From: Chryseobacterium sp. MYb264
GTDB taxonomy: Bacteria; Bacteroidota; Bacteroidia; Flavobacteriales; Weeksellaceae
NCBI RefSeq assembly: GCF_035974275.1
Contig: NZ_CP142422.1
Location: 4,092,001-4,156,000, forward strand
Reading direction: 5' to 3'
DNA length: 64,000 nt
Position numbers and translations under genes: made by a program. The notes beneath the pieces were generated by a model. It had not been told where the DNA came from, made no database searches, and saw nothing but the letters and a program-made list of their open reading frames with translations. The stretch's first letter is position 1; the number at the start of each line of letters is the position of its first letter. Positions 1-64,000 of the stretch are shown in pieces.

Positions 1-1352
1 GGGTGCATATACCATTCCTTTGTTAATAAAAGAAGCTGTCCTTTCGCAAATTCAGCATCAATAATCGCAAACGGAACGCAGTGGAATGCCAGATCCCAGG
101 TCGCATACCAAGGATACTCCCACTTATCGGGCATAGAAATAATATCTTTATTGTGAAGATGATTCCATTCTGTATTTCTTACATAATTGTTGAAGTCTCT
201 CGGAGCTTCGTAATTGGGGTCACCTTTCAGCCATTTTCCAACGTTATAATGATAGAATTGTTTGTTCCAAAGTAAACCTGCAAATGCCTGTCTTTGAACA
301 TTTCTTTCATCATCGTTGGTTACGTCATTCTGAATTTCATTATAAAATTCATTGGCTTCGTTGATTCTGTTTTTTAAAATATCATCAAACTGATAAAAAG
401 GGTCATCTAAATCATTCGGTGATAATCTGAAATCAAAAGTTTTGGATTGTCCGGCACCAATCATATCATCCACGATGAAAGATGCTTTTGAACCATTTTT
501 TTCAGGATTTACGGTATTGCTTCCGTAGGTAATATAATCGTTGATTCCGTCTTTATAATAGGTGTTTCCAGGATATGGAGCGCCATACAATTTGGGTGAA
601 TTCGTTTCATTATCACAGAAAGCACTTTCCGAATTCTGAGTTCTCGAATAAAACTTTTTAATTGAAATACTATCATGGTTAATATCTATACAGCCATCGT
701 GAGAAGCATTCGTTCGCCCTTGGTAAGTATTGTACCCCCATTTCCAGTTATTTCTGAACCAAACCGTAGGAATTACTACAATTGGCGCATCAATCTGACT
801 TCTGTTACAAACCGTAACGCGAACTAAAATATCATTATGGTCAGCTTTCGCATATTCAATAAAAATATCGAAATATTCATCGTTGTCAAAAATTCCGGTG
901 TCGATGATTTCGTATTCTGGTTCTTTTTTGCTTCTTCTGGCATTTTCAGCACGGATTTCATCATAAGGAAATGCATTGATAGGATATTTATACACCAGCT
1001 TCATATAGCTGTGCGTAGGCGTATTATCCAGATAATAAAAAATTTCCTTAATGTCCTCTCCGTGATTTCCCTGAGGGTTGCTGAGCCCGAAGAAACGCTC
1101 TTTTACCCTTTTATCCTTCTTGTTCCAAAAGGAAAGTGCAAAACAGAAAAGCTGCTTCACATCAGAGATTCCCGCAATGCCTTCTTCGCCCCAACGATAG
1201 GCGTAGCTTTCTGCGGTATTATGATTGGCGAAATTCCATGCGTCGCCGTTGGAACTGTAATCCTCACGTACATTTCCCCATTGTCGGTTGCTTACGTATG
1301 GTCCCCAGTTTTTCCAGTTTGTATCTTGTAATCTTTGTTTTTCGGCAATCAT
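1..1352 (-). CDS. MGH1/GH63-like glucosidase, 5' part
   Basis: This is the first 450 codons of a minus-strand gene whose 3' end lies outside the window. The reading frame is open from an ATG at 1352 to position 1. The translation starts MIAEKQRLQDTNWKNWGPYV, is rich in Trp, Tyr and Asn, and contains KWEYPWYATWDLAFH near the visible end, a conserved block of the (alpha/alpha)6-barrel glucosidases annotated as MGH1-like or GH63-related. Family members are about 880 residues, so roughly half is visible. No signal peptide is seen, so a cytoplasmic alpha-glucosidase acting on oligosaccharides is likely; the substrate cannot be read from the sequence. The gene is divergent from the methionine cluster. 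The family call rests on recognised blocks only. Confidence 0.8.
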   Translation of the reverse strand, partial: MIAEKQRLQDTNWKNWGPYVSNRQWGNVREDYSSNGDAWNFANHNTAESYAYRWGEEGIAGISDVKQLFCFALSFWNKKDKRVKERFFGLSNPQGNHGEDIKEIFYYLDNTPTHSYMKLVYKYPINAFPYDEIRAENARRSKKEPEYEIIDTGIFDNDEYFDIFIEYAKADHNDILVRVTVCNRSQIDAPIVVIPTVWFRNNWKWGYNTYQGRTNASHDGCIDINHDSISIKKFYSRTQNSESAFCDNETNSPKLYGAPYPGNTYYKDGINDYITYGSNTVNPEKNGSKASFIVDDMIGAGQSKTFDFRLSPNDLDDPFYQFDDILKNRINEANEFYNEIQNDVTNDDERNVQRQAFAGLLWNKQFYHYNVGKWLKGDPNYEAPRDFNNYVRNTEWNHLHNKDIISMPDKWEYPWYATWDLAFHCVPFAIIDAEFAKGQLLLLTKEWYMH

Positions 1353-1543
1353 ATTTCATCAATTTTCCATACGAAGTTAGTTTTTTTGATAAAAAATTCC
1401 AACTTTACGAATCTGAAAAATAGTTAACATTGCTTTGAAAACCTTGTATTTATCTGTGTTTCTAATATTAAATTAAATTTTTATAAATATTTAAAAGAAA
1501 TGTTATACCTTTGCACTATTCGATCATTCAAATATTGAAAATG
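1353..1543. other. Divergent intergenic region, AT-rich
   Basis: This AT-rich spacer separates the glucosidase from the SAM riboswitch. The only clear motif is the -7 element described separately at 1506-1513. No other gene, repeat or hairpin of note was seen. Confidence 0.5.
1506..1513 (+). promoter_or_regulatory. -7 element of the methionine-cluster promoter
   Basis: TACCTTTG matches the Bacteroidota -7 consensus TAnnTTTG exactly. It places transcription start near 1520, about 25 nt before the riboswitch. No clean TTTG is present at the expected -33 distance, so the assignment rests on the -7 element and its position. Confidence 0.5.
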
Positions 1544-1645
1544 TTATCAAGAAAGGTTGAGGGATTAGACCCTGTGAAACCTTAGCAACCCTTTGCGAAA
1601 GCGAAGAAGGTGCTACGTTCTACCAAAATTATTTTGGACAGATAA
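1544..1645 (+). ncRNA. SAM-I riboswitch (S-box leader)
   Basis: The segment carries the S-box core: closing stem P1 TTATC (1544-1548) with GATAA (1641-1645), the AAGAAAGGTTGAGGGA strand, the conserved AGACCCTGTGAAACC-TTAGCAACC block, and the downstream AAGGTGCTAC / CTACC arms. It binds S-adenosylmethionine in the SAM-I family, and it sits 41 nt before the ATG used for metX, the expected target. After P1 there are only short hairpins (CTGAA/TTCAG and GCCA/TGGC) and no stem followed by a T-run, so control may be translational rather than by an intrinsic terminator. Confidence 0.95.
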
Positions 1646-1685
1646 CTACTGAATCTTTTTTCAGCCATTTCCTGTGGCATTTTCA

Positions 1686-2657
1686 ATGATATTATCAAAA
1701 AGTATAATAGAATTGAAAACAGAACTAAACTATATTAATCTTTCGTATCAAACAAATTCCGGTAAGGAATATCATATCTCGTTGAGCTATCAGCTTTTCG
1801 GGAAAGACTTATTTTCAGCACCCATCATTTTAGTAAATCATGCTTTAACCGGAAATTCAGACGTAGCCGGAGAAAAAGGCTGGTGGAAACAATTGATTGG
1901 TGAAAATCAGGTAATCGATACTAATAAATATACAGTTCTGTGTTTCAATATTCCCGGAAACGGATTTGATGATTTTTTAATTGATGAATACGAAGATTTC
2001 ACGCCTTCAGATATTGCCAATATCTTTTTACAAGGGCTTGAAAGTTTACATATTACAAGTTTATACGCCATTATTGGAGGTTCTTTAGGAGGTGCAATCG
2101 GTTGGGAAATGTTGGTAAAACAACCACATCTTGCCGAAATTTTCATTCCTATTGCCTGTGATTATAAAACCCATGATTGGCTTCATGCACAATGTCTGGT
2201 TCAGAAATTTTTATTAAATCAAAAAGATGAACCTTTACAAAAAGCGAGAATTCATGCGATGTTGTGCTACCGAACGCCGGAATCGTTAAATGATAGATTT
2301 CAAAATAAATACAATCAGGAAAAACAAAGATTGGAGTCGGAAGATTGGCTGGTTTATCACGGAAATGCTTTAAACGATAGATTTAGTTTAAAAGCTTATC
2401 AACTGATGAATCATTTGCTGATGAATATTAATGTTGATGAATCTCAACTGGAAAAAATTCAGGCACGAATGCACATGATCTCTGTAGATACAGATTTGTT
2501 TTTCCCGGCTTCTGAAATCCGAATGTGCTTTGAAAAGCTGAAAGAGAAAAAGGAAAATGTTTTCTATCACGAGATCACCTCAATTCATGGGCACGACGCC
2601 TTTTTAATGGAATATAAACAATTAAATAATATCATAAAACCTATTCTGAATATATGA
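1686..2657 (+). CDS. metX: Homoserine O-acetyltransferase-like alpha/beta hydrolase
   Basis: First enzyme of the cluster: it would acylate homoserine so that the sulfhydrylase encoded downstream can add sulfide. The alpha/beta-hydrolase fold is supported by NHALTGNSD, the nucleophile elbow IGGSLGG (Ser about 133), a late acid at SVDTD (Asp about 267) and the catalytic His in SIHGHDAF (about 302). At 323 aa it is slightly short for MetX, which is normal in Flavobacteriia. The ATG at 1686 is used; an in-frame GTG at 1674 would add four residues and cannot be excluded. The gene follows a SAM-I riboswitch and its stop overlaps the next start (ATGA, 2654-2657), which implies translational coupling. 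Acetyl versus succinyl donor is not decided by the sequence. Confidence 0.9.
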   Translation: MILSKSIIELKTELNYINLSYQTNSGKEYHISLSYQLFGKDLFSAPIILVNHALTGNSDVAGEKGWWKQLIGENQVIDTNKYTVLCFNIPGNGFDDFLIDEYEDFTPSDIANIFLQGLESLHITSLYAIIGGSLGGAIGWEMLVKQPHLAEIFIPIACDYKTHDWLHAQCLVQKFLLNQKDEPLQKARIHAMLCYRTPESLNDRFQNKYNQEKQRLESEDWLVYHGNALNDRFSLKAYQLMNHLLMNINVDESQLEKIQARMHMISVDTDLFFPASEIRMCFEKLKEKKENVFYHEITSIHGHDAFLMEYKQLNNIIKPILNI

Positions 2658-4192
2658 CAACATCAGATACAATAAACATTTATCGAAATAAAGCGCTGGT
2701 AAATTTTGAAGGGAAAGACTTTTTGGGACATATCGGAATTGATTCCCGAATTTTCAAAGTATTAAATGAAGAAGGAATAAGTGTGGGTGTAATTTCCCAG
2801 CAGGCTATTGAAAATGGAATTTCTGTTTTGGTAGATGAAAAAGATGCGGAAGATGCAGTGCGTGTGCTGCAGGAAGAGTTTAAAAAAGAAAAATCGAACG
2901 GGGCAGTAAGCAATATTTATAACATTAGTAATGTTGCAGTCATTGGCTTCGTTTCGGAAAATTATAGCAAAATACTTTCTGAACTTCAGAGAAATAAAAT
3001 ATTTCCGCTTTTGTTGAATCAAATTGCTTCGGCGGGAAGGGTAAATATCGTGGTAACCGATAACCAGACGGAAATTGCAAAAAATATTGTTGAAACAGAA
3101 ATTTACGGAAAACCGAAAGTCGTTCATTTAGCCTTAATCGGGCATGGAAATGTGGGCGGAACTTTGGTGGAACAGATTTTAGATTCAGAGCACGATATTC
3201 TCAAGCGTAAAAGATTACAACTGAAAATCGTAGCCATTGCAAATTCAAAGAAAATGGCTTTGAACAAAGGCGGTTTTGGAAGCGACTGGAGACAGAAAGT
3301 AAATTATTCTCAAACCAATTCCAGTATTGAAAGCCTGATCGGGTATGCAAAAGAACATCATCTGGAAAATCTGGTGATGGTAGATAATACGGCCAGTAAA
3401 GATTTTGTGAAGCATTATGATGCGTTTGTGGATAACGGTTTTGATATCGTTTCTTCCAACAAAATTTACAATACGTTGCCGATTGCCACGTATAGAAACT
3501 TAAGAAAATCTTTAGAGAAGAATAAAAAGAAATATCTATACGAAACCAATGTTGGTGCAGGTTTACCGTTAATTGATACGATTAAATTGCTACACCTTTC
3601 AGGAGAAAATATCACAAGAATTAAAGGCGTTTTCTCAGGAACATTGAGTTATGTTTTCAATAATTTTTCGTTGAGGGATGATAAGTTTTCCACAATCATC
3701 AATGAAGCGTTGGAAAAAGGATACACAGAACCGGATCCAAGAGAAGATTTGTCAGGAAATGACGTCGCCAGAAAATTATTGATTTTGGCAAGAGAATTAG
3801 ATCTGATTAATGAGTTTGAAGATATCAACATTCAGAATTTGGTTCCGGAAAATTTACTTTCCGTTTCAAAATCAGAATTCCTTTCAAGATTGGAAGAATT
3901 AGATGAAGAATATGAAAAAATTAAGGGAAACCAAGAGCCTGGTCATGTCTTAAGATATGTTGGAGATCTTCACGGAGATTTACAGAAAGAGAAAGGCGAG
4001 CTTGATGTTAAACTGATTTCCGTTCCTGCAACTTCCGCTTTAGGACAGTTAAAAGGTTCAGATTCCATCTTCGAAATTTATACGGAAAGTTATGGCGAAA
4101 ATCCAATCGTCATCATGGGAGCCGGAGCCGGAGCGCAGGTAACGGCAAGAGGAGTTTTCGGAGATATTTTAAGAGTAAGCGAAACGAAATAA
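2654..4192 (+). CDS. hom: Homoserine dehydrogenase with N-terminal ACT domains
   Basis: It reduces aspartate semialdehyde to homoserine, feeding MetX. Residues about 1-155 look like the paired ACT regulatory region found between the two catalytic halves of ThrA-type enzymes. The NAD(P)-binding glycine motif GHGNVGG lies at 163-169, and the catalytic half holds FSGTLSYVFN and the signature GYTEPDPREDLSGNDVARK. The aspartokinase catalytic domain of bifunctional ThrA is missing, so at 512 aa this is a regulatory-ACT plus dehydrogenase protein, and a separate aspartokinase must exist elsewhere. The ACT region suggests feedback control by an amino acid, which cannot be named from sequence. The gene overlaps metX by 4 nt. 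Confidence 0.88.
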   Translation: MTTSDTINIYRNKALVNFEGKDFLGHIGIDSRIFKVLNEEGISVGVISQQAIENGISVLVDEKDAEDAVRVLQEEFKKEKSNGAVSNIYNISNVAVIGFVSENYSKILSELQRNKIFPLLLNQIASAGRVNIVVTDNQTEIAKNIVETEIYGKPKVVHLALIGHGNVGGTLVEQILDSEHDILKRKRLQLKIVAIANSKKMALNKGGFGSDWRQKVNYSQTNSSIESLIGYAKEHHLENLVMVDNTASKDFVKHYDAFVDNGFDIVSSNKIYNTLPIATYRNLRKSLEKNKKKYLYETNVGAGLPLIDTIKLLHLSGENITRIKGVFSGTLSYVFNNFSLRDDKFSTIINEALEKGYTEPDPREDLSGNDVARKLLILARELDLINEFEDINIQNLVPENLLSVSKSEFLSRLEELDEEYEKIKGNQEPGHVLRYVGDLHGDLQKEKGELDVKLISVPATSALGQLKGSDSIFEIYTESYGENPIVIMGAGAGAQVTARGVFGDILRVSETK

Positions 4193-4203
4193 TAATAATA
4201 TTA

Positions 4204-4303
4204 ATATAACAATTTAATAATATAACAGTTTACCAATAATAATTACTATTGTCATGCTGAGCTTGTCGAAGCATTCCATTGTTAAATTGCTAAACTGTTA
4301 GAT
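4204..4303. repeat. Octamer inverted array A (metX-hom / metZ gap)
   Basis: The left arm has four in-phase octamers of type ATNTANCA (4204-4235, ATATAACA to GTTTACCA). The right arm has three in the opposite orientation (4280-4303, TGTTAAAT, TGCTAAAC, TGTTAGAT). Between them is a roughly 40-nt insert that includes a TGTCATGCTGAGC...GAAGCAT element (4250-4274). It belongs to the same family as the arrays in the paa operon. Confidence 0.7.
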
Positions 4304-4321
4304 TTAAATATACAAAAGTTT

Positions 4322-5521
4322 ATGAGCGAAAATTTTCAACCAGAAACTAACAATGAGCAACTTTCAAATTTTGAAACACTTGCGATCAGAACCCAAACCG
4401 AAAGAACTCAGTTTGATGAGCATTCAACGCCTTTGTATTTAACATCCAGCTTTATTTTTCAGGATGCAGAAGATATGAGAGCGAGTTTTGCAGAAGAAAA
4501 ACCAAAGAATTTATACAGCCGTTTTTCCAATCCGAATGTAACGGAATTCACCGATAAAATTGCTAAAATGGAAGGCGCAGAAGCAGGATATGCTTTTGCA
4601 ACAGGAATGGCAGCGATTTATTCAACGTTTGCGACTTTGTTAAATGCAGGTGATCATATCGTAAGCTGTCAGTCGGTTTTCGGATCTACGCACACGTTGT
4701 TCACAAAATATTTCCCAAAATGGAATATTGAAACAACCTATTTCAAAGCGGAAGACGCTGAAAATGTTGAAAAATATATTCAGCCGAATACAAAAATTTT
4801 ATATCTGGAGACACCTACAAATCCTGCGATTGAGGTGTTAGATTTAGAATTTTTCGGACAAATTGCTAAAAAACATAACCTGATTTTCATTGTGGATAAC
4901 TGTTTTGCGACACCATATTTGCAACAACCTATAAAATACGGAGCAGATATTGTAGTGCATTCTGCAACAAAGTTGATAGACGGTCAAGGTCGTGTTTTAG
5001 GTGGTGTAGCAGTCGGTAGAGAAGATTTAATTCGTGAAATTTATCTTTTTGCAAGAAATACAGGTCCGGCAATGTCACCTTTCAATGCTTGGGTCTTGTC
5101 AAAAAGTTTGGAAACTTTAGCAATCCGTGTTGAAAAACATTGTGAAAATGCTTTAAAAGTAGCCGGGTTTTTAGAAGGTCACCCGAATGTAGAATTGGTG
5201 AAATATCCTTTCCTGCCATCACATCCAAGTTATGAAGTCGCTAAAAAACAGATGAAATTAGGCGGAAACATCGTCGCATTCGAAATCAAAGGCGGAATTG
5301 AAGGCGGAAGAAACTTTTTAGATAAAATTAAAATGTGTTCGCTTTCTGCCAACCTCGGCGATACGAGAACGATTGTTACGCATCCGGCTTCTACAACGCA
5401 TTCCAAATTGTCTGATGATGAAAGAAATGAAGTAGGAATTACAGCTGGTTTGGTTCGTTGTTCCGTTGGTTTAGAAAATGTGGATGATATTATCGCGGAT
5501 TTAAAACAAGCATTGGATTAA
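4322..5521 (+). CDS. metZ: O-acyl-homoserine sulfhydrylase (Cys/Met metabolism PLP enzyme)
   Basis: PLP-dependent enzyme that replaces the acyl group of O-acylhomoserine with sulfide to give homocysteine directly. The Schiff-base lysine is K217 in VVHSATKLIDGQGRVLGG, the PLP-pyridine Asp is D192 in FIVDNCFATP, and the family blocks SRFSNPNV and TGMAAI are present. The 399 aa length is usual for the cystathionine gamma-synthase / MetZ group. Placement next to metX and metH favours sulfhydrylation over cystathionine synthesis, and no cystathionine beta-lyase is in the cluster. It is separated from hom by array A, but runs in the same direction and probably on the same transcript from the SAM-regulated promoter. 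Confidence 0.9.
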   Translation: MSENFQPETNNEQLSNFETLAIRTQTERTQFDEHSTPLYLTSSFIFQDAEDMRASFAEEKPKNLYSRFSNPNVTEFTDKIAKMEGAEAGYAFATGMAAIYSTFATLLNAGDHIVSCQSVFGSTHTLFTKYFPKWNIETTYFKAEDAENVEKYIQPNTKILYLETPTNPAIEVLDLEFFGQIAKKHNLIFIVDNCFATPYLQQPIKYGADIVVHSATKLIDGQGRVLGGVAVGREDLIREIYLFARNTGPAMSPFNAWVLSKSLETLAIRVEKHCENALKVAGFLEGHPNVELVKYPFLPSHPSYEVAKKQMKLGGNIVAFEIKGGIEGGRNFLDKIKMCSLSANLGDTRTIVTHPASTTHSKLSDDERNEVGITAGLVRCSVGLENVDDIIADLKQALD

Positions 5522-5707
5522 ATTAATTTGGGCAGCTTTATCCGCCTTCCACTCCCGCTTTTTTGCCTCCGCTTCGCTCCTGCAAAAAGAGCTCCGTTCA
5601 AGTCGGGCTGCGAAGATTCGACGCAAAAAAAATCCTTGTCAAGGTTTCAAACCTTGACAAGGATTCAGAATAACGAAATAAAAAATTGGCTTTAGCCGAA
5701 ACATACA
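5522..5707. repeat. Composite intergenic repeats between metZ and metH
   Basis: Three elements lie in a row. About 5529-5625 is a GC-richer block bounded by GGGCAGC and GGGCTGC with an internal TTTTTTGC...GCAAAAA hairpin. At 5631-5665 is a perfect palindrome with 17-bp arms around a single C. At 5686-5700 is a TTGGCTTTAGCCGAA hairpin related to elements near 33.6 and 53.4 kb. No gene is seen here. Confidence 0.7.
5631..5665. repeat. Perfect 35-nt palindrome (CCTTGTCAAGG type)
   Basis: The arms AATCCTTGTCAAGGTTT and AAACCTTGACAAGGATT are exact reverse complements around one C. A diverged relative lies at 32146-32178. It could act as an RNA hairpin in the met transcript. Confidence 0.8.
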
Positions 5708-6718
5708 ATGAAAAATTCAGAACAATTATATAAAGCATTATCCGAAAGAATTTTAATTCTGGACGGTGCGATGGGAACGATGCTTCAGCGATATAAATTT
5801 GAGGAAGAAGATTACCGTGGCGAGCGTTTCAAAGATTGGGAACATCCTGTGAAGGGAAATAATGATTTACTGTCGTTAACGCAACCTCATTCCATTGAAG
5901 AAGTTCACAGGAAATATTTGGAAGCAGGAGCTGATATTCTGGAAACCAATACGTTTTCGGGAACAACGATTGCAATGGCAGATTATCATATGGAAGATTT
6001 GGTTTACGAACTAAACTATGAATCTGCAAAAATCGCCAGAAAAGTATGTGATGAATTTACGGCTCAAAATCCTGATAAGCCAAGATTCGTAGCGGGATCT
6101 ATCGGACCAACCAACAGAACAGCAAGTTTAAGCCCTGATGTAAACGATCCTGGTTATAGAGCCATCACGTTTGAAGAACTGAGAGTTGCCTACAAACAGC
6201 AATGCGAAGCTTTATTAGATGGAGGTTCAGACATTTTATTGGTTGAAACAATCTTCGATACATTAAATGCAAAAGCAGCCCTTTTTGCGATCGATGAACT
6301 TCAGGATGAAAGAGGAATAAAAATCCCGATTATGGTTTCAGGAACAATTACGGATGCTTCAGGAAGAACATTGAGCGGACAAACTGCAGAAGCATTTTTA
6401 ATCTCAGTTTCACATTTGAATTTATTAAGTGTTGGTTTCAATTGTGCTTTGGGAGCCAATCAATTGACGCCGTATTTGGAAACATTGGCTCATAATTCAG
6501 AATTCCACGTTTCGGCGTATCCGAATGCGGGGCTTCCGAATGCTTTCGGAAAATATGACGAAACGCCGGAAGATATGGCGAGTCAGATTAAAGAATATGT
6601 TGAGAAAGGATTAATTAATATCATCGGAGGTTGTTGCGGAACAACGCCTGATCATATTAAAGCAATTGCAGATTTGGTAGAAAAATACGAACCGAGGAAG
6701 GTTAGTATAACAATATAA
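5708..6718 (+). CDS. metH: Methionine synthase, homocysteine-binding module (split MetH)
   Basis: This 336-residue protein is the Hcy S-methyltransferase barrel of cobalamin-dependent methionine synthase on its own. It starts with [13 protein letters not shown], and the three zinc-binding cysteines are visible: C246 in VGFNCALG and C309/C310 in [11 protein letters not shown]. In most bacteria this barrel is the first quarter of a roughly 1220-residue MetH; here the remaining modules are encoded by the next gene after a 91-bp gap. The two proteins must associate to move the methyl group from B12 to homocysteine. A free-standing betaine or SMM-homocysteine methyltransferase is possible in principle, but the following gene makes split MetH by far the best reading. 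Confidence 0.92.
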
Positions 6719-6720
6719 TA

Positions 6721-6803
6721 ATTTATCAACGTAACAATCTTCTTAAAGAATCTATTGGTAAACTGCTACATTAATAGACTGTTACATTGATACATTGGTA
6801 AAT
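6721..6803. repeat. Octamer inverted array B (inside split metH)
   Basis: Two left-arm octamers (ATTTATCA, ACGTAACA; 6721-6736) are followed by an irregular centre and six right-arm octamers (6756-6803, TGGTAAAC through TGGTAAAT). The array ends 6 nt before the ATG of the second metH gene. It lies exactly at the point where MetH is split into two genes. Confidence 0.75.
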
Positions 6804-6809
6804 TAAACT

Positions 6810-9470
6810 ATGAAATATTTAAGATTATCGGGGCTCGAGCCTTTGATTATTATGCCGGAAAGTAATTTCATCAATGTTGGTGAAAGAACAAATGTTGCCG
6901 GTTCAAAGAAATTTTTAAGATTAATAAAAGAAGAGAAATATTCTGAAGCTCTTGATATTGCGCGTCACCAGGTTGAAGGTGGGGCGCAGATTCTTGATGT
7001 CAATTTCGATGACGGATTGATTGACGGAAAGGCTTCCATGATTAAATTTCTAAATTTAATTGCTTCAGAACCTGATATTTCCAGAATTCCTATCATGATC
7101 GATTCTTCGAAATGGGAAATTCTGGAAGCCGGATTGCAGGTTGCACAGGGAAAATGTGTGGTCAATTCTATCAGCTTAAAAGAAGGCGAAGAAGAATTTA
7201 TCAAGCATGCAAAAGCCATTAAAAGATATGGTGCGGCGATGATTGTTATGGCGTTCGATGAAGTGGGACAAGCCGATACTTACGAACGTAGAATCGAGAT
7301 TTCAAAACGTTCTTACGATCTTTTGGTTAATGAATTAAAGTTTCCTGCCGAAGATATTATTTTCGATTTAAATATTTTCCCTGTCGCAACGGGAATGGAT
7401 GAACACAGAAGAAATGCCATCGATTTTATCGAAGCAACGAGATGGGTTCGCCAGAATCTTCCGTATGCCTCTGTGAGTGGAGGAGTTTCCAATGTTTCGT
7501 TTTCGTTCCGTGGAAATGATACGGTGAGAGAAGCGATGCACTCGGTTTTCCTTTATCACGCGATTCAGGCGGGAATGAATATGGGAATTGTAAACCCTGC
7601 GATGTTGGAGGTTTATGATGAAATTAATAAAGAGCTTCTTGAATTAGTTGAAGATGTAATTCTTGATAAAAGAGAAGATGCTACTGAAAGGCTTTTGGAT
7701 TATTCCGAAAAGCATAAATCGGTTAAAAAAGAAAAAACCGAAGAGCTTGAATGGCGTACAAAACCTTTACAGGAAAGAATTACGCATTCTTTGGTAAAAG
7801 GAATCGACCGTTTCATCGAAGAAGATGTTGAGGAAGCAAGATTACAAGCGGAACGACCTTTACACGTAATCGAAGTTAATTTGATGACCGGAATGGGTGT
7901 TGTTGGAGACCTTTTCGGAAGCGGAAAAATGTTCTTACCACAAGTTGTGAAATCGGCAAGGGTAATGAAAAAAGCGGTTGCCTATTTACAGCCATTTATC
8001 GAAGCTGAAAAAGACGGTGCAAAACCAGCCAACGGAAAAATCTTAATGGCAACGGTAAAAGGAGACGTTCATGATATCGGTAAAAATATTGTGAGCGTTG
8101 TTTTGGGTTGTAACAATTATGAAATCGTCGACCTTGGAGTGATGGTTCCTGCCGAAAAAATTATTCAGGCTGCGATTGAACATCAGGTTGATGTCATTGG
8201 TTTAAGCGGATTGATTACGCCAAGTTTGGATGAAATGGTGTACATCGCTTCAGAATTAGAAAGACAAAATTTAAATTTTCCTTTACTGATCGGTGGTGCT
8301 ACAACTTCAAAAGCACATACCGCTGTGAAAATTGATTTAAAATATAAAAATGCCGTTGTTCACGTGAATGATGCGTCGAGAGCGGTAAACGTGGTAAGTT
8401 CATTGTTGGGCGACAGAAATAAAGAATATGTTGAAGATCTAAAAAGCGACTATTCAGATTTCAGAGAAAAGTTCCTGAACAGACAGGTTGATAAAGATTA
8501 TGTTTCGATTGAAGATGCCCGAAAAGACAAGTTTAAAATCGATTGGGAGAATGAAGAAATCTTTACTCCAAACCAATTAGGAATTCAGGTTTTTGAAAAT
8601 CAGGATTTAAGAGAATTGTTACCATTCATCGACTGGTCACCGTTTTTCAGAAGCTGGGATCTGCATGGGAAGTATCCGCAAATTTTAGAAGATGAGGTTG
8701 TCGGAGCGCAGGCGAAAGAATTGTTCAAAGATGCTCAGGTTATTTTAAAGAGAATTTTAGACGAAAAATTATTAACCGCCAAAGCTATTTTCGGAATTTT
8801 TAAAGCCAATTCTAATGAAACAGATGATATTTTAATCTTCGATGAAAATAACGAAGAGAAAGTAAAATTCCTGACATTGAGACAACAGGCTCAGCGTTCG
8901 AAAGGAAAAGATTATCTGGCTTTAAGTGATTTTATCGCACCTCAAAGTTCAGGAAAAACCGATTATATGGGCGCTTTCTGTGTAACAACAGGTTTCGGAA
9001 CAGATGAATTGTCAGAAGAATATGAAAAAGCGAATGACGATTACAATGCGATCATGGTAAAAGCCTTGGCTGATCGTTTTGCTGAAGCGTATGCCGAATT
9101 TTTACATAAAAAAGTAAGAACCGAATATTGGGGTTACGCGAATCAGGAAAGTTTGAGCAACGAAGAATTAATTGCCGAAAAATACAAAGGGATTCGTCCG
9201 GCTCCGGGTTATCCTGCTTGCCCGGATCATTTGGAAAAACATGCCATCTGGGATCTGTTAAAAGTGGAAGAAGAAATCGGAGTATATTTAACAGAAAGTT
9301 TAGCCATGTTCCCGACCGCTGCTGTTTCCGGATATTATTTCGGAAGCCCGCACGCAAAATATTTCGGATTAGGAAAAATTGCAGAAGATCAGTTGAAAGA
9401 TTATTCGCAGCGAAAAGGAATTTCTTTGCAGGAAGCGAGAAAATGGCTGAATCCAAATTTAGCAGATTAA
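6810..9470 (+). CDS. metH: Methionine synthase, folate, cobalamin and activation modules
   Basis: The larger part of split MetH. Modules in order: pterin-binding barrel (about 15-290, [20 protein letters not shown]), B12-cap helices (about 310-400), cobalamin-binding Rossmann domain with the cobalt-ligand motif DVHDIGKN (H421) and [13 protein letters not shown], and the C-terminal AdoMet reactivation domain (about 590-886) with [15 protein letters not shown]. It takes methyl from 5-methyltetrahydrofolate and passes it via methylcobalamin to homocysteine held by the preceding gene product. The 886 aa plus 336 aa of its neighbour add up to normal MetH length, so nothing is lost. metF follows and supplies the methylfolate. 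Confidence 0.95.
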
Positions 9471-9482
9471 AAAAATAGTTCA

Positions 9483-9548
9483 TGGTTGATAGTTGTTGGT
9501 TACTGGATTTTTACATCAAAACCATCAACTAACAACTTTCAACAAGCA
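9483..9548. repeat. Heptamer inverted array before metF
   Basis: Period-7 units run TGGTTGA, TAGTTGT, TGGTTAC (9483-9503). After a short centre they continue in the opposite sense as ACCATCA, ACTAACA, ACTTTCA, ACAAGCA (9521-9548). The arms are partly complementary. The design resembles the octamer arrays but with seven-base units. It ends 13 nt before the metF ATG. Confidence 0.6.
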
Positions 9549-9561
9549 ACAAAAATATAAA

Positions 9562-10521
9562 ATGAAGATTACAGATCACATAAAAAATGCAAACGGAAAA
9601 ACGTTGTTCTCCCTCGAGGTTGTTCCGCCACAAAAGGGAATCGGGATTGAAGATTTATATACCAATATTGATCCTTTGATGGAGTTTAAACCACCGTTTA
9701 TCGATGTAACGACTTCAAGAGAAGAGTATATTTATATTGATAAAGGAAATGGTTTGATGGAGCGTCGTATCACAAGAATGCGTCCCGGAACATTGGGGAT
9801 TTGCGCGGCGATTCAGCATAAATATAATGTAGATACTGTTCCGCATTTGCTTTGTGGAGGTTTCACCAAAGAAGAAACAGAATATCTTTTGGTGGATTGT
9901 ATGTACCTTGGAATTGATAATATTATGGCTTTGAGAGGCGATGCGATGAAAGGTCATCAATATTTTGAACCCACTCAGGGAGGTCATGCAAGTGCGATGG
10001 ATTTGGTTCATCAGATCAATGATTTAGGAAGAGGAAAGTATCTTCACAATCAGGACGAAGAATGTGAAGAACACAATAAATTCTGCATTGGAGTTGCGGG
10101 TTATCCTGAAAAACATATGGAAGCTCCTTCAATGAATTACGACTTAAAATGGCTGAAACAAAAAGTGGATGCCGGAGCAGATTATATCGTGACGCAGATG
10201 TTTTTTGATAATAAAAAGTTCATTGAGTTTGTTCAGAAGGCGCGTGAAATGGGAATTACCGTTCCTATTATTCCCGGAATTAAGCCAATTGCCACAAAGA
10301 AACACTTAAAAGTTTTGCCTCAGATCTTCAAGATTGATTTGCCTGAAGAACTTATCAGCGAAGTTGAAAATGCCAAAAATAACGAAGCAGTAAAACAAAT
10401 CGGAATTGAATGGGCGATCAATCAATGTAAAGAATTACTTGATTTCGGAGTTCCTGTTCTTCATTTTTATTCGATGGGCAAAAGTGACAACATAAAGAAA
10501 GTAGCTGGAGAGCTCTTCTAA
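9562..10521 (+). CDS. metF: Methylenetetrahydrofolate reductase
   Basis: It reduces 5,10-methylenetetrahydrofolate to 5-methyltetrahydrofolate, the methyl donor for the adjacent MetH. Recognisable FAD-barrel blocks include TLFSLEVVPPQKG (the substrate-binding Glu of FEFFPP is kept as E in SLEVVPP), NIMALRGD, GVAGYPEKH and DYIVTQMFFDN. The ATG at 9562 gives 319 aa, close to the usual MetF size; an upstream in-frame TTG at 9493 would add residues encoded only by the heptamer repeat and is rejected. It is the last gene of the met cluster and ends before a strong hairpin at 10615-10654. Confidence 0.95.
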   Translation: MKITDHIKNANGKTLFSLEVVPPQKGIGIEDLYTNIDPLMEFKPPFIDVTTSREEYIYIDKGNGLMERRITRMRPGTLGICAAIQHKYNVDTVPHLLCGGFTKEETEYLLVDCMYLGIDNIMALRGDAMKGHQYFEPTQGGHASAMDLVHQINDLGRGKYLHNQDEECEEHNKFCIGVAGYPEKHMEAPSMNYDLKWLKQKVDAGADYIVTQMFFDNKKFIEFVQKAREMGITVPIIPGIKPIATKKHLKVLPQIFKIDLPEELISEVENAKNNEAVKQIGIEWAINQCKELLDFGVPVLHFYSMGKSDNIKKVAGELF

Positions 10522-10614
10522 AAGTAAAAAGGATATTTGATCCACCGTTTTAAAAGGAAAATGAAATCTTGTTTTTTGACATGATGCTTGATCCTCAAAT
10601 TTTGTCACTGATCC

Positions 10615-10654
10615 AACAATTTCGGCGGTAGTTTTTTCTACCGCCGAAATTGTT
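10615..10654. terminator. Hairpin between metF and a convergent lipoprotein gene
   Basis: The 17-bp perfect arms AACAATTTCGGCGGTAG / CTACCGCCGAAATTGTT are separated by TTTTTT. The stem lies between convergent genes and could stop transcription from both sides. There is no long T-run after the stem on either strand. Confidence 0.75.
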
Positions 10655-10660
10655 AATTCA

Positions 10661-11422
10661 CTATTTTTTAATCAAAATATATTTTTCGCCTTCAGGTTTA
10701 AAACTTTCTTCGCTTTCCTTCATCTTTTGTAATTCAAGGGTATTTCCTGTAATTGTAAACCTATATAAATCTTTTAAAGACTCCCTCTCAAGTAAAATTC
10801 CGTCAAAGTTTTGAGTTCCATCGGCAAAATCATAGATGACTTGGTATGCGGTATAATCCTTAAAATTTACCTTACCGTCTTTGCTAAAGCTAATTGATGT
10901 TGAAGAATTCTTGTCTGTATAATTTCCCTCAAAAAGTATTTTTCTTAATTCCTTTTGAATATCGCCATCAAATCTCTCGTAAAGATCTGTTTTGTTTTTA
11001 TAAATCATTTCAAGATTTTCACCATTAGGCTGTATTCCGGAAAAATCGTTATATGTAGGATCGTTACTTGTACCATTTATGATAAATTCTTTTTTAGACT
11101 CATCAAATGTTAGCTTTACATCATAACCGCCTTCATGATCGGTAAACCCCTTTAAAGTGGCAGCTCCTGAAAGCAATTCATTTTTATCAAGCTGTATGAA
11201 TAAAGGAACGGCAGCTTTTCTGTAAGGATAAACAGCTTTTGATTTTTTAATATGATCAATATAAGGTTTCGAAATCCAATTACCTCTTAATTGATTGGCT
11301 GTTGTCGATAAAGTTGTTTCAGATTGAGAAATATTTTCTTTAGAAATACTGGAAGTTTCATTTTTCTGTTGGTTGCAAGATACCAAAACTGCTACTAGCA
11401 ATGCGTTTGTTAATTTTTTCAT
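10661..11422 (-). CDS. Unknown lipoprotein, 253 aa
   Basis: The protein starts with a short lipoprotein signal, MKKLTNALLVAVLVSCNQQ, with a lipobox LVSC near residues 13-16, so it should be anchored in a membrane facing the periplasm. The mature part is hydrophilic, with SISFSKDGKVNFKDYTAY and LRGNWISKPYID suggesting a beta-rich lipocalin-like or copy-number-type fold, but I do not recognise a family. It lies between the met cluster (convergent) and the helicase-nuclease gene (same strand, 45 nt upstream), and nothing in the context assigns a role. Confidence 0.7.
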   Translation of the reverse strand: MKKLTNALLVAVLVSCNQQKNETSSISKENISQSETTLSTTANQLRGNWISKPYIDHIKKSKAVYPYRKAAVPLFIQLDKNELLSGAATLKGFTDHEGGYDVKLTFDESKKEFIINGTSNDPTYNDFSGIQPNGENLEMIYKNKTDLYERFDGDIQKELRKILFEGNYTDKNSSTSISFSKDGKVNFKDYTAYQVIYDFADGTQNFDGILLERESLKDLYRFTITGNTLELQKMKESEESFKPEGEKYILIKK

Positions 11423-11467
11423 TCATTTGTTTTTTACGGTAACGAATATACAAATCAAGTGCCAGCT

Positions 11468-14400
11468 TTATAAATAAATTAATTGAGTCTTAAGAACTTT
11501 TCTTCCTAAGCTTTCCAGAATTTTTTTATAATTTTCGATTTGGCGATCATTTTTTGCAGTTTCTTCTCCCGTTTTGAAATCAACAATAATATAACCTTCA
11601 TTGCTTTTTAAAATTCTGTCCGGGCGGTATATTCTACTTTCTCCGTTTTCAGAAATCATAATATCTTTTTCATTAATCACTTCCCATTTGTTATCGAAAA
11701 ATTCAGCATAATCTGTGATAATTTGCTCCAATGTATCTTGAATATTATGCTGTTCTTCAATGGTTATCTGCCCGTCCAAAACATAACTTTCAACCACTTT
11801 TTTAATATCTTTTTCGGTGTTGATTTTTGAAAGCAATTCATGCACAAAAAGCCCGATTCTTACTTTTTCATTCCGAACCTGATAGTTTTTTGAAGGGGTA
11901 GCAATTTTAATGGAAGTATTCTTTTCATTACTATTTTTCAGATTGTGAATATCTTTCGTTTCAAAATGTGAAGTTTTATCTTTTGTATGCTTTTTCAGCA
12001 TTTCTGGATTGGTTTCATATAAATCAAATTCATCAAGGTCTTCCACATTTTTAGTTTGAAGAAATTCCAGTAACTCCAGATTATTGGATGTCTTATTCGC
12101 TTTTTGAATATAAAAGAACAATTGCTCGACAGGTCGGGTAGTGGCCACATATTGTAGGCACAATCTGTCAATAAAATTTTTATAAGAATTCTGCTTGTTG
12201 AATTTTTCAATTTCCGGATCGTAAACTTCCAGATTTTTACTGAATTGATTAATGTTTACAGACTTCAAAGGCGCATCGCTGCTGGTTTCAAACCAATTGG
12301 TAAATTCAGCGTCACGGTTTTTATTAATCATCGGAATAAAAACGATAGGGAATTCAAGACCTTTCGCTTTGTGAATTGTCATAATCTGTATCGCATCGAT
12401 GTTTTCAGAAGCCTGAATGGTATATTTAGAAGCTTCTTCGTCCCAATATTTCAAAAATTCTTTGGTACTTGCGCCTGCATTTTGGGTGAAGTTGAAAAGC
12501 ATTTCCAAAAAGTTCAACAGAAAATCGGTCTCTTTATTTTCAACAGAAAATTCATTGATATAATATTCTACAGAATTGTATAAATTAAATCTCGGGAGGT
12601 TTTCCTGCTTTAATTTTAAAGCGTATTTATCTTCTATAAAAAGTATAACATCTGCATGACTTTCGATTTCAAGAATTTCTTTCATCTCTAATGTAAAATC
12701 GGGCATCTGAATTCTCCCCAATTTGTTCAGATAATACATCATCATGACCAGAGTGGGTTTATTCTTAGGGTTTACTTCCCACCTTAGAAATTCGATCACG
12801 GCCTTCAGGGTATTCGAGAGCTCTAAAGTAAGACCTTTGTCAGAAATCGTTTTAATATTTGTCTCTTCGCCCCGGTACATAACTTTCAGGTTTCCTAATT
12901 TTTGTGAATAGCTGAAAATATCGAAATTTCCGCGACAGAGAATGGTTATATCTGAAAATTTAAAACCATGATCAAGACTTTCCTGAATGTCCTTACGCAT
13001 ACGCTCCGATGTATCATTGTAAAAATCATCATTGGTTAAATTTTCAATGAGATTTACTTTCACGCGGCCTTCAATACCTGATTTAGGATTCTGCTCGGCA
13101 TCTTCACCGAAAATATTCTGATGCTCTTCTTCTAATTTAAGGGAATGGAACTGATAAAGTTCATTATTAAAATGAACAATATTCTTCGCACTTCGCCAGT
13201 TGTCCTTTAAAACTAAAAGATCAGCCTGCTTGGGAGAAAATTCTTTTTTGTTGATAATATCCAGCATCAATTTGCTTTCTCCGCCTCTAAACCGGTAAAT
13301 ACTCTGTTTAGGATCGCCAACCAAAGTAAACGAAGTATTTTCAGAAGATACGGAATGATCTCTTAAAGGAACAAAATTCTGCCACTGTAATTCTGATGTA
13401 TCCTGAAATTCATCAAAGAAAAAATGCTGAAATTGCGCGCCTACTTTTTCATAAATAAAGGAGGAAGGCTCATTTTTAAGATTTTCATTAATTAAAATAT
13501 TAAACTTGGAAAGCAGAACCAGATCATTTTCTTCCTCAATTTTTTTTAATTCATCCTGAATGTCTTTATTTACTTTAAGAGGAAGAAGCGCCGCTAAAAT
13601 CTTTTCCTGTTTCTGAATTTCAATATACAGAAAGATCAGCTGCATCCGGTTTTCCAGTAGCTGATCCAGAATTTCAAAGATTTCAGATTCTTTATTTTTT
13701 GATTTTGCAGAAGCTCCTTTACGGTAATTATTCAGCACGGATTCTTCCGCCGTGGTCGGAAAAGGAAAGCCAGCTCTTTTTTGATGATAAAAATCCAAAA
13801 CCTTAGTGAAAAATCCTCCGATTCCGTTTTTGCCCTGTGCAAAATCTTCAATTTCAATATTTCTTGATTTGAAAAGTTCAATAGATTTTGTGGCGAGCTC
13901 CAGAGATTGCTTTTTGTTGGAAACAATTTCTTTTCGAAGAAGATTTTTTATATTTTCATAATTCGTATTGTCGAAATCTTTATTATTTTTAAGATGTTCA
14001 TAGTGAATGTCTTTTACAAATTCTTTCGCCGAATCATAAAGGCTTTTATTTAAATTAATCCTCTCATTATTTTCAAGACTGTAATCTACATAATCCATGA
14101 AAGAATTGGAGATCGTCTCATTCTCACCAATTTGATCAAGCATTTTATCAACTGCTTCTATTAAGAACGGCTCAGCTTCGATTTCCAGATTAAAATTTTT
14201 CGCCAATCCTAATTCGTACGAAAAGCTTCTTACCAGACGGGAGTTAAAACGGTCAATCGTTCCGATATTCAGTGTGGAATAATTATGAAGAATATAGTCC
14301 AGCATTTTTTTTGAACGGTGATGAAGCTCGTCAATGGTTATTTTTAAACCTTCTTCTTCAAATGCTTTATGAATATTTTTTAGATCTCCGTTTTCAGCAA

Positions 14401-14608
14401 AGTTTTTAGCAGAAAAATGATCCAGCCATGACAAAATTCTTTCCTTCATTTCGTTGGCCGCCTTATTGGTAAAGGTAAGTGCCAGTATATTTCTGATGGA
14501 ATGTTGCTGGTTAGGATATCGAAGACAGATCATCAAAAGCTTTTGTACAAGCGCATAGGTTTTCCCTGAGCCCGCAGAAGCATTGATAACTGTATAGGAA
14601 TTTTGCAT
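11468..14608 (-). CDS. UvrD-type helicase with C-terminal nuclease domain (AddA/RecB-like)
   Basis: A 1046-residue superfamily 1A helicase-nuclease for double-strand break processing. Walker A is INASAGSGKT (residues 8-17), LTFTNKAANEMKERI is motif Ia, FFDEFQDTSELQW is the Walker B motif, LVGDPKQSIYRFRGG is motif III/IV, and IMTIHKAKGLEFP is motif V. The C-terminus carries the PD-(D/E)XK nuclease pattern: H in FVHELLSKI, YRPDRIL, IVDFKTGEE and QIENYKK. This arrangement fits AddA or RecB. The usual partner (AddB) is not next to it; the downstream gene is a lipoprotein. RecB versus AddA cannot be settled from this protein alone. Confidence 0.88.
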   Translation of the reverse strand: MQNSYTVINASAGSGKTYALVQKLLMICLRYPNQQHSIRNILALTFTNKAANEMKERILSWLDHFSAKNFAENGDLKNIHKAFEEEGLKITIDELHHRSKKMLDYILHNYSTLNIGTIDRFNSRLVRSFSYELGLAKNFNLEIEAEPFLIEAVDKMLDQIGENETISNSFMDYVDYSLENNERINLNKSLYDSAKEFVKDIHYEHLKNNKDFDNTNYENIKNLLRKEIVSNKKQSLELATKSIELFKSRNIEIEDFAQGKNGIGGFFTKVLDFYHQKRAGFPFPTTAEESVLNNYRKGASAKSKNKESEIFEILDQLLENRMQLIFLYIEIQKQEKILAALLPLKVNKDIQDELKKIEEENDLVLLSKFNILINENLKNEPSSFIYEKVGAQFQHFFFDEFQDTSELQWQNFVPLRDHSVSSENTSFTLVGDPKQSIYRFRGGESKLMLDIINKKEFSPKQADLLVLKDNWRSAKNIVHFNNELYQFHSLKLEEEHQNIFGEDAEQNPKSGIEGRVKVNLIENLTNDDFYNDTSERMRKDIQESLDHGFKFSDITILCRGNFDIFSYSQKLGNLKVMYRGEETNIKTISDKGLTLELSNTLKAVIEFLRWEVNPKNKPTLVMMMYYLNKLGRIQMPDFTLEMKEILEIESHADVILFIEDKYALKLKQENLPRFNLYNSVEYYINEFSVENKETDFLLNFLEMLFNFTQNAGASTKEFLKYWDEEASKYTIQASENIDAIQIMTIHKAKGLEFPIVFIPMINKNRDAEFTNWFETSSDAPLKSVNINQFSKNLEVYDPEIEKFNKQNSYKNFIDRLCLQYVATTRPVEQLFFYIQKANKTSNNLELLEFLQTKNVEDLDEFDLYETNPEMLKKHTKDKTSHFETKDIHNLKNSNEKNTSIKIATPSKNYQVRNEKVRIGLFVHELLSKINTEKDIKKVVESYVLDGQITIEEQHNIQDTLEQIITDYAEFFDNKWEVINEKDIMISENGESRIYRPDRILKSNEGYIIVDFKTGEETAKNDRQIENYKKILESLGRKVLKTQLIYL

Positions 14609-14762
14609 TTTCTGATAGATTGAAGGTGCAAGTTAGCTAAAATTTGACTTAAATTTTAACAATTTAAAGTCTGTATTTAACAGTTAAATCGTGAAAACTC
14701 TAAAAGAATTCCCAAAAGGCGTTAACTGTGGTTAAACTTATTTTATGATCTGAAAATTAATT

Positions 14763-14770
14763 TAGTTTTG
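14763..14770 (+). promoter_or_regulatory. Promoter -7 element of the tandem paralog genes
   Basis: TAGTTTTG fits TAnnTTTG and lies 18 nt before the GTG start at 14788, giving a very short leader. The -33 region is a poor TTTT near 14741. Confidence 0.45.
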
Positions 14771-14787
14771 CTTAATAAAAACTATTT

Positions 14788-15531
14788 GTGAAAATTAAAC
14801 TACTTTTTCTGTTATTTAACATATTATTCATTAATATTTCTGCGCAGGATTATATTTTCGGCAAAGTGGCCACAGAGGAGAATATAGAGTTACCGGATGT
14901 AATTGTTATTAATATACGAACCGATGAACGGGTAACGACTAACCGGGACGGGCACTTTATGATTCTTGCCAGAGTAGGGGATGAACTTCGTTTTGTGAAA
15001 ACAGGTTACGAACGTTTTAACAAAAGGGTGAGCCCTGAGAATGTTTCGTCACCCCTGAATATAAGTCTCATAAGATCTGTGGAAACCATTGAGGAAGTAG
15101 AAGTTAAAAAGTCTCTTACGGGAGATCTTAAAATGGATTCTAAAACAGTAGGTTCCCCGAAAAAGGTGGAAAAGCTTAGAAATGAAATCGACCGTTATAT
15201 TGTTCAGAAATCTGATCCTAGGGTTCTGGCGTCAAAACCAGGTGAATTTGTACAGCCTAAGGGACAGGGGTTTTCTATCGGAAGCCCGAAAAACAAATGG
15301 GACGATGTGGATCTTACCAATTATCTTACCGAAAGTCTGGGCGAGGAGTATTTTACGGATCTTCAGTTGGATAAAGCCGAAATTAACTATTTTATCAGAT
15401 ATGCTCTGGTAGGATTTGAAAGAAAGAAGATTTTAAAATACGGATATCTAAGCAATCAGGATATGATGAGGTTTCAAAGAGCCGTTCTTTCAAGAATTGC
15501 ATCGTACAGAGCTCCAAAAACGAAGAAATAG
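14788..15531 (+). CDS. Exported protein with carboxypeptidase-like regulatory domain, paralog 1
   Basis: An exported 247-residue protein. The signal peptide is MKIKLLFLLFNILFINISAQ, followed by a CarboxypepD_reg-like beta-sandwich (about 22-100: YIFGKVATEENIELPDVIVI, TNRDGHFMI, DELRFVKTGYE). The rest is an unrecognised alpha-helical region. The GTG start at 14788 is chosen because it directly precedes the signal sequence. It is the first of three tandem paralogs that share the N-domain and a VEEVEVKKSLTGDL-like linker but differ in the C-terminal half. The N-domain is often found at the front of TonB-dependent receptors; here no barrel follows. The function is unknown. Confidence 0.75.
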   Translation: MKIKLLFLLFNILFINISAQDYIFGKVATEENIELPDVIVINIRTDERVTTNRDGHFMILARVGDELRFVKTGYERFNKRVSPENVSSPLNISLIRSVETIEEVEVKKSLTGDLKMDSKTVGSPKKVEKLRNEIDRYIVQKSDPRVLASKPGEFVQPKGQGFSIGSPKNKWDDVDLTNYLTESLGEEYFTDLQLDKAEINYFIRYALVGFERKKILKYGYLSNQDMMRFQRAVLSRIASYRAPKTKK

Positions 15532-15560
15532 ACTTATATTTGATCTACATTTAATAATCA

Positions 15561-16358
15561 ATGAAATCAAAGCTTTTAATATTGATGCTCTTCACGTGTT
15601 TTGCGACACTGTTTTCCCAACAGAAAATTACAGGAAAGATCATTGATGAAAACGGAATCGGTTTGGGATCTGTTTTAATTAAAAATATGAGAACCAATCA
15701 AAACTCCTATTCAGATAATTTCGGAAATTTTACGATTGACGCAAATGAGGATGACGAAATACGATTTGTAAAAGAAAGCTATTACAGAACCGACCGTAAG
15801 ATTATAAAAGATAACACGGTCAATCTGATGAATGTTTTGCTCCTTCGGGCGGAAACACTGATTCCGGAGGTGAAAATTACCTATAAGCCTACAGGAAACC
15901 TTGAGCGTGACAGTAATCATTATGGTGAGTCTAAGAAACTGGCAACCGTAAAATCAGGGCTTAGAGATTATATGAGAAGTCCGTTGAACGAGCCTTTGCC
16001 TACCAATGAAATCTCAAAAACATTTACGGGACATGATTTCTCCGCCGGACAGGTGGATCTTTTCGGGGTATTTAATTTGGCGAAAGGTCTTTTGAAAAAA
16101 GCAACGGAACCTAAAATTACGAAGCCTACTTTCAATGAAACTCAAAATTTTATTGGTGAAGTAAAATCCAGAATTAATTTGAATTTTCTTACTAAATACG
16201 GAATGACGGATGAACAGATCGATCATTTTCTGCTTTATGCCAACGATACCCGCCAAATGGCAAAAAAGTACAGAAAAACTTTTGATATCGTAGAAATTGA
16301 ATCAGAACTGAAAGTGGCTTTTTCGCTTTACCATAAAACCCATAAAATCGGCGAATAA
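15561..16358 (+). CDS. Exported protein with carboxypeptidase-like regulatory domain, paralog 2
   Basis: Second tandem paralog, 265 aa. The signal peptide is MKSKLLILMLFTCFATLFSQ, followed by QKITGKIIDENGIGLGSVLI, SDNFGNFTI and DDEIRFVKESYY (the beta-sandwich), then the linker VKITYKPTGNLERD. The C-terminal part is helical and ends with a segment (YGMTDEQIDHFLLYAND) that matches the equivalent GIPQERISQFIEFSF in paralog 3. The gene starts 29 nt after paralog 1 and has its own TAnnTTTG (TATATTTG at 15535-15542). The shared terminal segments suggest a common partner or export fate, but no activity can be named. Confidence 0.75.
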   Translation: MKSKLLILMLFTCFATLFSQQKITGKIIDENGIGLGSVLIKNMRTNQNSYSDNFGNFTIDANEDDEIRFVKESYYRTDRKIIKDNTVNLMNVLLLRAETLIPEVKITYKPTGNLERDSNHYGESKKLATVKSGLRDYMRSPLNEPLPTNEISKTFTGHDFSAGQVDLFGVFNLAKGLLKKATEPKITKPTFNETQNFIGEVKSRINLNFLTKYGMTDEQIDHFLLYANDTRQMAKKYRKTFDIVEIESELKVAFSLYHKTHKIGE

Positions 16359-16382
16359 TTGAACGGCAAGACTTCATATCAT

Positions 16383-17177
16383 ATGAATTTAAAAAAGAAT
16401 TTACTGTTTTTTTTTGTTATCTGTATGGGACATTTTCTATTTGCTCAGGAAACGGTGATGGGAAAAATAAAAGATGACAATGAGATCAGTCTTGCCGGAG
16501 TTACGGTCATCAATATAACAACAGATGTAAAAACCTATAGCAATGCAAATGGCGAATTTTCTATTTCTGCTTTCAAAAATGATGAACTGAGATTTGTAAA
16601 ACAAGGCTACGAAAGAGTTTCGGGACGGGTTCTGCTGAATGGAACCAATGCACCGATCCTGGTGACTTTAATTAAAATTCCTGAAGTTATTGAGGAAGTT
16701 AAAGTGACAAGTAAACCAACAGGTGATTTGGAGACAGATGCAAGAAGAGCTTCGAGAGTGGACAAAGGCGAGGTGGTTCGGGATGCTGTAGGACTTCCGC
16801 AGCCTGTTGGAAAAATGAGGGAAAAACCTGCGGAAGTGAAGCAGGTTCTAATTCCTATTTTACTAGGACAGCTGAATGTTCAGGGAATGTATGATTTGGT
16901 GAGCGGAAAAGCGAGACGGCAAAAGCGACAGTATAAATATGATGATCTGCAGGAGCATATTAAATGGGTCAGAGATCGGGTGGATGATGATTATTTCATA
17001 AAAGCAGGAATTCCTCAAGAGAGAATCTCTCAGTTTATCGAGTTCTCATTTGCGGAAAAACCTTTTGTAAGAACGTATGTAAAGGCTAAAAATCTATCAG
17101 GTGTACTGCTTACAATGGAAGAGGCAATTCCACTATATATTGAGCGATTAAAAACAGTGAAAAATCAAGGAGAATAA
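16383..17177 (+). CDS. Exported protein with carboxypeptidase-like regulatory domain, paralog 3
   Basis: Third tandem paralog, 264 aa from the ATG at 16383. A longer reading from a TTG at 16359 would place eight residues before the signal peptide and is unlikely. The signal MNLKKNLLFFFVICMGHFLF ends before AQ. The beta-sandwich is TVMGKIKDDNEISLAGVTVI, SNANGEFSI and DELRFVKQGYERV, followed by the linker VKVTSKPTGDLETD. The C-half contains a basic GKARRQKRQYKYDD stretch and a helical end. It starts 24 nt after paralog 2 and is probably co-transcribed. Function unknown. Confidence 0.75.
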   Translation: MNLKKNLLFFFVICMGHFLFAQETVMGKIKDDNEISLAGVTVINITTDVKTYSNANGEFSISAFKNDELRFVKQGYERVSGRVLLNGTNAPILVTLIKIPEVIEEVKVTSKPTGDLETDARRASRVDKGEVVRDAVGLPQPVGKMREKPAEVKQVLIPILLGQLNVQGMYDLVSGKARRQKRQYKYDDLQEHIKWVRDRVDDDYFIKAGIPQERISQFIEFSFAEKPFVRTYVKAKNLSGVLLTMEEAIPLYIERLKTVKNQGE

Positions 17178-17260
17178 TGGTGAATTAATAGAAATTTGGA
17201 ATAAGAATTGATGTGATATTATCACTGAAAAATTGATAACATTCAAATTCACAAATTTTT

Positions 17261-17995
17261 ATGAATAAAAATATCATCGCCATCGCCATTGGTGCACTTG
17301 GGTTTGTCATTGGTCTAGGACTTCTGGGAGGTGCCATTAAAAACAGAAACAAATCTGAAAATACTATTTCTGTCACAGGTTTAGGAACCAAACCGTTCAC
17401 TTCCGATCTTATTACCTGGTCGGGAAGTTTCTCTAAAAACAATTATGACCTTAAATCTGCGTATGACGAACTGGCTTTAGACCGAAAAACAATTAACGAT
17501 TATCTGTTGTCTAAAGGCGTTAAGCAAAATGAGATCGTTTTTTCTTCGGTAGATATTCAGAAACAGTTCAGAAATAGTACGGATTCCAACGGCAATACCA
17601 TTCAGAACGAATTTGCAGGATATAATCTGACACAGACGGTTTCCATAGAAAGTAAAGAGGTCGCAAAAATCGAGAATCTTTCTAGAAATATCACAGAAAT
17701 CATCAACCGGGGGATAGAGTTTACCTCTTCTTCACCAAGCTATTTCTATACAAAACTGTCGACTGTAAAACAGGAAATGATCGCCTCCGCTACAAAAGAT
17801 GCTAAAGAACGTGCCGAGAAAATTGCTGAAAACTCAGGAAGCAGCTTAGGAAATCTTAAAAAAGCGACCATGGGCGTTATTCAGATTACAGCTCCGAATT
17901 CTAATGAAGATTATTCTTATGGCGGAACTTTTAATACAGCTTCGAAGGATAAGGAAGCGAGTATTACGATTAAACTGGAGTACGAAGTGAACTAA
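17261..17995 (+). CDS. SIMPL domain protein (DUF541)
   Basis: A 244-residue protein with one N-terminal membrane helix (about 4-26, IIAIAIGALGFVIGLGLLGG) acting as anchor or uncleaved signal, followed by a SIMPL/DUF541 domain. Visible signs are TISVTGLGTKPFTSDLITWS, the helix DLKSAYDELALDRKTINDYL, and the ending KEASITIKLEYEVN. Proteins of this family are periplasmic or surface-exposed, and their function is mostly unknown; one E. coli member affects oxidative-stress tolerance. It follows the tandem paralogs by 83 nt on the same strand, but no functional link is evident. Confidence 0.85.
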   Translation: MNKNIIAIAIGALGFVIGLGLLGGAIKNRNKSENTISVTGLGTKPFTSDLITWSGSFSKNNYDLKSAYDELALDRKTINDYLLSKGVKQNEIVFSSVDIQKQFRNSTDSNGNTIQNEFAGYNLTQTVSIESKEVAKIENLSRNITEIINRGIEFTSSSPSYFYTKLSTVKQEMIASATKDAKERAEKIAENSGSSLGNLKKATMGVIQITAPNSNEDYSYGGTFNTASKDKEASITIKLEYEVN

Positions 17996-18258
17996 TTAGA
18001 AGTAAAAAGGTTAAGGTAAAAAGAGCTAAGTGGTTGTGGAGTCCCAATTGTAAAAGGCCTCCGTTTTTATGTTGAGCTTAGCTCTTAATACTATTGAGCT
18101 GAAATAGATTAATTGTACTGTTTTCTTTTTGAATTTACCTTAAAAGCTTAAATATCAGTAGTGTCGGGTGAAACCCGAGGTATAAATATTCAATGATGTT
18201 ATAACCCTGAAAGGGCTGAATAATGGAATGGAAATTTCAAAGATAAAAGGATATTATT
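17996..18258. repeat. Intergenic region with small hairpin repeats
   Basis: No gene is seen. AAGAGCTAAG (18021-18030) and CTTAGCTCTT (18077-18086) form a 10-bp inverted repeat that may end the SIMPL transcript. Further on, TCGGGTGAAACCCGA (about 18164-18178) and AACCCTGAAAGGGCT (about 18203-18217) are short hairpins of a type scattered through Bacteroidota intergenic DNA. Confidence 0.5.
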
Positions 18259-18771
18259 TTAATGATAAACGACATCATAAATTTCATCTTTAATTTTCTC
18301 TAAATTTTCAGGGGAATAATTGGCAAGCAACCACAGATTTAATGGCTTTTTTCCTTCTCCGTAACTCGGTTGAACATACATTTCATCGATGAGATGAAAA
18401 CCGTTGCGTTGATAAAAAGAATACCTTCTTTTCGCATCATCACCCAAATGATCGGGCTCTATCTCTAAAATAATTTTAGGGTAATTTTCAAATAAGTAAC
18501 CGGTAATATGCGATCCCAATTTCTGACTCCTGAATTGCAAAAATACTTCAAAATGCTCTACAAAAGTATAGCCTGATAATCCCCAGATGATGAGGTAACC
18601 AATATTTTGAGCTTCATGCGAAACAGAAATTATTTTTACATTCGGATGTGTAAAAAGAGGAAGCAGCTTATCCCAGTCTCTTCTTTCGTCTTCAGGAAAA
18701 CTTGTACAGTAGGATTCAAAAATTTCCTGTACTCTGTAGTCTTCGGGAGAAGTAATTTGTAAAAATTCCAT
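18259..18771 (-). CDS. GNAT family N-acetyltransferase
   Basis: A 170-residue protein with a GNAT-like layout: a central strand GYLIIWGLSGYTFVEHFEVF leads into the acetyl-CoA pyrophosphate loop RSQKLGSHITGYLFEN, a relaxed form of Q/RxxGxG/A, and RRYSFYQRNGFHLID is the usual late block with the conserved Asn-Gly-Phe. Substrate unknown. It starts 2 nt after the stop of the PspC gene on the same strand and is therefore likely in one transcript with PspC and DUF2851. Confidence 0.8.
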   Translation of the reverse strand: MEFLQITSPEDYRVQEIFESYCTSFPEDERRDWDKLLPLFTHPNVKIISVSHEAQNIGYLIIWGLSGYTFVEHFEVFLQFRSQKLGSHITGYLFENYPKIILEIEPDHLGDDAKRRYSFYQRNGFHLIDEMYVQPSYGEGKKPLNLWLLANYSPENLEKIKDEIYDVVYH

Positions 18772-18773
18772 GA

Positions 18774-18995
18774 TTAAAGGTCGAATACATTAGGACGTCT
18801 TGTAATAAACATATCTTTAATCCATAAAGTAAATGCCAGACCAAGATAGATTAAAAAGAAAAAGCCTGCTGTTGCAAATGTAGAATAGATAAAAAATACT
18901 CTCAGTTTTGAAACCGGAATTCCAAGTTTGGCGCCTGTTCTTGTAAGAACACCAAACCATTCTCTTTCCATTTTATGACGGATATTATCTAACAT
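18774..18995 (-). CDS. PspC domain membrane protein
   Basis: A 73-residue single-domain PspC protein. The start region MEREWFGVLTRTGAKLGIPV resembles the GVCAGLAEYFGID segment of PspC, and it is followed by one strong membrane helix (about 33-57, FIYSTFATAGFFFLIYLGLAF). PspC proteins take part in the phage-shock envelope-stress response in enterobacteria; no other psp gene is here, so the role is open. Its start overlaps the end of the DUF2851 gene by 11 nt. Confidence 0.8.
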   Translation of the reverse strand: MLDNIRHKMEREWFGVLTRTGAKLGIPVSKLRVFFIYSTFATAGFFFLIYLGLAFTLWIKDMFITRRPNVFDL

Positions 18996-20262
18996 TTGAA
19001 GAGTCTTTTAAAATTTTAAATCCAATACCGCAATTTAAGCAATTTTTTTCTTCGCAGGAGTTTTTAAAGTGATAAATAAGACTCTGGGTTTCTAAAGAGT
19101 TTTTGAATGGAATACCCAATTTTTTCCAATCATCAACAATTGAATTTTTTTCAGGATTTATGCTTTTATAAAAGTGGATTAGCTCGTCCGTGATCGCTTC
19201 ATTTTGATATTTATGATAGGTATATTTTAAAGGTAAAATGGTATTTAAGATTATTAATTCGATAAAATCTTTAGTCAAGACTTTAGGTTGATCAACGGTT
19301 GAAACTTTTCCGAAATTAAAATGATCGTCCCAATATTCAGAAGCTTGTACGGAATTGAAAATTGTATAAATGGCATCTGTGTTTTCAGCCAGAATTACTT
19401 TTGAAAACAGATTTTGATGCTGGAAATAGAGATTTGCCAATTGCGACAAACGAATTGTCGGGAAATTTGGAGGTCGTAATCGTAAAAATTTAGGATGAAT
19501 TTTCAAATCGGAAATATTGAATTTGACTTTTATAAAATCAAATTCGCGCTTCCAGATTTTCATTCGTTCATCCTGCGGTTTTTCCAGCCAACCTGACATA
19601 CCAAAAAATAAAGCTTCGAGCTGGGTTTGATTCTGGCGGATCTTTAAAATAATACTGAAATCGATGCTTTCCGCAATTTGTTTGAAAATAAAAGCATTCA
19701 CTTTTAGCCCGAAAGAATAGGCAAGAGAATGAAAGAAAACGGCTTCGAAATTATTTTTGTAGTGTCTTAAGTTTTCTTCGAGCTCAGCGGATTTTTCATC
19801 GAGCTTTTTTACGATATTCTCTTCATGAAAATTAAACGGTAACTTCTTAGGATCAAAAATATTTTCACAGGGAATAAACTGATTTCCACTGATCAGCTTC
19901 TCATATTTCCACAGTATTTTTTCATCAATATAATCTTTGAGTTCAAGGGTAGGGATATTTCTTTTTCTAAGCTCATCAATATCACAGTCACTTTGAAAAA
20001 CCACATGAAGGATAATATTCAGATAATTGGGATCTAAGGAATGGTTATGAAAAATCCAGTCGGAAGATTTTACATGAAGCTCAATATTACCTAAGAAAGT
20101 AATATGATTGATTTTTATTTTTGCAGCTAAGAAATCAGGGCCGGAATTGGTATTCCATTTTCCGAAATCTATAATCTCAACGGAATTTCCTTCAATATCC
20201 TTGAAGTCAAAATGTTTGAAAATCTTAAAGTTCCAAAGATATTGAAGTAATTTTTCCGTCAT
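18985..20262 (-). CDS. DUF2851 family protein
   Basis: A 425-residue soluble protein recognised by its N-terminal block (EKLLQYLWNFKIFK, IIDFGKWNTNSGPDFLAAKI, GNIELHVKSSDW, HVVFQSD), typical of DUF2851, which is nearly universal in Bacteroidota. The N-terminal part (NSGPDF, GNIELHV) resembles a restriction-endonuclease-like fold, but I do not claim activity. Two cysteines near the C-terminus (CLNCGIGFK) form a knuckle-like pair. It is translationally coupled to the PspC and GNAT genes downstream and starts 26 nt after the stop of bshA. Confidence 0.85.
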   Translation of the reverse strand: MTEKLLQYLWNFKIFKHFDFKDIEGNSVEIIDFGKWNTNSGPDFLAAKIKINHITFLGNIELHVKSSDWIFHNHSLDPNYLNIILHVVFQSDCDIDELRKRNIPTLELKDYIDEKILWKYEKLISGNQFIPCENIFDPKKLPFNFHEENIVKKLDEKSAELEENLRHYKNNFEAVFFHSLAYSFGLKVNAFIFKQIAESIDFSIILKIRQNQTQLEALFFGMSGWLEKPQDERMKIWKREFDFIKVKFNISDLKIHPKFLRLRPPNFPTIRLSQLANLYFQHQNLFSKVILAENTDAIYTIFNSVQASEYWDDHFNFGKVSTVDQPKVLTKDFIELIILNTILPLKYTYHKYQNEAITDELIHFYKSINPEKNSIVDDWKKLGIPFKNSLETQSLIYHFKNSCEEKNCLNCGIGFKILKDSSNVR

Positions 20263-20288
20263 GAGTTAACACAAATATAGCGGAAAGG

Positions 20289-21437
20289 CTATACTTTTGT
20301 CAACTCTTTTTTAAAGTTTTCGATCGTCGTTCTATACATTTCTTCATAAATAGGAAGAATGTTTTTCAAATCGAATTTTATCGCTTGATCTTTCGCATTT
20401 TTCTTCATTTTGGTTAAAAGTTCCTCATTGCTCAATAGTTTAATGCAATAGTTGCTCATCGCCTCTACATTTCCTATTTCCGCTAAAAACCCGGTTTCAC
20501 CCTGAATATTTACTTCAGGAATTCCTCCTGCGTTCGAACTGATGACCGGCGTGTTTGCTGCCATTGCTTCCAAGGCTGCCAGACCGAAACTTTCCTGTTC
20601 GGAAGGCAATAAAAATACGTCCGAAAGTTGAAGAATTCTATAAAGATCATTCACTTTTCCGAGCAAACGGATCTTCGAAATCAATTCAGGATTTTCTTCC
20701 AAAAACTGATTGATCTTCTCCATATCCGGACCTTCCCCGATGATGATCAACTTCGATTTTACTTTTTTCTCTACATTTTTGAAGATCTGAAGCACTTCAT
20801 CCACACGTTTTACCGGACGTAAATTCGAAACGTGAATTAAGATTTTCTCGTCAGGATTCGCAAACTGTGTTCTCTGGCAGTCGCTTGGCTCGTCAAATTC
20901 AGAATTATCAATAAAATTGGTAATCACCTGAATTTCTTTTTTGATCTTGAAAAACTGTAGTGTATCTCTTTTCAGACTTTCGGAAACAGAAGTAATTGCA
21001 TCCGACTGATTGATAGAGAATTCTACCGCGTGTTTGTAACTGGGATGTTGTCCAACCAGCGTAATATCTGTTCCGTGAAGTGTGGTTACCAAAGGAATAT
21101 CATTATTGTCTTCCTGTAGCATTTGCTTGGCTGTAAAAGCTGCGTACGCATAAGGAATCGCGTAATGCGCGTGAAGCAAATCAAGTTTATAAAGATTCAC
21201 CACACGGTAAATCATTGAGCTCAGCGCAATATCATAAGGTTGATACTGGAAAAGCGGATACGTCTGAACATTCACTCTGTGGAAGAAAATATTCGGATTG
21301 GTGATGTCTAATCTTGCGGGAAGCGCGTTGCTGATGAAGTGAACTTCGTAGCCTTTGTTGGCCAGCGACATTCCCAGTTCTGTTGCCACGATTCCGCTTC
21401 CGCCATATGTTGGATAGCAAAGTATGCCTATTTTCAT
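20289..21437 (-). CDS. bshA: N-acetyl-alpha-glucosaminyl L-malate synthase
   Basis: GT4-type glycosyltransferase that joins UDP-GlcNAc to L-malate in the first step of bacillithiol synthesis. Typical BshA blocks are MKIGILCYPTYGGSGIVATE, HFISNALPARLD, LLHAHYAIPYAYAA, TTLHGTDITLVGQHPS, and the GT4 nucleotide-sugar motif PSEQESFGLAALEAMA with VISSNAGGIPEV. The ATG at 21437 gives 382 aa, the standard length; a TTG 27 nt upstream would add residues coded by a repeat. Bacillithiol is the main thiol of this group. The other genes (bshB, bshC) are not in the window. Confidence 0.95.
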   Translation of the reverse strand: MKIGILCYPTYGGSGIVATELGMSLANKGYEVHFISNALPARLDITNPNIFFHRVNVQTYPLFQYQPYDIALSSMIYRVVNLYKLDLLHAHYAIPYAYAAFTAKQMLQEDNNDIPLVTTLHGTDITLVGQHPSYKHAVEFSINQSDAITSVSESLKRDTLQFFKIKKEIQVITNFIDNSEFDEPSDCQRTQFANPDEKILIHVSNLRPVKRVDEVLQIFKNVEKKVKSKLIIIGEGPDMEKINQFLEENPELISKIRLLGKVNDLYRILQLSDVFLLPSEQESFGLAALEAMAANTPVISSNAGGIPEVNIQGETGFLAEIGNVEAMSNYCIKLLSNEELLTKMKKNAKDQAIKFDLKNILPIYEEMYRTTIENFKKELTKV

Positions 21438-21456
21438 TCGTTTACTGTTGTTTTGA

Positions 21457-21498
21457 TGCTGCAAATTGCTGTTGGCGATTGGCTTTTAGCTATTTGCT
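21457..21498. repeat. Degenerate heptamer array upstream of bshA
   Basis: There are six in-phase heptamers: TGCTGCA, AATTGCT, GTTGGCG, ATTGGCT, TTTAGCT, ATTTGCT (consensus about NTTNGCT). They lie 20 nt upstream of the bshA ATG, probably in its 5' leader. The unit matches the TATTGCT heptamers at 38452-38485. Confidence 0.5.
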
Positions 21499-21561
21499 TT
21501 AAAATATTTAATATATACTAGCTTTCTTCAGGTAACCGAATACCTGTAATAAGATTAATCT

Positions 21562-23256
21562 TTATTTTGCACTTGTGGGAGCCAGATCGATCCCCATTCC
21601 CGCATGTAATTCATCATTGATAGAGACTGGCAATCTGCCCCCTATTTTTGTTTTTCCGTTTAGCGCATCAGCCGTTGCTGTCATTGAATCATCATTGTTT
21701 TCATAAGAAACCAAAACAGTGGAGATCTTTGAAAGGTCAATATCCTTCAATGCATAAGCGCTTCCGAAAACATTTAGAATAATATTTTGACGTTTTGTTA
21801 AATCACGCAGAACCTTTTTTGAAACATCTGATACTTTGTAAGGCTTGTAAGCAGTAGAATTATCTTTGTGCAGTCCTACAATCACTGTAGAATGAGCCGG
21901 AATTGTATGGATTTCACTCGCTTTTTTAATAATGATATTTGAACCTAATTGATTCGCGAAAGTCTGAAAAGGTGCTTCTTCCAAAGGAACATAGTAGATT
22001 TGTTTTCCTTTCAATGGAAGCAATTTTTTCTCGTCCTTCAATAAAGTTAAAGCATTGGCATATAAATTCTGAACCAATACTTTATGAGAGTCATTATTAA
22101 GATCCGAATTAATGTTTTCAGGATTTTTCGGTGTATATTGATTTAAACCTAAAAAATATTTAGTTAAAAGGATCTTTTTTACACTTTCTTCAACTCTTGA
22201 TTGCGAAATTTCTCCATTATCAATTGCTTTTTGGATTAATTTTTTACCGCTGGCGACCCCTTGAGAGAACAACATAATATCGTTTCCAGCTTTGAAAGCC
22301 ATTGCATCCAGTTCGCCCGGATTGTATTTATTGGCTACAGCACCCATGTTTAGAGCATCGGTTATAATTAATCCTTTATATCCCAATTGATCTTTCAGTA
22401 ATCCGGTAATAATGTTTTTAGAAACCGACGCCGGGATTCCCTTCCCAGATTCCAGAGCCGGAACATAGAGGTGGGCTACCATGACACCACCTATTCCTTT
22501 ATCCATTAAAGCTTTAAAAGGGGCAATTTCTATATTATTTAACCTTTCCAGATTATGAGAAACGACAGGTAAATCTAAATGAGAATCAGTATTCGTATCA
22601 CCATGTCCCGGAAAATGCTTGATCGCTGCCAAAATTGTATGATCCTGAAGTCCGTTAGAGTAGGAAAGAGCAGAGCTAATGACATTATTCACCTCAGAAC
22701 CGAAACTTCTGTTTCCGATAATTGGGTTATTGGGGTTGGTATTGACGTCAACTACCGGCGCAAAGTCCCAGTTGATCCCCATTCTGTGGCAGTCTTCTGC
22801 AATTTTGGCGGACATCTGGTAAATTAAATTTTTATCCTGAATCGCACCCAATGTCATTGCCCAAGGATACTTGTGAGCCGTTGCAATTCTCTGGAAAACA
22901 CCCCATTCAGCATCCATCCCGATCATTAACGGAACTTTCGATTTTTGCTGAAATTCGTTAACCAGATTGATTTCTCTTGCTGCATCATCCTGCATCAGGA
23001 TCAAACCACCAATTTTATCATTAATGACGATATTTCTAACGGTATTGATCTCATTTTCACCCTTATTGGTGTAAAGAGCTACGATGAAGAGCTGTCCCAG
23101 TTTTTCATCCTGAGAAAGGTTATTGTATGTTGTATCAACCCACTGATTAGCCTTTTTCAAATCCTCCTGAGAAATGTTTTTAGGCTGATACTGAGCTTTA
23201 ACACCTGAACTTACCCCTAAGAAAATAAAGAGGGAAGCGTACACCAGTTTCTTCAT
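21562..23256 (-). CDS. Exported glycoside hydrolase family 3 enzyme (beta-N-acetylhexosaminidase-like)
   Basis: A 564-residue exported GH3 enzyme. After the signal peptide (about 1-21, ending KAQ), the TIM barrel carries IGMDAEWGV, the NagZ-type signature KHFPGHGDTNTDSH (213-226, with the His that acts as acid/base) and the nucleophile Asp300 in GLIITDALNMGAV. This points to removal of GlcNAc from peptidoglycan or related sugars in the periplasm. A second alpha/beta domain follows (about 375-560). Many Bacteroidota homologs carry a further serine-hydrolase domain of about 400 residues, which is not present. It is on the same strand as bshA, 124 nt upstream. Confidence 0.88.
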   Translation of the reverse strand: MKKLVYASLFIFLGVSSGVKAQYQPKNISQEDLKKANQWVDTTYNNLSQDEKLGQLFIVALYTNKGENEINTVRNIVINDKIGGLILMQDDAAREINLVNEFQQKSKVPLMIGMDAEWGVFQRIATAHKYPWAMTLGAIQDKNLIYQMSAKIAEDCHRMGINWDFAPVVDVNTNPNNPIIGNRSFGSEVNNVISSALSYSNGLQDHTILAAIKHFPGHGDTNTDSHLDLPVVSHNLERLNNIEIAPFKALMDKGIGGVMVAHLYVPALESGKGIPASVSKNIITGLLKDQLGYKGLIITDALNMGAVANKYNPGELDAMAFKAGNDIMLFSQGVASGKKLIQKAIDNGEISQSRVEESVKKILLTKYFLGLNQYTPKNPENINSDLNNDSHKVLVQNLYANALTLLKDEKKLLPLKGKQIYYVPLEEAPFQTFANQLGSNIIIKKASEIHTIPAHSTVIVGLHKDNSTAYKPYKVSDVSKKVLRDLTKRQNIILNVFGSAYALKDIDLSKISTVLVSYENNDDSMTATADALNGKTKIGGRLPVSINDELHAGMGIDLAPTSAK

Positions 23257-23371
23257 AATTTTTCAATAAGAACAAAAATACAATTAAAAAAATTGATGAA
23301 AACCATGTTTTTGAAACTTTTGGTATATGATTTGAATACGGTTTATAAATAATAAATAAAACTTTTATAAA

Positions 23372-23890
23372 ATGAAAAAATTCCTTCCATTTTTACTTTT
23401 AGCTTTTGTGAGTTTATTCATATTTAGCTGCGATAATGACAACGATACAGATAATGACACATATTCTAAAGTTAGAGATGTTACCGGAACATTTTCCTCT
23501 CCTAACTATGCTTTTTCACAACCCTTAAATATTGCAAATTCAGACGTTGTATTAGTATATAGAAACGCTGGTGGAGCTTGGCAACTTATCCCAAAAGATC
23601 AGTATTTAGATAATGTAACAGGTATGCCAACAGGTAGAGTATTTAACTATAATTATGTTTTTGATGCATCTGAAGTTCAGATTAGAATTGATGATCCGAG
23701 TTTTGACTTATCAACTGGTTTGACTTCATCAGAAAGATCTCAATATTTAACAAGTCAGACGTTTAGAATTGTATTAGTACCTGCAAGTATGGCTAAAAAT
23801 ACAAATACAGTTGATACAAGGGACTATAATGCAGTAATCAAATATTACGGATTGAACGACTCTAACGTGCCAATTACTAAAGCAAATTAA
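23372..23890 (+). CDS. Unknown lipoprotein with acidic N-terminus, 172 aa
   Basis: The signal peptide is MKKFLPFLLLAFVSLFIFSC with its lipobox cysteine at residue 20. Directly after the cysteine comes DNDNDTDNDT, an acidic stretch resembling the surface lipoprotein export signal described in Bacteroidota, so the protein may face outward. The mature domain (VRDVTGTFSSPNYAFSQPLN, VLVYRNAGGAWQLIPKDQYL, QTFRIVLVP) is beta-rich and of a kind often seen in Chryseobacterium, but I know no function. It stands alone, divergent from the GH3 gene, and ends at a perfect palindrome. Confidence 0.75.
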   Translation: MKKFLPFLLLAFVSLFIFSCDNDNDTDNDTYSKVRDVTGTFSSPNYAFSQPLNIANSDVVLVYRNAGGAWQLIPKDQYLDNVTGMPTGRVFNYNYVFDASEVQIRIDDPSFDLSTGLTSSERSQYLTSQTFRIVLVPASMAKNTNTVDTRDYNAVIKYYGLNDSNVPITKAN

Positions 23891-23923
23891 ATAAGTATAT
23901 CTTTTCAGTTTTTTATAATTATT

Positions 23924-23949
23924 AAGCTCTAGAAAATTTTCTAGAGCTT
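23924..23949. terminator. Bidirectional terminator, perfect 26-nt palindrome
   Basis: AAGCTCTAGAAAA and TTTTCTAGAGCTT are exact reverse complements. The palindrome lies between two convergent lipoprotein genes and is followed on the plus strand by TTCTTT. Confidence 0.85.
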
Positions 23950-23963
23950 TTCTTTATAAATTA

Positions 23964-24866
23964 TCAACAGCCTCTAAACCAGCCGCAAGGATTTGGATTG
24001 GTTGGAGCTGGTACATAGAATGCAGGATTATAGGGTTTTTGTGTTATTTTAATATTTGTAATATTTAGATTAAATGAACTTTCTGGGACATAATTAGGTT
24101 GCATTCCTGAACGTTCCGGTAAGAAGTATATTATTAGAGCATTTTTATTTTCTGTTGTTGAAAAATTATAAGTAAATGTTTTTTGTTCGTAAGAAGGTGG
24201 TACAGTTATTTCGGCTTTCTGTTTTTTAAAATAATTACGCTGAATGAACATGTTTCCTATAGCAGGCCTTCCTCCGCATGGATTATTTCCAGAAATTTGT
24301 GGTGTATCTTTTAATTCAACTGCTACGGTAGGGAATGCTTGGCTTTGCTGCAATCCGTGATAATCATCATTTTGATCATATCGATCATGCTGTTCCTTAT
24401 AAATAAAATCTTCAACAATTGTTTGTAAATTTATCTCATAAGTAACATTTGCAAGAAAGGGAAACTCTATTGAAATAGCACTTTCATAAACATTATCTAT
24501 TAAATAATTTTGCCCGAATGTTACAACATTCGTTGGACGATTACCTGTTCTTAGTTGTATTCCTTTGTAAGATAAATCTGTTCTAGGCTGTCCATAACCT
24601 CTTATTGTGTAATTGTAAAAGTTTGTTGGATTAGGACCAAAAGCACGTTGCGACGCTGATGAGCATCCCCCATCTTGTGATTGAAAAAGACCACGATTAA
24701 TGTCTAGGTTCATTACGACTATTTCATTAGTGGTTTTACTTAAAAGTCCCCTGTTAGAAAGTTTTAATAGATTTTGATTTGATAATTCTTCTTGTGTTTC
24801 TACTAAGTCATTAGTTGCACAGCTCATTATCAAGAGTGATGATAATAAAAATAATGTTTTTCTCAT
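23964..24866 (-). CDS. Unknown lipoprotein, 300 aa
   Basis: The signal peptide is MRKTLFLLSSLLIMSCATND with the lipobox cysteine at 16. The mature part is Asn- and Pro-rich and beta-prone (NFYNYTIRGYGQPRTDLSYK, YESAISIEFPFLANVTYEIN), and it ends in an unusual PNPCGWFRGC tail with paired cysteines that could form a disulfide with CGGRP or GGCSS further in. No family recognised. It is on the same strand as ribA but separated by a hairpin, so it probably has its own promoter. Confidence 0.7.
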   Translation of the reverse strand: MRKTLFLLSSLLIMSCATNDLVETQEELSNQNLLKLSNRGLLSKTTNEIVVMNLDINRGLFQSQDGGCSSASQRAFGPNPTNFYNYTIRGYGQPRTDLSYKGIQLRTGNRPTNVVTFGQNYLIDNVYESAISIEFPFLANVTYEINLQTIVEDFIYKEQHDRYDQNDDYHGLQQSQAFPTVAVELKDTPQISGNNPCGGRPAIGNMFIQRNYFKKQKAEITVPPSYEQKTFTYNFSTTENKNALIIYFLPERSGMQPNYVPESSFNLNITNIKITQKPYNPAFYVPAPTNPNPCGWFRGC

Positions 24867-24968
24867 TTCTAAATGTTTATTTTAAGCTGCAAAAATATGC
24901 ATTTAAAAATAAACACTTTTTGGTGATATATTTATATATAATTAATTTATTCTTTATTTTCTTAAATG

Positions 24969-25003
24969 AAGAAGCTCAAAAAGTTAATCTTTTTGAGCTT
25001 CTT
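24969..25003. terminator. Hairpin after ribA
   Basis: The 15-bp arms AAGAAGCTCAAAAAG / CTTTTTGAGCTTCTT with loop TTAAT lie 16 nt past the ribA stop. This hairpin would separate ribA from the next minus-strand gene. No T-run follows the stem. Confidence 0.7.
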
Positions 25004-25018
25004 TTGCTTCTTACGTTA

Positions 25019-25615
25019 TTAATTATCACTTTCATCCAGTAAATGACCAAAATAATCTTTCTTTGTCTGCAAGTATCCTTTGCTTATCTCATTGGGTGGA
25101 ATTTGCAGTGGAACTCTTGAATTAAGGTGGATATTGCTTTCAGTTACATATTTTACCTTTTCGGGATTGTTGGTCAAAAGATTAATGTCTTTTACCTCCA
25201 GCAGGTTTAAAATTTCAATAGCCACCCCAAAGTTTCTGTCATCTGCAGGAAGACCAAGTTTTAAATTGGCTTCTACCGTATCAAATCCTTTTTCCTGTAA
25301 TGAATACGCTTTCAGTTTATTGATGATTCCTATATTTCGTCCTTCCTGGCGAAGATAGATGATCATCCCTCCATTTTCATGGATATATTTCATAGCAGCA
25401 TCCAGTTGCTGCCCACATTCACATTTTTTTGAATGGAAAACTTCTCCGGTAATACATTCTGAGTGGAAGCGTACATTTACAGGTTTTGAAAAGTCTGTAT
25501 TTTCCGCGATAATTGCCATGTGAGGCATCCAGTCATTTACGTCTTCGGAAAAAGCAATCATTCGGAAAGTACCATGTTCCGTAGGAACGTTAGCTTCCGC
25601 CTGAATTTTAATCAT
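25019..25615 (-). CDS. ribA: GTP cyclohydrolase II
   Basis: It opens GTP to give the first riboflavin precursor plus formate. The zinc ligands are visible as C54, C65 and C67 in ECITGEVFHSKKCECGQQL, and the catalytic segment YLRQEGRNIG (88-96) and LLTNNPEKV are typical. At 198 aa it is the stand-alone enzyme, not the RibBA fusion that many Bacteroidota have, so a separate DHBP synthase (or an additional RibBA) would be expected elsewhere. It is the last gene of a minus-strand run that begins with cell-envelope genes, 20 nt after a lipoprotein gene. Confidence 0.95.
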   Translation of the reverse strand: MIKIQAEANVPTEHGTFRMIAFSEDVNDWMPHMAIIAENTDFSKPVNVRFHSECITGEVFHSKKCECGQQLDAAMKYIHENGGMIIYLRQEGRNIGIINKLKAYSLQEKGFDTVEANLKLGLPADDRNFGVAIEILNLLEVKDINLLTNNPEKVKYVTESNIHLNSRVPLQIPPNEISKGYLQTKKDYFGHLLDESDN

Positions 25616-25635
25616 TAATTAGCTTAAATTAGTTT

Positions 25636-26088
25636 TTAATTTCCTTTTAAAGAATCTTCAATCACGTTGATATTGGTTTTCAATCTGACCAAATATCTGT
25701 TGAGTACCTCATCATCATCTTTGTTAAGACGCTGTCTTATTTTCTGAATCTTTTTGTAAGATTTTTCGAAACTTTTAATGGCTCTGTTTTTTCCTGAAAT
25801 GTTTCCGGCATCGATTGCATAAAGATAATTTTGAAGGCTGTACTTTAAGCCAGTCACTTCTTCATTTACATCACCGTTTTTAAATTTGGGAAAAGTTGAG
25901 ATCAGGTTAGAGATCTCGGAGGCATTTACATTTTCTTTAATATTGATATTAATACTTTTCTTGTTGCTGTTGGAGTCCCCCTTGGATTCGCTGTAAAAGC
26001 TGGTAGACAACGGAGAAAAATTAGGTTTTTCCGATGCACAAGAATAACTGAGTATGAATAATAATCCTAGAAAAAGTAGTCGTTTCAT
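25636..26088 (-). CDS. Unknown small lipoprotein, 150 aa
   Basis: The signal peptide is MKRLLFLGLLFILSYSCASE with the lipobox cysteine at 17, so it is membrane-anchored. The mature part is helical and basic (FEKSYKKIQKIRQRLNKDDD) with no recognised family. Its start overlaps the end of the DUF4254 gene by 4 nt, which indicates coupling; the pair may work together. Confidence 0.75.
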   Translation of the reverse strand: MKRLLFLGLLFILSYSCASEKPNFSPLSTSFYSESKGDSNSNKKSININIKENVNASEISNLISTFPKFKNGDVNEEVTGLKYSLQNYLYAIDAGNISGKNRAIKSFEKSYKKIQKIRQRLNKDDDEVLNRYLVRLKTNINVIEDSLKGN

Positions 26089-26696
26089 TTTTGCCCCTTT
26101 TGATAAAGGATTGGGTTAAGACTTTCATCGTTGTACATTTTCATTTGTTTGTACACTTTCATCTTAACATCACCATTTTCAATATCAGTAAGCAACTGAT
26201 TAATAGAAGTCGACAGATCTTCTTTTTGCATTAAAAGGACATCAAGCTTTGCCTGGCAATTGGCACGATGTTCTTCTGAAGCAGATTCTCTATGAGCTTC
26301 TAATGACATGTGATAAACCTTTAATGCAAGTATCGATAATCTGTCAACGGCCCATGCAGGCGTTTCCGTATTGATCTTTGCTAAAGATTTAGGAGTACTA
26401 TTTTTATATTTTTCCAAGAACCAACTGTCTATAAATTCCACCAAATCAGTTCTTTTCTGATTGGAGGCATCTATCGTTCGCTTTAATACAAGAGCTTCAG
26501 TCGGATCAATGTTCTCGTCTCTAATAATATCTTCCAAATGCCATTGAACGGTATCAATCCAGTTCTTTGCATACAAAATCCGTTCCAAACTGTCTTTTTC
26601 GAATGGGTTATTAATTAGAGTGTTAACGTCATCAGACACGTGATAATCTTCAATGCTTTGATTGAAGACTTTCCATGCAGTCTCAGTAAAATTCAT
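26085..26696 (-). CDS. DUF4254 domain protein
   Basis: A 203-residue soluble, all-helical protein. LYAKNWIDTVQWHLEDIIRD, ALVLKRTIDASNQKRTDLVE and SLAKINTETPAWAVDRLSIL mark DUF4254, common in Bacteroidota and often near glycosyltransferase and envelope genes. No catalytic motif is evident. It is followed by a coupled lipoprotein gene and starts 16 nt after tatA. Confidence 0.85.
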   Translation of the reverse strand: MNFTETAWKVFNQSIEDYHVSDDVNTLINNPFEKDSLERILYAKNWIDTVQWHLEDIIRDENIDPTEALVLKRTIDASNQKRTDLVEFIDSWFLEKYKNSTPKSLAKINTETPAWAVDRLSILALKVYHMSLEAHRESASEEHRANCQAKLDVLLMQKEDLSTSINQLLTDIENGDVKMKVYKQMKMYNDESLNPILYQKGQK

Positions 26697-26712
26697 CGGG
26701 TAAAAGAATTTT

Positions 26713-26928
26713 TTAGTTGCTAGTAGGATTGTTGTTGTTGGTTGAAGAATTTTTGTTTTCTGCCCCAGGTTTGTCTTCTTCCTTTACTGCATCTTTGAAT
26801 TCTTTAATCCCAGACCCAACACCTCTCATTAATTCCGGAATTTTTTTACCTCCGAAAAGTAACACAAGAAGTATCGCCACGATTAAGATATGTTGCCAAG
26901 ATAAGGCAAGTATTGTTAATGTATTCAT
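26713..26928 (-). CDS. tatA: Twin-arginine translocase subunit TatA
   Basis: A 71-residue TatA/E protein. It has a short membrane helix (about 11-25, WQHILIVAILLVLLF), then the conserved hinge and amphipathic helix FGGKKIPELMRGVGSGIKEFK, then an acidic and Asn-rich tail. It would form the pore part of the system exporting folded proteins. tatC is not in the window. It lies between envC and the DUF4254 gene, an order often seen in flavobacteria. Confidence 0.95.
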   Translation of the reverse strand: MNTLTILALSWQHILIVAILLVLLFGGKKIPELMRGVGSGIKEFKDAVKEEDKPGAENKNSSTNNNNPTSN

Positions 26929-26959
26929 TGCTGATTTTTTTGCAAAGTTAATCCTTTTT

Positions 26960-28525
26960 TTAATAAGAAACCCAACCTAATGGATCTACGGGTGTAGTTC
27001 CGTTCCATACCTGAAAATCAAGGGTGTAGGAGCCGTCGAAATCCTGACCAATCACCCCGACAGGAGTACCTGCCGATACCTGCTGACCTTTAGAAACGCT
27101 TACACTTCCCAAGTTGGAATAAATGGTAAAATAACTACCGTGTTTTAGCATAACCGTTTTGGTTCCGTCACTGTTAGCCAATACCGATGATACCGTTCCC
27201 GGGAATACAGACTTTGCACGTGTACCTGAAGGCACTGATATTTTTATACCGTTATTTTCTTCGTAGATATTTTTAAATACAGGGTGTGGCTGTCTTCCGA
27301 AACGGTGGGTAATTTGCCCCACTTTATCTGCCGGATAGCCTAATCTTCCTCTTGCATCTGCAAAGTTGCTTCCTGCTACTGTTGTAACTCCGTAGCTTGT
27401 CATTGCTTTTGTTTCCGCTACTTTTTTATCATCTTCTTTTTTCTTAGCCAATGCCGCTTCTGCTGCTCTTGCAGAGGCTAATTTATCAGCTGCTTCTTTA
27501 GCTCTTGCATTGGCTTCATCAGCTGCTTTTTTAGCAGCTAATTTTCTTGCTTCGTCTCTTGCTGTTGCTTCTGCTCTCTTGGCATCTTCATTTCTTTTTC
27601 TTTCTTCTTCAGCTCTTTTAGCCGCTAATTCAGCTGCCTTTTTTGCTTCGGCTTCAGCTAGCAATCTTTCTTTTTCTAAAGCTTCAGCTCTTGCTTTGGC
27701 TTCAGCTTCAATTCTTGCTTTTTCTCTTTCCGCTGCTATTTTAGCCAAACGAATTTTCTCTGCTTCTGCTTTTTTTCTTGCTTCTTCCTCAGCTTTTGCA
27801 ATTCTGATCTCTTCAGCAATGATGGATCTGATTTGTCCCTCCAATGCTTTAGACTGCGTTTGCTTTTGTCTTAATTCTCCGGCTAATTTTGTCTCGTTTT
27901 TCTTGAATTCTACAACAAGCTGCTCTCTCTGAGCTCTTTCAACGTTGATGGTTTTCAGATCTTTCTGTTGGTTTACCAAAAGATTTTCTTTTTCCTTCAT
28001 TGAATTTTGCCTCTGAGCAATTGTCTTTTTAATCTGCGCTGCAGCATTTGAGATTTCAGCCGCTTTTTTGTCTTGATAGTCGGAATATTGCTTTAAATAC
28101 TGAACCCTTCTGATGGCTTCACCCATATTTTTAGCAGAAAGAATAAAGGTCACTTTATTTTGTACCCCTTTATTTTTATAGGCTTTTACAAGAACATCCG
28201 CGTAATTTTTTCTGAGAACGGCCAGTTCTCTGTTTTGTTTGTTGATTTCAAGTTGTTTAAGGTAGATGTCATCCTCAATAAATCTCTTTTCCTTTTGCGT
28301 ATTATTGTATACCTTCTCTCTTAGTTGAAGCTTCTTATTAACATTGTCAAGGTAAGCTACTGAAAGTTTAGATTCGCTTCTTGTCTTTGCTAAATCTGTA
28401 TTTATTTGTGCAATTTGTTTTTTAAGATCGGCATTTTGTTTTTGTAACTGCTCCTTTCTTCCACTTTGAGCGTGGTTCAGTCCAAACAATAAAATACCTA
28501 TTAAAAAGCTAAATTTTTTAATCAT
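26960..28525 (-). CDS. envC: EnvC-like murein hydrolase activator with LytM domain
   Basis: A 521-residue periplasmic protein. A signal peptide (1-19) is followed by a long coiled coil (about 20-370) that turns into Ala/Glu/Lys/Arg-rich repeats, and then by a C-terminal LytM/M23 domain (about 405-521). The zinc-binding residues of active M23 peptidases are not seen: NNGIKISVP stands where HxGxD is expected, IYSNLGSV replaces the YxHL histidine, and YTLDFQVW replaces the final HxH. This degenerate site is the hallmark of EnvC/NlpD-type activators of cell-wall amidases at the division site. Its start overlaps the DUF4292 gene stop by 4 nt. Confidence 0.88.
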   Translation of the reverse strand: MIKKFSFLIGILLFGLNHAQSGRKEQLQKQNADLKKQIAQINTDLAKTRSESKLSVAYLDNVNKKLQLREKVYNNTQKEKRFIEDDIYLKQLEINKQNRELAVLRKNYADVLVKAYKNKGVQNKVTFILSAKNMGEAIRRVQYLKQYSDYQDKKAAEISNAAAQIKKTIAQRQNSMKEKENLLVNQQKDLKTINVERAQREQLVVEFKKNETKLAGELRQKQTQSKALEGQIRSIIAEEIRIAKAEEEARKKAEAEKIRLAKIAAEREKARIEAEAKARAEALEKERLLAEAEAKKAAELAAKRAEEERKRNEDAKRAEATARDEARKLAAKKAADEANARAKEAADKLASARAAEAALAKKKEDDKKVAETKAMTSYGVTTVAGSNFADARGRLGYPADKVGQITHRFGRQPHPVFKNIYEENNGIKISVPSGTRAKSVFPGTVSSVLANSDGTKTVMLKHGSYFTIYSNLGSVSVSKGQQVSAGTPVGVIGQDFDGSYTLDFQVWNGTTPVDPLGWVSY

Positions 28526-29364
28526 TTAATCTCAATTTTCTTGTAACTAGATGGTACAGAATAGGCTGTTTCCATCCTCGAAAAGTCAAATTTCGTATTT
28601 TCTAATAAGATTTGGCTCGATTTTGAACCTTTTATAATTATTTTAACATTTTTTGGAAGACGGATTCCGTTAAACACCTCCCAGTTGCTGTAAGAAATTT
28701 CCAGCTCATCTGATGAAAGCACATCCTTTAAATTCACATCCAGCAAATCGTAATTTTCGTCATAGTGCAATGTTATTTTATATTCCCTTTTCTTTTCGTC
28801 TGTTTCTATTTTCTGGGTTCCGTTAGAAACCATTTTGTATCCCTGTGCATTTTTAGTCAGCGAAAACTGAGAATCACTTATTTTTACGAATGTTCTTCCC
28901 ATTAAAATTTTTTCCAGCGATTTATAATCAATGAAATTGACATTTAACAGTTTATTGAGATAGTCAAAATCAGAATCAATATAAGATTTACTTGTTCTGT
29001 CAAAACCTTTTACTCCGTCCGGTGTTGCGATTCCTCTTGCTACGTTGATGAATAACGCCTGAAGATTCATCCAAACCTTTTTGTTATTTTCAATATAAAT
29101 AGTCGCATCAAGCGTCGGAATAAAACTTCCGGTCTCAACATTTACTTTGCTGTTTATTTTTATCTGATCGAATGTGGGAGGAAGAAGCACATGTTGGTAA
29201 AAAGACATTTTGTCTCTTACAGGTTCATTGGCATCTTTTGGGTTGTTATCGTTATTCATAACGGTGCTGTCAGCCACCTTACCATTGTTATTTCTGGTTG
29301 CATTTCTGGTTTTACATGAAGATAAAACGAGCAATAACAATAATAATGAGATCCAGTTTTTCAT
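28522..29364 (-). CDS. DUF4292 lipoprotein
   Basis: From the ATG at 29364 the protein is 280 aa and starts with a lipoprotein signal, MKNWISLLLLLLVLSSCKTR (lipobox cysteine 17). A longer reading would put 19 residues before the signal. The mature part (FDQIKINSKVNVETGSFIPT, VWMNLQALFINVARGIATPD) resembles the LolA/LolB-like beta-sheet fold suggested for DUF4292, so a lipid- or lipoprotein-handling role in the periplasm is possible but unproven. It is translationally coupled to envC. Confidence 0.8.
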   Translation of the reverse strand: MKNWISLLLLLLVLSSCKTRNATRNNNGKVADSTVMNNDNNPKDANEPVRDKMSFYQHVLLPPTFDQIKINSKVNVETGSFIPTLDATIYIENNKKVWMNLQALFINVARGIATPDGVKGFDRTSKSYIDSDFDYLNKLLNVNFIDYKSLEKILMGRTFVKISDSQFSLTKNAQGYKMVSNGTQKIETDEKKREYKITLHYDENYDLLDVNLKDVLSSDELEISYSNWEVFNGIRLPKNVKIIIKGSKSSQILLENTKFDFSRMETAYSVPSSYKKIEIK

Positions 29365-29410
29365 GTGTTTTTCTTTTCGAATAGTTAAAATACGGTGCAA
29401 TATTAACGCC

Positions 29411-29438
29411 AAACCACACAAAATGTTTTGTGTGGTTT
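29411..29438. terminator. Terminator hairpin after the nucleotidyltransferase gene
   Basis: The 13-bp perfect arms AAACCACACAAAA / TTTTGTGTGGTTT with a 2-nt centre lie 30 nt past the stop at 29469 (minus strand), upstream of DUF4292. Confidence 0.75.
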
Positions 29439-29468
29439 GAATATACGGTATTAATTTAAAACAATTAA

Positions 29469-30485
29469 TTATTTAGACAAAAAATCCAAAACGGAATAAT
29501 CACCTAATGAAATTTCTCTTGCAACACCGAAATACTGCGCAGAATTTCCGATCATTGAGTTGGAAAGATTTCCATGGTTAATGGTTGTGTTTTCCTGAAT
29601 CAAAGAATTTTCAATATTTGAATTTACAACTACCGTGTTATTTCCCAACGAAACACCAGGACCAACTTTTGAGTTTGAAATCTTAACATTTTCACCAATA
29701 AAACAAGGCTGAATGATCAAAGAATTCTCAATTTGTGCAGAAGCGGGGAAGTGAGACATTTCTTCTTTTTCGTAAGCTAAAATTTTGCTGTTGGTTTCTA
29801 CGGTTGCATTTTTATTTCCGCAATCCATCCAGTCGTTCACTTTTCCAAGTGTAAATTTTGCCCCTTTTGATCTGAGGTTTTCCAGCGCTGTCGTCAACTG
29901 ATATTCGCCACCATTTTTAATATCGTGATCCATGATATAATTGATTTCTTCCATCAGTTTTTCAGCGCTGTTGAAATAATAAATTCCGATAATCGCCAAA
30001 TCTGAAACAAAAGTTTTGGGCTTCTCAACAAAATCAGTAATGAAACCATAGTTATCTAATTTTACAACTCCGAAAGCTGCAGGGTCTTCAACACTTTTTA
30101 CCCAGATTACCCCATCCGAATTTTTATCTAAAACAAAATCTGCACGGAAAAGCGTGTCGGCGAAAGCGATCACAATATCTCCTGTCATCGATTGTTCTGC
30201 ACATTTAATAGCATGTGCTGTCCCAAGAGGGTCATTTTGGTAATAAATACTTCCTTTTGCTCCCAATTTTTCAGCGATCTGAACCAGAGATTTTTCAATC
30301 TCAGGACCAAAATCTCCGATGATAAAAGCTACTTCTTCAATTTCTTCTCCTGCAACTTTAGCAATATCTTCAACTAATCTTTGTACGATTGGCTTTCCGG
30401 CAATGGGAATGAGAGGTTTTGGAACCGTTAAGGTATGCGGACGTAATCTGGACCCACGTCCAGCCATAGGAACTATAATTTTCAT
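29469..30485 (-). CDS. Sugar-phosphate nucleotidyltransferase with beta-helix C-terminus
   Basis: A 338-residue enzyme that would make a nucleotide-activated sugar from NTP and a sugar 1-phosphate. The N-terminal signature is IVPMAGRGSRLRPHTLTVPK with PKPLIPIAGKP, and the metal site is likely in FADTLF. From about 240 on there is a left-handed beta-helix of hexapeptide-like turns (VKISNSKVGPGVSLGNNTVV), as in GlmU or some glucose-1-phosphate thymidylyltransferases. The ATG at 30485 is used because 12 extra upstream residues break homology. The nucleotide and sugar are not determined. The flippase gene is upstream on the same strand. Confidence 0.85.
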   Translation of the reverse strand: MKIIVPMAGRGSRLRPHTLTVPKPLIPIAGKPIVQRLVEDIAKVAGEEIEEVAFIIGDFGPEIEKSLVQIAEKLGAKGSIYYQNDPLGTAHAIKCAEQSMTGDIVIAFADTLFRADFVLDKNSDGVIWVKSVEDPAAFGVVKLDNYGFITDFVEKPKTFVSDLAIIGIYYFNSAEKLMEEINYIMDHDIKNGGEYQLTTALENLRSKGAKFTLGKVNDWMDCGNKNATVETNSKILAYEKEEMSHFPASAQIENSLIIQPCFIGENVKISNSKVGPGVSLGNNTVVVNSNIENSLIQENTTINHGNLSNSMIGNSAQYFGVAREISLGDYSVLDFLSK

Positions 30486-30634
30486 AAATGATGTAAAGAG
30501 TTTTTTATTAGTTAGTTTCAATATCTAGGTTAAAGATAATAATTAAAACCTATGCTGTGGTATGATTAATATCTTTTTAAATATTTGTTTACATTCGAAC
30601 AGCCTTGTTTAAGCAGCAAAACAAAGACCAAAGT

Positions 30635-32056
30635 TTAATTCTTTCGGATTCTTGATAAAATCATGGCTTTTTCGGAGTAAAGGACAATACCTGCATAAAT
30701 TATGAAGAGTAAATTTCCTATCCATAAATTATAGTCAAAAAATACCACGATTATATAGCTGAAAATAGCTAAAAGAATAATAAAGAAAGAGATTTTTTTC
30801 ATTCGGTATGGAATAGGATAATATTTCTGACCAAGGAAATAAGAAAGAATCATCATTGAGAAGTAAGCAGCTAAAGTTACCCAAGCAGAAACCATAAATC
30901 CGTATTCTTTTAATAAAACCAAATTTAAAATAATCGTAATGATAGCGCCCGTCCAGGAAATATAAGTTCCTATTCTTGTTCTGTCGGTTACTTTATACCA
31001 CGTGGAAAGATTATAATAAATTCCAAAAAATAAATTGGCAATTACAATAATAGGAATGATATTAATAGCAATCCAGTAAGAACTGTTCGGTACCAATAAA
31101 AGCTTAATCCAAGAAACATTAGCAATGATTCCCAATGCTACAATCGATGCAAAAAATGAAAAATATTCAGTTACTTTCGCATAGGTGTTTTTGGCATTTT
31201 CATTATTCATTTGTTTAAAGAAGAACGGTTCAATTCCCATTCGGTATGCCGTGACGAAAAGTGTCATCAAAACCGCCATTTTATAACAACCACCATAAGC
31301 ACCGGCATCAGAATCTTCAATTAAAAACCTTTGAATGAATTTGTCAAAATTTTCATTCACCATAAATGCCAGTCCGGCAATCATAATCGGCCATGAATAT
31401 TTAATCATTTGAAGAAAAAGATCTTTAGAAAATTGAAATTTTACTTTCAAAATAACAGGAACAACCAATAAAACTCCAACAAAACTTGCCGCTAAATTAC
31501 TGTAAAAAGGATAAGAGACTTTTTCTTTTAAGCCTAATTTAAGTGAAAATTCCTGTGGAATATAAAGGAATAAAGCAATCGCAAATGCGCTTTGAAAAAC
31601 GGCTTGTATTACTCTGATAGCCGTATATTTTATAGGTTTGTTGTGAAATCTGAACCAAGCTAAAGGAATCACAAGAATATTATCGAAGAAAGCAATCCAT
31701 GCAAACCATCGAATGAATTCCGGCGTATTAGAATAGTCAAAAAGATCAGCAATTGGTTGATTAAATAATAAAACAAGTATTAAAAAAACTGTCGATAAGC
31801 CTGTTAAAAACCAAAAAGAGGTATTGAAGACTTTCTGCTCATTGTCTTTATCCGATGAAAATCGAAAATATGCCGTTTCAAAACCAAAAGAAAGAACAAT
31901 ATTGACAAATGAAATCAATGCATACAGATTGGTGAAAATCGCAAATGCACTATTGTCGATATTTTTAATAAATAAATAGTTAAGCAAAACAACAATTATC
32001 CTTGGCATAATTGCGCCGATTCCATATATAATTGTTTCGTTAAGAAGTTTCTTCAA
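30635..32056 (-). CDS. Polysaccharide flippase (Wzx/MATE-like)
   Basis: A 473-residue integral membrane protein with about 12-14 hydrophobic helices. It starts ETIIYGIGAIMPRIIVVLLN and includes FGFETAYFRFSSDK and AYRMGIEPFFFKQMNNE, features of the oligosaccharide flippase / polysaccharide-biosynthesis family in the MOP superfamily. It would move lipid-linked glycans across the inner membrane. It is near a sugar nucleotidyltransferase but no glycosyltransferase operon is present, so the substrate is unknown. Confidence 0.85.
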   Translation of the reverse strand: MKKLLNETIIYGIGAIMPRIIVVLLNYLFIKNIDNSAFAIFTNLYALISFVNIVLSFGFETAYFRFSSDKDNEQKVFNTSFWFLTGLSTVFLILVLLFNQPIADLFDYSNTPEFIRWFAWIAFFDNILVIPLAWFRFHNKPIKYTAIRVIQAVFQSAFAIALFLYIPQEFSLKLGLKEKVSYPFYSNLAASFVGVLLVVPVILKVKFQFSKDLFLQMIKYSWPIMIAGLAFMVNENFDKFIQRFLIEDSDAGAYGGCYKMAVLMTLFVTAYRMGIEPFFFKQMNNENAKNTYAKVTEYFSFFASIVALGIIANVSWIKLLLVPNSSYWIAINIIPIIVIANLFFGIYYNLSTWYKVTDRTRIGTYISWTGAIITIILNLVLLKEYGFMVSAWVTLAAYFSMMILSYFLGQKYYPIPYRMKKISFFIILLAIFSYIIVVFFDYNLWIGNLLFIIYAGIVLYSEKAMILSRIRKN

Positions 32057-32145
32057 AATGTGAAATTTTTATGCAAATGTAAATATTTAGAAATTGATTT
32101 TTTATCGGTGACATAAAAATTCGTTCATAAACCTTAATTTTGAAA

Positions 32146-32178
32146 AACTTTGTCAAAGTTCAAAACTTTGACAAAGTT
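32146..32178. repeat. Palindrome (CTTTGTCAAAG type) before pyrC
   Basis: AACTTTGTCAAAGTT and AACTTTGACAAAGTT are exact reverse complements around CAA. It is a diverged relative of the palindrome at 5631-5665 and lies 51 nt before the pyrC start. Confidence 0.75.
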
Positions 32179-32229
32179 GGCAGTTGAACAGGACTGTGGT
32201 TTAAGCATCCAATATTTAAAAAGTAAACA

Positions 32230-33567
32230 ATGAAGACCTTAATCAAAAATGTAAAAATCGTCAACGAAGGAAAGATCGTTGAAGGTGATATTCTAATTGA
32301 AAATGATTTAATTTCTAAAATAGATTCCCAAATTTCTGAAGATGCAGATCAAATTATCGATGGTGAAGGGAAATATCTTTTACCGGGAGTAATTGATGAT
32401 CAGGTGCATTTTCGCGAACCGGGTTTAACGCATAAAGGTGAAATTGAAACTGAATCTCGTGCTGCAATCGCTGGTGGAACAACAAGTTTCATCGATCAGC
32501 CGAATACTGTTCCGAATGCTGTTACGCAGGAATTATTGGCAGATAAATATGAAATTGCATCTCAAAAAGCGTACGCCAATTATGGTTTCATGATGGGGGG
32601 AACGAATGACAATCTGGAAGAAGTGTTGAAAACAAATCCAAGAAATGTTCCTGGAATTAAACTATTTTTGGGTTCGTCAACAGGAAATATGTTAGTGGAT
32701 AATCCTGAAACTTTGGAAAATATTTTCAGTAATACCAAAATGCTGATTGCCGTTCATTGCGAGGATGAAGCGACGATTAAAGCCAATACTCAAAAATATG
32801 TTGATGAATACGGTGAAGATATTCCTGTGAAATTCCACCATTTGATTAGAAGTGAAGAGGCCTGTTATAAATCTTCTTCAAAAGCAATTGAATTGGCAAA
32901 AAAAACGGGAGCGAGACTTCATGTTTTTCATTTGTCAACAGCGAAAGAAACGGAACTTTTCAGAAATGATATTCCTTTAAAAGATAAAAAAATAACGGCG
33001 GAAGTTTGTGTTCATCACTTGACTTTCACCAATGAAGATTACGAGACAAGAGGTGGATTAATAAAATGGAATCCTGCCGTAAAAACGCAAAAAGACAAAG
33101 ACGGACTTTGGGAAGCGTTGTTGGACGATAGAATTGATGTAATTGCTACAGATCACGCACCACACACTTGGGAAGAAAAGCAGAATACGTATCTAAAATG
33201 CCCTTCCGGAGCACCTTTGGTTCAGCATTCTTTAGTCGTAATGTTAGAAAATTATAAAAACGGTAAAATTTCTTTGGAGAAAATCGTTGAAAAAATGGCT
33301 CATAATCCGGCAATCCTTTTCAGAGTGGAAAAAAGAGGTTTTGTGAGAGAGGGTTACAAAGCAGATTTGGTTTTGGTTGACTTAAATGAAAACTGGACGG
33401 TTGGAAAAGAAAATATCCTTTATAAATGCGGTTGGAGCCCATTGGAAGGAATGAATTTCCATTCTAAAGTAACTCATACTTTTGTCAACGGAAATCTGGT
33501 TTATGACAACGGAAAAATTAATGAACAGAAATTCGGAGAGCGTTTGCTTTTTGAAATTCAGGAATAA
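32230..33567 (+). CDS. pyrC: Dihydroorotase
   Basis: A 445-residue amidohydrolase that closes carbamoyl-aspartate to dihydroorotate in pyrimidine synthesis. The metal-site region reads GVIDDQVHFREPGLTHKGE: the second His of the usual HxH is kept (H60) but the first position is Gln (Q58). The probable carboxylated Lys in IKLFLGSS, His in AVHCEDEA and HVFHLST, and Asp in IATDHAPHT follow. The QVHFREP variant is, as far as I recall, normal for Bacteroidota dihydroorotases. A single gene, preceded by a palindrome and followed by an AACGGGCTTTAGCCCGTT terminator-like hairpin. Confidence 0.9.
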   Translation: MKTLIKNVKIVNEGKIVEGDILIENDLISKIDSQISEDADQIIDGEGKYLLPGVIDDQVHFREPGLTHKGEIETESRAAIAGGTTSFIDQPNTVPNAVTQELLADKYEIASQKAYANYGFMMGGTNDNLEEVLKTNPRNVPGIKLFLGSSTGNMLVDNPETLENIFSNTKMLIAVHCEDEATIKANTQKYVDEYGEDIPVKFHHLIRSEEACYKSSSKAIELAKKTGARLHVFHLSTAKETELFRNDIPLKDKKITAEVCVHHLTFTNEDYETRGGLIKWNPAVKTQKDKDGLWEALLDDRIDVIATDHAPHTWEEKQNTYLKCPSGAPLVQHSLVVMLENYKNGKISLEKIVEKMAHNPAILFRVEKRGFVREGYKADLVLVDLNENWTVGKENILYKCGWSPLEGMNFHSKVTHTFVNGNLVYDNGKINEQKFGERLLFEIQE

Positions 33568-33590
33568 ATAATTTCAAAGTATTGAAATCA

Positions 33591-33650
33591 ATAGGAACGG
33601 GCTTTAGCCCGTTTTTTTATTGGCGATTATTCGAATTGGCTTTAGCCAAA
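33591..33650. repeat. Bipartite hairpin repeat, copy 1; first hairpin is the pyrC terminator
   Basis: The first stem is AACGGGC/GCCCGTT (33596-33613) followed by a T-run, so it can end the pyrC transcript. A second stem, TTGGCTTTAGCCAA, follows about 22 nt on (33636-33649). The reverse complement of the whole arrangement occurs at 53376-53437. Confidence 0.8.
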
Positions 33651-33656
33651 ATATAA

Positions 33657-33738
33657 TTTTCTCTCGCAGATCACTCAGAATACGCAGATGATTTCGTTAA
33701 AAAAAATCTGTGTAATCAGCCAAATCTGCGAGAGAAAA
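33657..33738. repeat. CTCTCGCAGAT inverted repeat, copy 1
   Basis: The 15-bp perfect arms TTTTCTCTCGCAGAT (33657-33671) and ATCTGCGAGAGAAAA (33724-33738) enclose about 50 nt. A diverged copy in the same orientation lies at 34948-35021, so the azoR/hxlR pair sits between the two. Confidence 0.8.
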
Positions 33739-33757
33739 ATAATTCAAATTAAAATAA

Positions 33758-33795
33758 AAAACGAAACCTTCTCAAATTTGAAAAGGCTTCGTTTT
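33758..33795 (-). terminator. Terminator of azoR
   Basis: AAAACGAA-CCTT and AAGG-TTCGTTTT form a stem with one bulge, 23 nt past the azoR stop. Read on the minus strand it is followed by TTTTTTATTTT. Confidence 0.8.
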
Positions 33796-33818
33796 CTAAC
33801 ACTTGTATCTAAAAAAAA

Positions 33819-34421
33819 TTAATCAATAGTAATACCATTAATCGCTTTTTCCAAAGACGTTTCCTGAATTCCCGGAATCGCCAATCCTTCCGCACGAAAA
33901 ACGCTAACATCCGTCACTCCATAAAAACCAAAAATATTTTTGATGTAAGGGACATTAGAATCATAAATTTGATAAGGTCCATCCGAATAAATATTTCCAG
34001 AAGTGAAGGCGATGTATAATTTTTTGTTATTCAATAAGCCTTTTGGTCCGTTTTCATCATATTTAAAAGTATATCCTGCTCTTGAAGTAAAATCAAAATA
34101 AGCTCTTAAAGTAGCCGGAACCGAGAAATTGTACATCGGAGAATCTATCACGATAATGTCTGCTTCCTGTAATTCTGAAATTAATCCTGTTGAATATTCA
34201 TTGATTTCTGCCTGTTCAGAAGAATGATTTTCTGCCGGAGAGAAAAAAGTATTGATGTGAACTTCTTCCAAAAGTGGGACTAAGTTTTTCGTCAGATCAC
34301 GCTCTTTTATGATAACATCAGAATATTTTTCCTGAATTTTTTCGATAACGGCATTTCCTAATTTTCTGCTTGCAGATATTTCAGCTCTTGGGCTTGAAAT
34401 AATGTGAAGTATGTTTTTCAT
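33819..34421 (-). CDS. azoR: FMN-dependent NADH-azoreductase
   Basis: A 200-residue flavodoxin-fold oxidoreductase. ILHIISSPRAEISASRKLGN is the N-terminal FMN-phosphate loop, DSPMYNFSVPATLRAYFD is the conserved FMN-binding block (PMYNFxVP), and the later FTSGNIYSDG matches the family. Such enzymes reduce quinones and azo compounds with NADH, and often act in detoxification of electrophiles. It is divergent from an HxlR regulator gene, and a 22-bp perfect palindrome lies between the two starts, so control by that regulator is likely. Confidence 0.92.
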   Translation of the reverse strand: MKNILHIISSPRAEISASRKLGNAVIEKIQEKYSDVIIKERDLTKNLVPLLEEVHINTFFSPAENHSSEQAEINEYSTGLISELQEADIIVIDSPMYNFSVPATLRAYFDFTSRAGYTFKYDENGPKGLLNNKKLYIAFTSGNIYSDGPYQIYDSNVPYIKNIFGFYGVTDVSVFRAEGLAIPGIQETSLEKAINGITID

Positions 34422-34445
34422 TTTTTTTAATTAAAATTTCTTTTA

Positions 34446-34453
34446 CAAAATTA
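34446..34453 (-). promoter_or_regulatory. Possible azoR -7 element
   Basis: Read on the minus strand the bases are TAATTTTG, an exact fit to TAnnTTTG, 24 nt before the azoR ATG. No good -33 element at the right spacing was seen. Confidence 0.4.
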
Positions 34454-34486
34454 TGTACATTTGCTAAAGAAAAGTTAGTAGTATAC

Positions 34487-34508
34487 AAAAGGTTAGTACT
34501 AACCTTTT
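34487..34508. promoter_or_regulatory. 22-bp perfect palindrome, likely HxlR operator
   Basis: AAAAGGTTAGT and ACTAACCTTTT are exact reverse complements with no spacer, 22 nt before the hxlR ATG and 65 nt before the azoR ATG. A further half-site-like GTTAGT is present just upstream (about 34474-34479). HxlR regulators bind as dimers, so this is the natural operator candidate. Confidence 0.7.
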
Positions 34509-34530
34509 TGTTAGTTGAAAAATTAGTTTT

Positions 34531-34905
34531 ATGGAAAATTCTGTTGCTTCAGCAAAACATCTGTTTACCGGAAAATGCTCCGAAAACCTTTCGTCTGTGG
34601 AAGATGCGATCTATGTAATCGGTGGAAAGTGGAAACTGAAAATCATCATCGTTTTACAAGAAAACGGAAATATCCGCTTCAACGAATTACAAAGAACAAT
34701 CAACGGAATTTCAGCGAGAGTGCTTTCTAACGAATTGAAAGATTTGGAATTAAATGGTTTCGTCAAAAGACTTGTTCACGCAGATCAAACGCCTGTTATG
34801 GTGGAATATATCTCAACGGATTATAGCCGAACATTGAAACCTGTTATCATCGCGCTTTCAGAATGGGGAAAGACGCATAAGAGAAAAATTAAGGAAGATT
34901 TTTAA
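34531..34905 (+). CDS. HxlR family transcriptional regulator
   Basis: A 124-residue winged-helix regulator. It has the HxlR signature VEDAIYVIGGKWKLKIIIVL, INGISARVLSNELKDLELNG (recognition helix and turn) and GFVKRLVHADQTPVMVEYIS (the wing). A cysteine at about position 16 (TGKCSENL) matches the redox-sensing Cys used by some family members. It is divergent from azoR, which suggests it controls a quinone or aldehyde detoxification response. It ends at an intrinsic terminator. Confidence 0.92.
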   Translation: MENSVASAKHLFTGKCSENLSSVEDAIYVIGGKWKLKIIIVLQENGNIRFNELQRTINGISARVLSNELKDLELNGFVKRLVHADQTPVMVEYISTDYSRTLKPVIIALSEWGKTHKRKIKEDF

Positions 34906-34908
34906 AAT

Positions 34909-34938
34909 AAAAAAGACTACAAATCGCAGTCTTTTTTA
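34909..34938 (+). terminator. Terminator of hxlR
   Basis: The 10-bp arms AAAAAAGACT / AGTCTTTTTT enclose a short loop 4 nt past the hxlR stop and end in a T-run. Confidence 0.85.
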
Positions 34939-34947
34939 TTTGTTTTC

Positions 34948-35021
34948 CCACAGATTTCTCAGACTTTCTCAGATGATTATGCTAAAAAAAATCTGCGTAA
35001 TCTGCAAAATCAGCGAGAGAA
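34948..35021. repeat. CTCTCGCAGAT inverted repeat, copy 2 (diverged)
   Basis: It aligns over about 75 nt with 33657-33738 in the same orientation, sharing CAGATGATT, AAAAAAAATCTG and GCGAGAGAA. The left arm is degraded, so the copy is older or partial. About 35044-35090 then holds a separate TTAGTGAAACTAGTGC-type intergenic sequence. Confidence 0.65.
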
Positions 35022-35104
35022 TATATTATTAGAATTGATTCATATCCACTTAAAATTAGTGAAACTAGTGCAAAACATTCGCGTCATTAGTGTTTAAGTA
35101 AAAA

Positions 35105-37402
35105 TTATTTTTTCGCTTTAGCACCCATATAAAAGCTCAACTTCCCACCATTCATCAATTCAGAATGTTTCAACGTAAAGTTTTTAATTTCCTTTCCATT
35201 CAATAGAATTTTTTGCACATATACATTCTTCGGACTTTGATTAATCGCTTCAATCTCAAAAGTTTTTCCGTTTTCCAAATTCAAAATAGCATGATCAACA
35301 GCCGGACTTCCAATCGCATAATCTTCCGAACCTGGAGCAACAGGATAAAAACCAAGCGAACTCAAAATATACCAAGCACTCATTTGTCCCGTATCGTCAT
35401 TTCCACCCAATCCATCAGGAGTTGCTTTGTACTGCATTTCTAAAATATGACGAATTTGAGCCTGCGTTTTCCACGGTTGCCCCGCCCAATTGTAGAAATA
35501 AGCTACATGATGTGCCGGCTCGTTTCCGTGAACGTAACCGCCGATAATTCCTTCTCTTGTAATATCTTCGGTATCTGCGAAAAATTCGTCTGGTAAATGC
35601 ATGGTGAACAATTCATCCAGTTTTGCAGCGAATTTTTTCTTGCCGCCCATTAACGTTATTAATTCATCTGGATTTTGAGGAACAAAGAAGCTGTAATTCC
35701 AGGAATTTCCTTCGATGAAACCTTGTCCGTGAGTGCTTAAAGCATTAAAATCTTTCTTAAAACTTCCGTCTGCCAAACGTGGACGCATAAATCCGGTTGA
35801 TTTATCAAAATTATTTTTCCAGTTTTCAGAACGTTTGATGAATTGATTATAAATTTCCGTTTCACCCAAATGTTTTGCTAATTGAGCAATGGCCCAGTCG
35901 TCATAAGCATATTCCAATGTGTTGGAAACTGAAGTTCCATTCTTTTCAGCAGGAATATATCCTAAATCAATATATTGCCCGATTCCTTCGTAATCTCTTT
36001 TATTAGCAGTCGCGACACAAGCTTTCAACGCTTCTTTGGCATCACCTTTATAATTCCCTTTGATAATTGCATCCGCAACCACGCTTACACTGTGATAACC
36101 GCTCATACACCAATTATCGTTCGCATAATGCGACCAGATCGGCAACATTTTCATGGAGAATTGATCATAATGAGCCATCATCGATTTCACCATATCGCCG
36201 TTTCTTTTTGGCTGAATAATATTGAAGAAAGGATGCAGCGCTCGATACGTATCCCAGATCGAAAATGTGGTATAGTTCGTAAAACCTTCCGCTTTATGCG
36301 TGTTTTGATCTAAACCTTTATATTCTCCATTCACATCGGTATACGTTGTTGGATTGATAAAAGTATGATACATCGCCGTATAGAAATTCGTTTTTTCTGT
36401 TTCCGAACCTTTGATAACGATTTTATTTAATTCTTTATTCCATTCCTCCTGCGCTTTTGCTTTTACCTGATCAAAAGATAAATTGCCCACTTCCTGAGTC
36501 AGATTTTCCATCGCGTTGGCCTGACTCACTGGGGAAATTGCCAGCTTAACTTCAATGGCTTCATTTTCATTCGTATCAAAATCAAAATACATTTTCAGGT
36601 TTTTTCCGGCGATTTCAGGGAAGTTTTTCGTTTGATCGAATTTTCTCCAAAATCCATTATACACCTGTTTTCCATCATAATTTTTCTGACCGTAAGATTT
36701 AAATGGCTTGGAAAATTTCATCGCGAAATACACCGTTCTCGTTCTTGCCCAACCGTTCGTTTGTCTGTAACCTGTGATGGTATTTCCGTTTTCCACGCGA
36801 ACATAAGTCCAAACGTTTTTGCCGTCATAATTGTAAATTCCAGCCATCAAATCCAGAATAATATGTGCCTGATCAGATTTTGGGAAAGTATAACGATGAA
36901 CGCCAACTCTTGTTGAAGCCGTTAATTCAGCCAAAATATTGTGATCGTCCAGTTTTACTTTATAATATCCGGCTTCTGCTTTTTCATTTTGATGTGAAAA
37001 TCTGCTTCTGTAGCCACTTTCAGGATTCGTTGCGGTTCCCGGATTTAATTGTAGTTTTCCGACCGTTGGCATCACCAGAAAATCTCCCAAATCAGAATGT
37101 CCTGTTCCACTGAAATGCGTTGAACTAAAACCTACGATCGTTTTATCTTCATAACGATATCCTGCACAGTATTTATACACATCACCATTGTATTTTCCGT
37201 TGAGTTCATAGGAAATAGTATCTGTTTCGGGGCTGAGCTGTACCGCTCCAAAAGGAACTGTAGCTCCGGGATAGGTATGTCCCATTTTTTCCGTTCCGAT
37301 TAACGGGTTGACATACTGATATAGTTTTTCGAATTGCTGAGCTTTAAGATTTAAACTAAAAAATAGAAGAAATAGTAAAACAGAAGTTCCTGGCCGTTTC
37401 AT
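35105..37402 (-). CDS. GH92 family alpha-mannosidase, exported
   Basis: A 765-residue exported glycoside hydrolase. After a signal peptide (about 1-21, ending LKAQ) the N-terminal beta-sandwich begins YVNPLIGTEKMGHTYPGATV, a GH92 hallmark, followed by GFSSTHFSGTGHSDLGDFLV. The (alpha/alpha)6 domain carries TTFSIWDTYRALHPFFNIIQ and GNEPAHHVAYFYNWAG, with GGNDDTGQMSAWYILSSLGF near the end holding the likely catalytic acid residues. GH92 enzymes are calcium-dependent exo-alpha-mannosidases acting on mannose-rich glycans. A single gene, with no SusCD neighbours. Confidence 0.93.
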   Translation of the reverse strand: MKRPGTSVLLFLLFFSLNLKAQQFEKLYQYVNPLIGTEKMGHTYPGATVPFGAVQLSPETDTISYELNGKYNGDVYKYCAGYRYEDKTIVGFSSTHFSGTGHSDLGDFLVMPTVGKLQLNPGTATNPESGYRSRFSHQNEKAEAGYYKVKLDDHNILAELTASTRVGVHRYTFPKSDQAHIILDLMAGIYNYDGKNVWTYVRVENGNTITGYRQTNGWARTRTVYFAMKFSKPFKSYGQKNYDGKQVYNGFWRKFDQTKNFPEIAGKNLKMYFDFDTNENEAIEVKLAISPVSQANAMENLTQEVGNLSFDQVKAKAQEEWNKELNKIVIKGSETEKTNFYTAMYHTFINPTTYTDVNGEYKGLDQNTHKAEGFTNYTTFSIWDTYRALHPFFNIIQPKRNGDMVKSMMAHYDQFSMKMLPIWSHYANDNWCMSGYHSVSVVADAIIKGNYKGDAKEALKACVATANKRDYEGIGQYIDLGYIPAEKNGTSVSNTLEYAYDDWAIAQLAKHLGETEIYNQFIKRSENWKNNFDKSTGFMRPRLADGSFKKDFNALSTHGQGFIEGNSWNYSFFVPQNPDELITLMGGKKKFAAKLDELFTMHLPDEFFADTEDITREGIIGGYVHGNEPAHHVAYFYNWAGQPWKTQAQIRHILEMQYKATPDGLGGNDDTGQMSAWYILSSLGFYPVAPGSEDYAIGSPAVDHAILNLENGKTFEIEAINQSPKNVYVQKILLNGKEIKNFTLKHSELMNGGKLSFYMGAKAKK

Positions 37403-37531
37403 ATAGAATTATATTTTTTGGAGCATAAAATTAAATAAAATTCAAAGAATAATTATTTACTGCATTATTTATCGGATTAATTTAGACACAATCCATTCAA
37501 TATTTATTATTTTTAAGAAAAAATAAAACGT

Positions 37532-38413
37532 ATGAATCTTTATACACAACCGATGTTGCGTGAAGACGCTCTGAAAGATAAAGTAGCGATTGTTACAGGC
37601 GGCGGAAGCGGTCTTGGAAAAGCAATGACCAAATATTTCCTTCAATTGGGCGCAAAAGTGGTGATCACTTCCCGAAATTTGGAAAAATTACAGGGAACAG
37701 CGAAAGAATTGGAAGATGAAACAGGCGGAAAAGTACTTTGTGTAGCCTGTGACGTGCGAAACTGGGATGAAGTGGAAGCCATGAAAGAAGCTACTTTAAA
37801 AGAATTTGGTAGAATTGATATTTTATTAAATAACGCCGCCGGAAATTTTATTTCTCCCACCGAAAGATTAACGCATTCTGCTTTTGATTCTATTTTAGAT
37901 ATTGTCTTAAAAGGAACAAAAAACTGTACACTTTCTATCGGTAAACACTGGATCGATTCTAAAACACCGGGAACGGTTTTAAATATTGTAACCACTTATT
38001 CATGGACGGGCTCTGCTTATGTAGTACCTTCTGCGTGCGCAAAAGCTGGTGTTTTAGCCATGACAAGATCGCTTGCAGTAGAATGGGCAAAATATGGAAT
38101 CCGCTTCAACGCGATTGCTCCGGGACCTTTCCCTACAAAAGGCGCTTGGGACAGATTACTTCCGGGAGATTTGCAGGAAAAATTTGATATGAAGAAAAAA
38201 GTTCCGTTGAGAAGAGTAGGAGAGCATCAGGAATTAGCTAATCTTGCCGCGTATCTGGTTTCCGATTATTCTGCGTATATGAATGGCGAAGTGGTAACCA
38301 TTGATGGCGGAGAATGGTTGCAAGGTGCGGGAGAATTCAATATGCTGGAAGATATTCCTCAGGAGATGTGGGATGCTTTGGAAGCGATGATTAAAGCGAA
38401 AAAATCAAACTGA
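37532..38413 (+). CDS. SDR family oxidoreductase, 2,4-dienoyl-CoA reductase-like
   Basis: A 293-residue Rossmann protein with NAD(P) loop TGGGSGLGKAM (about 24-34) and NNAAGNF. In place of the usual YxxxK, the active-site stretch is SAYVVPSACAKAGVLAMT, in which Ser-Ala-Cys-Ala-Lys replaces Tyr-Ser-Ala-Ser-Lys. That substitution is characteristic of the 2,4-dienoyl-CoA reductase branch, where a different Tyr assists catalysis. Likely role: reduction of polyunsaturated acyl-CoA in beta-oxidation. A single gene, divergent from GH92 and followed by a heptamer array and a terminator. Confidence 0.85.
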   Translation: MNLYTQPMLREDALKDKVAIVTGGGSGLGKAMTKYFLQLGAKVVITSRNLEKLQGTAKELEDETGGKVLCVACDVRNWDEVEAMKEATLKEFGRIDILLNNAAGNFISPTERLTHSAFDSILDIVLKGTKNCTLSIGKHWIDSKTPGTVLNIVTTYSWTGSAYVVPSACAKAGVLAMTRSLAVEWAKYGIRFNAIAPGPFPTKGAWDRLLPGDLQEKFDMKKKVPLRRVGEHQELANLAAYLVSDYSAYMNGEVVTIDGGEWLQGAGEFNMLEDIPQEMWDALEAMIKAKKSN

Positions 38414-38416
38414 TAA

Positions 38417-38485
38417 TAGTTATAAGTTATTAGTGAGGAGTTAATTTTGCTTATTGCTTATTGCTTATTGCTTATTGCTTATTGC
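38417..38485. repeat. Heptamer array with five exact TATTGCT/TTATTGC units
   Basis: In-phase period-7 units start at 38417: TAGTTAT, AAGTTAT, TAGTGAG, GAGTTAA, TTTTGCT, then TTATTGC repeated five times (38451-38485). The first units are degenerate and the last are identical, as expected for growth by slippage at one end. Unit types match the arrays at 9483 and 21457. Confidence 0.75.
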
Positions 38486-38516
38486 AAAATTTAACATAAT
38501 AATTACAATCACAAGG

Positions 38517-38543
38517 CTTCTCTCTTCGGGAGAAGTTTTATTT
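38517..38543 (+). terminator. Terminator between SDR and EEP genes
   Basis: An 8-bp stem CTTCTCTC / GGGAGAAG with a TTC loop (38517-38535; one G-T pair) is followed by TTTTATTT. It probably ends the SDR transcript, since the EEP gene starts 30 nt later. Confidence 0.75.
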
Positions 38544-38572
38544 TTGTTGCTGTTAATTAAAAATAGAAGATT

Positions 38573-39400
38573 ATGAATTTCAGATTTTCAACGGTATTCT
38601 TACTGCTTTTTGCATTAGGTTTCTCGCAGGATCTTAAGGTGATGAGTTTTAATATCAGGCTTAATGTAGATTCAGACAAAGAAAATGCGTGGCCAAACAG
38701 AAAACAGGATGTTGCAGATTTATTGATGTATTATCATCCGGATTATTTCGGGGTTCAGGAAGCGCTTCCGGAGCAAATGAAAGATATTAAAAACGGGTTG
38801 AAGAACTACGATTATATTGGCGTTGGCAGAGATGACGGTAAAGAAAAAGGTGAATTTTCAGCTATTTTTTATGATATAAACAGGCTTCAGGTAGTAAACT
38901 CAGGAACATTTTGGCTTTCTGAAACTCCTGAAAAACCGTCAAAAGGTTGGGATGCAGCGTTGAATAGAATTTGTACCTATGTCGTTTTTAAAGATAAAAA
39001 ATCTAAAAAAGAATTTATGGCGCTGAACCTGCATTTCGATCATATCGGGAATGTAGCGAGAGTGAAATCTTCTGAACTGATTTTAAAGAAGATCAAAGAA
39101 ATCAATCCTAAAAATCTGCCGGTAACCGTGAGTGGTGATTTTAATTTAACTGAAGATTCGGAGCCGATTAAAATTATGTCTCAAAATCTACAGGACAGTT
39201 TTTATCATTCAGAAACAAAACATTACGGGCCAAAAGGGACGTTTACAGATTTTAATGTGAATGAAGTTCCAAAAGAGAGAATCGATTATATTTTCGTAAA
39301 AGGTTTCAAAATAAAATCTCACAGACACATCAACGACAGAAGAGAAAACTTACTGTATCCGTCAGACCATTTTCCTGTTCTGACAGAGCTTTCTTTCTAA
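38573..39400 (+). CDS. Exported endonuclease/exonuclease/phosphatase family protein
   Basis: A 275-residue protein with a signal peptide (about 1-19, MNFRFSTVFLLLFALGFSQ) and a complete EEP fold: VMSFNIRLNVDSDKENAWPN (metal-binding Asn), FGVQEALPEQM (Glu), SGDFNLTEDS (the Asp/Asn of GDFN) and LYPSDHFPVLTEL (the SDHFP His). Exported members of this group hydrolyse phosphodiesters of sugars, lipids or nucleic acids; the substrate cannot be inferred. Its stop is 3 nt from the end of the convergent response regulator gene. Confidence 0.9.
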   Translation: MNFRFSTVFLLLFALGFSQDLKVMSFNIRLNVDSDKENAWPNRKQDVADLLMYYHPDYFGVQEALPEQMKDIKNGLKNYDYIGVGRDDGKEKGEFSAIFYDINRLQVVNSGTFWLSETPEKPSKGWDAALNRICTYVVFKDKKSKKEFMALNLHFDHIGNVARVKSSELILKKIKEINPKNLPVTVSGDFNLTEDSEPIKIMSQNLQDSFYHSETKHYGPKGTFTDFNVNEVPKERIDYIFVKGFKIKSHRHINDRRENLLYPSDHFPVLTELSF

Positions 39401-39403
39401 AAT

Positions 39404-40090
39404 TTAATGAGTCGGAAAATCAATTTCAAATCCAATTCCTCGCAGGGATTGGATTTTTATTTGGTCGTCATGCTGAAAATATTTTCTCAGTCGGCTGATA
39501 AAAACATCCAGGCTTCTTCCTGTAAAATAATCATTCGTTTCCCAAAGATTATCAAGAATATCATCTCTTTTCAATGCTTTTTTATTGTGTTTTAAAAGGT
39601 AGAGCAACAATTCCTGTTCACGGATGGTTAACCGGATTTTTTCTTTTGGATGAATGAGCAGCAGTTTTTCTGTGTTTAAAGTATATTCGCCGATTTTAAT
39701 TTGTGTTTCAATTGTTGCTGGCGTTATTCTTTTCAGGATATTTTTAATCCTTAAAACCAATTCTTCAGGATCACAAGGTTTGGCGAGATAATCATCTGCT
39801 CCAATTTTTAAACCGGTCAGTCGATCGAGTTTTTGATTTTTAGCTGTTAAAAATAAAATCGGAAAGTCGGGTTTCTCTTTTAAAATCATTTTAGCGAGAG
39901 AAAATCCATCCAGATTGGGCATCATAATATCTAAAATACCAATATGAAAGTGAAATTCCGCCGTTAAAATTGGAATAATATCCATCGGATCCTGAAACCA
40001 GGTGACGTCAAAATCTTCCAGTTCCAGATATTGTTTAAGGATCATTCCAAAATCAGAATCGTCTTCTGCCAAAAGGATTTTAGTTTTCAT
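39404..40090 (-). CDS. OmpR-type response regulator
   Basis: A 228-residue regulator with a receiver domain (acidic pair at 10-11 in LLAEDDSDF, phospho-acceptor D54 in GILDIMMPNLDG, Lys in FLTAKNQK) and a C-terminal winged helix (about 125-225, LTIREQELLLYLLKHNKKAL ... SLDVFISRLRKYF). It overlaps the sensor kinase gene by 11 nt, so the two are a cognate pair, resembling the RprX/RprY systems of Bacteroidota. Likely targets include the divergent outer-membrane gene, whose upstream region holds three 11-bp direct repeats. Confidence 0.92.
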   Translation of the reverse strand: MKTKILLAEDDSDFGMILKQYLELEDFDVTWFQDPMDIIPILTAEFHFHIGILDIMMPNLDGFSLAKMILKEKPDFPILFLTAKNQKLDRLTGLKIGADDYLAKPCDPEELVLRIKNILKRITPATIETQIKIGEYTLNTEKLLLIHPKEKIRLTIREQELLLYLLKHNKKALKRDDILDNLWETNDYFTGRSLDVFISRLRKYFQHDDQIKIQSLRGIGFEIDFPTH

Positions 40091-41399
40091 AAGGAAGAGT
40101 GATTTTAAAAGTTGTGCCTTCGTTTATAATGCTTGAAACGTCTATTTTTCCGTGATAACCGTCTATTATCCTTTTTACGAAATACAATCCGAGCCCCAGA
40201 CCTTTGCTATTGTGAATATTGTTTGATTGTATTCTGTAAAACTTCTCGAAAATATTTTTCAATTCCTTTTTCTCGATTCCGTTTCCGTTGTCGGTCACTT
40301 TTATTTCAAGACTATTTTTCGGGATATTGATCTCAATTTTTACCTCCGAAGCTCCATATTTTACGCTGTTTTCACAAAGATTTTTGATTACGGTTTCCAT
40401 TAAATTTTTATCAAAAGGAATTTCCTGATCGACCGAATTTTTCAGATCAAATAAAATGTCAGGATGGGTAAAGGAGAGATCTTTAATGAAAAAATCCCAG
40501 TCCTGAGGTTGAGTTTTCGTCAGTTTTTCTCCGGATTCGTCTTTGTGTAGCTGAAACATCAGACTTTCCAGACGATTAATCTGCCGGTCAACTAAATGAA
40601 GCGTTTCCGGATTAAATTCTTTTTTTAATGTTTTTGAAGCAATTTTTAAAGTGGCAATCGGTGTTTTGAATTCATGGGAAATATTATCCACGACCGTGTG
40701 CAAAACTTCCACCTGCTTTTGCTGTCTGATTAAATTTTTAACCGTAAAAATATAAAGCATTAATACCGAAAACAGAATGGCGATGCAGCTCAGAAAAAGA
40801 AAAGTGAGTTCTTTGAAAACAAGACTTTTGATATTTAAAATTTCAAAATCGGTGCGACTTTTTATCAGAAAGCTATTATTTCTTTCAAGTTTTCCGTTGA
40901 TATCGTTCGTCGATTTTGAAGTGGTTTCCCATCTTCCGGTGTTCGTGATTCCGGGTTTTACCAGTTGATTTCGTGTTTCAAATATCGTAATTGGGCTTTC
41001 CAAAAGCTGAACTTTGGTAGGAAGTGAGACAATAGATAAATATTGAATTCTTACCGCAACCTCATAATTTTCTTTTTTAAATAAATTATCCACATAATTA
41101 CTGAAACTTTTCTGATTGGTCTTTCTGTTTTGATCGAAAAGATTTAAAAACTCTTTTTGTGTAATTTTTTTATCATTGTATTGAGCGAAGATGTTTTGGA
41201 GATCATCATCCGATGCTTTTTTCAGTCCTTTTTTATCTTCCAGATCGTCGGTATAGGTCGAAAGGCGGTTATTCATGTCCCGGTAAATTTCCCTTTCTTT
41301 CACCTGATAGGTTTTGTACATAAAATAGCCCTGAATTCCCAAAAGGATCAGGAACAGCGTGGTAAAAAGAACAATGAGATTTTTACTTTTCAACATCAT
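40080..41399 (-). CDS. Sensor histidine kinase
   Basis: A 439-residue membrane kinase with two membrane helices (about 8-28 and 198-220) enclosing a roughly 170-residue periplasmic sensor region of no recognised family. The HisKA phosphoacceptor is H242 in NISHEFKTPIATL. The ATP-binding domain shows NLCENSVKYG (N box), VTDNGNGIEKKEL (G1) and KGLGLGLYFVKRI (G2). It would phosphorylate the OmpR-type regulator encoded directly downstream. No HAMP or PAS domain is evident between the second helix and H242. Confidence 0.92.
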   Translation of the reverse strand: MMLKSKNLIVLFTTLFLILLGIQGYFMYKTYQVKEREIYRDMNNRLSTYTDDLEDKKGLKKASDDDLQNIFAQYNDKKITQKEFLNLFDQNRKTNQKSFSNYVDNLFKKENYEVAVRIQYLSIVSLPTKVQLLESPITIFETRNQLVKPGITNTGRWETTSKSTNDINGKLERNNSFLIKSRTDFEILNIKSLVFKELTFLFLSCIAILFSVLMLYIFTVKNLIRQQKQVEVLHTVVDNISHEFKTPIATLKIASKTLKKEFNPETLHLVDRQINRLESLMFQLHKDESGEKLTKTQPQDWDFFIKDLSFTHPDILFDLKNSVDQEIPFDKNLMETVIKNLCENSVKYGASEVKIEINIPKNSLEIKVTDNGNGIEKKELKNIFEKFYRIQSNNIHNSKGLGLGLYFVKRIIDGYHGKIDVSSIINEGTTFKITLPYEN

Positions 41400-41437
41400 A
41401 ATGACAAATATAAAAATTTAGCCTTTCCCAAATAGAC

Positions 41438-41470
41438 GTTAACCGATCATTAACCTTCCATTAACCGAAA
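41438..41470. promoter_or_regulatory. Three 11-bp direct repeats, likely response-regulator sites
   Basis: GTTAACCGATC, ATTAACCTTCC and ATTAACCGAAA lie in exact 11-bp steps (core TTAACC) in the 117-bp gap between the divergent kinase operon and the outer-membrane gene. OmpR-type regulators bind direct repeats spaced one helical turn apart, so this fits autoregulation and control of the neighbour. Confidence 0.65.
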
Positions 41471-41516
41471 TTTTCCTCAACAAGTTAGACTTTTACACCA
41501 TAAAATAAAGCTAACA

Positions 41517-43892
41517 ATGATGTATAAAATTCTTTTTATCTTATGCTTTCCGATTTTTCTTTTTTCTCAGAAACAAAGAATTGAAGGAACGGTTTCGAAT
41601 GATCGCAATGAGAAACTTTCTCTGATTACGATTGACGTGTATGATGCTCAAAATAAATTTCTGAAAACAATATCGACTTCTGAAAACGGAAGTTTTATTC
41701 TAGAAGGTATTCCGAATCAATCTGTAAAACTGGTGATTAAAGATCTGGAATATGCCAAATTTGAAAAAGAGCTGGATCTTGAAAAGCAAAATCAGCCTTT
41801 AGCCATTATTTTGAAGAAAGATATTCAGGATATTCAGGAAGTGGTGATGACGAAGCAAAAGCCTTTGGTAAAAAGGAAAATCGACCGCTTAGAGTTTAAT
41901 GTGGAAAATTCTAATATTTCTTCGCTCAATGCCTGGGAAATTCTGAAAAAAACACCCGGAGTTACCTCAAGTAATGATGTTTTGGCGATAAAAGGAAGTC
42001 AGAGTATTGTCGTCACGATTAATGATAAAAGAATTATGCTGACCGGTGATGAACTGAAAAATCTATTGGAAAATACCCAAGGCGATGATCTGAAATCGGT
42101 AGAAGTAATTACCAATCCTCCTGCAAAATATGAAGCGTCCGGAAGTGCCGTTTTGAATATTGTCATGAAAAAAAATAAAATTGAAGGCTATCGTGGTACT
42201 GTTTCTTCCAAATATGTTCAGACTCAATATGCAAAAGGGGTAGCGGGGATTTCTCAATATTATAAAAAGAATAAACTTTCGGTAATGGGAAGTTATTATT
42301 TTGGAAGCGGAACCTATTACAGAGAAGGCACAGACTATGTAAATTATATTGAAGATAAGCAACGATGGGTAAGTATGATGAATCGTAAAGACAAAAATAA
42401 AAGCCAGAATACCGTCAACTTTAATATTGAATATGAGATCGACAGTCTTACAAATGCCAGTTTAAACTATTCCGGATATTTCAGTCCGAGATCTTATGGC
42501 GTGTATGATGTTCCGACTTTAATTTATAATGAGCAGAATGTAGCGGAGTCGAATTATAGAACGATCAACGATCATTTTTCGCGCTCCATTAATAACTCTT
42601 TGAGTTTTCAGATGGATAGAAAGCTTAATAAAAAAAGTAAACTGACATGGACGAATTATTTTACAGGAAACAACGCTCAAAAAGATCAAAATGTACTCAC
42701 GCATCTTGATTTTGCGAATGAACTGCCTAAAGACAATAACTTTTTAACCCACAATAAAAGTGATGTTCAACTCTATTCCACGCAATTTGATTATCAATGG
42801 AAAAATGAAAAGTGGGAACTGGAATCAGGTTCCAAATACAGTTTTGTAAAGACCAGCAGCCTGATGGATTTTTCGGATAATGAAAACGGTCAGCTTCAAT
42901 ATAGAGCCGATAAAAGCAATGTTTTTGATTATAAGGAACACAATTTTGCCCTTTATTCGTCATTGGCTTACAATCCCGGAAAGTGGAATTTCAAAGCAGG
43001 TTTGCGTGCCGAGAAAACCGATTTGGAAGGTGTGGTTTCCGAACCGTATGAAGTGAATAAAAATAAGTACTGGAAATTGTTTCCGACATTATACGTGCAA
43101 TATACAACGGAGGGAAATCATCAGTTTGGTTTGTCTTACGGAAAGCGAATCAGCCGACCATCTTATTCCTGGTTGAATCCTGCAAAGTCGTATTACAACC
43201 TATTTTCATATTTCCAGGGAGATCCCGCTTTGAAGGCGACGATTGTTCACAATCTTAATTTTACCTATACATGGAAAGAGTGGAATCTCGATTTTTATTA
43301 CCGAAAAGAGATCAATCCGTCGATGGAGATCTCTTATCAGGATCCGAGCAATAATAATCTGATTTACCATTTTACCAATATCGAAAAAGGACAGGCGTAC
43401 GGATTGAGTGTATATAAAAACTTCCAGATCAAACCTTGGTGGAGCCTTAGTGTGTCTGAAAATATTGAACATAATGAAAACTATTTTATAGGAGTTGATC
43501 ATCTTTTATACCAAAATAAAGTATGGAATTTAGGCTCCGATATTTCCACAAGTTTCACCTTAGATAAAGCGTCAGACTGGAAGCTGGAATTTGGAAATCG
43601 ATATAACACGCCCGCGATTCAGGGAACTTTCAGGATTTCGGGATCGTCTTCAACGTATGTGGTGATGAATAAAAAATTCTTTAACAAAAAACTGGAAGGA
43701 AGTCTTATGTTTAATGATATTTTTAAAACTTCCGGAGAGAAGATTACTACGAAATATGCGAATCAGGACAATTATTTTTTAGATTATCGCGATACCCAGA
43801 GTTTTATTATTTCATTAAAATTTAATTTTGGAAATCAGTCGGTGAAAAACGCAAAGTCAATTAAAAAAGCAGATGAGCAGGGAAGGATGTAA
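41517..43892 (+). CDS. Outer-membrane beta-barrel protein (TonB-receptor-like)
   Basis: A 791-residue outer-membrane protein. A signal peptide (about 1-18, ending FLFSQ) is followed by a carboxypeptidase-regulatory-like domain (about 20-95: RIEGTVSNDRNEKLSLITID, SENGSFILEGIP), a plug-like region (VVMTKQKPLVKRKIDRLEFN, WEILKKTPGVTSS, PPAKYEASGSAVLNIVMKKN) and a long beta-barrel of the outer-membrane beta-barrel family. No TonB box is obvious. The cargo is unknown. It is divergent from a two-component system and likely controlled by it. The second in-frame ATG (41520) is an equally possible start. Confidence 0.88.
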   Translation: MMYKILFILCFPIFLFSQKQRIEGTVSNDRNEKLSLITIDVYDAQNKFLKTISTSENGSFILEGIPNQSVKLVIKDLEYAKFEKELDLEKQNQPLAIILKKDIQDIQEVVMTKQKPLVKRKIDRLEFNVENSNISSLNAWEILKKTPGVTSSNDVLAIKGSQSIVVTINDKRIMLTGDELKNLLENTQGDDLKSVEVITNPPAKYEASGSAVLNIVMKKNKIEGYRGTVSSKYVQTQYAKGVAGISQYYKKNKLSVMGSYYFGSGTYYREGTDYVNYIEDKQRWVSMMNRKDKNKSQNTVNFNIEYEIDSLTNASLNYSGYFSPRSYGVYDVPTLIYNEQNVAESNYRTINDHFSRSINNSLSFQMDRKLNKKSKLTWTNYFTGNNAQKDQNVLTHLDFANELPKDNNFLTHNKSDVQLYSTQFDYQWKNEKWELESGSKYSFVKTSSLMDFSDNENGQLQYRADKSNVFDYKEHNFALYSSLAYNPGKWNFKAGLRAEKTDLEGVVSEPYEVNKNKYWKLFPTLYVQYTTEGNHQFGLSYGKRISRPSYSWLNPAKSYYNLFSYFQGDPALKATIVHNLNFTYTWKEWNLDFYYRKEINPSMEISYQDPSNNNLIYHFTNIEKGQAYGLSVYKNFQIKPWWSLSVSENIEHNENYFIGVDHLLYQNKVWNLGSDISTSFTLDKASDWKLEFGNRYNTPAIQGTFRISGSSSTYVVMNKKFFNKKLEGSLMFNDIFKTSGEKITTKYANQDNYFLDYRDTQSFIISLKFNFGNQSVKNAKSIKKADEQGRM

Positions 43893-43994
43893 TACAAACA
43901 GATAAGCCCATCGTAATTTGTTTAAATTGATGTTAATGTAGCGTGCCATCCTTCATTTTTTCCTAATTTTGAGGCCAATAAAAAATTAGGGAAC

Positions 43995-45857
43995 ATGAAG
44001 AGAATTATTGTTGGATTGTTTTTAATGGCTTCTTGGCAAATTTCCGCACAGGATCTTTATATGCCTAGAAATATTAAAAAAGCCTACGAAAACGGAACTC
44101 GCGATCTGTCGGGGGCTCCGGGTAAAAATTATTGGCAAAATAAAGGCGTTTACAATGTTGAGGTAAAAGTAGATGCCGGTACAAAGATGGTGTCGGGAAA
44201 AGAAACCATTGTTTACACAAACAACAGCCCGAATGATCTTACTGATTTAGCGATTCGATTCGTAAATAACCTTCACAAACCTCAGTCTCCGAGATCGGGT
44301 TTTGTATCAAAAGATTTTCTGTCATCAGGTTTACATATTAAGTCATTTATTGTAAATGGTGAAAAATATAATATCAATAGTGACGATTGGGGAACGGTGG
44401 AAAAGGTAAATTTGAATTCTGTTTTAAAATCAAAAACAAAAGCCGAAGTAAAAATTGAGTGGGAATATCCTCTGTCTGTACAAAGTGGGAGAGAAGGGCA
44501 GATCGATCCTGAAACTTTTTACGTAGCATATTCTTTCCCAAGAATTTCGGTCTATGATGATTATAATGGGTGGGATATGCTTCCGCATTCTGACCGTCAG
44601 GAGTTTTATAATGATTTTAATGATTATTCTTTTGCCATTTCGGCGCCTAAGAATTATGTGGTTTGGGCAACGGGAGATTTTCTGAATCCGGAAGCGGTTC
44701 TTCAGAATCAGTTTTTAACGAGATATAAATCTTCATTAAAGAGCGATAAGATCATTCATGTGGCAACGGAAGCCGAAATGAGATCCGGAAAAGTAACAAA
44801 AGCCAATAAATGGAATGTCTGGAAATTTAAGGCTAATAATATCACCGATTTTTGTTTTGCATTGAGTAATCATTACGTTTGGGATGCTTCCAGTGTTCAG
44901 CTGAAAACAAAAAGAGCAAGCGTGCAGGCGGCCTACAAAGCAGGTACAAAAGATTTTGAAAAATATACCGAATGGATGCGTTATAACCTGGATTGGTTTT
45001 CAAAAAACTGGCCGGGTGTAGAATATCCTTATAATGTAATGACCGCTGTTCAGGGGTATGCGGATATGGAATATCCAATGATGATTAACGATAGCAGCGT
45101 TCCGGATAATTTTCAGGATGCGAGATTAACGGCAGATCATGAGATTGCGCATACGTATTTTCCTTTCTACATGGGAATCAATGAAACTCGTTATGCGTTT
45201 ATGGATGAAGGTTGGGCGACAACATTGGAATATCTGATCGGAATTGATGAGAACGGCGAAACGGCGGCAAAAGATTTCTATAAAAACTTCAGAGTGAAAA
45301 AATGGATCAATGATCCTTCAGCAGAACAGGATCAACCGATTATCTCGATGAGTACACAGGTAAGCGGCGCAGGATACGGAAATAATTCTTACGTGAAAGC
45401 TTCCTTGTCTTATTTAGCTTTAAAAGATTATCTGGGCGATGAGTTGTTTAAAAAAGCGTTACATCATTATATGAATAACTGGAACGGTAAACATCCTGTG
45501 CCTTGGGATTATTTTAATTCTATGAATACAGGTTCCGGGAAAAATCTGAACTGGTTTTTCAATAATTGGTTTTATACCAATAATTATATTGACCTGAAAG
45601 TAGGAAAAGTTTCTCAGCTGAATGATCTTCTGACCGTCGGTGTTGACAATGTTGGCGGTTTTGCCATTCCTTTTGATGCGGTTTTGAAATATGAAGACGG
45701 AACGGTGGAAAAGCTTCACTTTTCACCAGCCGTCTGGGAGAAAGATCAGAAACAGACCAACCTTACCATTCCTATTAAAAAGAAAGTAAAATCTGTGGAA
45801 CTGGATGGTGATCTCTTCATGGATTACACGCCAGCGGATAATGTAAAAAATCTATAA
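43995..45857 (+). CDS. M1 family metallopeptidase, exported
   Basis: A 620-residue periplasmic or secreted aminopeptidase. After the signal peptide (about 1-19, ending ISAQ) come an N-terminal beta-saddle, the substrate-binding segment GYADMEYP (a variant of GxMEN, about 354-361), the zinc site HEIAH at 382-386 and the third ligand E405 in FMDEGWA, with the standard 18-residue spacing. The C-terminal part is shorter than in aminopeptidase N. It would remove N-terminal residues from peptides. It starts 102 nt after the outer-membrane gene on the same strand, with a TAATTTTG -7-like element at 43964-43971, so it may be separately transcribed. Confidence 0.93.
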   Translation: MKRIIVGLFLMASWQISAQDLYMPRNIKKAYENGTRDLSGAPGKNYWQNKGVYNVEVKVDAGTKMVSGKETIVYTNNSPNDLTDLAIRFVNNLHKPQSPRSGFVSKDFLSSGLHIKSFIVNGEKYNINSDDWGTVEKVNLNSVLKSKTKAEVKIEWEYPLSVQSGREGQIDPETFYVAYSFPRISVYDDYNGWDMLPHSDRQEFYNDFNDYSFAISAPKNYVVWATGDFLNPEAVLQNQFLTRYKSSLKSDKIIHVATEAEMRSGKVTKANKWNVWKFKANNITDFCFALSNHYVWDASSVQLKTKRASVQAAYKAGTKDFEKYTEWMRYNLDWFSKNWPGVEYPYNVMTAVQGYADMEYPMMINDSSVPDNFQDARLTADHEIAHTYFPFYMGINETRYAFMDEGWATTLEYLIGIDENGETAAKDFYKNFRVKKWINDPSAEQDQPIISMSTQVSGAGYGNNSYVKASLSYLALKDYLGDELFKKALHHYMNNWNGKHPVPWDYFNSMNTGSGKNLNWFFNNWFYTNNYIDLKVGKVSQLNDLLTVGVDNVGGFAIPFDAVLKYEDGTVEKLHFSPAVWEKDQKQTNLTIPIKKKVKSVELDGDLFMDYTPADNVKNL

Positions 45858-45874
45858 TTCCTTTGATAAAATAG

Positions 45875-45911
45875 AAATCCCTTCTCAAGAAAACTGAGAA
45901 GGGATTTTTTT
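45875..45911. terminator. Bidirectional terminator after the M1 peptidase
   Basis: The 12-bp arms AAATCCCTTCTC / GAGAAGGGATTT (45875-45886 and 45896-45907) are followed by a T-run. The hairpin lies between the convergent M1 peptidase and response regulator genes. Confidence 0.9.
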
Positions 45912-45930
45912 AATATAATTAAATAGGTGT

Positions 45931-46575
45931 TTATGATTCAGCAAAACCATTTTTAATAGCGAAAACGGCAAGTCCCACACGGGTTTTCAGATCCAGTTTA
46001 TCGCAAAGCTGATCGCGGTAACTTTCTACGGTTCGTGGGCTGCAGCACATTTTATCTGCAATTTCTTTATAGCTGAGTTCGGTTACGGTGTATTTTAAAA
46101 ATTCCTTTTCACGGTCAGAAATTCGTACTGCTTTTTCAGAATTATTTTCATTGCTGAGGTTGGAAAATATAATCTTTGAGGCCCATTCCGGATAGAAAAA
46201 ACCGTCGGTATCTAATTTTGAAAGCGCAAGTTCAAGATCTTTAGGATGGGTGTTTTTAAGAAGATATCCTGTGGCTCCATTCTTTATCATTTTGATAACA
46301 CTTTTATCATCTCCCTGCATGCTCAGAGCCATAACTTTAATATTGGGATGATTTTTTTTAACCCAAAGCACGGTTTCAAACCCGTCCATGATCGGCATGC
46401 TGACATCCATTAAAATAATGTCAGGAATAGGATTGTTGTCTTCAAACTTTTGAATGAGATCTTTGCCGTTTTCGGCAACATAGATCACTTCAAAATCCTG
46501 GAAATTTCCGATAATTCCTTCAATCGCTTTAGCAATTAATATATGGTCGTCAACAATTACAATGGTCTTTTTCAT
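45931..46575 (-). CDS. NarL/LuxR-type response regulator
   Basis: A 214-residue regulator. The receiver domain has acidic residues in VIVDDHILIA, phospho-acceptor D57 in DIILMDVSMPIMDG, and a conserved Lys in GYLLKNTHPKDL. The C-terminal LuxR helix-turn-helix is KAVRISDREKEFLKYTVTEL, YKEIADKMCCSPRTVESYRD. Its start overlaps the kinase stop by 4 nt, so it is the cognate output of the HisKA_3 kinase. Targets unknown. Confidence 0.93.
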   Translation of the reverse strand: MKKTIVIVDDHILIAKAIEGIIGNFQDFEVIYVAENGKDLIQKFEDNNPIPDIILMDVSMPIMDGFETVLWVKKNHPNIKVMALSMQGDDKSVIKMIKNGATGYLLKNTHPKDLELALSKLDTDGFFYPEWASKIIFSNLSNENNSEKAVRISDREKEFLKYTVTELSYKEIADKMCCSPRTVESYRDQLCDKLDLKTRVGLAVFAIKNGFAES

Positions 46576-47357
46576 GTGGATTTTTTTAAAATAATAGAGA
46601 GGGTGGTTCCTTGGTTTTCCTGACTTTCGAGATTGAATTCAGCTCCGATAATGACTGCCCTGTTTTTCATATTGGTAAGCCCTATGCCGTTCGAGGTAAT
46701 TTTTGAGCGGTCGAATCCTTTGCCGTCATCTCGGATGTTGAGCTCCCAAAGTGCTTCGTCCGAAGTGGTTAATGTAATGAAAATATTTTCGCACTTAGAA
46801 TGTTTTATGCTGTTCTGAATAAACTCCTGAGTGATCCTCAATAAAACATTTTTCTGAACAAATTCAAGATCAAGCTGTTTAAAATTATGTTCAAAACTTA
46901 CTTTGCAATTTTTGAAATCGTTGGTATTGTCTACTTCTTCCTGAATTAAGGTAATAATATCCTTCTGGTTGATATTATCATCCGTCAGGGTTTTGGAAAG
47001 GCTTCTCAAATCCTGCAACGACTGATTGATAATCTGTGAAACCTGATCTATCCTTTCACTCACTTCCGTTACTTTATTTTCATAGAGAAGCTGTTGGGTA
47101 TAGAGGCTGACTAATGTTAATTTCTGCCCGATATTGTCATGTAATTCGCGCCCGATCTGCTGCATCGTTGCCTGCTGGATTTCCAGCTGAGTGGCGAGGA
47201 GTTCACGTTGATGGGTTTCGTTTTTCTTTTTAATTTCAGTGTCATGTTCTCTCTTTCTTTGTTTGTATTTCCAGATATAAATTACCACCGCAACGACAAA
47301 CATCACGAAGAAAAGGTTGAATAAAACCATTATCATTAAGAGCTCTGTCTTCCCCAT
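46572..47357 (-). CDS. HisKA_3 sensor histidine kinase
   Basis: A 261-residue kinase with one N-terminal membrane helix (about 7-29), a coiled linker (30-60), the HisKA_3 dimer-phosphotransfer domain with H73 in IGRELHDNIGQKL, and a HATPase domain (DDGKGFDRSKITSNGIGLTN). No sensory domain of its own is visible, so input must come through the membrane helix or a partner. Its start lies inside the end of the upstream membrane-protein gene (22-nt overlap), which makes that protein the natural partner. It pairs with the NarL-type regulator that follows. Confidence 0.92.
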   Translation of the reverse strand: MGKTELLMIMVLFNLFFVMFVVAVVIYIWKYKQRKREHDTEIKKKNETHQRELLATQLEIQQATMQQIGRELHDNIGQKLTLVSLYTQQLLYENKVTEVSERIDQVSQIINQSLQDLRSLSKTLTDDNINQKDIITLIQEEVDNTNDFKNCKVSFEHNFKQLDLEFVQKNVLLRITQEFIQNSIKHSKCENIFITLTTSDEALWELNIRDDGKGFDRSKITSNGIGLTNMKNRAVIIGAEFNLESQENQGTTLSIILKKST

Positions 47358-47980
47358 ATGAATGAACTTGAAAATAAAATATACATAACAACATTGCCAA
47401 GTAGAAAATAATCAAAATATATATTCCAAAGTCCTTGATATTTGTACAACTGATCATAAAGTGCAAAAAAAGGAAGAGTACCAATATATGATATTGTTAT
47501 TCCTAAGCTAATATAAAACATTCGGTTTCTACTGAAATTAAGAATATCTGTAGAATTAACTTGTTTATAATATTCCATAGCTACAAGAAACATCAAAAGT
47601 AAGCATCCAAATGTATAATTAAAAGAGAATACTATTTTCTTTTTTGAAAAATATAATTCACTAATAATATATGAAATGAGGTATAATATTGATAAAATAT
47701 AAAATAATTTTGGCTTTTTTAATGATTTTGCGGCAAATAACCAATAAAAAAATATAAACTGAACAGGTATTACAAAATAATTATAGAATAAAGCTTTCGG
47801 AAAATAGATGAAATTCGCCCATTTTCCGATAGCTTCACAAATGAATATAAATACTAAATAGAACACAAAAAATTTCCAATGCTCTTTTTTTATTCGATTA
47901 TAATAAAAGAGACCTGTCATTGCAGCGAAACCTTCTGCCCAAAGCAAAATGCTAGCAATAAATTGTTGAAAATCATTCAT
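47336..47980 (-). CDS. Multi-pass membrane protein, paralog 1, next to a histidine kinase
   Basis: A 214-residue protein with about six or seven hydrophobic helices and no signal peptide or known domain. It is clearly paralogous to the protein at 48670-49314: the blocks YNYFVIPVQFIFFYWLFAAK, KKPKLFYI, FSFNYTFG, YYKQVNS and FSRNRMFYISLGITISYIGT have near-identical counterparts there, and the lengths are equal. It overlaps the kinase gene by 22 nt. Because the kinase has no sensory domain, this membrane protein is a good candidate for its signal-receiving partner, but that is inference from position. Confidence 0.75.
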   Translation of the reverse strand: MNDFQQFIASILLWAEGFAAMTGLFYYNRIKKEHWKFFVFYLVFIFICEAIGKWANFIYFPKALFYNYFVIPVQFIFFYWLFAAKSLKKPKLFYILSILYLISYIISELYFSKKKIVFSFNYTFGCLLLMFLVAMEYYKQVNSTDILNFSRNRMFYISLGITISYIGTLPFFALYDQLYKYQGLWNIYFDYFLLGNVVMYILFSSSFIWGRQSS

Positions 47981-48001
47981 GTTGTGTAATAGTTATAAAA
48001 A

Positions 48002-48526
48002 TTAATCAAAAGATTCTACGATAGAAACACCAGGAGGGATAAGGCTTCCACTATTCTCTGCTATAATAGAAAGATTCGCTTTTCTCGCATTTAAAGCCAT
48101 TGAATTTGCATCATTAGCATCTACCGGATTGAAATCAAAATGTAGAGTTTGACCAGTTTCATCTTGTTTTTTTAAAGTGGGAACCATTACTATCGTATGC
48201 TTTTCCGCATATTCTTTTGCAACAGGATGACTGTCCATAATGTCCCAGTTTTCAGCCTTAGGATAAGCAGCATAATAGAAACGAATACCCAAATCTTCCT
48301 CCGTCGTATCTGGATTGGCATTCTTTGCTTCATCTTCGATCGTAGCTATGAATTTTTTCAGTTTAGGAAGATCAAACCAAATTGAATGGGCATCTTCGAT
48401 TCCTAAAGTACTGTTGATAGCTCTTACATGGCCTTTACGGTAATTGTCAATTAACGTTTGAATTAAGTCGTTTGACATCATTCCTGGTCTTAAAGGATCT
48501 TTTCCGTTTGTAGATTCTGTACTCAT
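48002..48526 (-). CDS. Unknown soluble protein between the paralogous membrane proteins
   Basis: A 174-residue protein from the ATG at 48526 (a TTG 30 nt upstream is less likely). It has no signal peptide or membrane helix. Notable parts are MMSNDLIQTLIDNYRKGHVR, IEDAHSIWFDLPKLKKFIAT, EDLGIRFYYAAYPKAENWDI and the ending IAENSGSLIPPGVSIVESFD. I do not recognise a family. It sits between the two paralogous membrane-protein genes on the same strand, 21 nt from the downstream one, and so probably belongs to the same two-component operon. Confidence 0.7.
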   Translation of the reverse strand: MSTESTNGKDPLRPGMMSNDLIQTLIDNYRKGHVRAINSTLGIEDAHSIWFDLPKLKKFIATIEDEAKNANPDTTEEDLGIRFYYAAYPKAENWDIMDSHPVAKEYAEKHTIVMVPTLKKQDETGQTLHFDFNPVDANDANSMALNARKANLSIIAENSGSLIPPGVSIVESFD

Positions 48527-48669
48527 AATTAATTTGTTTTTATAAGGGATTTGCAAATGTCGAAAAAAAAAAGGATTTAAAAATAAATTATAGATTGTGA
48601 ATTATACTGTTTATTTTTCCGTGATTTTACGGATTGTAAAAATATTTTAAAATATGTAATCAAATTTAA

Positions 48670-49314
48670 CTAATAGTAATTTTTGCCTCGAATAATAGAA
48701 ATCGAAAAAAGAACATACATTACAATTAATGACAGTTGAAAATAACTGTAATAAATATTCCAAATGTCTTTATATTCGCTGATAATAGGATGAAAGGTCC
48801 AAAAAGGCATTGTTCCAATATAAAATAATGTTACCCCTATATTGATGAAGAACATTTTGCTTCTGCTAAAGTGTAGAATTTCCTTAGAGTTGACTTGTTT
48901 GTGAAATTCATAAATTACAAGTCCCATCAGAATCAATCCGCCGAAGGTATAATTAAATGAAAAAATTAAATTATTCTTATTGAAGAAAAGTTCGTTCGGA
49001 ATAAAGGTAAGCAGATAAGCGAGCGTTAAACCATAAAACAGTTTTGGTTTCTTAAAAGATTTTGCGGCATAAAGCCAATAGAAAAAAATATATTCTAAAG
49101 GAATTACAAAATAATTGAAAAATTTAGGCCGATCATACTCTATCAATAGGTTTCCCCATTTCCCGAAAACTTCACATAAGAATATAATGATGAGGTAAAT
49201 TGAAAAATATTTCCAATATTGGTTTTTTACTTTTGGATAGTAAATTAAAGCAATTAAGGCGGTAAATCCTTCTACCCAAGTGATAATATCGTAAAGTATT
49301 TGCGGAAGATTCAT
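48670..49314 (-). CDS. Multi-pass membrane protein, paralog 2
   Basis: A 214-residue protein with six or seven predicted membrane helices, equal in length to paralog 1 and similar throughout: YDIITWVEGFTALIALIYYP, YFVIPLEYIFFYWLYAAKSF, FSFNYTFGGLILMG, FHKQVNSKEILHFSRSKMFF, LFYIGTMPFW. No known domain. It lies upstream of the unknown soluble gene, separated by 143 nt of AT-rich sequence, so it may have a separate promoter or be the first gene of the kinase operon. A sensory role is only inferred from the neighbourhood. Confidence 0.75.
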   Translation of the reverse strand: MNLPQILYDIITWVEGFTALIALIYYPKVKNQYWKYFSIYLIIIFLCEVFGKWGNLLIEYDRPKFFNYFVIPLEYIFFYWLYAAKSFKKPKLFYGLTLAYLLTFIPNELFFNKNNLIFSFNYTFGGLILMGLVIYEFHKQVNSKEILHFSRSKMFFINIGVTLFYIGTMPFWTFHPIISEYKDIWNIYYSYFQLSLIVMYVLFSISIIRGKNYY

Positions 49315-49534
49315 GAATTTAGTTTAATAAAATCAGCCATACTTATATTTTGTGATTAAACTGCAAATATCGATAAAAAAATAAGTGCCGCAGACCAAGT
49401 CTATTGGATTACACTATTTTTATTGATCAAACACCGGATGATAACTTTTATAATAGAAAACTTTTTTGTGACAGGGAAAATTCTGTAATAAATGATAGAT
49501 TTGCATTGATTATTTAAAATTATAAAAATATCCA
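49315..49534. promoter_or_regulatory. Divergent gap with a probable FKBP promoter element
   Basis: This 220-nt AT-rich spacer separates the membrane protein from the FKBP gene. TAGATTTG at 49496-49503 fits the -7 consensus, 31 nt before the FKBP ATG. A TTTG lies at 49465-49468, but the spacing (27 nt) is longer than usual. No other feature is seen. Confidence 0.4.
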
Positions 49535-50239
49535 ATGAAAAGACAGACTATCGCATTATTTTGCATAGCAGCATTTAGTATTTCTTGTGCTAAAAAAGAT
49601 GCTAAACAAGACGGCAGCAAATATACAGATGAACAAAAAGCTTCTTATTACATAGGTTTGAGTATTGCTCAAAATATGAAACAAGAAGGTTTTAAAGTAG
49701 ATGAAAAACTTTTGGCTCAGGCTATCAAAGAAGAGATGGATGGAGGTAAAAAGTTGATGCCGGCTGAAGAAATGGATGCCTTTATGCAGGAATTTATGCA
49801 GAAGCAACATGAAAAAAAGCAGGCTGCAGCGGGGGTACAAGCAGATGAAAATAAGAAAAAAGGGCTGGAATTTCTTACGAAAAATAAAAGTAATCCAAAA
49901 GTGAAAACTACTGCTTCCGGTTTACAGTACGAGGTATTGCAGGAAGGTGATGGTAAAACAAAACCAACAGCGGCAGACGTTGTACAGGTAAAATATACCG
50001 GAAAGCTTTTGGATGGAACTGTTTTCGATTCTACTGACAAAAATGGAGGCGCACCGATGGACATTAATTTGGGTGGCGTCATCAAAGGATGGACAGAAGG
50101 AATTCAGTTGATGAGCAAAGGATCTAAGTACAGATTTTACATTCCTTCAGATTTAGCGTATGGAGACAATGGTGCAGGACCGGCAATTCCTGCAGGCGCG
50201 ACCATTATTTTTGATGTAGAATTAGTGGGTATAAAATAG
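49535..50239 (+). CDS. FKBP-type peptidyl-prolyl isomerase, lipoprotein
   Basis: A 234-residue lipoprotein with signal MKRQTIALFCIAAFSISCAK (lipobox cysteine about 18). An FKBP_N helical dimerisation region follows (about 30-110: YTDEQKASYYIGLSIAQNMK, LLAQAIKEEMDGGKKLMPAE), then an FKBP_C catalytic domain (about 130-234: VQVKYTGKLLDGTVFDSTDK, LGGVIKGWTEGIQLMSKGSK, IPAGATIIFDVELVGIK). This matches Mip/FkpA-type periplasmic proline isomerases that help fold envelope proteins. A single gene that ends at a strong bidirectional terminator shared with clpB. Confidence 0.93.
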   Translation: MKRQTIALFCIAAFSISCAKKDAKQDGSKYTDEQKASYYIGLSIAQNMKQEGFKVDEKLLAQAIKEEMDGGKKLMPAEEMDAFMQEFMQKQHEKKQAAAGVQADENKKKGLEFLTKNKSNPKVKTTASGLQYEVLQEGDGKTKPTAADVVQVKYTGKLLDGTVFDSTDKNGGAPMDINLGGVIKGWTEGIQLMSKGSKYRFYIPSDLAYGDNGAGPAIPAGATIIFDVELVGIK

Positions 50240-50307
50240 AAATATTGTTGATGGTAAGGTCTGCGACAATGGAGTTTGCTTACCTTACAGCTGATATATT
50301 ATAAATA

Positions 50308-50341
50308 AAATTTCCGCAGATTTTTTTGTCTGCGGAAATTT
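50308..50341. terminator. Bidirectional terminator between FKBP and clpB
   Basis: The 13-bp arms AAATTTCCGCAGA / TCTGCGGAAATTT enclose a T-rich 8-nt loop, between two convergent genes. Confidence 0.85.
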
Positions 50342-50371
50342 TTCAAAAATAATATATATGAAAAAAACTAC

Positions 50372-52978
50372 TTATTGTTCAGCAGGTCTGAAAACCAAAC
50401 CTGTTTCCTCGAAATAATCTAAAGTAATTCTGTCACCATCATTCACGGTTCCTGCCAGAATTTCTCTTGATAATTTATTTAATACTTCCTGTTGAATAAC
50501 TCTTTTCAACGGTCTTGCTCCGAAAGCAGGATCATATCCTTTATTCATCAGATAATCTACAGCGTCTTGTGTTGAGGTCATAATGATATTTCGTTTCGCC
50601 AATAGATCATTGAATCCTCTCAATTGATAGGTCACAATTTTTCCGATCTCTTTTTTTCTTAAAGGCTGGAACAATACCACCTCATCAATTCTGTTTAAGA
50701 ATTCCGGACGTAAGGTCTGTTTCAATAAATCAAAGACCTCATCTTTTGCTTCGTCTAACGCTTCCGGACTGATATTATCATCCTTATCACGCTGAGCACC
50801 ATCAAAACGTTCCTGAATTAAATGGGAACCTAAATTCGACGTCATAATAATGATCGAATTTTTGAAATTCACGACTCTACCTTTATTGTCGGTCAATCTT
50901 CCGTCATCCAAAACCTGCAATAAGGTGTTGAAAACATCCGGATGCGCTTTTTCAATTTCATCTAAAAGCACCACAGAATAAGGTCTTCTTCTCACCGCTT
51001 CGGTTAATTGTCCGCCTTCATCATACCCCACATATCCCGGAGGAGCACCCACCAATCTTGAAACCGAATGACGTTCCTGATATTCACTCATATCAATTCT
51101 CGTCATATTGTTTTCATCATCGAATAAAAACTCCGCCAACGCTTTTGCCAGCTCGGTTTTTCCGACTCCTGTTGTTCCTAGGAATAAGAATGAACCAATG
51201 GGTTTTTTATCATCGCTCAATCCCGCTCTGTTTCTTCTGATGGCATCTGCAACCGCCGTAATTGCTTCGTCCTGACCAACAACTCTGTGATGAAGTTCGT
51301 TTTCAAGACTTAATAATTTTTCTCTTTCAGATTGAAGCAATTTCGTTACAGGAATTCCCGTCCATTTTGCAATCACCTCAGAAATGTTTTCAGAAGTTAC
51401 TTCTTCTTTAATGAGTTCATTCTGATGATTTTGCATTTCAATTTCAAGTTTGGAAAGCTCTTCTTCTTTTTTACGGAGTTTTCCGTACTGAATTTCTGCA
51501 ACTTTTGCATAATCTCCGGCTCTTGAAGCTCTTTCTGCTTCCAGTTTCAAAGATTCTATATCTTTTTTAATCTGAGTTAAATCTTCAGATTTTTGTTTTT
51601 CTTTCAACCATTTTGCATTGATTTCATTTCTCTGTTCAGAAATCTTCGAAATATCTTCTTTTAAATGATCGATTTTCGTCTGATTTCCTTCTCTTGAAAT
51701 CGCTGCTAATTCAATCTCCAGCTGCATCAATCGTCTGTCTAAAACGTCCAGTTCTTCAGGTTTTGAATTGATTTCCATTCTCAATTTTGCAGAAGCTTCA
51801 TCAATTAAATCAATTGCTTTATCCGGTAAAAATCGGTCTGAAATATATCGTTGAGACATTTCAACTGCCGCAATAATCGCTTCATCTTTGATTCTTACTT
51901 TGTGGTGAGCCTCATATTTATCTTTAATTCCACGAAGAATAGAGATTGCCGATTCGGTATCCGGTTCTTCCACCATCACTTTCTGGAAACGTCTTTCTAA
52001 CGCTTTATCTTTTTCAAAATATTTTTGATATTCATTCAACGTCGTGGCACCGATTGCTCTTAATTCTCCTCTTGCTAAAGCAGGTTTTAAAATATTCGCA
52101 GCATCCATAGCACCTTCACCACCTCCGGCTCCAACCAAAGTGTGAATTTCATCGATGAAAAGAATGATTTGTCCCTCCGATTTGATGACCTCATTCACAA
52201 CGGATTTCAAACGTTCTTCGAACTCACCTTTATATTTCGCACCGGCGATCAAAGCGCCCATGTCTAATGAATATAACGTCTTGTCCTGCAGGTTTTCAGG
52301 AACATCGCCGTTGATAATTCTGTGGGCAATTCCTTCTGCGATGGCAGTTTTACCAACTCCCGGTTCACCAATCAGGATCGGATTGTTTTTCGTTCTTCTG
52401 GAAAGAATCTGCAAAACCCTTCTGATTTCTTCATCACGACCGATTACAGGGTCAAGTTTCCCTTCTGCAGCTAATTCGTTGAAATTTTTAGCATATTTAT
52501 TTAAAGACTGATACGTTTCTTCTGAACTTGCAGAAGTTGCCTTCGAACCTTTTCTTAATTCTTTAATGGCGCCTTCCAAAAGATTTTTTGTTACACCCAT
52601 ATCTTTCAGCATTTTCGAAACTTCTGAATTGGTTTCTAACAATGAAAGCCATAAATGCTCGATCGTTACAAATTCATCACCCATTTTTTTAGCGATGTTG
52701 GGGGCATCAAGCAAAACTTTGTTCGCCGATTGTGAAAGATAAATATTCCCTCCCTGTACTTTCGGAAGTCTTTCTAAATTTTCACGGTTGCGCTCTCTTA
52801 CCAAATTGGCATCTGCTTCAGTTTTTTTTAATAAGAAAGGCGATATATTTTCATCTACCTGGAAAATTCCTTCCAGTACATGTTGAGGCTCTATTTGTTG
52901 GTTGCCAAATTCCATGGCCACTTGCTGTGCGGCTTGGATGGCTTCCTGTGATTTTACAGTATATTGATTTAAGTTCAT
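50372..52978 (-). CDS. clpB: ATP-dependent chaperone ClpB
   Basis: An 868-residue disaggregase, normal length. Domains: N-domain (1-150, MNLNQYTVKSQEAIQAAQQV), AAA1 with Walker A GEPGVGKT (204-211) and Walker B IILFIDEIHTLVGAG, the coiled-coil middle domain (about 400-525) that distinguishes ClpB from ClpA/C, and AAA2 with Walker A GTTGVGKT near 610 and VVLLDEIEKAHPDV. It lacks the IGL/IGF loop that binds ClpP, as expected for ClpB. With DnaK it dissolves protein aggregates. A single gene; a heat-shock promoter is not evident in the 530-nt upstream region. Confidence 0.97.
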   Translation of the reverse strand: MNLNQYTVKSQEAIQAAQQVAMEFGNQQIEPQHVLEGIFQVDENISPFLLKKTEADANLVRERNRENLERLPKVQGGNIYLSQSANKVLLDAPNIAKKMGDEFVTIEHLWLSLLETNSEVSKMLKDMGVTKNLLEGAIKELRKGSKATSASSEETYQSLNKYAKNFNELAAEGKLDPVIGRDEEIRRVLQILSRRTKNNPILIGEPGVGKTAIAEGIAHRIINGDVPENLQDKTLYSLDMGALIAGAKYKGEFEERLKSVVNEVIKSEGQIILFIDEIHTLVGAGGGEGAMDAANILKPALARGELRAIGATTLNEYQKYFEKDKALERRFQKVMVEEPDTESAISILRGIKDKYEAHHKVRIKDEAIIAAVEMSQRYISDRFLPDKAIDLIDEASAKLRMEINSKPEELDVLDRRLMQLEIELAAISREGNQTKIDHLKEDISKISEQRNEINAKWLKEKQKSEDLTQIKKDIESLKLEAERASRAGDYAKVAEIQYGKLRKKEEELSKLEIEMQNHQNELIKEEVTSENISEVIAKWTGIPVTKLLQSEREKLLSLENELHHRVVGQDEAITAVADAIRRNRAGLSDDKKPIGSFLFLGTTGVGKTELAKALAEFLFDDENNMTRIDMSEYQERHSVSRLVGAPPGYVGYDEGGQLTEAVRRRPYSVVLLDEIEKAHPDVFNTLLQVLDDGRLTDNKGRVVNFKNSIIIMTSNLGSHLIQERFDGAQRDKDDNISPEALDEAKDEVFDLLKQTLRPEFLNRIDEVVLFQPLRKKEIGKIVTYQLRGFNDLLAKRNIIMTSTQDAVDYLMNKGYDPAFGARPLKRVIQQEVLNKLSREILAGTVNDGDRITLDYFEETGLVFRPAEQ

Positions 52979-53508
52979 ATTTTTATGTTTTGATTTCTTA
53001 CTTTTTAGTTTTAGATTTTAGACATCAGATTTCAGACCATAAGAGTCAAATAAATGTTAATTTTTTAATTCGGAGTTCTAATTTCTGATGCCCTCTATCT
53101 TATTTAATCATTTAATTCTGATGGGTATATCGCAAAAACTGTTCAATTGTTGAATTTTTAAAAATATTGGACAAATTTTCCGAATTGTGTATTTTTATTA
53201 ATTTCATAAAGACAAAATTTCCGATTATCCTTACATCGAATAAAAATTATCGGAAGAACCGTCCGATTTGGTTAAATCTTAAAAAAAATAAACGGTTTAA
53301 AAATTCCCCTCCCTCGGAGGGGTGGCGAAAATTCAAAGAATTTTTGACGGGGTGGTTTAAAACGTATTATATAAGTTTCGGCTAAAGCCAATATAATAGT
53401 ACCTATTTTCGTAAACGGGCTAAAGCCCGTCCCTATTGATGAAGTCAAAAATCATCTCCTCAAAATCAAAATATTAAAATCAGAATAAGTACTTTTGCAT
53501 TTTACCAG
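52979..53508. repeat. 530-nt gap with scattered repeats between clpB and the TetR gene
   Basis: No convincing gene. About 53005-53030 holds TTTTAGATTTTAGACATCAGA-like low-complexity sequence. 53306-53322 is the hairpin CCCCTCC-CTC-GGAGGGG that begins a common Bacteroidota repeat running to about 53356 (GACGGGGTGG). 53376-53437 is the inverted copy of the bipartite element at 33591-33650. TACTTTTG at 53490-53497 may be the -7 element of the TetR gene. Confidence 0.6.
53376..53437. repeat. Bipartite hairpin repeat, copy 2 (inverted)
   Basis: It has the stems CGGCTAAAGCC and ACGGGCTAAAGCCCGT about 25 nt apart, followed by CCCTATT. It is the reverse complement in order and content of 33591-33650. 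Confidence 0.75.
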
Positions 53509-54087
53509 ATGGAGCTTAAAGAAAAACAAAAGAAAATATTAGAAGTAGCAGTTGAACTTTTCAAAGAGAAAGGGTATTTGGGCAGTTCTGTGAGGGACTT
53601 GGCAACGAAACTCAACATCAAAGCGGCTTCTTTATATGCACACATCCGTTCGAAAGAAGAAATTCTGGAATGGATTTGTTTTGGTATCGCCCAAGAGTTT
53701 TTCGATGAACTTCAAGAGGTGAAAAATACAAATCTTCCGCCGCGAGAAAAGCTTGATCTTTTTCTGGATAAACATTTGTCGGTTGTTTTAAAAAACCGTG
53801 ATGTGACTCATATTTATTCCAACGAATGGAAACATTTGGAAGAAAGACTTCCCGAATTTGTGGAATTAAGAAAGAATTATCAGCAGGAAGTTGAAAACTT
53901 GATCTCTGAAATTTATCAGGCAGAAAAATGGGAACTCAAATCTCCGGCTTTTACCACACGCTTTATTCTTCATACTTTAAACAATTCCTATTTCTGGTTT
54001 AAAAGAAATATTGATTCGGGAACTGAAATTACCGATGAAATCAGGGATAAAATTCTTTTTGGGCTGCTTGGAAATCAAAATAGATAA
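53509..54087 (+). CDS. TetR family regulator of the paa operon (PaaR-like)
   Basis: A 192-residue regulator. The N-terminal helix-turn-helix is EKQKKILEVAVELFKEKGYL ... SVRDLATKLNIKAASLYAHI, typical TetR/AcrR. The C-terminal half is helical and would bind the inducer. It lies directly upstream of paaK on the same strand, and a palindrome CTAACAAATGTTAG sits at the paaK promoter. This matches PaaR of Thermus and others, which represses paa genes until phenylacetyl-CoA binds. The assignment as PaaR rests on context and operator, not on residues of the ligand pocket. Confidence 0.82.
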   Translation: MELKEKQKKILEVAVELFKEKGYLGSSVRDLATKLNIKAASLYAHIRSKEEILEWICFGIAQEFFDELQEVKNTNLPPREKLDLFLDKHLSVVLKNRDVTHIYSNEWKHLEERLPEFVELRKNYQQEVENLISEIYQAEKWELKSPAFTTRFILHTLNNSYFWFKRNIDSGTEITDEIRDKILFGLLGNQNR

Positions 54088-54244
54088 TTAATCCAAGATT
54101 TTTGTAAATTCTCTCCTGAATGGTTCTCATTTCGTAGGAATCTTAGTTGTTATAATGAGGTATGCAATAAAACATTTGTCTTACCTAATTTCTATCAATC
54201 TAAACCTTAGCCTCAATCTCAATATTATTTAGAATCATTCAAAA

Positions 54245-54260
54245 TATGACGAAAGTCATA
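54245..54260. promoter_or_regulatory. CRP/FNR-like palindrome upstream of the paaK promoter
   Basis: TATGAC-GAAA-GTCATA is a perfect inverted repeat that also fits TGA-N6-TCA, the core spacing of CRP/FNR-family sites. Its centre is about 51 nt upstream of the predicted start point, a position used by activators. Confidence 0.45.
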
Positions 54261-54266
54261 AAAATT

Positions 54267-54297
54267 TTTGTCAGCTTCCAAAATCTTTTTAAATTTA
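54267..54297 (+). promoter_or_regulatory. paaK promoter
   Basis: TTTG (54267-54270) and TAAATTTA (54290-54297, one mismatch to TAnnTTTG) are separated by 19 nt, the standard Bacteroidota spacing. Transcription would start near 54304, about 20 nt before paaK. Confidence 0.55.
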
Positions 54298-54298
54298 C

Positions 54299-54312
54299 CT
54301 AACAAATGTTAG
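54299..54312. promoter_or_regulatory. Likely PaaR operator
   Basis: CTAAC-AAAT-GTTAG is a 14-bp inverted repeat that directly follows the -7 element and covers the predicted start point. It fits the outer CNAAC...GTTNG frame I recall for the Thermus PaaR operator. A bound TetR dimer here would block transcription. Confidence 0.65.
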
Positions 54313-54324
54313 TTAGTTAAAGAT

Positions 54325-55641
54325 ATGGATTTTTCAGTTGAATATTTAAAGCTCGACCAGTTGAGACAGCTTCAGTCTACGCGATTGGCTGATTTGGTAG
54401 ACTATCTTGGAGAGAAGTCAGAATTTTATAGAGGAAAATTTAATGAATTGGGAATATCTCCGCAGGATGTCAGGTCGATAGAAGATATTACTAAACTTCC
54501 GATTACTTACAAACAAGATTTAAGAAATAACTATCCGTTTGGGTTATTTACTGTTCCAAAAGATGAATTGCAGAGAATTCACTGTTCAAGCGGAACTACG
54601 GGAAAGCCAACGGTAGTAGGATATACAAAAGAAGACGTTGATTTATTCAGCGAAGTGGTGGCGAGATCTTTGAATGCTGCCGGAGCAAAACCAGGAATGC
54701 AATTGCATAATGCTTACGGTTACGGAATTTTTACTGGTGGATTAGGACTTCATTACGGAGCGGAAAAATTAGGAATGAGCGTTCTTCCAATTTCAGGAGG
54801 GATGACTTCAAGACAGGTCGATTTAATTATGGATTTTAAACCGGAAGTCATCTGCTGCTCGCCTTCTTATGCATTAACTATTGCTGATGAATTCGCAAAC
54901 CGTGGAATTTCTGCAGATGAAATCAGTTTAAAATATGCCGTTTTAGGTTCAGAACCGTGGACGGAAATTATCAGACATCATATTGAAGAAAGGCTGGGTG
55001 TTCACGCAACCAATATTTATGGGTTGAGTGAAATTATCGGTCCCGGAGTTTCAATGGAAGATTTCGAAGAAAAAGGCGGAGCTTATATTTGGGAAGATCA
55101 TTTCTATCCTGAAATTTTAGATCCGATCACGAAAGAACCAGTTCCGTTTGGGGAAGAAGGTGTTTTGGTGATTACCACTTTAACGAAGAAAGCAATGCCA
55201 CTTTTACGTTACTGGACAAACGATATTACAAGTCTTTATTACGATGAGAGCGGAAAAAGAACGATGGTGAAAATGCGCCCGATCCTTGGAAGAGCCGATG
55301 ATATGCTGATCGTAAGAGGAGTGAATGTTTATCCAAGCCAGATTGAAGAAGCGTTTTCTCATGTAAAGGGGGTGATTCCTAATTATTATTTAACGCCAAT
55401 CGAGAAAGAACAAATGTGTGTTGCGCTTGATATTGATGTTGAAATTGATGATGAATTGGTAACCACTCAGAATTTACAACAAGATACCGATGATTATACT
55501 ATTTTTGTCGGGAATTTTGGAAAAAGCATAGAAAACGAAATTAAAAAGCGAGTGGGAATTACTACGAAAGTGAAAATCCATGCTCAGGACAGTCTTCCAA
55601 AATGTGAAGGCGGAAAAATTAATAGAATACTTAAAAAATAA
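54325..55641 (+). CDS. paaK: Phenylacetate-CoA ligase
   Basis: It activates phenylacetate with ATP and CoA to phenylacetyl-CoA, the first step of the pathway. The 438-residue ANL-superfamily protein shows the AMP-binding loop HCSSGTTGKPTVVGYT, NIYGLSEIIGPGVSMEDF (A5) and LRYWTNDI, with the C-terminal domain hinge near GRADDMLIVRGVNVYPSQIE. The length and these blocks are those of PaaK rather than general acyl-CoA ligases. Its stop (TAA, 55639-55641) overlaps the paaE start by 1 nt, so the two are coupled. It is first in the operon, directly behind the regulated promoter. Confidence 0.96.
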   Translation: MDFSVEYLKLDQLRQLQSTRLADLVDYLGEKSEFYRGKFNELGISPQDVRSIEDITKLPITYKQDLRNNYPFGLFTVPKDELQRIHCSSGTTGKPTVVGYTKEDVDLFSEVVARSLNAAGAKPGMQLHNAYGYGIFTGGLGLHYGAEKLGMSVLPISGGMTSRQVDLIMDFKPEVICCSPSYALTIADEFANRGISADEISLKYAVLGSEPWTEIIRHHIEERLGVHATNIYGLSEIIGPGVSMEDFEEKGGAYIWEDHFYPEILDPITKEPVPFGEEGVLVITTLTKKAMPLLRYWTNDITSLYYDESGKRTMVKMRPILGRADDMLIVRGVNVYPSQIEEAFSHVKGVIPNYYLTPIEKEQMCVALDIDVEIDDELVTTQNLQQDTDDYTIFVGNFGKSIENEIKKRVGITTKVKIHAQDSLPKCEGGKINRILKK

Positions 55642-56726
55642 TGAATTCATTTTATAAACTTAAAACCGTTAAGGTTCAGAAAGATACTCCCGAAGCAGTA
55701 AATGTAGCGGTGGAAATTCCTGAAGAGCTGAAAGATAAATTCAGATTCAAACAAGGTCAGTATCTGAACTTTAAAATGATGATTGACGGGAACGAAGAGA
55801 GACGTTCTTATTCTATCTGCAATGCGCCAAGTGAAAAAAGCAACACGCTGGAAGTATTGGTGAAATTATTGGAAAACGGAAAAGTTTCAGGCTATTTCAA
55901 CGAACATCTTCACATGGATGAAATTCTTGAAGTAATGCCTCCGATGGGCGGTTTCAATACCTCTTATCACCCGACAAACGTTAAAACTTACGTTGGTTTG
56001 GCAGCAGGAAGCGGAATTTCTCCGGTTTTGTCGAATATCAAGGAAAGTCTTTATCAGGAGCCGAATTCAAACGCTTATTTGTTCTACAGCAACAGAAGCA
56101 TGAATCATGTGATGAAAAAGGCTGAAATCGATCAATTGGTGGAAACTTTTAACGGAAGACTGAAAGTTGTTTATTTAGTAAGCCGTGAAAAACATGAAGA
56201 TCCTATTTTTGAAGGAAGAATTTCTCCTGAAAAATTAGATCACTTGTTTGAAAGATATGCTGATATTGATGTAAAAGAATCTACTTTCTTCATTTGCGGA
56301 CCTTCAGAGATGATTAAAGGGATTGCAGATTATTTAAAGAAAGATAAAAAAGTACCGGCCATTCAGGTTTTATTTGAATATTTTACCGCTCCTGACGAGG
56401 AAGATACAGCTGAAATGAGCGATGAATTCAAGGCGATTGCCAATATTGAAAGTATGGTAACGGTGATCATTGATGATGATGAATATTCGTTCCACCTTAA
56501 TTCCAAAAAAGAGAGTATCTTAGATAAAGCATTGAAAGACAATCTTCCTGTACCTTTTGCGTGCAAAGGAGGGGTGTGCTGTACGTGTAAAGCGGAAGTT
56601 TTGGAAGGAGAAGTTTTCATGGAGAAAAACTATGCGCTTACCGAAGAAGAAGTAGCCAGAGGCTTCGTCCTTACCTGTCAATGTCACCCGACAACAAATG
56701 TGGTGATGCTTAATTATGACGTGTAA
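55641..56726 (+). CDS. paaE: Phenylacetyl-CoA epoxidase reductase subunit
   Basis: A 361-residue electron-transfer subunit of the ring 1,2-phenylacetyl-CoA epoxidase. The N-terminal FAD-binding domain has RRSYSICNAP, the NAD-binding domain has GLAAGSGISPVLSNI and FFICGPSEMI, and the C-terminal plant-type ferredoxin domain has the 2Fe-2S cysteines in CKGGVCCTC (C-x4-C-x2-C) plus a later Cys in LTCQC. It passes electrons from NADPH to the di-iron site of PaaA. It starts on the last base of the paaK stop codon and is followed by octamer array C. Confidence 0.96.
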   Translation: MNSFYKLKTVKVQKDTPEAVNVAVEIPEELKDKFRFKQGQYLNFKMMIDGNEERRSYSICNAPSEKSNTLEVLVKLLENGKVSGYFNEHLHMDEILEVMPPMGGFNTSYHPTNVKTYVGLAAGSGISPVLSNIKESLYQEPNSNAYLFYSNRSMNHVMKKAEIDQLVETFNGRLKVVYLVSREKHEDPIFEGRISPEKLDHLFERYADIDVKESTFFICGPSEMIKGIADYLKKDKKVPAIQVLFEYFTAPDEEDTAEMSDEFKAIANIESMVTVIIDDDEYSFHLNSKKESILDKALKDNLPVPFACKGGVCCTCKAEVLEGEVFMEKNYALTEEEVARGFVLTCQCHPTTNVVMLNYDV

Positions 56727-56729
56727 ACA

Positions 56730-56798
56730 ATTTAACAATGTAATAGTTTACCAATGTAACAATGATTGCTAGACTGTTAAATTGATAGATTGTTACAT
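56730..56798. repeat. Octamer inverted array C (paaE-paaA)
   Basis: Four forward octamers (ATTTAACA, ATGTAATA, GTTTACCA, ATGTAACA; 56730-56761) meet the centre AATGATTG. Four reverse octamers follow (TGCTAGAC, TGTTAAAT, TGATAGAT, TGTTACAT; 56767-56798). This is the cleanest simple member of the family. Confidence 0.85.
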
Positions 56799-56822
56799 TT
56801 TAAAATTTGAAAAATTTTAATT

Positions 56823-57761
56823 ATGGATTTAGAAAAATTTGTACAATACGTACACGACGAAAATAAAGTAGAACCAAAAGATGTAATGCCGGATGATTAC
56901 AGAAAACTATTGGTTCGTCAGATTTCACAACACGCGCATTCTGAAATTGTCGGAATGTTGCCGGAAGCGAACTGGGTTTCAAGAGCACCTTCATTGAGAA
57001 GAAAAATGGCGCTTTTGGCTAAAGTTCAGGATGAGGCAGGTCACGGTTTATATTTATATTCTGCAACTGAAACGTTAGGAAACGGAACGATCAGAGCAGA
57101 CAGAGACGCTACTTACGACGATATGTTGGAAGGAAAAGCGAAATATTCAAGTATCTTCAATTATCCGACGTTGAGCTGGGCAGATATCGGCGCGATCGGT
57201 TGGCTGGTTGATGGTGCAGCGATTATGAACCAGGTAATGTTGATGGGGAATTCTTATGGTCCTTACTCAAGAGCGATGGTAAAAATCTGTAAAGAAGAAT
57301 CTTTCCACCAAAGACAGGGTTACGAGATTTTAATGGCGCTTTGTCGTGGTACAAAACAGCAGAAAGAAATGGCTCAGGCTTCGTTAAACCGTTTCTGGTG
57401 GCCCGCTTTAATGATGTTTGGTCCGAATGATGACAGTTCGCCAAATTCTAAAATCTCTATGAATTACAGAGTGAAAAGAGAAAGTAACGACAGTCTTCGT
57501 CAGAGATTTATTGATGTTACCGTTTCTCAGGCTGAATTCTTAGGATTAACCGTTCCGGATAAAGACCTGAAATGGAATGAGGAAAGACAGCATTACGATT
57601 TCGGAGAACTTCCGTGGGATGAATTCATGGAAATCTTAAAAGGAAACGGTCCTGCCAACAAAAAGCGTATCGAAACCAAGAGAAAAGCGCAAAGAGAAAA
57701 TTCTTGGGTAAAAGAAGCGGCAGCAGCTTTCGCAGAAAAACAGGAGAAAATTTCAATATAA
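56823..57761 (+). CDS. paaA: Phenylacetyl-CoA epoxidase catalytic subunit
   Basis: The di-iron oxygenase subunit, 312 aa, that forms the ring epoxide on phenylacetyl-CoA. Iron ligands are visible as E41 (HAHSEIVGM), E71 and H74 ([11 protein letters not shown]), and the second pair in [14 protein letters not shown] (E158/E159, H162). The segment [20 protein letters not shown] is typical. It works in a complex with PaaB, C and E. Its stop codon (57759-57761) lies within the first octamer of array D. Confidence 0.97.
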
Positions 57762-57859
57762 CAATATACCAATGTAAAAATGTAGCAATTCAATTGTCAT
57801 TCTGAGCGAAGCGAAGAATCTCATTATTGTTAAACTGGTACATTGATACATTGTTAAAT
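57756..57859. repeat. Octamer inverted array D (paaA-paaB) with central insert
   Basis: There are four forward octamers (57756-57787, the first overlapping the paaA stop) and four reverse ones (57828-57859). Between them is an insert with TGTCATTCTGAGCGAAGCGA and following GAATCTC (57795-57822), a widespread Bacteroidota intergenic sequence. Confidence 0.8.
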
Positions 57860-57871
57860 TTAATTTTATTT

Positions 57872-58153
57872 ATGGCAAATTTAGATATGTGGGAAGTGTT
57901 TATTCAGACTAAACCGGGATTATCTCACAAACATGTTGGAATTGTACAGGCACCAACAGCAGAAATGGCTTTGCAGAACGCAAGAGACGTTTATACAAGA
58001 AGAAAAGAAGGAACTTCTGTTTGGGTAGTTCCAAGTAAATATATCGTGACTTCGGAAGGGGTTGATAAAGAAGCGTTCTTCGATCCAGCGGATGATAAAT
58101 TGTACCGTCACCCGACGTTCTACGACATTCCAAACGATGTGAAAAATATGTAA
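57872..58153 (+). CDS. paaB: Phenylacetyl-CoA epoxidase subunit B
   Basis: A 93-residue small subunit from the ATG at 57872; the longer reading from 57827 would translate array D and is rejected. Typical PaaB sequence: WEVFIQTKPGLSHKHVGIVQ, APTAEMALQNARDVYTRRKE, SVWVVPSKYIVTS. PaaB bridges PaaAC heterodimers in the complex and has no catalytic site. It lies between paaA and paaC in the standard order. Confidence 0.95.
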   Translation: MANLDMWEVFIQTKPGLSHKHVGIVQAPTAEMALQNARDVYTRRKEGTSVWVVPSKYIVTSEGVDKEAFFDPADDKLYRHPTFYDIPNDVKNM

Positions 58154-58251
58154 TTAAGACTTTGGAGATAATAGACGAATAGATAATAGACGTCAAAGTC
58201 TATCTATTTTCTATCAGTCTATCATCTATCAGTCTTCAAATTGATTAAACA

Positions 58252-59001
58252 ATGAACCCATTATATAATTATTTATTAAAACTAGCAGACGACAGTTTCA
58301 TTATGGGACAGCGTTTGTCTGCATGGTGCGGTGAAGGTCCTTATTTAGAGGAAGATATTGCATTAACGAATATTGCGTTGGATGAACTTGGACAGGCGAA
58401 TAACTTTTACGTTTACGCTTCAAGAGTGATCGACAACGGAAAAAGCGAAGATGATCTGGCGTTTCTAAGATACGAACACGAATATCTAAATGCACACTGG
58501 GCAGAACTTCCGAACGAAGATTATGCTCAGACGATCTTAAAAGTGTACGTTTTTGCGGTATATCAGAAGCTGATGTATGAAGCATTATCAAATTCTGCCA
58601 ATGAAGAACTTTCTGCCATTGCTCAGAAATCGTTGAAAGAAGTAAGGTATCACTATACTCACGCTGCTTCGTGGATGAAAATTTTCGCTCAGGGAACAGA
58701 AGAAAGTAAATCCCGTTTAGAAAAAGCAATCGAAAATATTTGGGAATATACGAAAGGTCTATTCGCAAAAACAGAAGGAGAAGATGATTTGGTAGATTTA
58801 AATATTGCTCCGAATGCAGATGCTCTTTATGAAGAATTCGTTGCAATTACACAGAAAGATTTTGCAGGTTTCGGCTTAGAATATCCTGTAAATCCTTTCA
58901 TGCAGCCAAAATCAAGAACAGGTTACCACACAGAATATTTTGGATTTATCCTTTGTGAGCTGCAATATATGCAGAGAGCATATCCGGGATGTACTTGGTA
59001 A
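58252..59001 (+). CDS. paaC: Phenylacetyl-CoA epoxidase structural subunit
   Basis: A 249-residue ferritin-like partner of PaaA. MGQRLSAWCGEGPYLEEDIA, NIALDELGQANNFYVYASRV, RYHYTHAASWMKIFAQGTEE and PKSRTGYHTEYFGFILCELQ are characteristic. PaaC has the di-iron fold but is structural rather than catalytic. The 98-nt gap before it holds an imperfect TAGACGTCAAAGTC-rich inverted sequence (about 58170-58235) but no octamer array. Confidence 0.95.
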   Translation: MNPLYNYLLKLADDSFIMGQRLSAWCGEGPYLEEDIALTNIALDELGQANNFYVYASRVIDNGKSEDDLAFLRYEHEYLNAHWAELPNEDYAQTILKVYVFAVYQKLMYEALSNSANEELSAIAQKSLKEVRYHYTHAASWMKIFAQGTEESKSRLEKAIENIWEYTKGLFAKTEGEDDLVDLNIAPNADALYEEFVAITQKDFAGFGLEYPVNPFMQPKSRTGYHTEYFGFILCELQYMQRAYPGCTW

Positions 59002-59006
59002 TAAAA

Positions 59007-59091
59007 ATGTACCAATATATCAATTTAACAGTCTAGCAATGATTGTTACATTGATACATTGTTAAATTGTTACATTAATTTATTGTTAGAT
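59007..59091. repeat. Octamer inverted array E (paaC-paaD)
   Basis: Four forward octamers (59007-59038) meet the centre AATGATTG and are followed by six reverse octamers (59044-59091). The last unit runs into the region where paaD must start. Confidence 0.85.
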
Positions 59092-59097
59092 TTAAAA

Positions 59098-59562
59098 TTG
59101 AAAAATCCTTTAGAAATATTAGAACTCGTTCCCGATCCGGAAATTCCGGTAATTAATATCGTGGAATTGGGTATTGTGAGAGATGCGAAGGTTACAGGTT
59201 CGAATTCTGTCGAGGTTACCATTACACCAACTTATTCTGCCTGCCCCGCTATGTTTACCATTGAGGAAGACATCATGAAAATCATGAAGGAAAATGGTTG
59301 GGATGCAAAAGTAGTGACCAAAATGTTTCCGATTTGGACCACAGATTGGCTGACGGATGATGCAAGAGAAAAACTTCGCGTTTACGGAATCACACCTCCC
59401 GAAAAAGGAGCAGATGAACATCACATTGGGAAACCAAAAAAATGTCCTCGTTGTGGTTCTATGAACTCCAAACAGATCAGCAGATTCGGATCTACTTTAT
59501 GTAAGGCTTCGTATCAGTGTTTAGACTGTTTAGAGCCTTTTGATTATTTTAAATGCCACTAA
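59098..59562 (+). CDS. paaD: Epoxidase maturation protein PaaD (DUF59/MIP18 type)
   Basis: A 154-residue protein needed to assemble a functional epoxidase. It has a DUF59 domain (about 5-85, LVPDPEIPVINIVELGIVRD, TPTYSACPAM) and a C-terminal cysteine-rich region (CPRCGSMNSK, LCKASYQCLDC, FKCH) that can bind zinc or an iron-sulfur cluster. There is no ATG at the front. TTG at 59098 (MKNPLEILELV) is chosen because it directly follows array E and leaves only family-like sequence; TTG at 59083 is the alternative and lies within the array. The start is the least certain in the operon. Confidence 0.85.
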   Translation: MKNPLEILELVPDPEIPVINIVELGIVRDAKVTGSNSVEVTITPTYSACPAMFTIEEDIMKIMKENGWDAKVVTKMFPIWTTDWLTDDAREKLRVYGITPPEKGADEHHIGKPKKCPRCGSMNSKQISRFGSTLCKASYQCLDCLEPFDYFKCH

Positions 59563-59567
59563 AATCA

Positions 59568-59655
59568 GTGTAACAATATAGCAATCTAGCAGTTTAAAAA
59601 TATGTTCAGTATGACATTATAATTATTACATTGTTAGACTGATAAATTGTTACAT
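59568..59655. repeat. Octamer inverted array F (paaD-paaG)
   Basis: Four forward octamers (GTGTAACA, ATATAGCA, ATCTAGCA, GTTTAAAA; 59568-59599) and four reverse octamers (59624-59655) flank a roughly 24-nt centre (ATATGTTCAGTATGACAT...). A GGAGG stretch at 59671-59675, rare here, lies 20 nt before the paaG ATG, too far to be a normal ribosome-binding site. Confidence 0.75.
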
Positions 59656-59695
59656 TATAACTAAATTAGTGGAGGTAATAAAAAAATAAAAAACG

Positions 59696-60496
59696 ATGTA
59701 CACACAACTCGATATTGAATCACATTTCGACGGAAAGCTGAAAATTGCTTATCTGAATCAACCGGACACCATGAATGCGCTAACAAAGCCATCTTTATTA
59801 GATTTAAAAGACTTTGTGAAAGAGTGCAGCAATGATCCTGAAGTACGATGCGTTGCGATTTCAGGAAGAGGAAGAGCATTTTGCTCCGGTCAGAACCTGG
59901 ATGACGCTTTTGTAACGGGAAAAGAGCATCAAGATAATGATATTATCAGAAAAATTGTGGTGGATTATTATAATCCGTTAGTTACAGAAATTACTCGTTG
60001 CAGAAAGCCGGTTGTTGCTTTGGTAAATGGCCCTGCTGTGGGAGCAGGAGCAATGTTGGCATTAATCTGCGATTTTGTCTTAGCCAGTGAAAAAGCTTAT
60101 TTCTCACAGGCATTTTCCAATATAGGATTAATTCCTGATACCGGAGGTACCTATTTCTTACCAAAACTATTGGGGAGACAGTTGGCCAATTATTTAGCAT
60201 TTACCGGTAAAAAATTATCGGCTGAAGAATCAAAATCGTATGGTTTGGTGGCAGAAGTTTTCTCGGAAGAGGAATTCATTTCCAAATCATTGGAAATTTT
60301 AGAAAAAACATCCAATATGCCGACCGTTGGCTTGAAATTAACGAAAAAAGCTTTTGCCGCTTCGTATAACAACTCTCTGAAAGATCAATTGGAACTGGAA
60401 GGCGATCTTCAGCAGGAAGCAGCAGAAACGGAAGATTTTATCGAAGGTGTAAATGCCTTTTTAGAAAAAAGAAAACCTGATTATAAAGGAAGATAA
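59696..60496 (+). CDS. paaG: Enoyl-CoA hydratase/isomerase family, ring-epoxide isomerase
   Basis: A 266-residue crotonase. FCSGQNLDD is the oxyanion-hole loop and GPAVGAGAMLAL is the second hole segment. In the catalytic loop GLIPDTGGTYFLP, Asp148 stands where hydratases have Glu, as in PaaG of E. coli, the isomerase that opens the epoxide to the oxepin-CoA. PaaF would have Glu residues for hydration. The match to PaaG is therefore better than to PaaF. A second crotonase (PaaF) and PaaZ, needed for the full pathway, are not in the window and may lie downstream. Confidence 0.88.
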   Translation: MYTQLDIESHFDGKLKIAYLNQPDTMNALTKPSLLDLKDFVKECSNDPEVRCVAISGRGRAFCSGQNLDDAFVTGKEHQDNDIIRKIVVDYYNPLVTEITRCRKPVVALVNGPAVGAGAMLALICDFVLASEKAYFSQAFSNIGLIPDTGGTYFLPKLLGRQLANYLAFTGKKLSAEESKSYGLVAEVFSEEEFISKSLEILEKTSNMPTVGLKLTKKAFAASYNNSLKDQLELEGDLQQEAAETEDFIEGVNAFLEKRKPDYKGR

Positions 60497-60502
60497 GAAT
60501 TA

Positions 60503-60619
60503 ATATAACAATATACCAATGTAGCAGTTTACCAATGAAATGCGTCAATAGTCCGACACGCTCACTACTGGCAAGCATTACAAAAATTGTTACATTGTTA
60601 CATTGATACACTGTTACAT
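60503..60619. repeat. Octamer inverted array G (paaG-paaH) with central insert
   Basis: Four forward octamers (60503-60534), a 50-nt central insert with higher GC (about 60538-60585, GTCCGACACGCTC), then four reverse octamers (60588-60619) ending 1 nt before the paaH ATG. Confidence 0.8.
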
Positions 60620-60620
60620 T

Positions 60621-61751
60621 ATGAAAGTAGGAATTATCGGTGCCGGAACAATGGGAATCGGCATTGCACAAGTAGCTGCAACGAACGGATGCAGGGTTTG
60701 GGTGTACGACGCCAATCCGAAACAAGTAGAAACGGCAACTGTAGGTCTGGAAAAAACATTAACCAAATTGGTTGATAAGCAGAAAATTTCATCAGAAAAA
60801 ATGGTCGAAATTTTATCTAATATTTCCATAGCTACAGAATTGAAGGACTTCAAAGATTGCGAATTAATTATTGAAGCCATCATCGAAAACAAAGACATAA
60901 AAACCAAAGTTTTCACAGAATTAGAGAAACACGTTTCCGAAAGCTGTGTGATTGGTTCCAATACATCATCCATTTCCATCACCTCTCTCGGTGCGGAATT
61001 ACAGAAACCGGAGCGTTTCATCGGAATTCACTTCTTCAATCCGGCTCCTTTGATGCCTTTAGTTGAGGTTATCCCTTCTTTATTAACAGAAAAATCTTTA
61101 GCGGAAAAAATCTATAATCTGATGAAAGAGTGGGGTAAAACTCCTGTTATTGCAAAGGATATTCCTGGATTTATCGTTAATAGAATTGCCCGTCCTTACT
61201 ACGGTGAAGGATTGAGATTGGTTGAGGAAAACATTGCAACAGTAGAACAGGTAGATGATGCCATGAAAACAATAGGAAACTTCAAAATGGGACCTTTTGA
61301 ATTAATGGATTTAATTGGTGTTGATGTGAATTTTTCTGTGACAAAAACAGTGTACAACGAATATTTCTACGATCCAAAATATAAACCATCTCTTCTTCAG
61401 CAAAGAATGTCGGAAGCAAAACTTCACGGCAGAAAAACCGGAAAAGGGTTCTACGATTATTCTGAAGGGGCAGAAAAACCTGTTGCCGAAAAAGATGATG
61501 TACTTTATCAACAAATATTTTTGAGAATTATTTCAATGCTAATCAATGAAGCGGTTGAAGCAAAAAGATTAGGTATTGCGAACGATGAAGATTTAGAATT
61601 GGCCATGCAGAAAGGTGTAAATTATCCAAAAGGGTTATTGGCTTGGGGAAAAGAAATCGGATATGCAAAAATCTCCGAAACGCTACAAAATCTTTACGAA
61701 GAATATCAGGAAGAAAGATACAGACAAAGTCCTTTGCTGCGTAAATTATAA
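60621..61751 (+). CDS. paaH: 3-hydroxyacyl-CoA dehydrogenase
   Basis: A 376-residue NAD-dependent dehydrogenase for the 3-hydroxyadipyl-CoA step. The NAD loop is GIIGAGTMGIGIAQ (about 4-17); the active-site region IGSNTSSISIT and the catalytic His in FIGIHFFNPAPLMPLVEV are present; PGFIVNRIARPYY begins the C-terminal domain. The ATG at 60621 is used; upstream extension would translate array G. At 376 aa it is longer than the 280-residue enzymes and shorter than the 500-residue PaaH of E. coli, keeping an extra C-terminal helical domain. The last 61 nt of the gene are repeated four more times downstream. Confidence 0.92.
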   Translation: MKVGIIGAGTMGIGIAQVAATNGCRVWVYDANPKQVETATVGLEKTLTKLVDKQKISSEKMVEILSNISIATELKDFKDCELIIEAIIENKDIKTKVFTELEKHVSESCVIGSNTSSISITSLGAELQKPERFIGIHFFNPAPLMPLVEVIPSLLTEKSLAEKIYNLMKEWGKTPVIAKDIPGFIVNRIARPYYGEGLRLVEENIATVEQVDDAMKTIGNFKMGPFELMDLIGVDVNFSVTKTVYNEYFYDPKYKPSLLQQRMSEAKLHGRKTGKGFYDYSEGAEKPVAEKDDVLYQQIFLRIISMLINEAVEAKRLGIANDEDLELAMQKGVNYPKGLLAWGKEIGYAKISETLQNLYEEYQEERYRQSPLLRKL

Positions 61752-62330
61752 ATGTACCAATGTATCAGTTTATCAATGTACCAATCTAAAAACACTGGTA
61801 AACTGATACATTGCTAAATCTTTACGAAGAATATCAGGAAGAAAGATACAGACAAAGTCCTTTGCTGCGTGAATTATAAATGTACCAATGTATCAGATTA
61901 TCAATGTACCAATCTAACAACACTGGTAAACTGATACATTGCTAAATCTTTACGAAGAATATCAGGAAGAAAGATACAGACAAAGTCCTTTGCTGCGTAA
62001 ATTATAAATGTACCAATGTATCAGTTTATCAATGTACCAATCTAAAAACACTGGTAAACTGATACATTGCTAAATCTTTACGAAGAATATCAGGAAGAAA
62101 GATACAGACAAAGTCCTTTGCTGCGTAAATTATAAATGTACCAATGTATCAGTTTATCAATGTACCAATCTAAAAACATTGGTAAACTGATACATTGCTA
62201 AATCTTTACGAAGAATATCAGGAAGAAAGATACAGATAAAGTCCTTTGCTGCGTAAATTATAAATGTACCAATGTATCAGTTTACCAATCTAAAAATATT
62301 GGTAAACTGATACATTGCTAAATTGCTACA
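61691..62330. repeat. 128-nt tandem repeat: paaH tail plus octamer array, five units
   Basis: Units start at 61691, 61819, 61947, 62075 and 62203, exactly 128 nt apart. Each has the last 61 nt of paaH, including its stop codon, followed by a 67-nt octamer hairpin (forward ATGTACCA, ATGTATCA, GTTTATCA, ATGTACCA; reverse TGGTAAAC, TGATACAT, TGCTAAAT). The units differ by only a few bases; unit 2 has most changes. The fifth is 8 nt shorter in its array. The first unit is the real gene end. This fills the whole paaH to 62339 gap. Confidence 0.95.
62270..62317. repeat. Perfect 20-bp hairpin in the last array unit
   Basis: The arms 62270-62289 and 62298-62317 are exact reverse complements (core ATGTATCAGTTTACCAAT) around the 8-nt loop CTAAAAAT. 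This is the only unit with a perfect stem, produced by loss of one octamer. It lies 21 nt before the next ATG. Confidence 0.9.
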
Positions 62331-62338
62331 TTAATATT

Positions 62339-62647
62339 ATGGATATAAATAGTTTCAGAGCCGAATTAGAAACAAGGCTTATTATTGAAAAAGAATACAT
62401 TATTCAGGAGCTTTCTATGATGAATGAGGATCCTGAAAAACTGGAATTATTAGGCAAATTCAATGAAAAATATAAAGAGTTAGTGAGAAGAATCGCTAAT
62501 GAAGAAGGAATTGATCTGAATGCCTTTTATACCCATGAAAATTCATCAGATAACCTCACATACGAGCAGATAATTCTTGGAAAAACCATGAGTGTTTATG
62601 ATAAACTGGCCGATGAATTATATGTCGAAATAACAAGAACAAATTAA
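62339..62647 (+). CDS. Unknown 102-aa helical protein in the paa operon
   Basis: A 102-residue protein from the ATG at 62339; a longer reading from 62315 translates array sequence. The sequence is charged and helical (SFRAELETRLIIEKEYIIQE, KLELLGKFNEKYKELVRRIA) with a conserved-looking middle (NEEGIDLNAFYTHENSSDNL). No signal, membrane helix or recognised domain. It starts between paaH and paaI and ends 1 nt before the paaI ATG, so it is translated from the same message. A role in phenylacetate breakdown is inferred from position only. Confidence 0.75.
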   Translation: MDINSFRAELETRLIIEKEYIIQELSMMNEDPEKLELLGKFNEKYKELVRRIANEEGIDLNAFYTHENSSDNLTYEQIILGKTMSVYDKLADELYVEITRTN

Positions 62648-62648
62648 T

Positions 62649-63062
62649 ATGAATCCGAGACAGGTTGTAGATTATATGATGGAGAAAGACTATTTCTCCC
62701 AATTTTTAGGAATAAAAATCATTGATATTAAAGAAAATTATTCTTTGATTGAAATGGAAATCACCAAACAAATGCTCAACGGATTGGGAACAGTTCATGG
62801 AGGAGTAACATTCGCTTTTGCAGATTCTGCATTTGCTTTTTCATCAAACAATGACGGAAACGCAGCGGTTGCATTAAGTGTAACCATCAATTTTACCAAA
62901 GCCGGAAGGGAAGGAGATATTTTCAGAGCAGAAAGTGTTTTGGTAAATGATACCAGAAAAACGGCGATTTACGACATTAAAATTACCAATCAAAATAACG
63001 ATCAGGTAGCAAAATTTGTTGGAACAGTGTATAAAATCGGGAAAAAAGTAACGGAGCTATAG
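62649..63062 (+). CDS. paaI: Hotdog-fold thioesterase PaaI
   Basis: A 137-residue hotdog thioesterase. GLGTVHGGVTFAFADSAFAF contains the HGG motif and the catalytic Asp on the long helix (ADSAF), as in PaaI of E. coli and Thermus; VALSVTINFTKAGREGDIFR is the matching beta-hairpin. It releases CoA from stalled hydroxyphenylacetyl-CoA products. It follows the unknown 102-aa gene with a 1-nt gap and is followed by array I. Confidence 0.93.
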   Translation: MNPRQVVDYMMEKDYFSQFLGIKIIDIKENYSLIEMEITKQMLNGLGTVHGGVTFAFADSAFAFSSNNDGNAAVALSVTINFTKAGREGDIFRAESVLVNDTRKTAIYDIKITNQNNDQVAKFVGTVYKIGKKVTEL

Positions 63063-63067
63063 GCTCA

Positions 63068-63131
63068 ATGTAACAATGTAACAATGTAACAATGAAACAA
63101 TGTATCGGTGTACCAATTTACCAATTTACCA
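63068..63131. repeat. Octamer half-array I (forward arm only)
   Basis: Eight consecutive forward units: three exact ATGTAACA, then ATGAAACA, ATGTATCG, GTGTACCA, and ATTTACCA twice. It ends at the centre motif AATGAT, but no reverse arm follows; the four-helix-bundle gene comes instead. Confidence 0.85.
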
Positions 63132-63162
63132 ATGATATGAAATAAATTAATTTTTAACACAA

Positions 63163-63513
63163 ATGATAAACTTCGAAAACAACCCATTAATTTCCAAAAC
63201 AGTTCAGTTTTCTTTAGATATAATTGAATTTTGTGAACTGTTAGATGAAAAAAGAAAATTTGTTATTGCTAAACAATTGTTACGTTCCGGAACTAGCATT
63301 GGAGCTAACTCGTTTGAAGCACAAAACCCACACAGCAAGAATGATTTTATCAATAAAATTAAAATTGCAGCAAAAGAATTAGAAGAAACAAAATATTGGC
63401 TCTATCTCTGTAAACATTCTAAAACTTATCCATTCGATGAAAAGTTAGAACTTCAGATTACTGAGATTGGAAAAATTATTTATAAAATATTAAGTACAAG
63501 CTTGAAAAATTAG
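63163..63513 (+). CDS. Four-helix bundle protein (23S rRNA intervening-sequence type)
   Basis: A 116-residue all-helical protein. NPLISKTVQFSLDIIEFCEL, KQLLRSGTSIGANSFEAQNP and KIAAKELEETKYWLYLCKHS are the blocks of the four-helix bundle family known as S23 / IVP, first found in 23S rRNA intervening sequences and often present as a stray gene in Bacteroidota. Function not established; the family forms pentamers. It sits inside the paa operon between paaI and paaJ, flanked by half-array I and array J, which suggests later insertion. Its stop codon meets array J. Confidence 0.88.
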   Translation: MINFENNPLISKTVQFSLDIIEFCELLDEKRKFVIAKQLLRSGTSIGANSFEAQNPHSKNDFINKIKIAAKELEETKYWLYLCKHSKTYPFDEKLELQITEIGKIIYKILSTSLKN

Positions 63514-63589
63514 TATAACAATGTACCAAGGTAACAGTCTACAAATGATTGTTACACTGTTACATTATTAGATTGTTAAATTGAATTAT
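63513..63589. repeat. Octamer inverted array J (four-helix gene to paaJ)
   Basis: Four forward octamers (GTATAACA, ATGTACCA, AGGTAACA, GTCTACAA; 63513-63544) meet the centre AATGATTG, and five reverse units (63550-63589) end 1 nt before the paaJ ATG. Confidence 0.85.
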
Positions 63590-63590
63590 T

Positions 63591-64000
63591 ATGAACAACG
63601 TATATATCATAGATTATGTAAGAACGCCCATCTCAAAATTGGCCGGAGGACTTTCTGAAGTTCGTGCGGACGATTTGGCAGCGGTGGTGATTAAAGAAGT
63701 GGTGGCAAGAAACCCTGAAGTTCCTGTGGACGAAATTGAGGATGTTATTTTCGGATGTGCGAATCAGGCGGGTGAAGATAACAGAAATGTAGCAAGAATG
63801 GGACTTTTATTGGCTGGGCTTCCCTATAAAATCGGTGGTGAAACGGTTAACAGACTTTGTGCTTCAGGAATGTCGGCGGTGGCGAATGCTTTCCGTTCGA
63901 TTGCTTCCGGTGAAGGTGAAATTTACATCGCAGGTGGAGTAGAGCACATGACGCGTTCGCCTTATGTAATGTCAAAACCAAGTGCAGCTTTCGGTAGAGA
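63591..64000 (+). CDS. paaJ: 3-oxoadipyl-CoA / beta-ketoadipyl-CoA thiolase, 5' part
   Basis: The first 136 codons of a thiolase cut by the window end (the full enzyme is about 400 aa). MNNVYIIDYVRTPISKLAGG is the usual start of this group, the nucleophilic cysteine is C90 in VNRLCASGMSAVANAFRS, and AGGVEHMTRSPYVMSKP follows. In the paa pathway it cleaves 3-oxoadipyl-CoA to succinyl-CoA and acetyl-CoA and also acts on the dehydro intermediate. The match to PaaJ/PcaF is from sequence and context; a general thiolase is the alternative. Confidence 0.9.
   Translation, partial: MNNVYIIDYVRTPISKLAGGLSEVRADDLAAVVIKEVVARNPEVPVDEIEDVIFGCANQAGEDNRNVARMGLLLAGLPYKIGGETVNRLCASGMSAVANAFRSIASGEGEIYIAGGVEHMTRSPYVMSKPSAAFGR

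Follow-up and report, generated by a model that had tools for sequence, protein, structure and literature searches.

What are the short repeats that occupy most of the gaps between the paa genes of Chryseobacterium sp. MYb264, and what keeps them there? An earlier note on a 64,000-nt stretch of this genome (here, the window) had described arrays of one degenerate octamer, strictly in phase and turning from forward units to their reverse complement, in almost every gap of the operon, with two more arrays in a met cluster. Octamer arrays were confirmed at the gaps it named, and the features of the window are as follows.

Array A: 4203..4304, plus strand; four forward octamers, a REP-bearing loop (GTCATGCTGAGC..GAAGCA) and three reverse octamers; gap in the met cluster
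Array B: 6704..6804, plus strand; three forward units, a long loop and six reverse units; overlaps the 3' end of the upstream ORF
Array C: 56729..56799, plus strand; canonical 71-bp element, four units, AATGATT and four units; paaE-paaA gap
Array D: 57755..57860, plus strand; four units, a long loop and four units; paaA-paaB gap
REP-like repeat GTCATTCTGAGCGAAGCGAAGAATCTC: 57796..57822, plus strand; inside the loop of array D
Hairpin of the paaB-paaC gap: 58154..58251, plus strand; different period-7/8 family, of the TAATAGAC / GTCTATTA type; no octamers
Array E: 59006..59092, plus strand; four units, AATGATT and six units, with one bridging unit off consensus; paaC-paaD gap
Array F: 59567..59656, plus strand; three units, a 34-nt loop and four units; paaD-paaG gap
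Array G: 60502..60620, plus strand; four units, a 55-nt loop and four units; paaG-paaH gap
Block H: 61751..62332, plus strand; five 128-bp tandem copies, each consisting of the paaH 3' end and an octamer hairpin (period 128, 5.0 copies, 96% matches)
Array I: 63067..63130, plus strand; single-armed, eight forward units; directly 5' of the IVP gene
IVP gene: 63163..63513, plus strand; four-helix 23S rRNA-intervening-sequence-protein family (PF05635, E 6e-21); between arrays I and J
Array J: 63512..63582, plus strand; 71-bp element, partly degenerate; 5' of paaJ

A degenerate octamer is repeated in phase

We defined a chain as two or more in-phase units, allowing one off-pattern unit to be bridged. 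The window contains 28 such chains, 22 of them with at least three units, whereas the mean over 20 first-order Markov simulations was 0.95 chains of at least two units and 0.0 of at least three. The claim of one degenerate octamer family behind these arrays is borne out. As had been noticed, the stretch from 10 to 56 kb is free of chains; one further chain, of two units at 9281-9304, falls outside the named arrays and within a coding ORF. The places of the arrays were correct, and the unit itself is better written as ARTNTANC. In an unbiased test, restricted to interior units with both neighbors matching, this pattern fitted 659 of 843 units from 84 paa loci and 312 of 362 units from 92 other loci. 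Positions 1, 3, 5, and 6 were constant in 95% or more of these units, positions 4 and 7 were free, and the constancy of the fixed positions exceeds what pairing alone requires. Phase is kept in general but not absolutely, as copy 2 of block H carries an indel. The units are contiguous and have none of the unique spacers between identical repeats that characterize CRISPR arrays.

The units are also commoner than AT composition predicts, contrary to what would have refuted the earlier note: a strict octamer search of the whole genome returned 96 matches, compared to 1 for the reversed control, and octamer arrays were present in 144 of 148 genomes of the genus. The individual gaps differ in how regularly they hold octamers. 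We classed the array A gap as octameric in 19 of the 25 loci read, among which some genomes are counted twice. The array B gap had octamers in 5 of the 17 loci read (two genomes seen twice plus one more) and was ~1.2 kb long in ten others of the 17. Array D is nearly identical to its counterpart in another locus (L104), and the main octamer allele of the paaA-paaB gap was found in 40 of 73 loci. The paaB-paaC gap is an exception to the statement that octamers fill almost every paa gap: its hairpin belongs to another family, octamer elements were found there in 0 of 84 loci, and the gap is absent altogether in two of the loci printed (ATGTAATG).

The usual element has two inverted arms and a loop that may hold a REP

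Typically, an element has two arms of four octamers each, forward in the first and reverse in the second, with a loop between them. Among 240 two-armed elements (from the 84 paa loci and other loci of the window's genome), four units was the commonest length of both the forward (152) and the reverse (170) arm, and the commonest single loop length was 7 nt (38 elements). Outside paa, the forward-then-reverse order was seen in 78 of 78 two-armed elements. The earlier note had placed the strand flip at AATGATT, which is true of arrays C, E, and J; array I has a single arm, the loops of arrays A and D hold a REP, and arrays F and G have other long loops. REP core matches fell in element loops in 63 of 108 cases and never in arms. 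Single-armed runs reach 15 units, and in one locus (L181) one arm has expanded to 14 identical units. The paa set had suggested that the elements descend from one ancestor whose two arms differed; we dropped this idea because the two arms are similar in makeup outside paa. In the elements inspected, we did not notice a constant tag of the GTAG or CGTC type; the outermost units vary, and GTAG occurs inside some units (AATGTAGC) at no fixed place.

The elements lie chiefly between codirectional genes

The arrays had been said to lie between genes of one transcript, and context agreed with this: of 112 elements outside paa, 86 were between codirectional (tandem) genes, 13 were convergent, 2 were divergent, 4 were genic, and 7 were at an edge. 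For comparison, 8 of 26 other window gaps of 50 to 300 nt were divergent. The 112-element set excludes three paa stretches (L192, L236, and L242) and keeps L233, which holds only an IVP gene; the unit fit given for the 92 other loci likewise excludes the three stretches, whereas the Watson-Crick permutation and the non-paa part of the IVP-neighbor counts include them (115 elements). The paa operon is itself enriched, with 9 of the 29 strict octamer sites of the genome within its 14.7 kb (0.28% of the genome; 0.08 expected).

Other unit families occupy the same gaps

Sorting by hand distinguished eight or more unit families in the same gaps of 80 other Chryseobacterium paa operons. Of 582 gap sequences, 369 were periodic at z>3; the lag was 7 in 85 of them and 8 in 284, and no sequence passed at lags 4 to 6 or 9 to 12. 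In the tetR-paaK promoter gap, 1 of 32 passed. Among the 42 alleles that have three or more members, 34 showed the 7/8 period (mean z>2) and 35 folded below z −2 on at least one strand, leaving 8 without the period and 7 without a hairpin at these thresholds. Copies were shared between gaps of one genome by 89 of 536 gap sequences. The octamer is real, but the earlier note had seen one family of several: at least eight hairpin families of period 7/8 are interchangeable in these gaps.

Single gaps are replaced abruptly, and the adjoining genes diverge smoothly

In 14 non-overlapping pairs of near species, 34 of 73 gaps were at least 85% identical, 31 were less than 66% identical, and only 8 were intermediate. 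Replacement of one unit family by another at a single gap recurs across paa loci. Third-position divergence in the flanks of swapped and unchanged gaps was 0.084 and 0.049, respectively, at 0 to 30 nt and 0.169 and 0.126 at 30 to 75 nt; farther out, it was 0.149 and 0.151 (75 to 150 nt) and 0.135 and 0.145 (150 to 270 nt). The small excess at swapped gaps is thus confined to within 75 nt, and the genes are unaffected beyond about that distance. Because of this excess, revealed by the non-overlapping near pairs, we claim short-patch replacement and not site-specific exchange. In 50 near-pair comparisons, the last 110 nt 5' of paaK never fell below 70% identity. The whole tetR-paaK gap was poorly conserved (less than 60% identity in 8 of the 50), which shows that sequence between genes also turns over outside the operon.

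Where an allele is retained, it changes little. In the paaA-paaB octamer allele, variable positions differed most often by 2 of 18 at a local 4-fold divergence of 0.3 to 0.7. The free positions of this allele evolve more slowly than the 4-fold sites of the neighboring genes. Alleles are common to several loci, so that counts over all pairs are not independent, and a separate comparison of loci chosen by identity is by itself no evidence of constraint.

Octamer elements prefer mismatches in the symmetric register, and their free positions are polar

The octamer family showed a clear mismatch preference in the symmetric register, though not in the registers next to it. Outside paa, positions 2, 4, and 7 gave 0.392 versus 0.456 ± 0.017 at shift 0 and 0.421 against 0.435 and 0.438 at shifts −1 and +1; the same test on paa elements gave 0.384 versus 0.453 ± 0.009 at shift 0. 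For the other families, the test used the best register, which biases it upward. By permutation, Watson-Crick pairs were depleted and both wobble classes were slightly raised. In 48 transcription-oriented elements, A·C mispairs outnumbered G·U pairs (113 versus 77), the opposite of what selection on sense-RNA pairing would give, and the sense strand did not fold better than the antisense strand (it was lower in 103 of 281 period-8 gaps and 24 of 84 period-7 gaps). These tests do not support selection on the sense RNA via fold energy or via G·U over A·C pairs. The free positions of the 48 elements are polar, with more A over T in the 5' arm than in the 3' arm, to an extent reached by 0 of 5,000 random flips.

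What the arrays may do

The reading that we favor, at somewhat short of even chances, is that every array represents one allele of a hairpin module that sits between cistrons, can be exchanged for others of its kind, and is selected for its architecture. Such a module begins at the stop codon of a gene and ends shortly 5' of the following start codon. Its imperfect stem, roughly 25 to 35 bp per arm, is made up of degenerate 7- or 8-nt units, which are forward in the first arm and reverse complemented in the second, and it has a loop. Units may arise through slippage at a 7- to 8-nt step together with an inverted copy, and modules may spread between species by short-patch recombination and occasionally be copied between gaps. 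Once transcribed, a weak, long hairpin in a ribosome-free gap could fix the spacing of cistrons and shield the polycistronic mRNA; modules would be kept for that reason, with the architecture selected and the sequence free for swapping. Mismatches at the free positions may keep the palindrome less stable than those that are lost from DNA or cut as double-stranded RNA. In favor of this reading are the restriction to lags 7 and 8, the fixed order of the arms, the codirectional context, the polarity of the free positions, the slow change of the paaA-paaB allele, the recurrent changes of family with short flanks, the conservation just 5' of paaK, and the density of strict sites in paa. Against it are the folding and mispair results for the sense strand, the alleles lacking a hairpin or the period, the absent paaB-paaC gaps, the turnover of the tetR-paaK gap, the small flank excess within 75 nt, and the constancy of the fixed positions.

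A broader form of this proposal is less probable. In that form, Chryseobacterium operons in general would be spaced by exchangeable linker hairpins, and selection would see only the architecture (an ~30-bp stem, degenerate 7- to 8-nt units, symmetric-register mismatches, and a position beside a stop codon). Unrelated unit families would consequently compete for the same gaps and be swapped between species and gaps by short-patch replacement, with the genes almost untouched.

About as doubtful as this broader form is the view that the arrays are selfish or neutral extragenic palindromes, i.e., slippage-born period-7/8 arrays and REP-like hairpins that accumulate where they are harmless and are carried by recombination with no benefit to the operon. 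Their REP-like distribution (tandem and convergent, hardly ever divergent), the one-sided expansions and single-armed runs, the REPs that themselves occupy loops, and the copies common to several gaps of one genome would all follow from it. It does not lead one to expect the slow change at free positions of the paaA-paaB allele, the concentration of nearly a third of the strict sites in the paa operon, or the retention of a hairpin across changes of family.

Binding by a protein that recognizes each octamer through its constant positions, with the converging arrays as a cooperative site, would fit the near invariance of positions 1, 3, 5, and 6 and the 8-bp spacing. We consider it improbable, as the octamer is replaced at single gaps by unrelated 7- and 8-nt families, divergent promoter gaps hold few arrays (2 of 112), and the 30 proteins scanned, mostly from flanking genes, included no common regulator.

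Still less probable are mobile single-strand elements, in which the hairpins would be substrates of a Y1 (RAYT/IS200-like) transposase or integron attC-like sites. REPs do occur in loops, Y1-type genes were found in 34 of 84 paa loci, and the Bacteroidetes TnpAY1 subclass 2.6 is described as flanked by atypical hairpins (PMC6006769). However, none of the 34 Y1 genes had an octamer element within 600 nt, on which ground we rejected a RAYT partner for the paa loci; the five Y1-gene flanks printed show other palindromes, and core paa gene order was constant in the 10 loci printed. Integron cassettes were likewise not supported: 0 of 40 genomes had an integrase above the TIGR02249 cutoff, in a search of unproven sensitivity in which matches were scored in pieces and 0 of 14 control genomes passed either. 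The stop codons remarked on earlier do occur (TAA/TAG is part of the forward units, and neither 7 nor 8 is divisible by 3), but all-frame stops blocking read-through between cistrons are a very improbable and inconsistent explanation, because the reverse arms of some families are without stops (by eye), upstream genes already terminate in stop codons at the array edge, and the inverted order would be unnecessary.

Sequence between genes is usually regarded either as filler that drifts or as a set of fixed signals. In these operons, whole modules stay almost unaltered until a hairpin of another family takes their place, one gap at a time, against a background of smooth divergence in the genes. 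If it is the architecture that is preserved, these gaps amount to a natural experiment on the role of operon spacers, and the use of degenerate 7- to 8-nt units to build stems in both cyanobacterial introns and Bacteroidota operons would become testable. Gap histories may also differ greatly from those of the adjoining genes, which calls for caution.

Relation to known repeats

The STRR repeats of heterocystous cyanobacteria are, like the octamer arrays, short tandem intergenic repeats; unlike them, they are exact heptamers in one orientation. The earlier note knew of no named family for these arrays, and we found no published description of them in the open-access literature (PMC), which does not prove absence. 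Its lead to cyanobacterial degenerate-heptamer stems was a good one, in that the closest known case is the P6b stem of the Nostoc trnL group I intron, with its two heptamer classes (Class I, TDNGATT; Class II, NNTGAGT) (PMC4476775). According to that paper, variable sites are largely in unpaired parts (58% and 79%) and one motif class has repeatedly been replaced by the other at a single site (PMC4476775). Both systems build a stem of degenerate short units at a constant period, which here is 7 or 8. In contrast with the one self-splicing-intron site and two classes described for Nostoc (PMC4476775), the Chryseobacterium stems occupy about ten gaps between cistrons in each operon, draw on at least eight families with 7- or 8-nt units, have REPs in loops, and involve no intron. 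The arrays are intercistronic, and positions 56400 to 64000 gave no Rfam match at gathering score; the 12 matches listed at E up to 1, mostly miRNA look-alikes, all fell below it.

REPs, BIMEs, and REPINs resemble the octamer elements in being extragenic, palindromic, and present in many copies (PMC3733652, PMC6006769). The octamer stem differs from the REP/RAYT system described there in being made of periodic units, with no flanking transposase found in the paa loci and with the REP-like repeats as guests of the loop. Direct repeats of the heptamer TAACTGA occur in Beggiatoaceae, Cyanobacteria, and some Bacteroidetes, in 169 direct sets plus one indirect set, and related heptamers are rarely repeated (PMC4679880). 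They are also short, intergenic, and tandem, mostly near start codons. In contrast to the 8-nt ARTNTANC, they consist of one exact 7-nt unit, and an inverted second arm is not among the features described in the available text (PMC4679880).

The IVP gene between arrays I and J

A 23S rRNA intervening sequence is an rRNA hairpin carrying an IVP gene; the IVP gene of the window lies in the paa operon. An octamer element was present within 150 nt of 16 of 38 IVP loci. We rejected the IVP gene as a constant partner of the octamers, as a paralogue between paaG and paaH has no adjoining octamers. Copies of the IVP gene with at least 89% identity in the paaI-paaJ gap of other species are adjoined by octamer elements, too.

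Octamer arrays in the window and beyond it

In-phase A-R-T-N-T-A-N-Y chains numbered 28 with at least two units and 22 with at least three units in the window, compared with 0.95 and 0.0, respectively, in 20 Markov-simulated sequences. The array positions proposed in the earlier note were borne out by this count, and the units are in clear excess over what AT composition would yield. Within two-armed elements, the forward arm lies 5' and the reverse-complement arm 3', as in a plain element of the window:

Array C, 71 bp: 4 forward octamers, the loop AATGATT, and 4 reverse octamers

A strict three-unit pattern matched the window's genome 96 times and its reversed control once. Grouped by hand, the 96 matches form 29 sites, of which 9 fall within the 14.7-kb paa operon (0.08 expected). 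The scan that the earlier note had proposed for other Chryseobacterium genomes likewise gave an excess, with 144 of 148 genus genomes positive (the window's own included). In the reversed control, most genomes scored 0, two genomes of the genus reached 12, and a single genome from elsewhere in the order reached 15. Order-wide, 44/296 genomes were positive: 29/29 in the genus, 12/20 in other genera of the family, and 3/247 in the rest of the order. The three positives beyond the family include a two-armed array (locus L081) and a short run (locus L079).

Outside the paa operon, we examined stretches of 15 other genomes together with stretches of the window's genome, all selected for containing strict matches. 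Their 112 elements lay in tandem gaps (86), convergent gaps (13), divergent gaps (2), genes (4), or at an edge (7); 78 were two-armed, all 78 in forward-then-reverse order, and 34 were single-armed. One gap, with an NAD synthase gene on one side and a gene for a barnase-like ribonuclease (PF00545) on the other, carries a 4-unit forward arm and a 15-unit reverse arm (L066:9896-10577). Elements also separate genes of the lipid A acyltransferase-like, ketoacyl synthase, and short-chain dehydrogenase types (L070:16191-19534), a set resembling an aryl-polyene or flexirubin type cluster. Gap A of the met cluster was octameric in 19 of the 25 loci read (some genomes counted twice). The start of the neighboring open reading frame, 4322-5521, is probably too early, and gap A therefore longer than apparent; many relatives align only from residue 7 to 15, several with an upstream stop codon.

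Constraint on the unit and polarity of the stem

Counting only units flanked by two fitting in-phase neighbors, which makes the test noncircular, we found that 659/843 units fit the consensus in the 84 paa loci (a set that also holds arrays A and B of the window) and 312/362 in 92 other loci. Positions 1, 3, 5, and 6 are constant at 95 to 98.7%. Position 2 takes a purine (A or G) and position 8 is C in most units; positions 4 and 7 vary freely. In 65 paired comparisons (mean 4-fold distance, 0.355), differences at positions 1 to 8 were 0.013, 0.119, 0.008, 0.207, 0.021, 0.017, 0.224, and 0.061; the detection pattern makes the fixed-position values too low and leaves free positions 4 and 7 unaffected. 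For the paaA-paaB octamer allele, the commonest difference at variable positions was 2/18, at local 4-fold distances of 0.3 to 0.7. Unlike paaA-paaB, other well-populated gaps held near-identical instances beside wholly different ones. Flank divergence was nearly equal for identical and different gaps, but these pairs were chosen by gap identity and so provide no evidence of constraint.

In the symmetric register, free positions matched the opposite arm less often than permuted arms did in both the paa and non-paa sets (non-paa positions 4 and 7, 0.258 versus 0.341 ± 0.021), the simplest reading of which is avoidance of a perfect DNA palindrome. Folding scores were alike for both strands. In 48 transcription-oriented non-paa elements, the excess of A over T at free positions 4 and 7 was greater in the 5' arm than in the reverse-complemented 3' arm, a difference attained in 0 of 5,000 random flips; the paa set was biased in the same direction. 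The elements are therefore polar relative to transcription. A·C mispairs outnumbered G·U in the same 48 elements (113 to 77), and sense pairing is not favored by this excess.

Replacement of hairpin modules in the paa gaps

We compared 84 paa loci: 80 named Chryseobacterium operons (the best 80 of 122), three relatives, and the window. The window and the three relatives have no near duplicate in the set (paaA plus paaC identity, ≤92.4%). Gaps lacking octamers were rarely empty and frequently held another degenerate heptamer or octamer hairpin, with units AATTTGAA/AATGTGCT, GACNNATAGATAATA, TTTTGGC/TTTTAGC, GANNTTA, or TGTANAA; at least two further families (TAAGC/GCCTA and ATCTGAA types) were seen by eye. 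The octamer arrays of the earlier note are real, but its single family does not account for these gaps, which elsewhere are often occupied by other degenerate 7- and 8-nt hairpin families. Autocorrelation was computed at lags 4 to 12 for 582 gap sequences of 50 to 250 nt. A z value above 3 was reached by 85 sequences at lag 7 and by 284 at lag 8, and by none at the remaining lags; 213 stayed below the threshold. Hand-made signatures served to sort the gaps into families, leaving 106 of the 578 gaps listed unclassified (81/546 excluding the promoter gap). Minimum numbers of family changes were counted on a FastTree tree of five paa genes, excluding unclassified gaps.

Table. Loci with a detected octamer element in the 84-locus paa set and minimum number of family changes (loci used)
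paaE-paaA: 40/84; 27 changes (79)
paaA-paaB: 41/84; 16 changes (65)
paaB-paaC: 0/84; 30 changes (66)
paaC-paaD: 20/84; 9 changes (37)
paaD-paaG: 36/84; 10 changes (54)
paaG-paaH: 26/83; 24 changes (58)
paaH-paaI: 26/83
paaI-paaJ: 22/82; 4 changes (25)
paaJ-trf: 35/80; 18 changes (72)
trf-paaZ: 32/75
paaK-paaE: 0/79
tetR-paaK: 0/68

In 14 nonoverlapping near pairs (4-fold distance, 0.12 to 0.24), gap identity was ≥85% in 34 of 73 comparisons, <66% in 31, and intermediate in 8. Third-position flank divergence for swapped versus unchanged gaps was 0.084 versus 0.049 within 30 nt, 0.169 versus 0.126 at 30 to 75 nt, 0.149 versus 0.151 at 75 to 150 nt, and 0.135 versus 0.145 at 150 to 270 nt (random species pairs, 0.199 to 0.309); little flank is therefore carried along with a replaced module. 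As a control, the final 110 nt upstream of paaK fell below 70% identity in 0/50 near-pair comparisons. This control is valid for the promoter-proximal part only, since the entire tetR-paaK gap is less conserved (<60% identity in 8/50). The best match was the same gap in another species for 521/536 gap sequences, and 89/536 matched another gap of their own genome well; each gap thus draws on a small genus-wide allele pool (7 to 23 clusters).

The anatomy and turnover of the modules are well supported. The same cannot be said of their function: we tentatively suggest that they may serve as intercistronic spacer hairpins whose architecture is retained. That the palindromes are instead neutral or selfish is a somewhat less likely alternative. 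For heptamer repeats, PMC4679880 reports that Mrazek et al. (2007) tied them to polymerase slippage; other literature considered was PMC4476775 (Nostoc trnL P6b heptamer stems), PMC6006769 and PMC3733652 (REP/RAYT), PMC2817692, and PMC12306157.

Other features were also noted. At 61688-62323, a 128-bp unit comprising the paaH 3' end and its hairpin is repeated five times in tandem, with slight differences between copies. A PF05635 (23S rRNA intervening sequence protein) gene at 63163-63513, within the paa operon, has octamer arrays on either side; in other species, a paralogue of ~47 to 58% identity occupies the paaG-paaH gap without adjoining octamer elements. A perfect heptamer array (TTGCTTA × 5.6) lies in a tandem gap at 38447-38485, and long intergenic heptamer arrays of AATCTTT and TGATAGA runs occur elsewhere in the window's genome (L068:3527-3824).

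REPs in hairpin loops

Across the 84 loci, 63 of 108 REP-core matches lay in octamer loops and none in arms. Inspection of the remaining 45 placed 22 within named genes and 16 elsewhere; the other 7 resemble genuine REPs, several of them within worn octamer hairpins. Alignment of loci L113 and L120 showed nearly identical arms, with a REP in the loop of one locus and not of the other. Single-stranded exposure of the loop DNA would account for this placement, as would the loop's tolerance of insertions. Directly beyond the window, downstream of paaZ, lies a Y1/IS200-like transposase gene (L074:5131-5514; weak PF01797 match). In many loci, related genes occupy the trf-ech2 interval; the flanks inspected contain palindromes such as AACCTCATAGGTTT.
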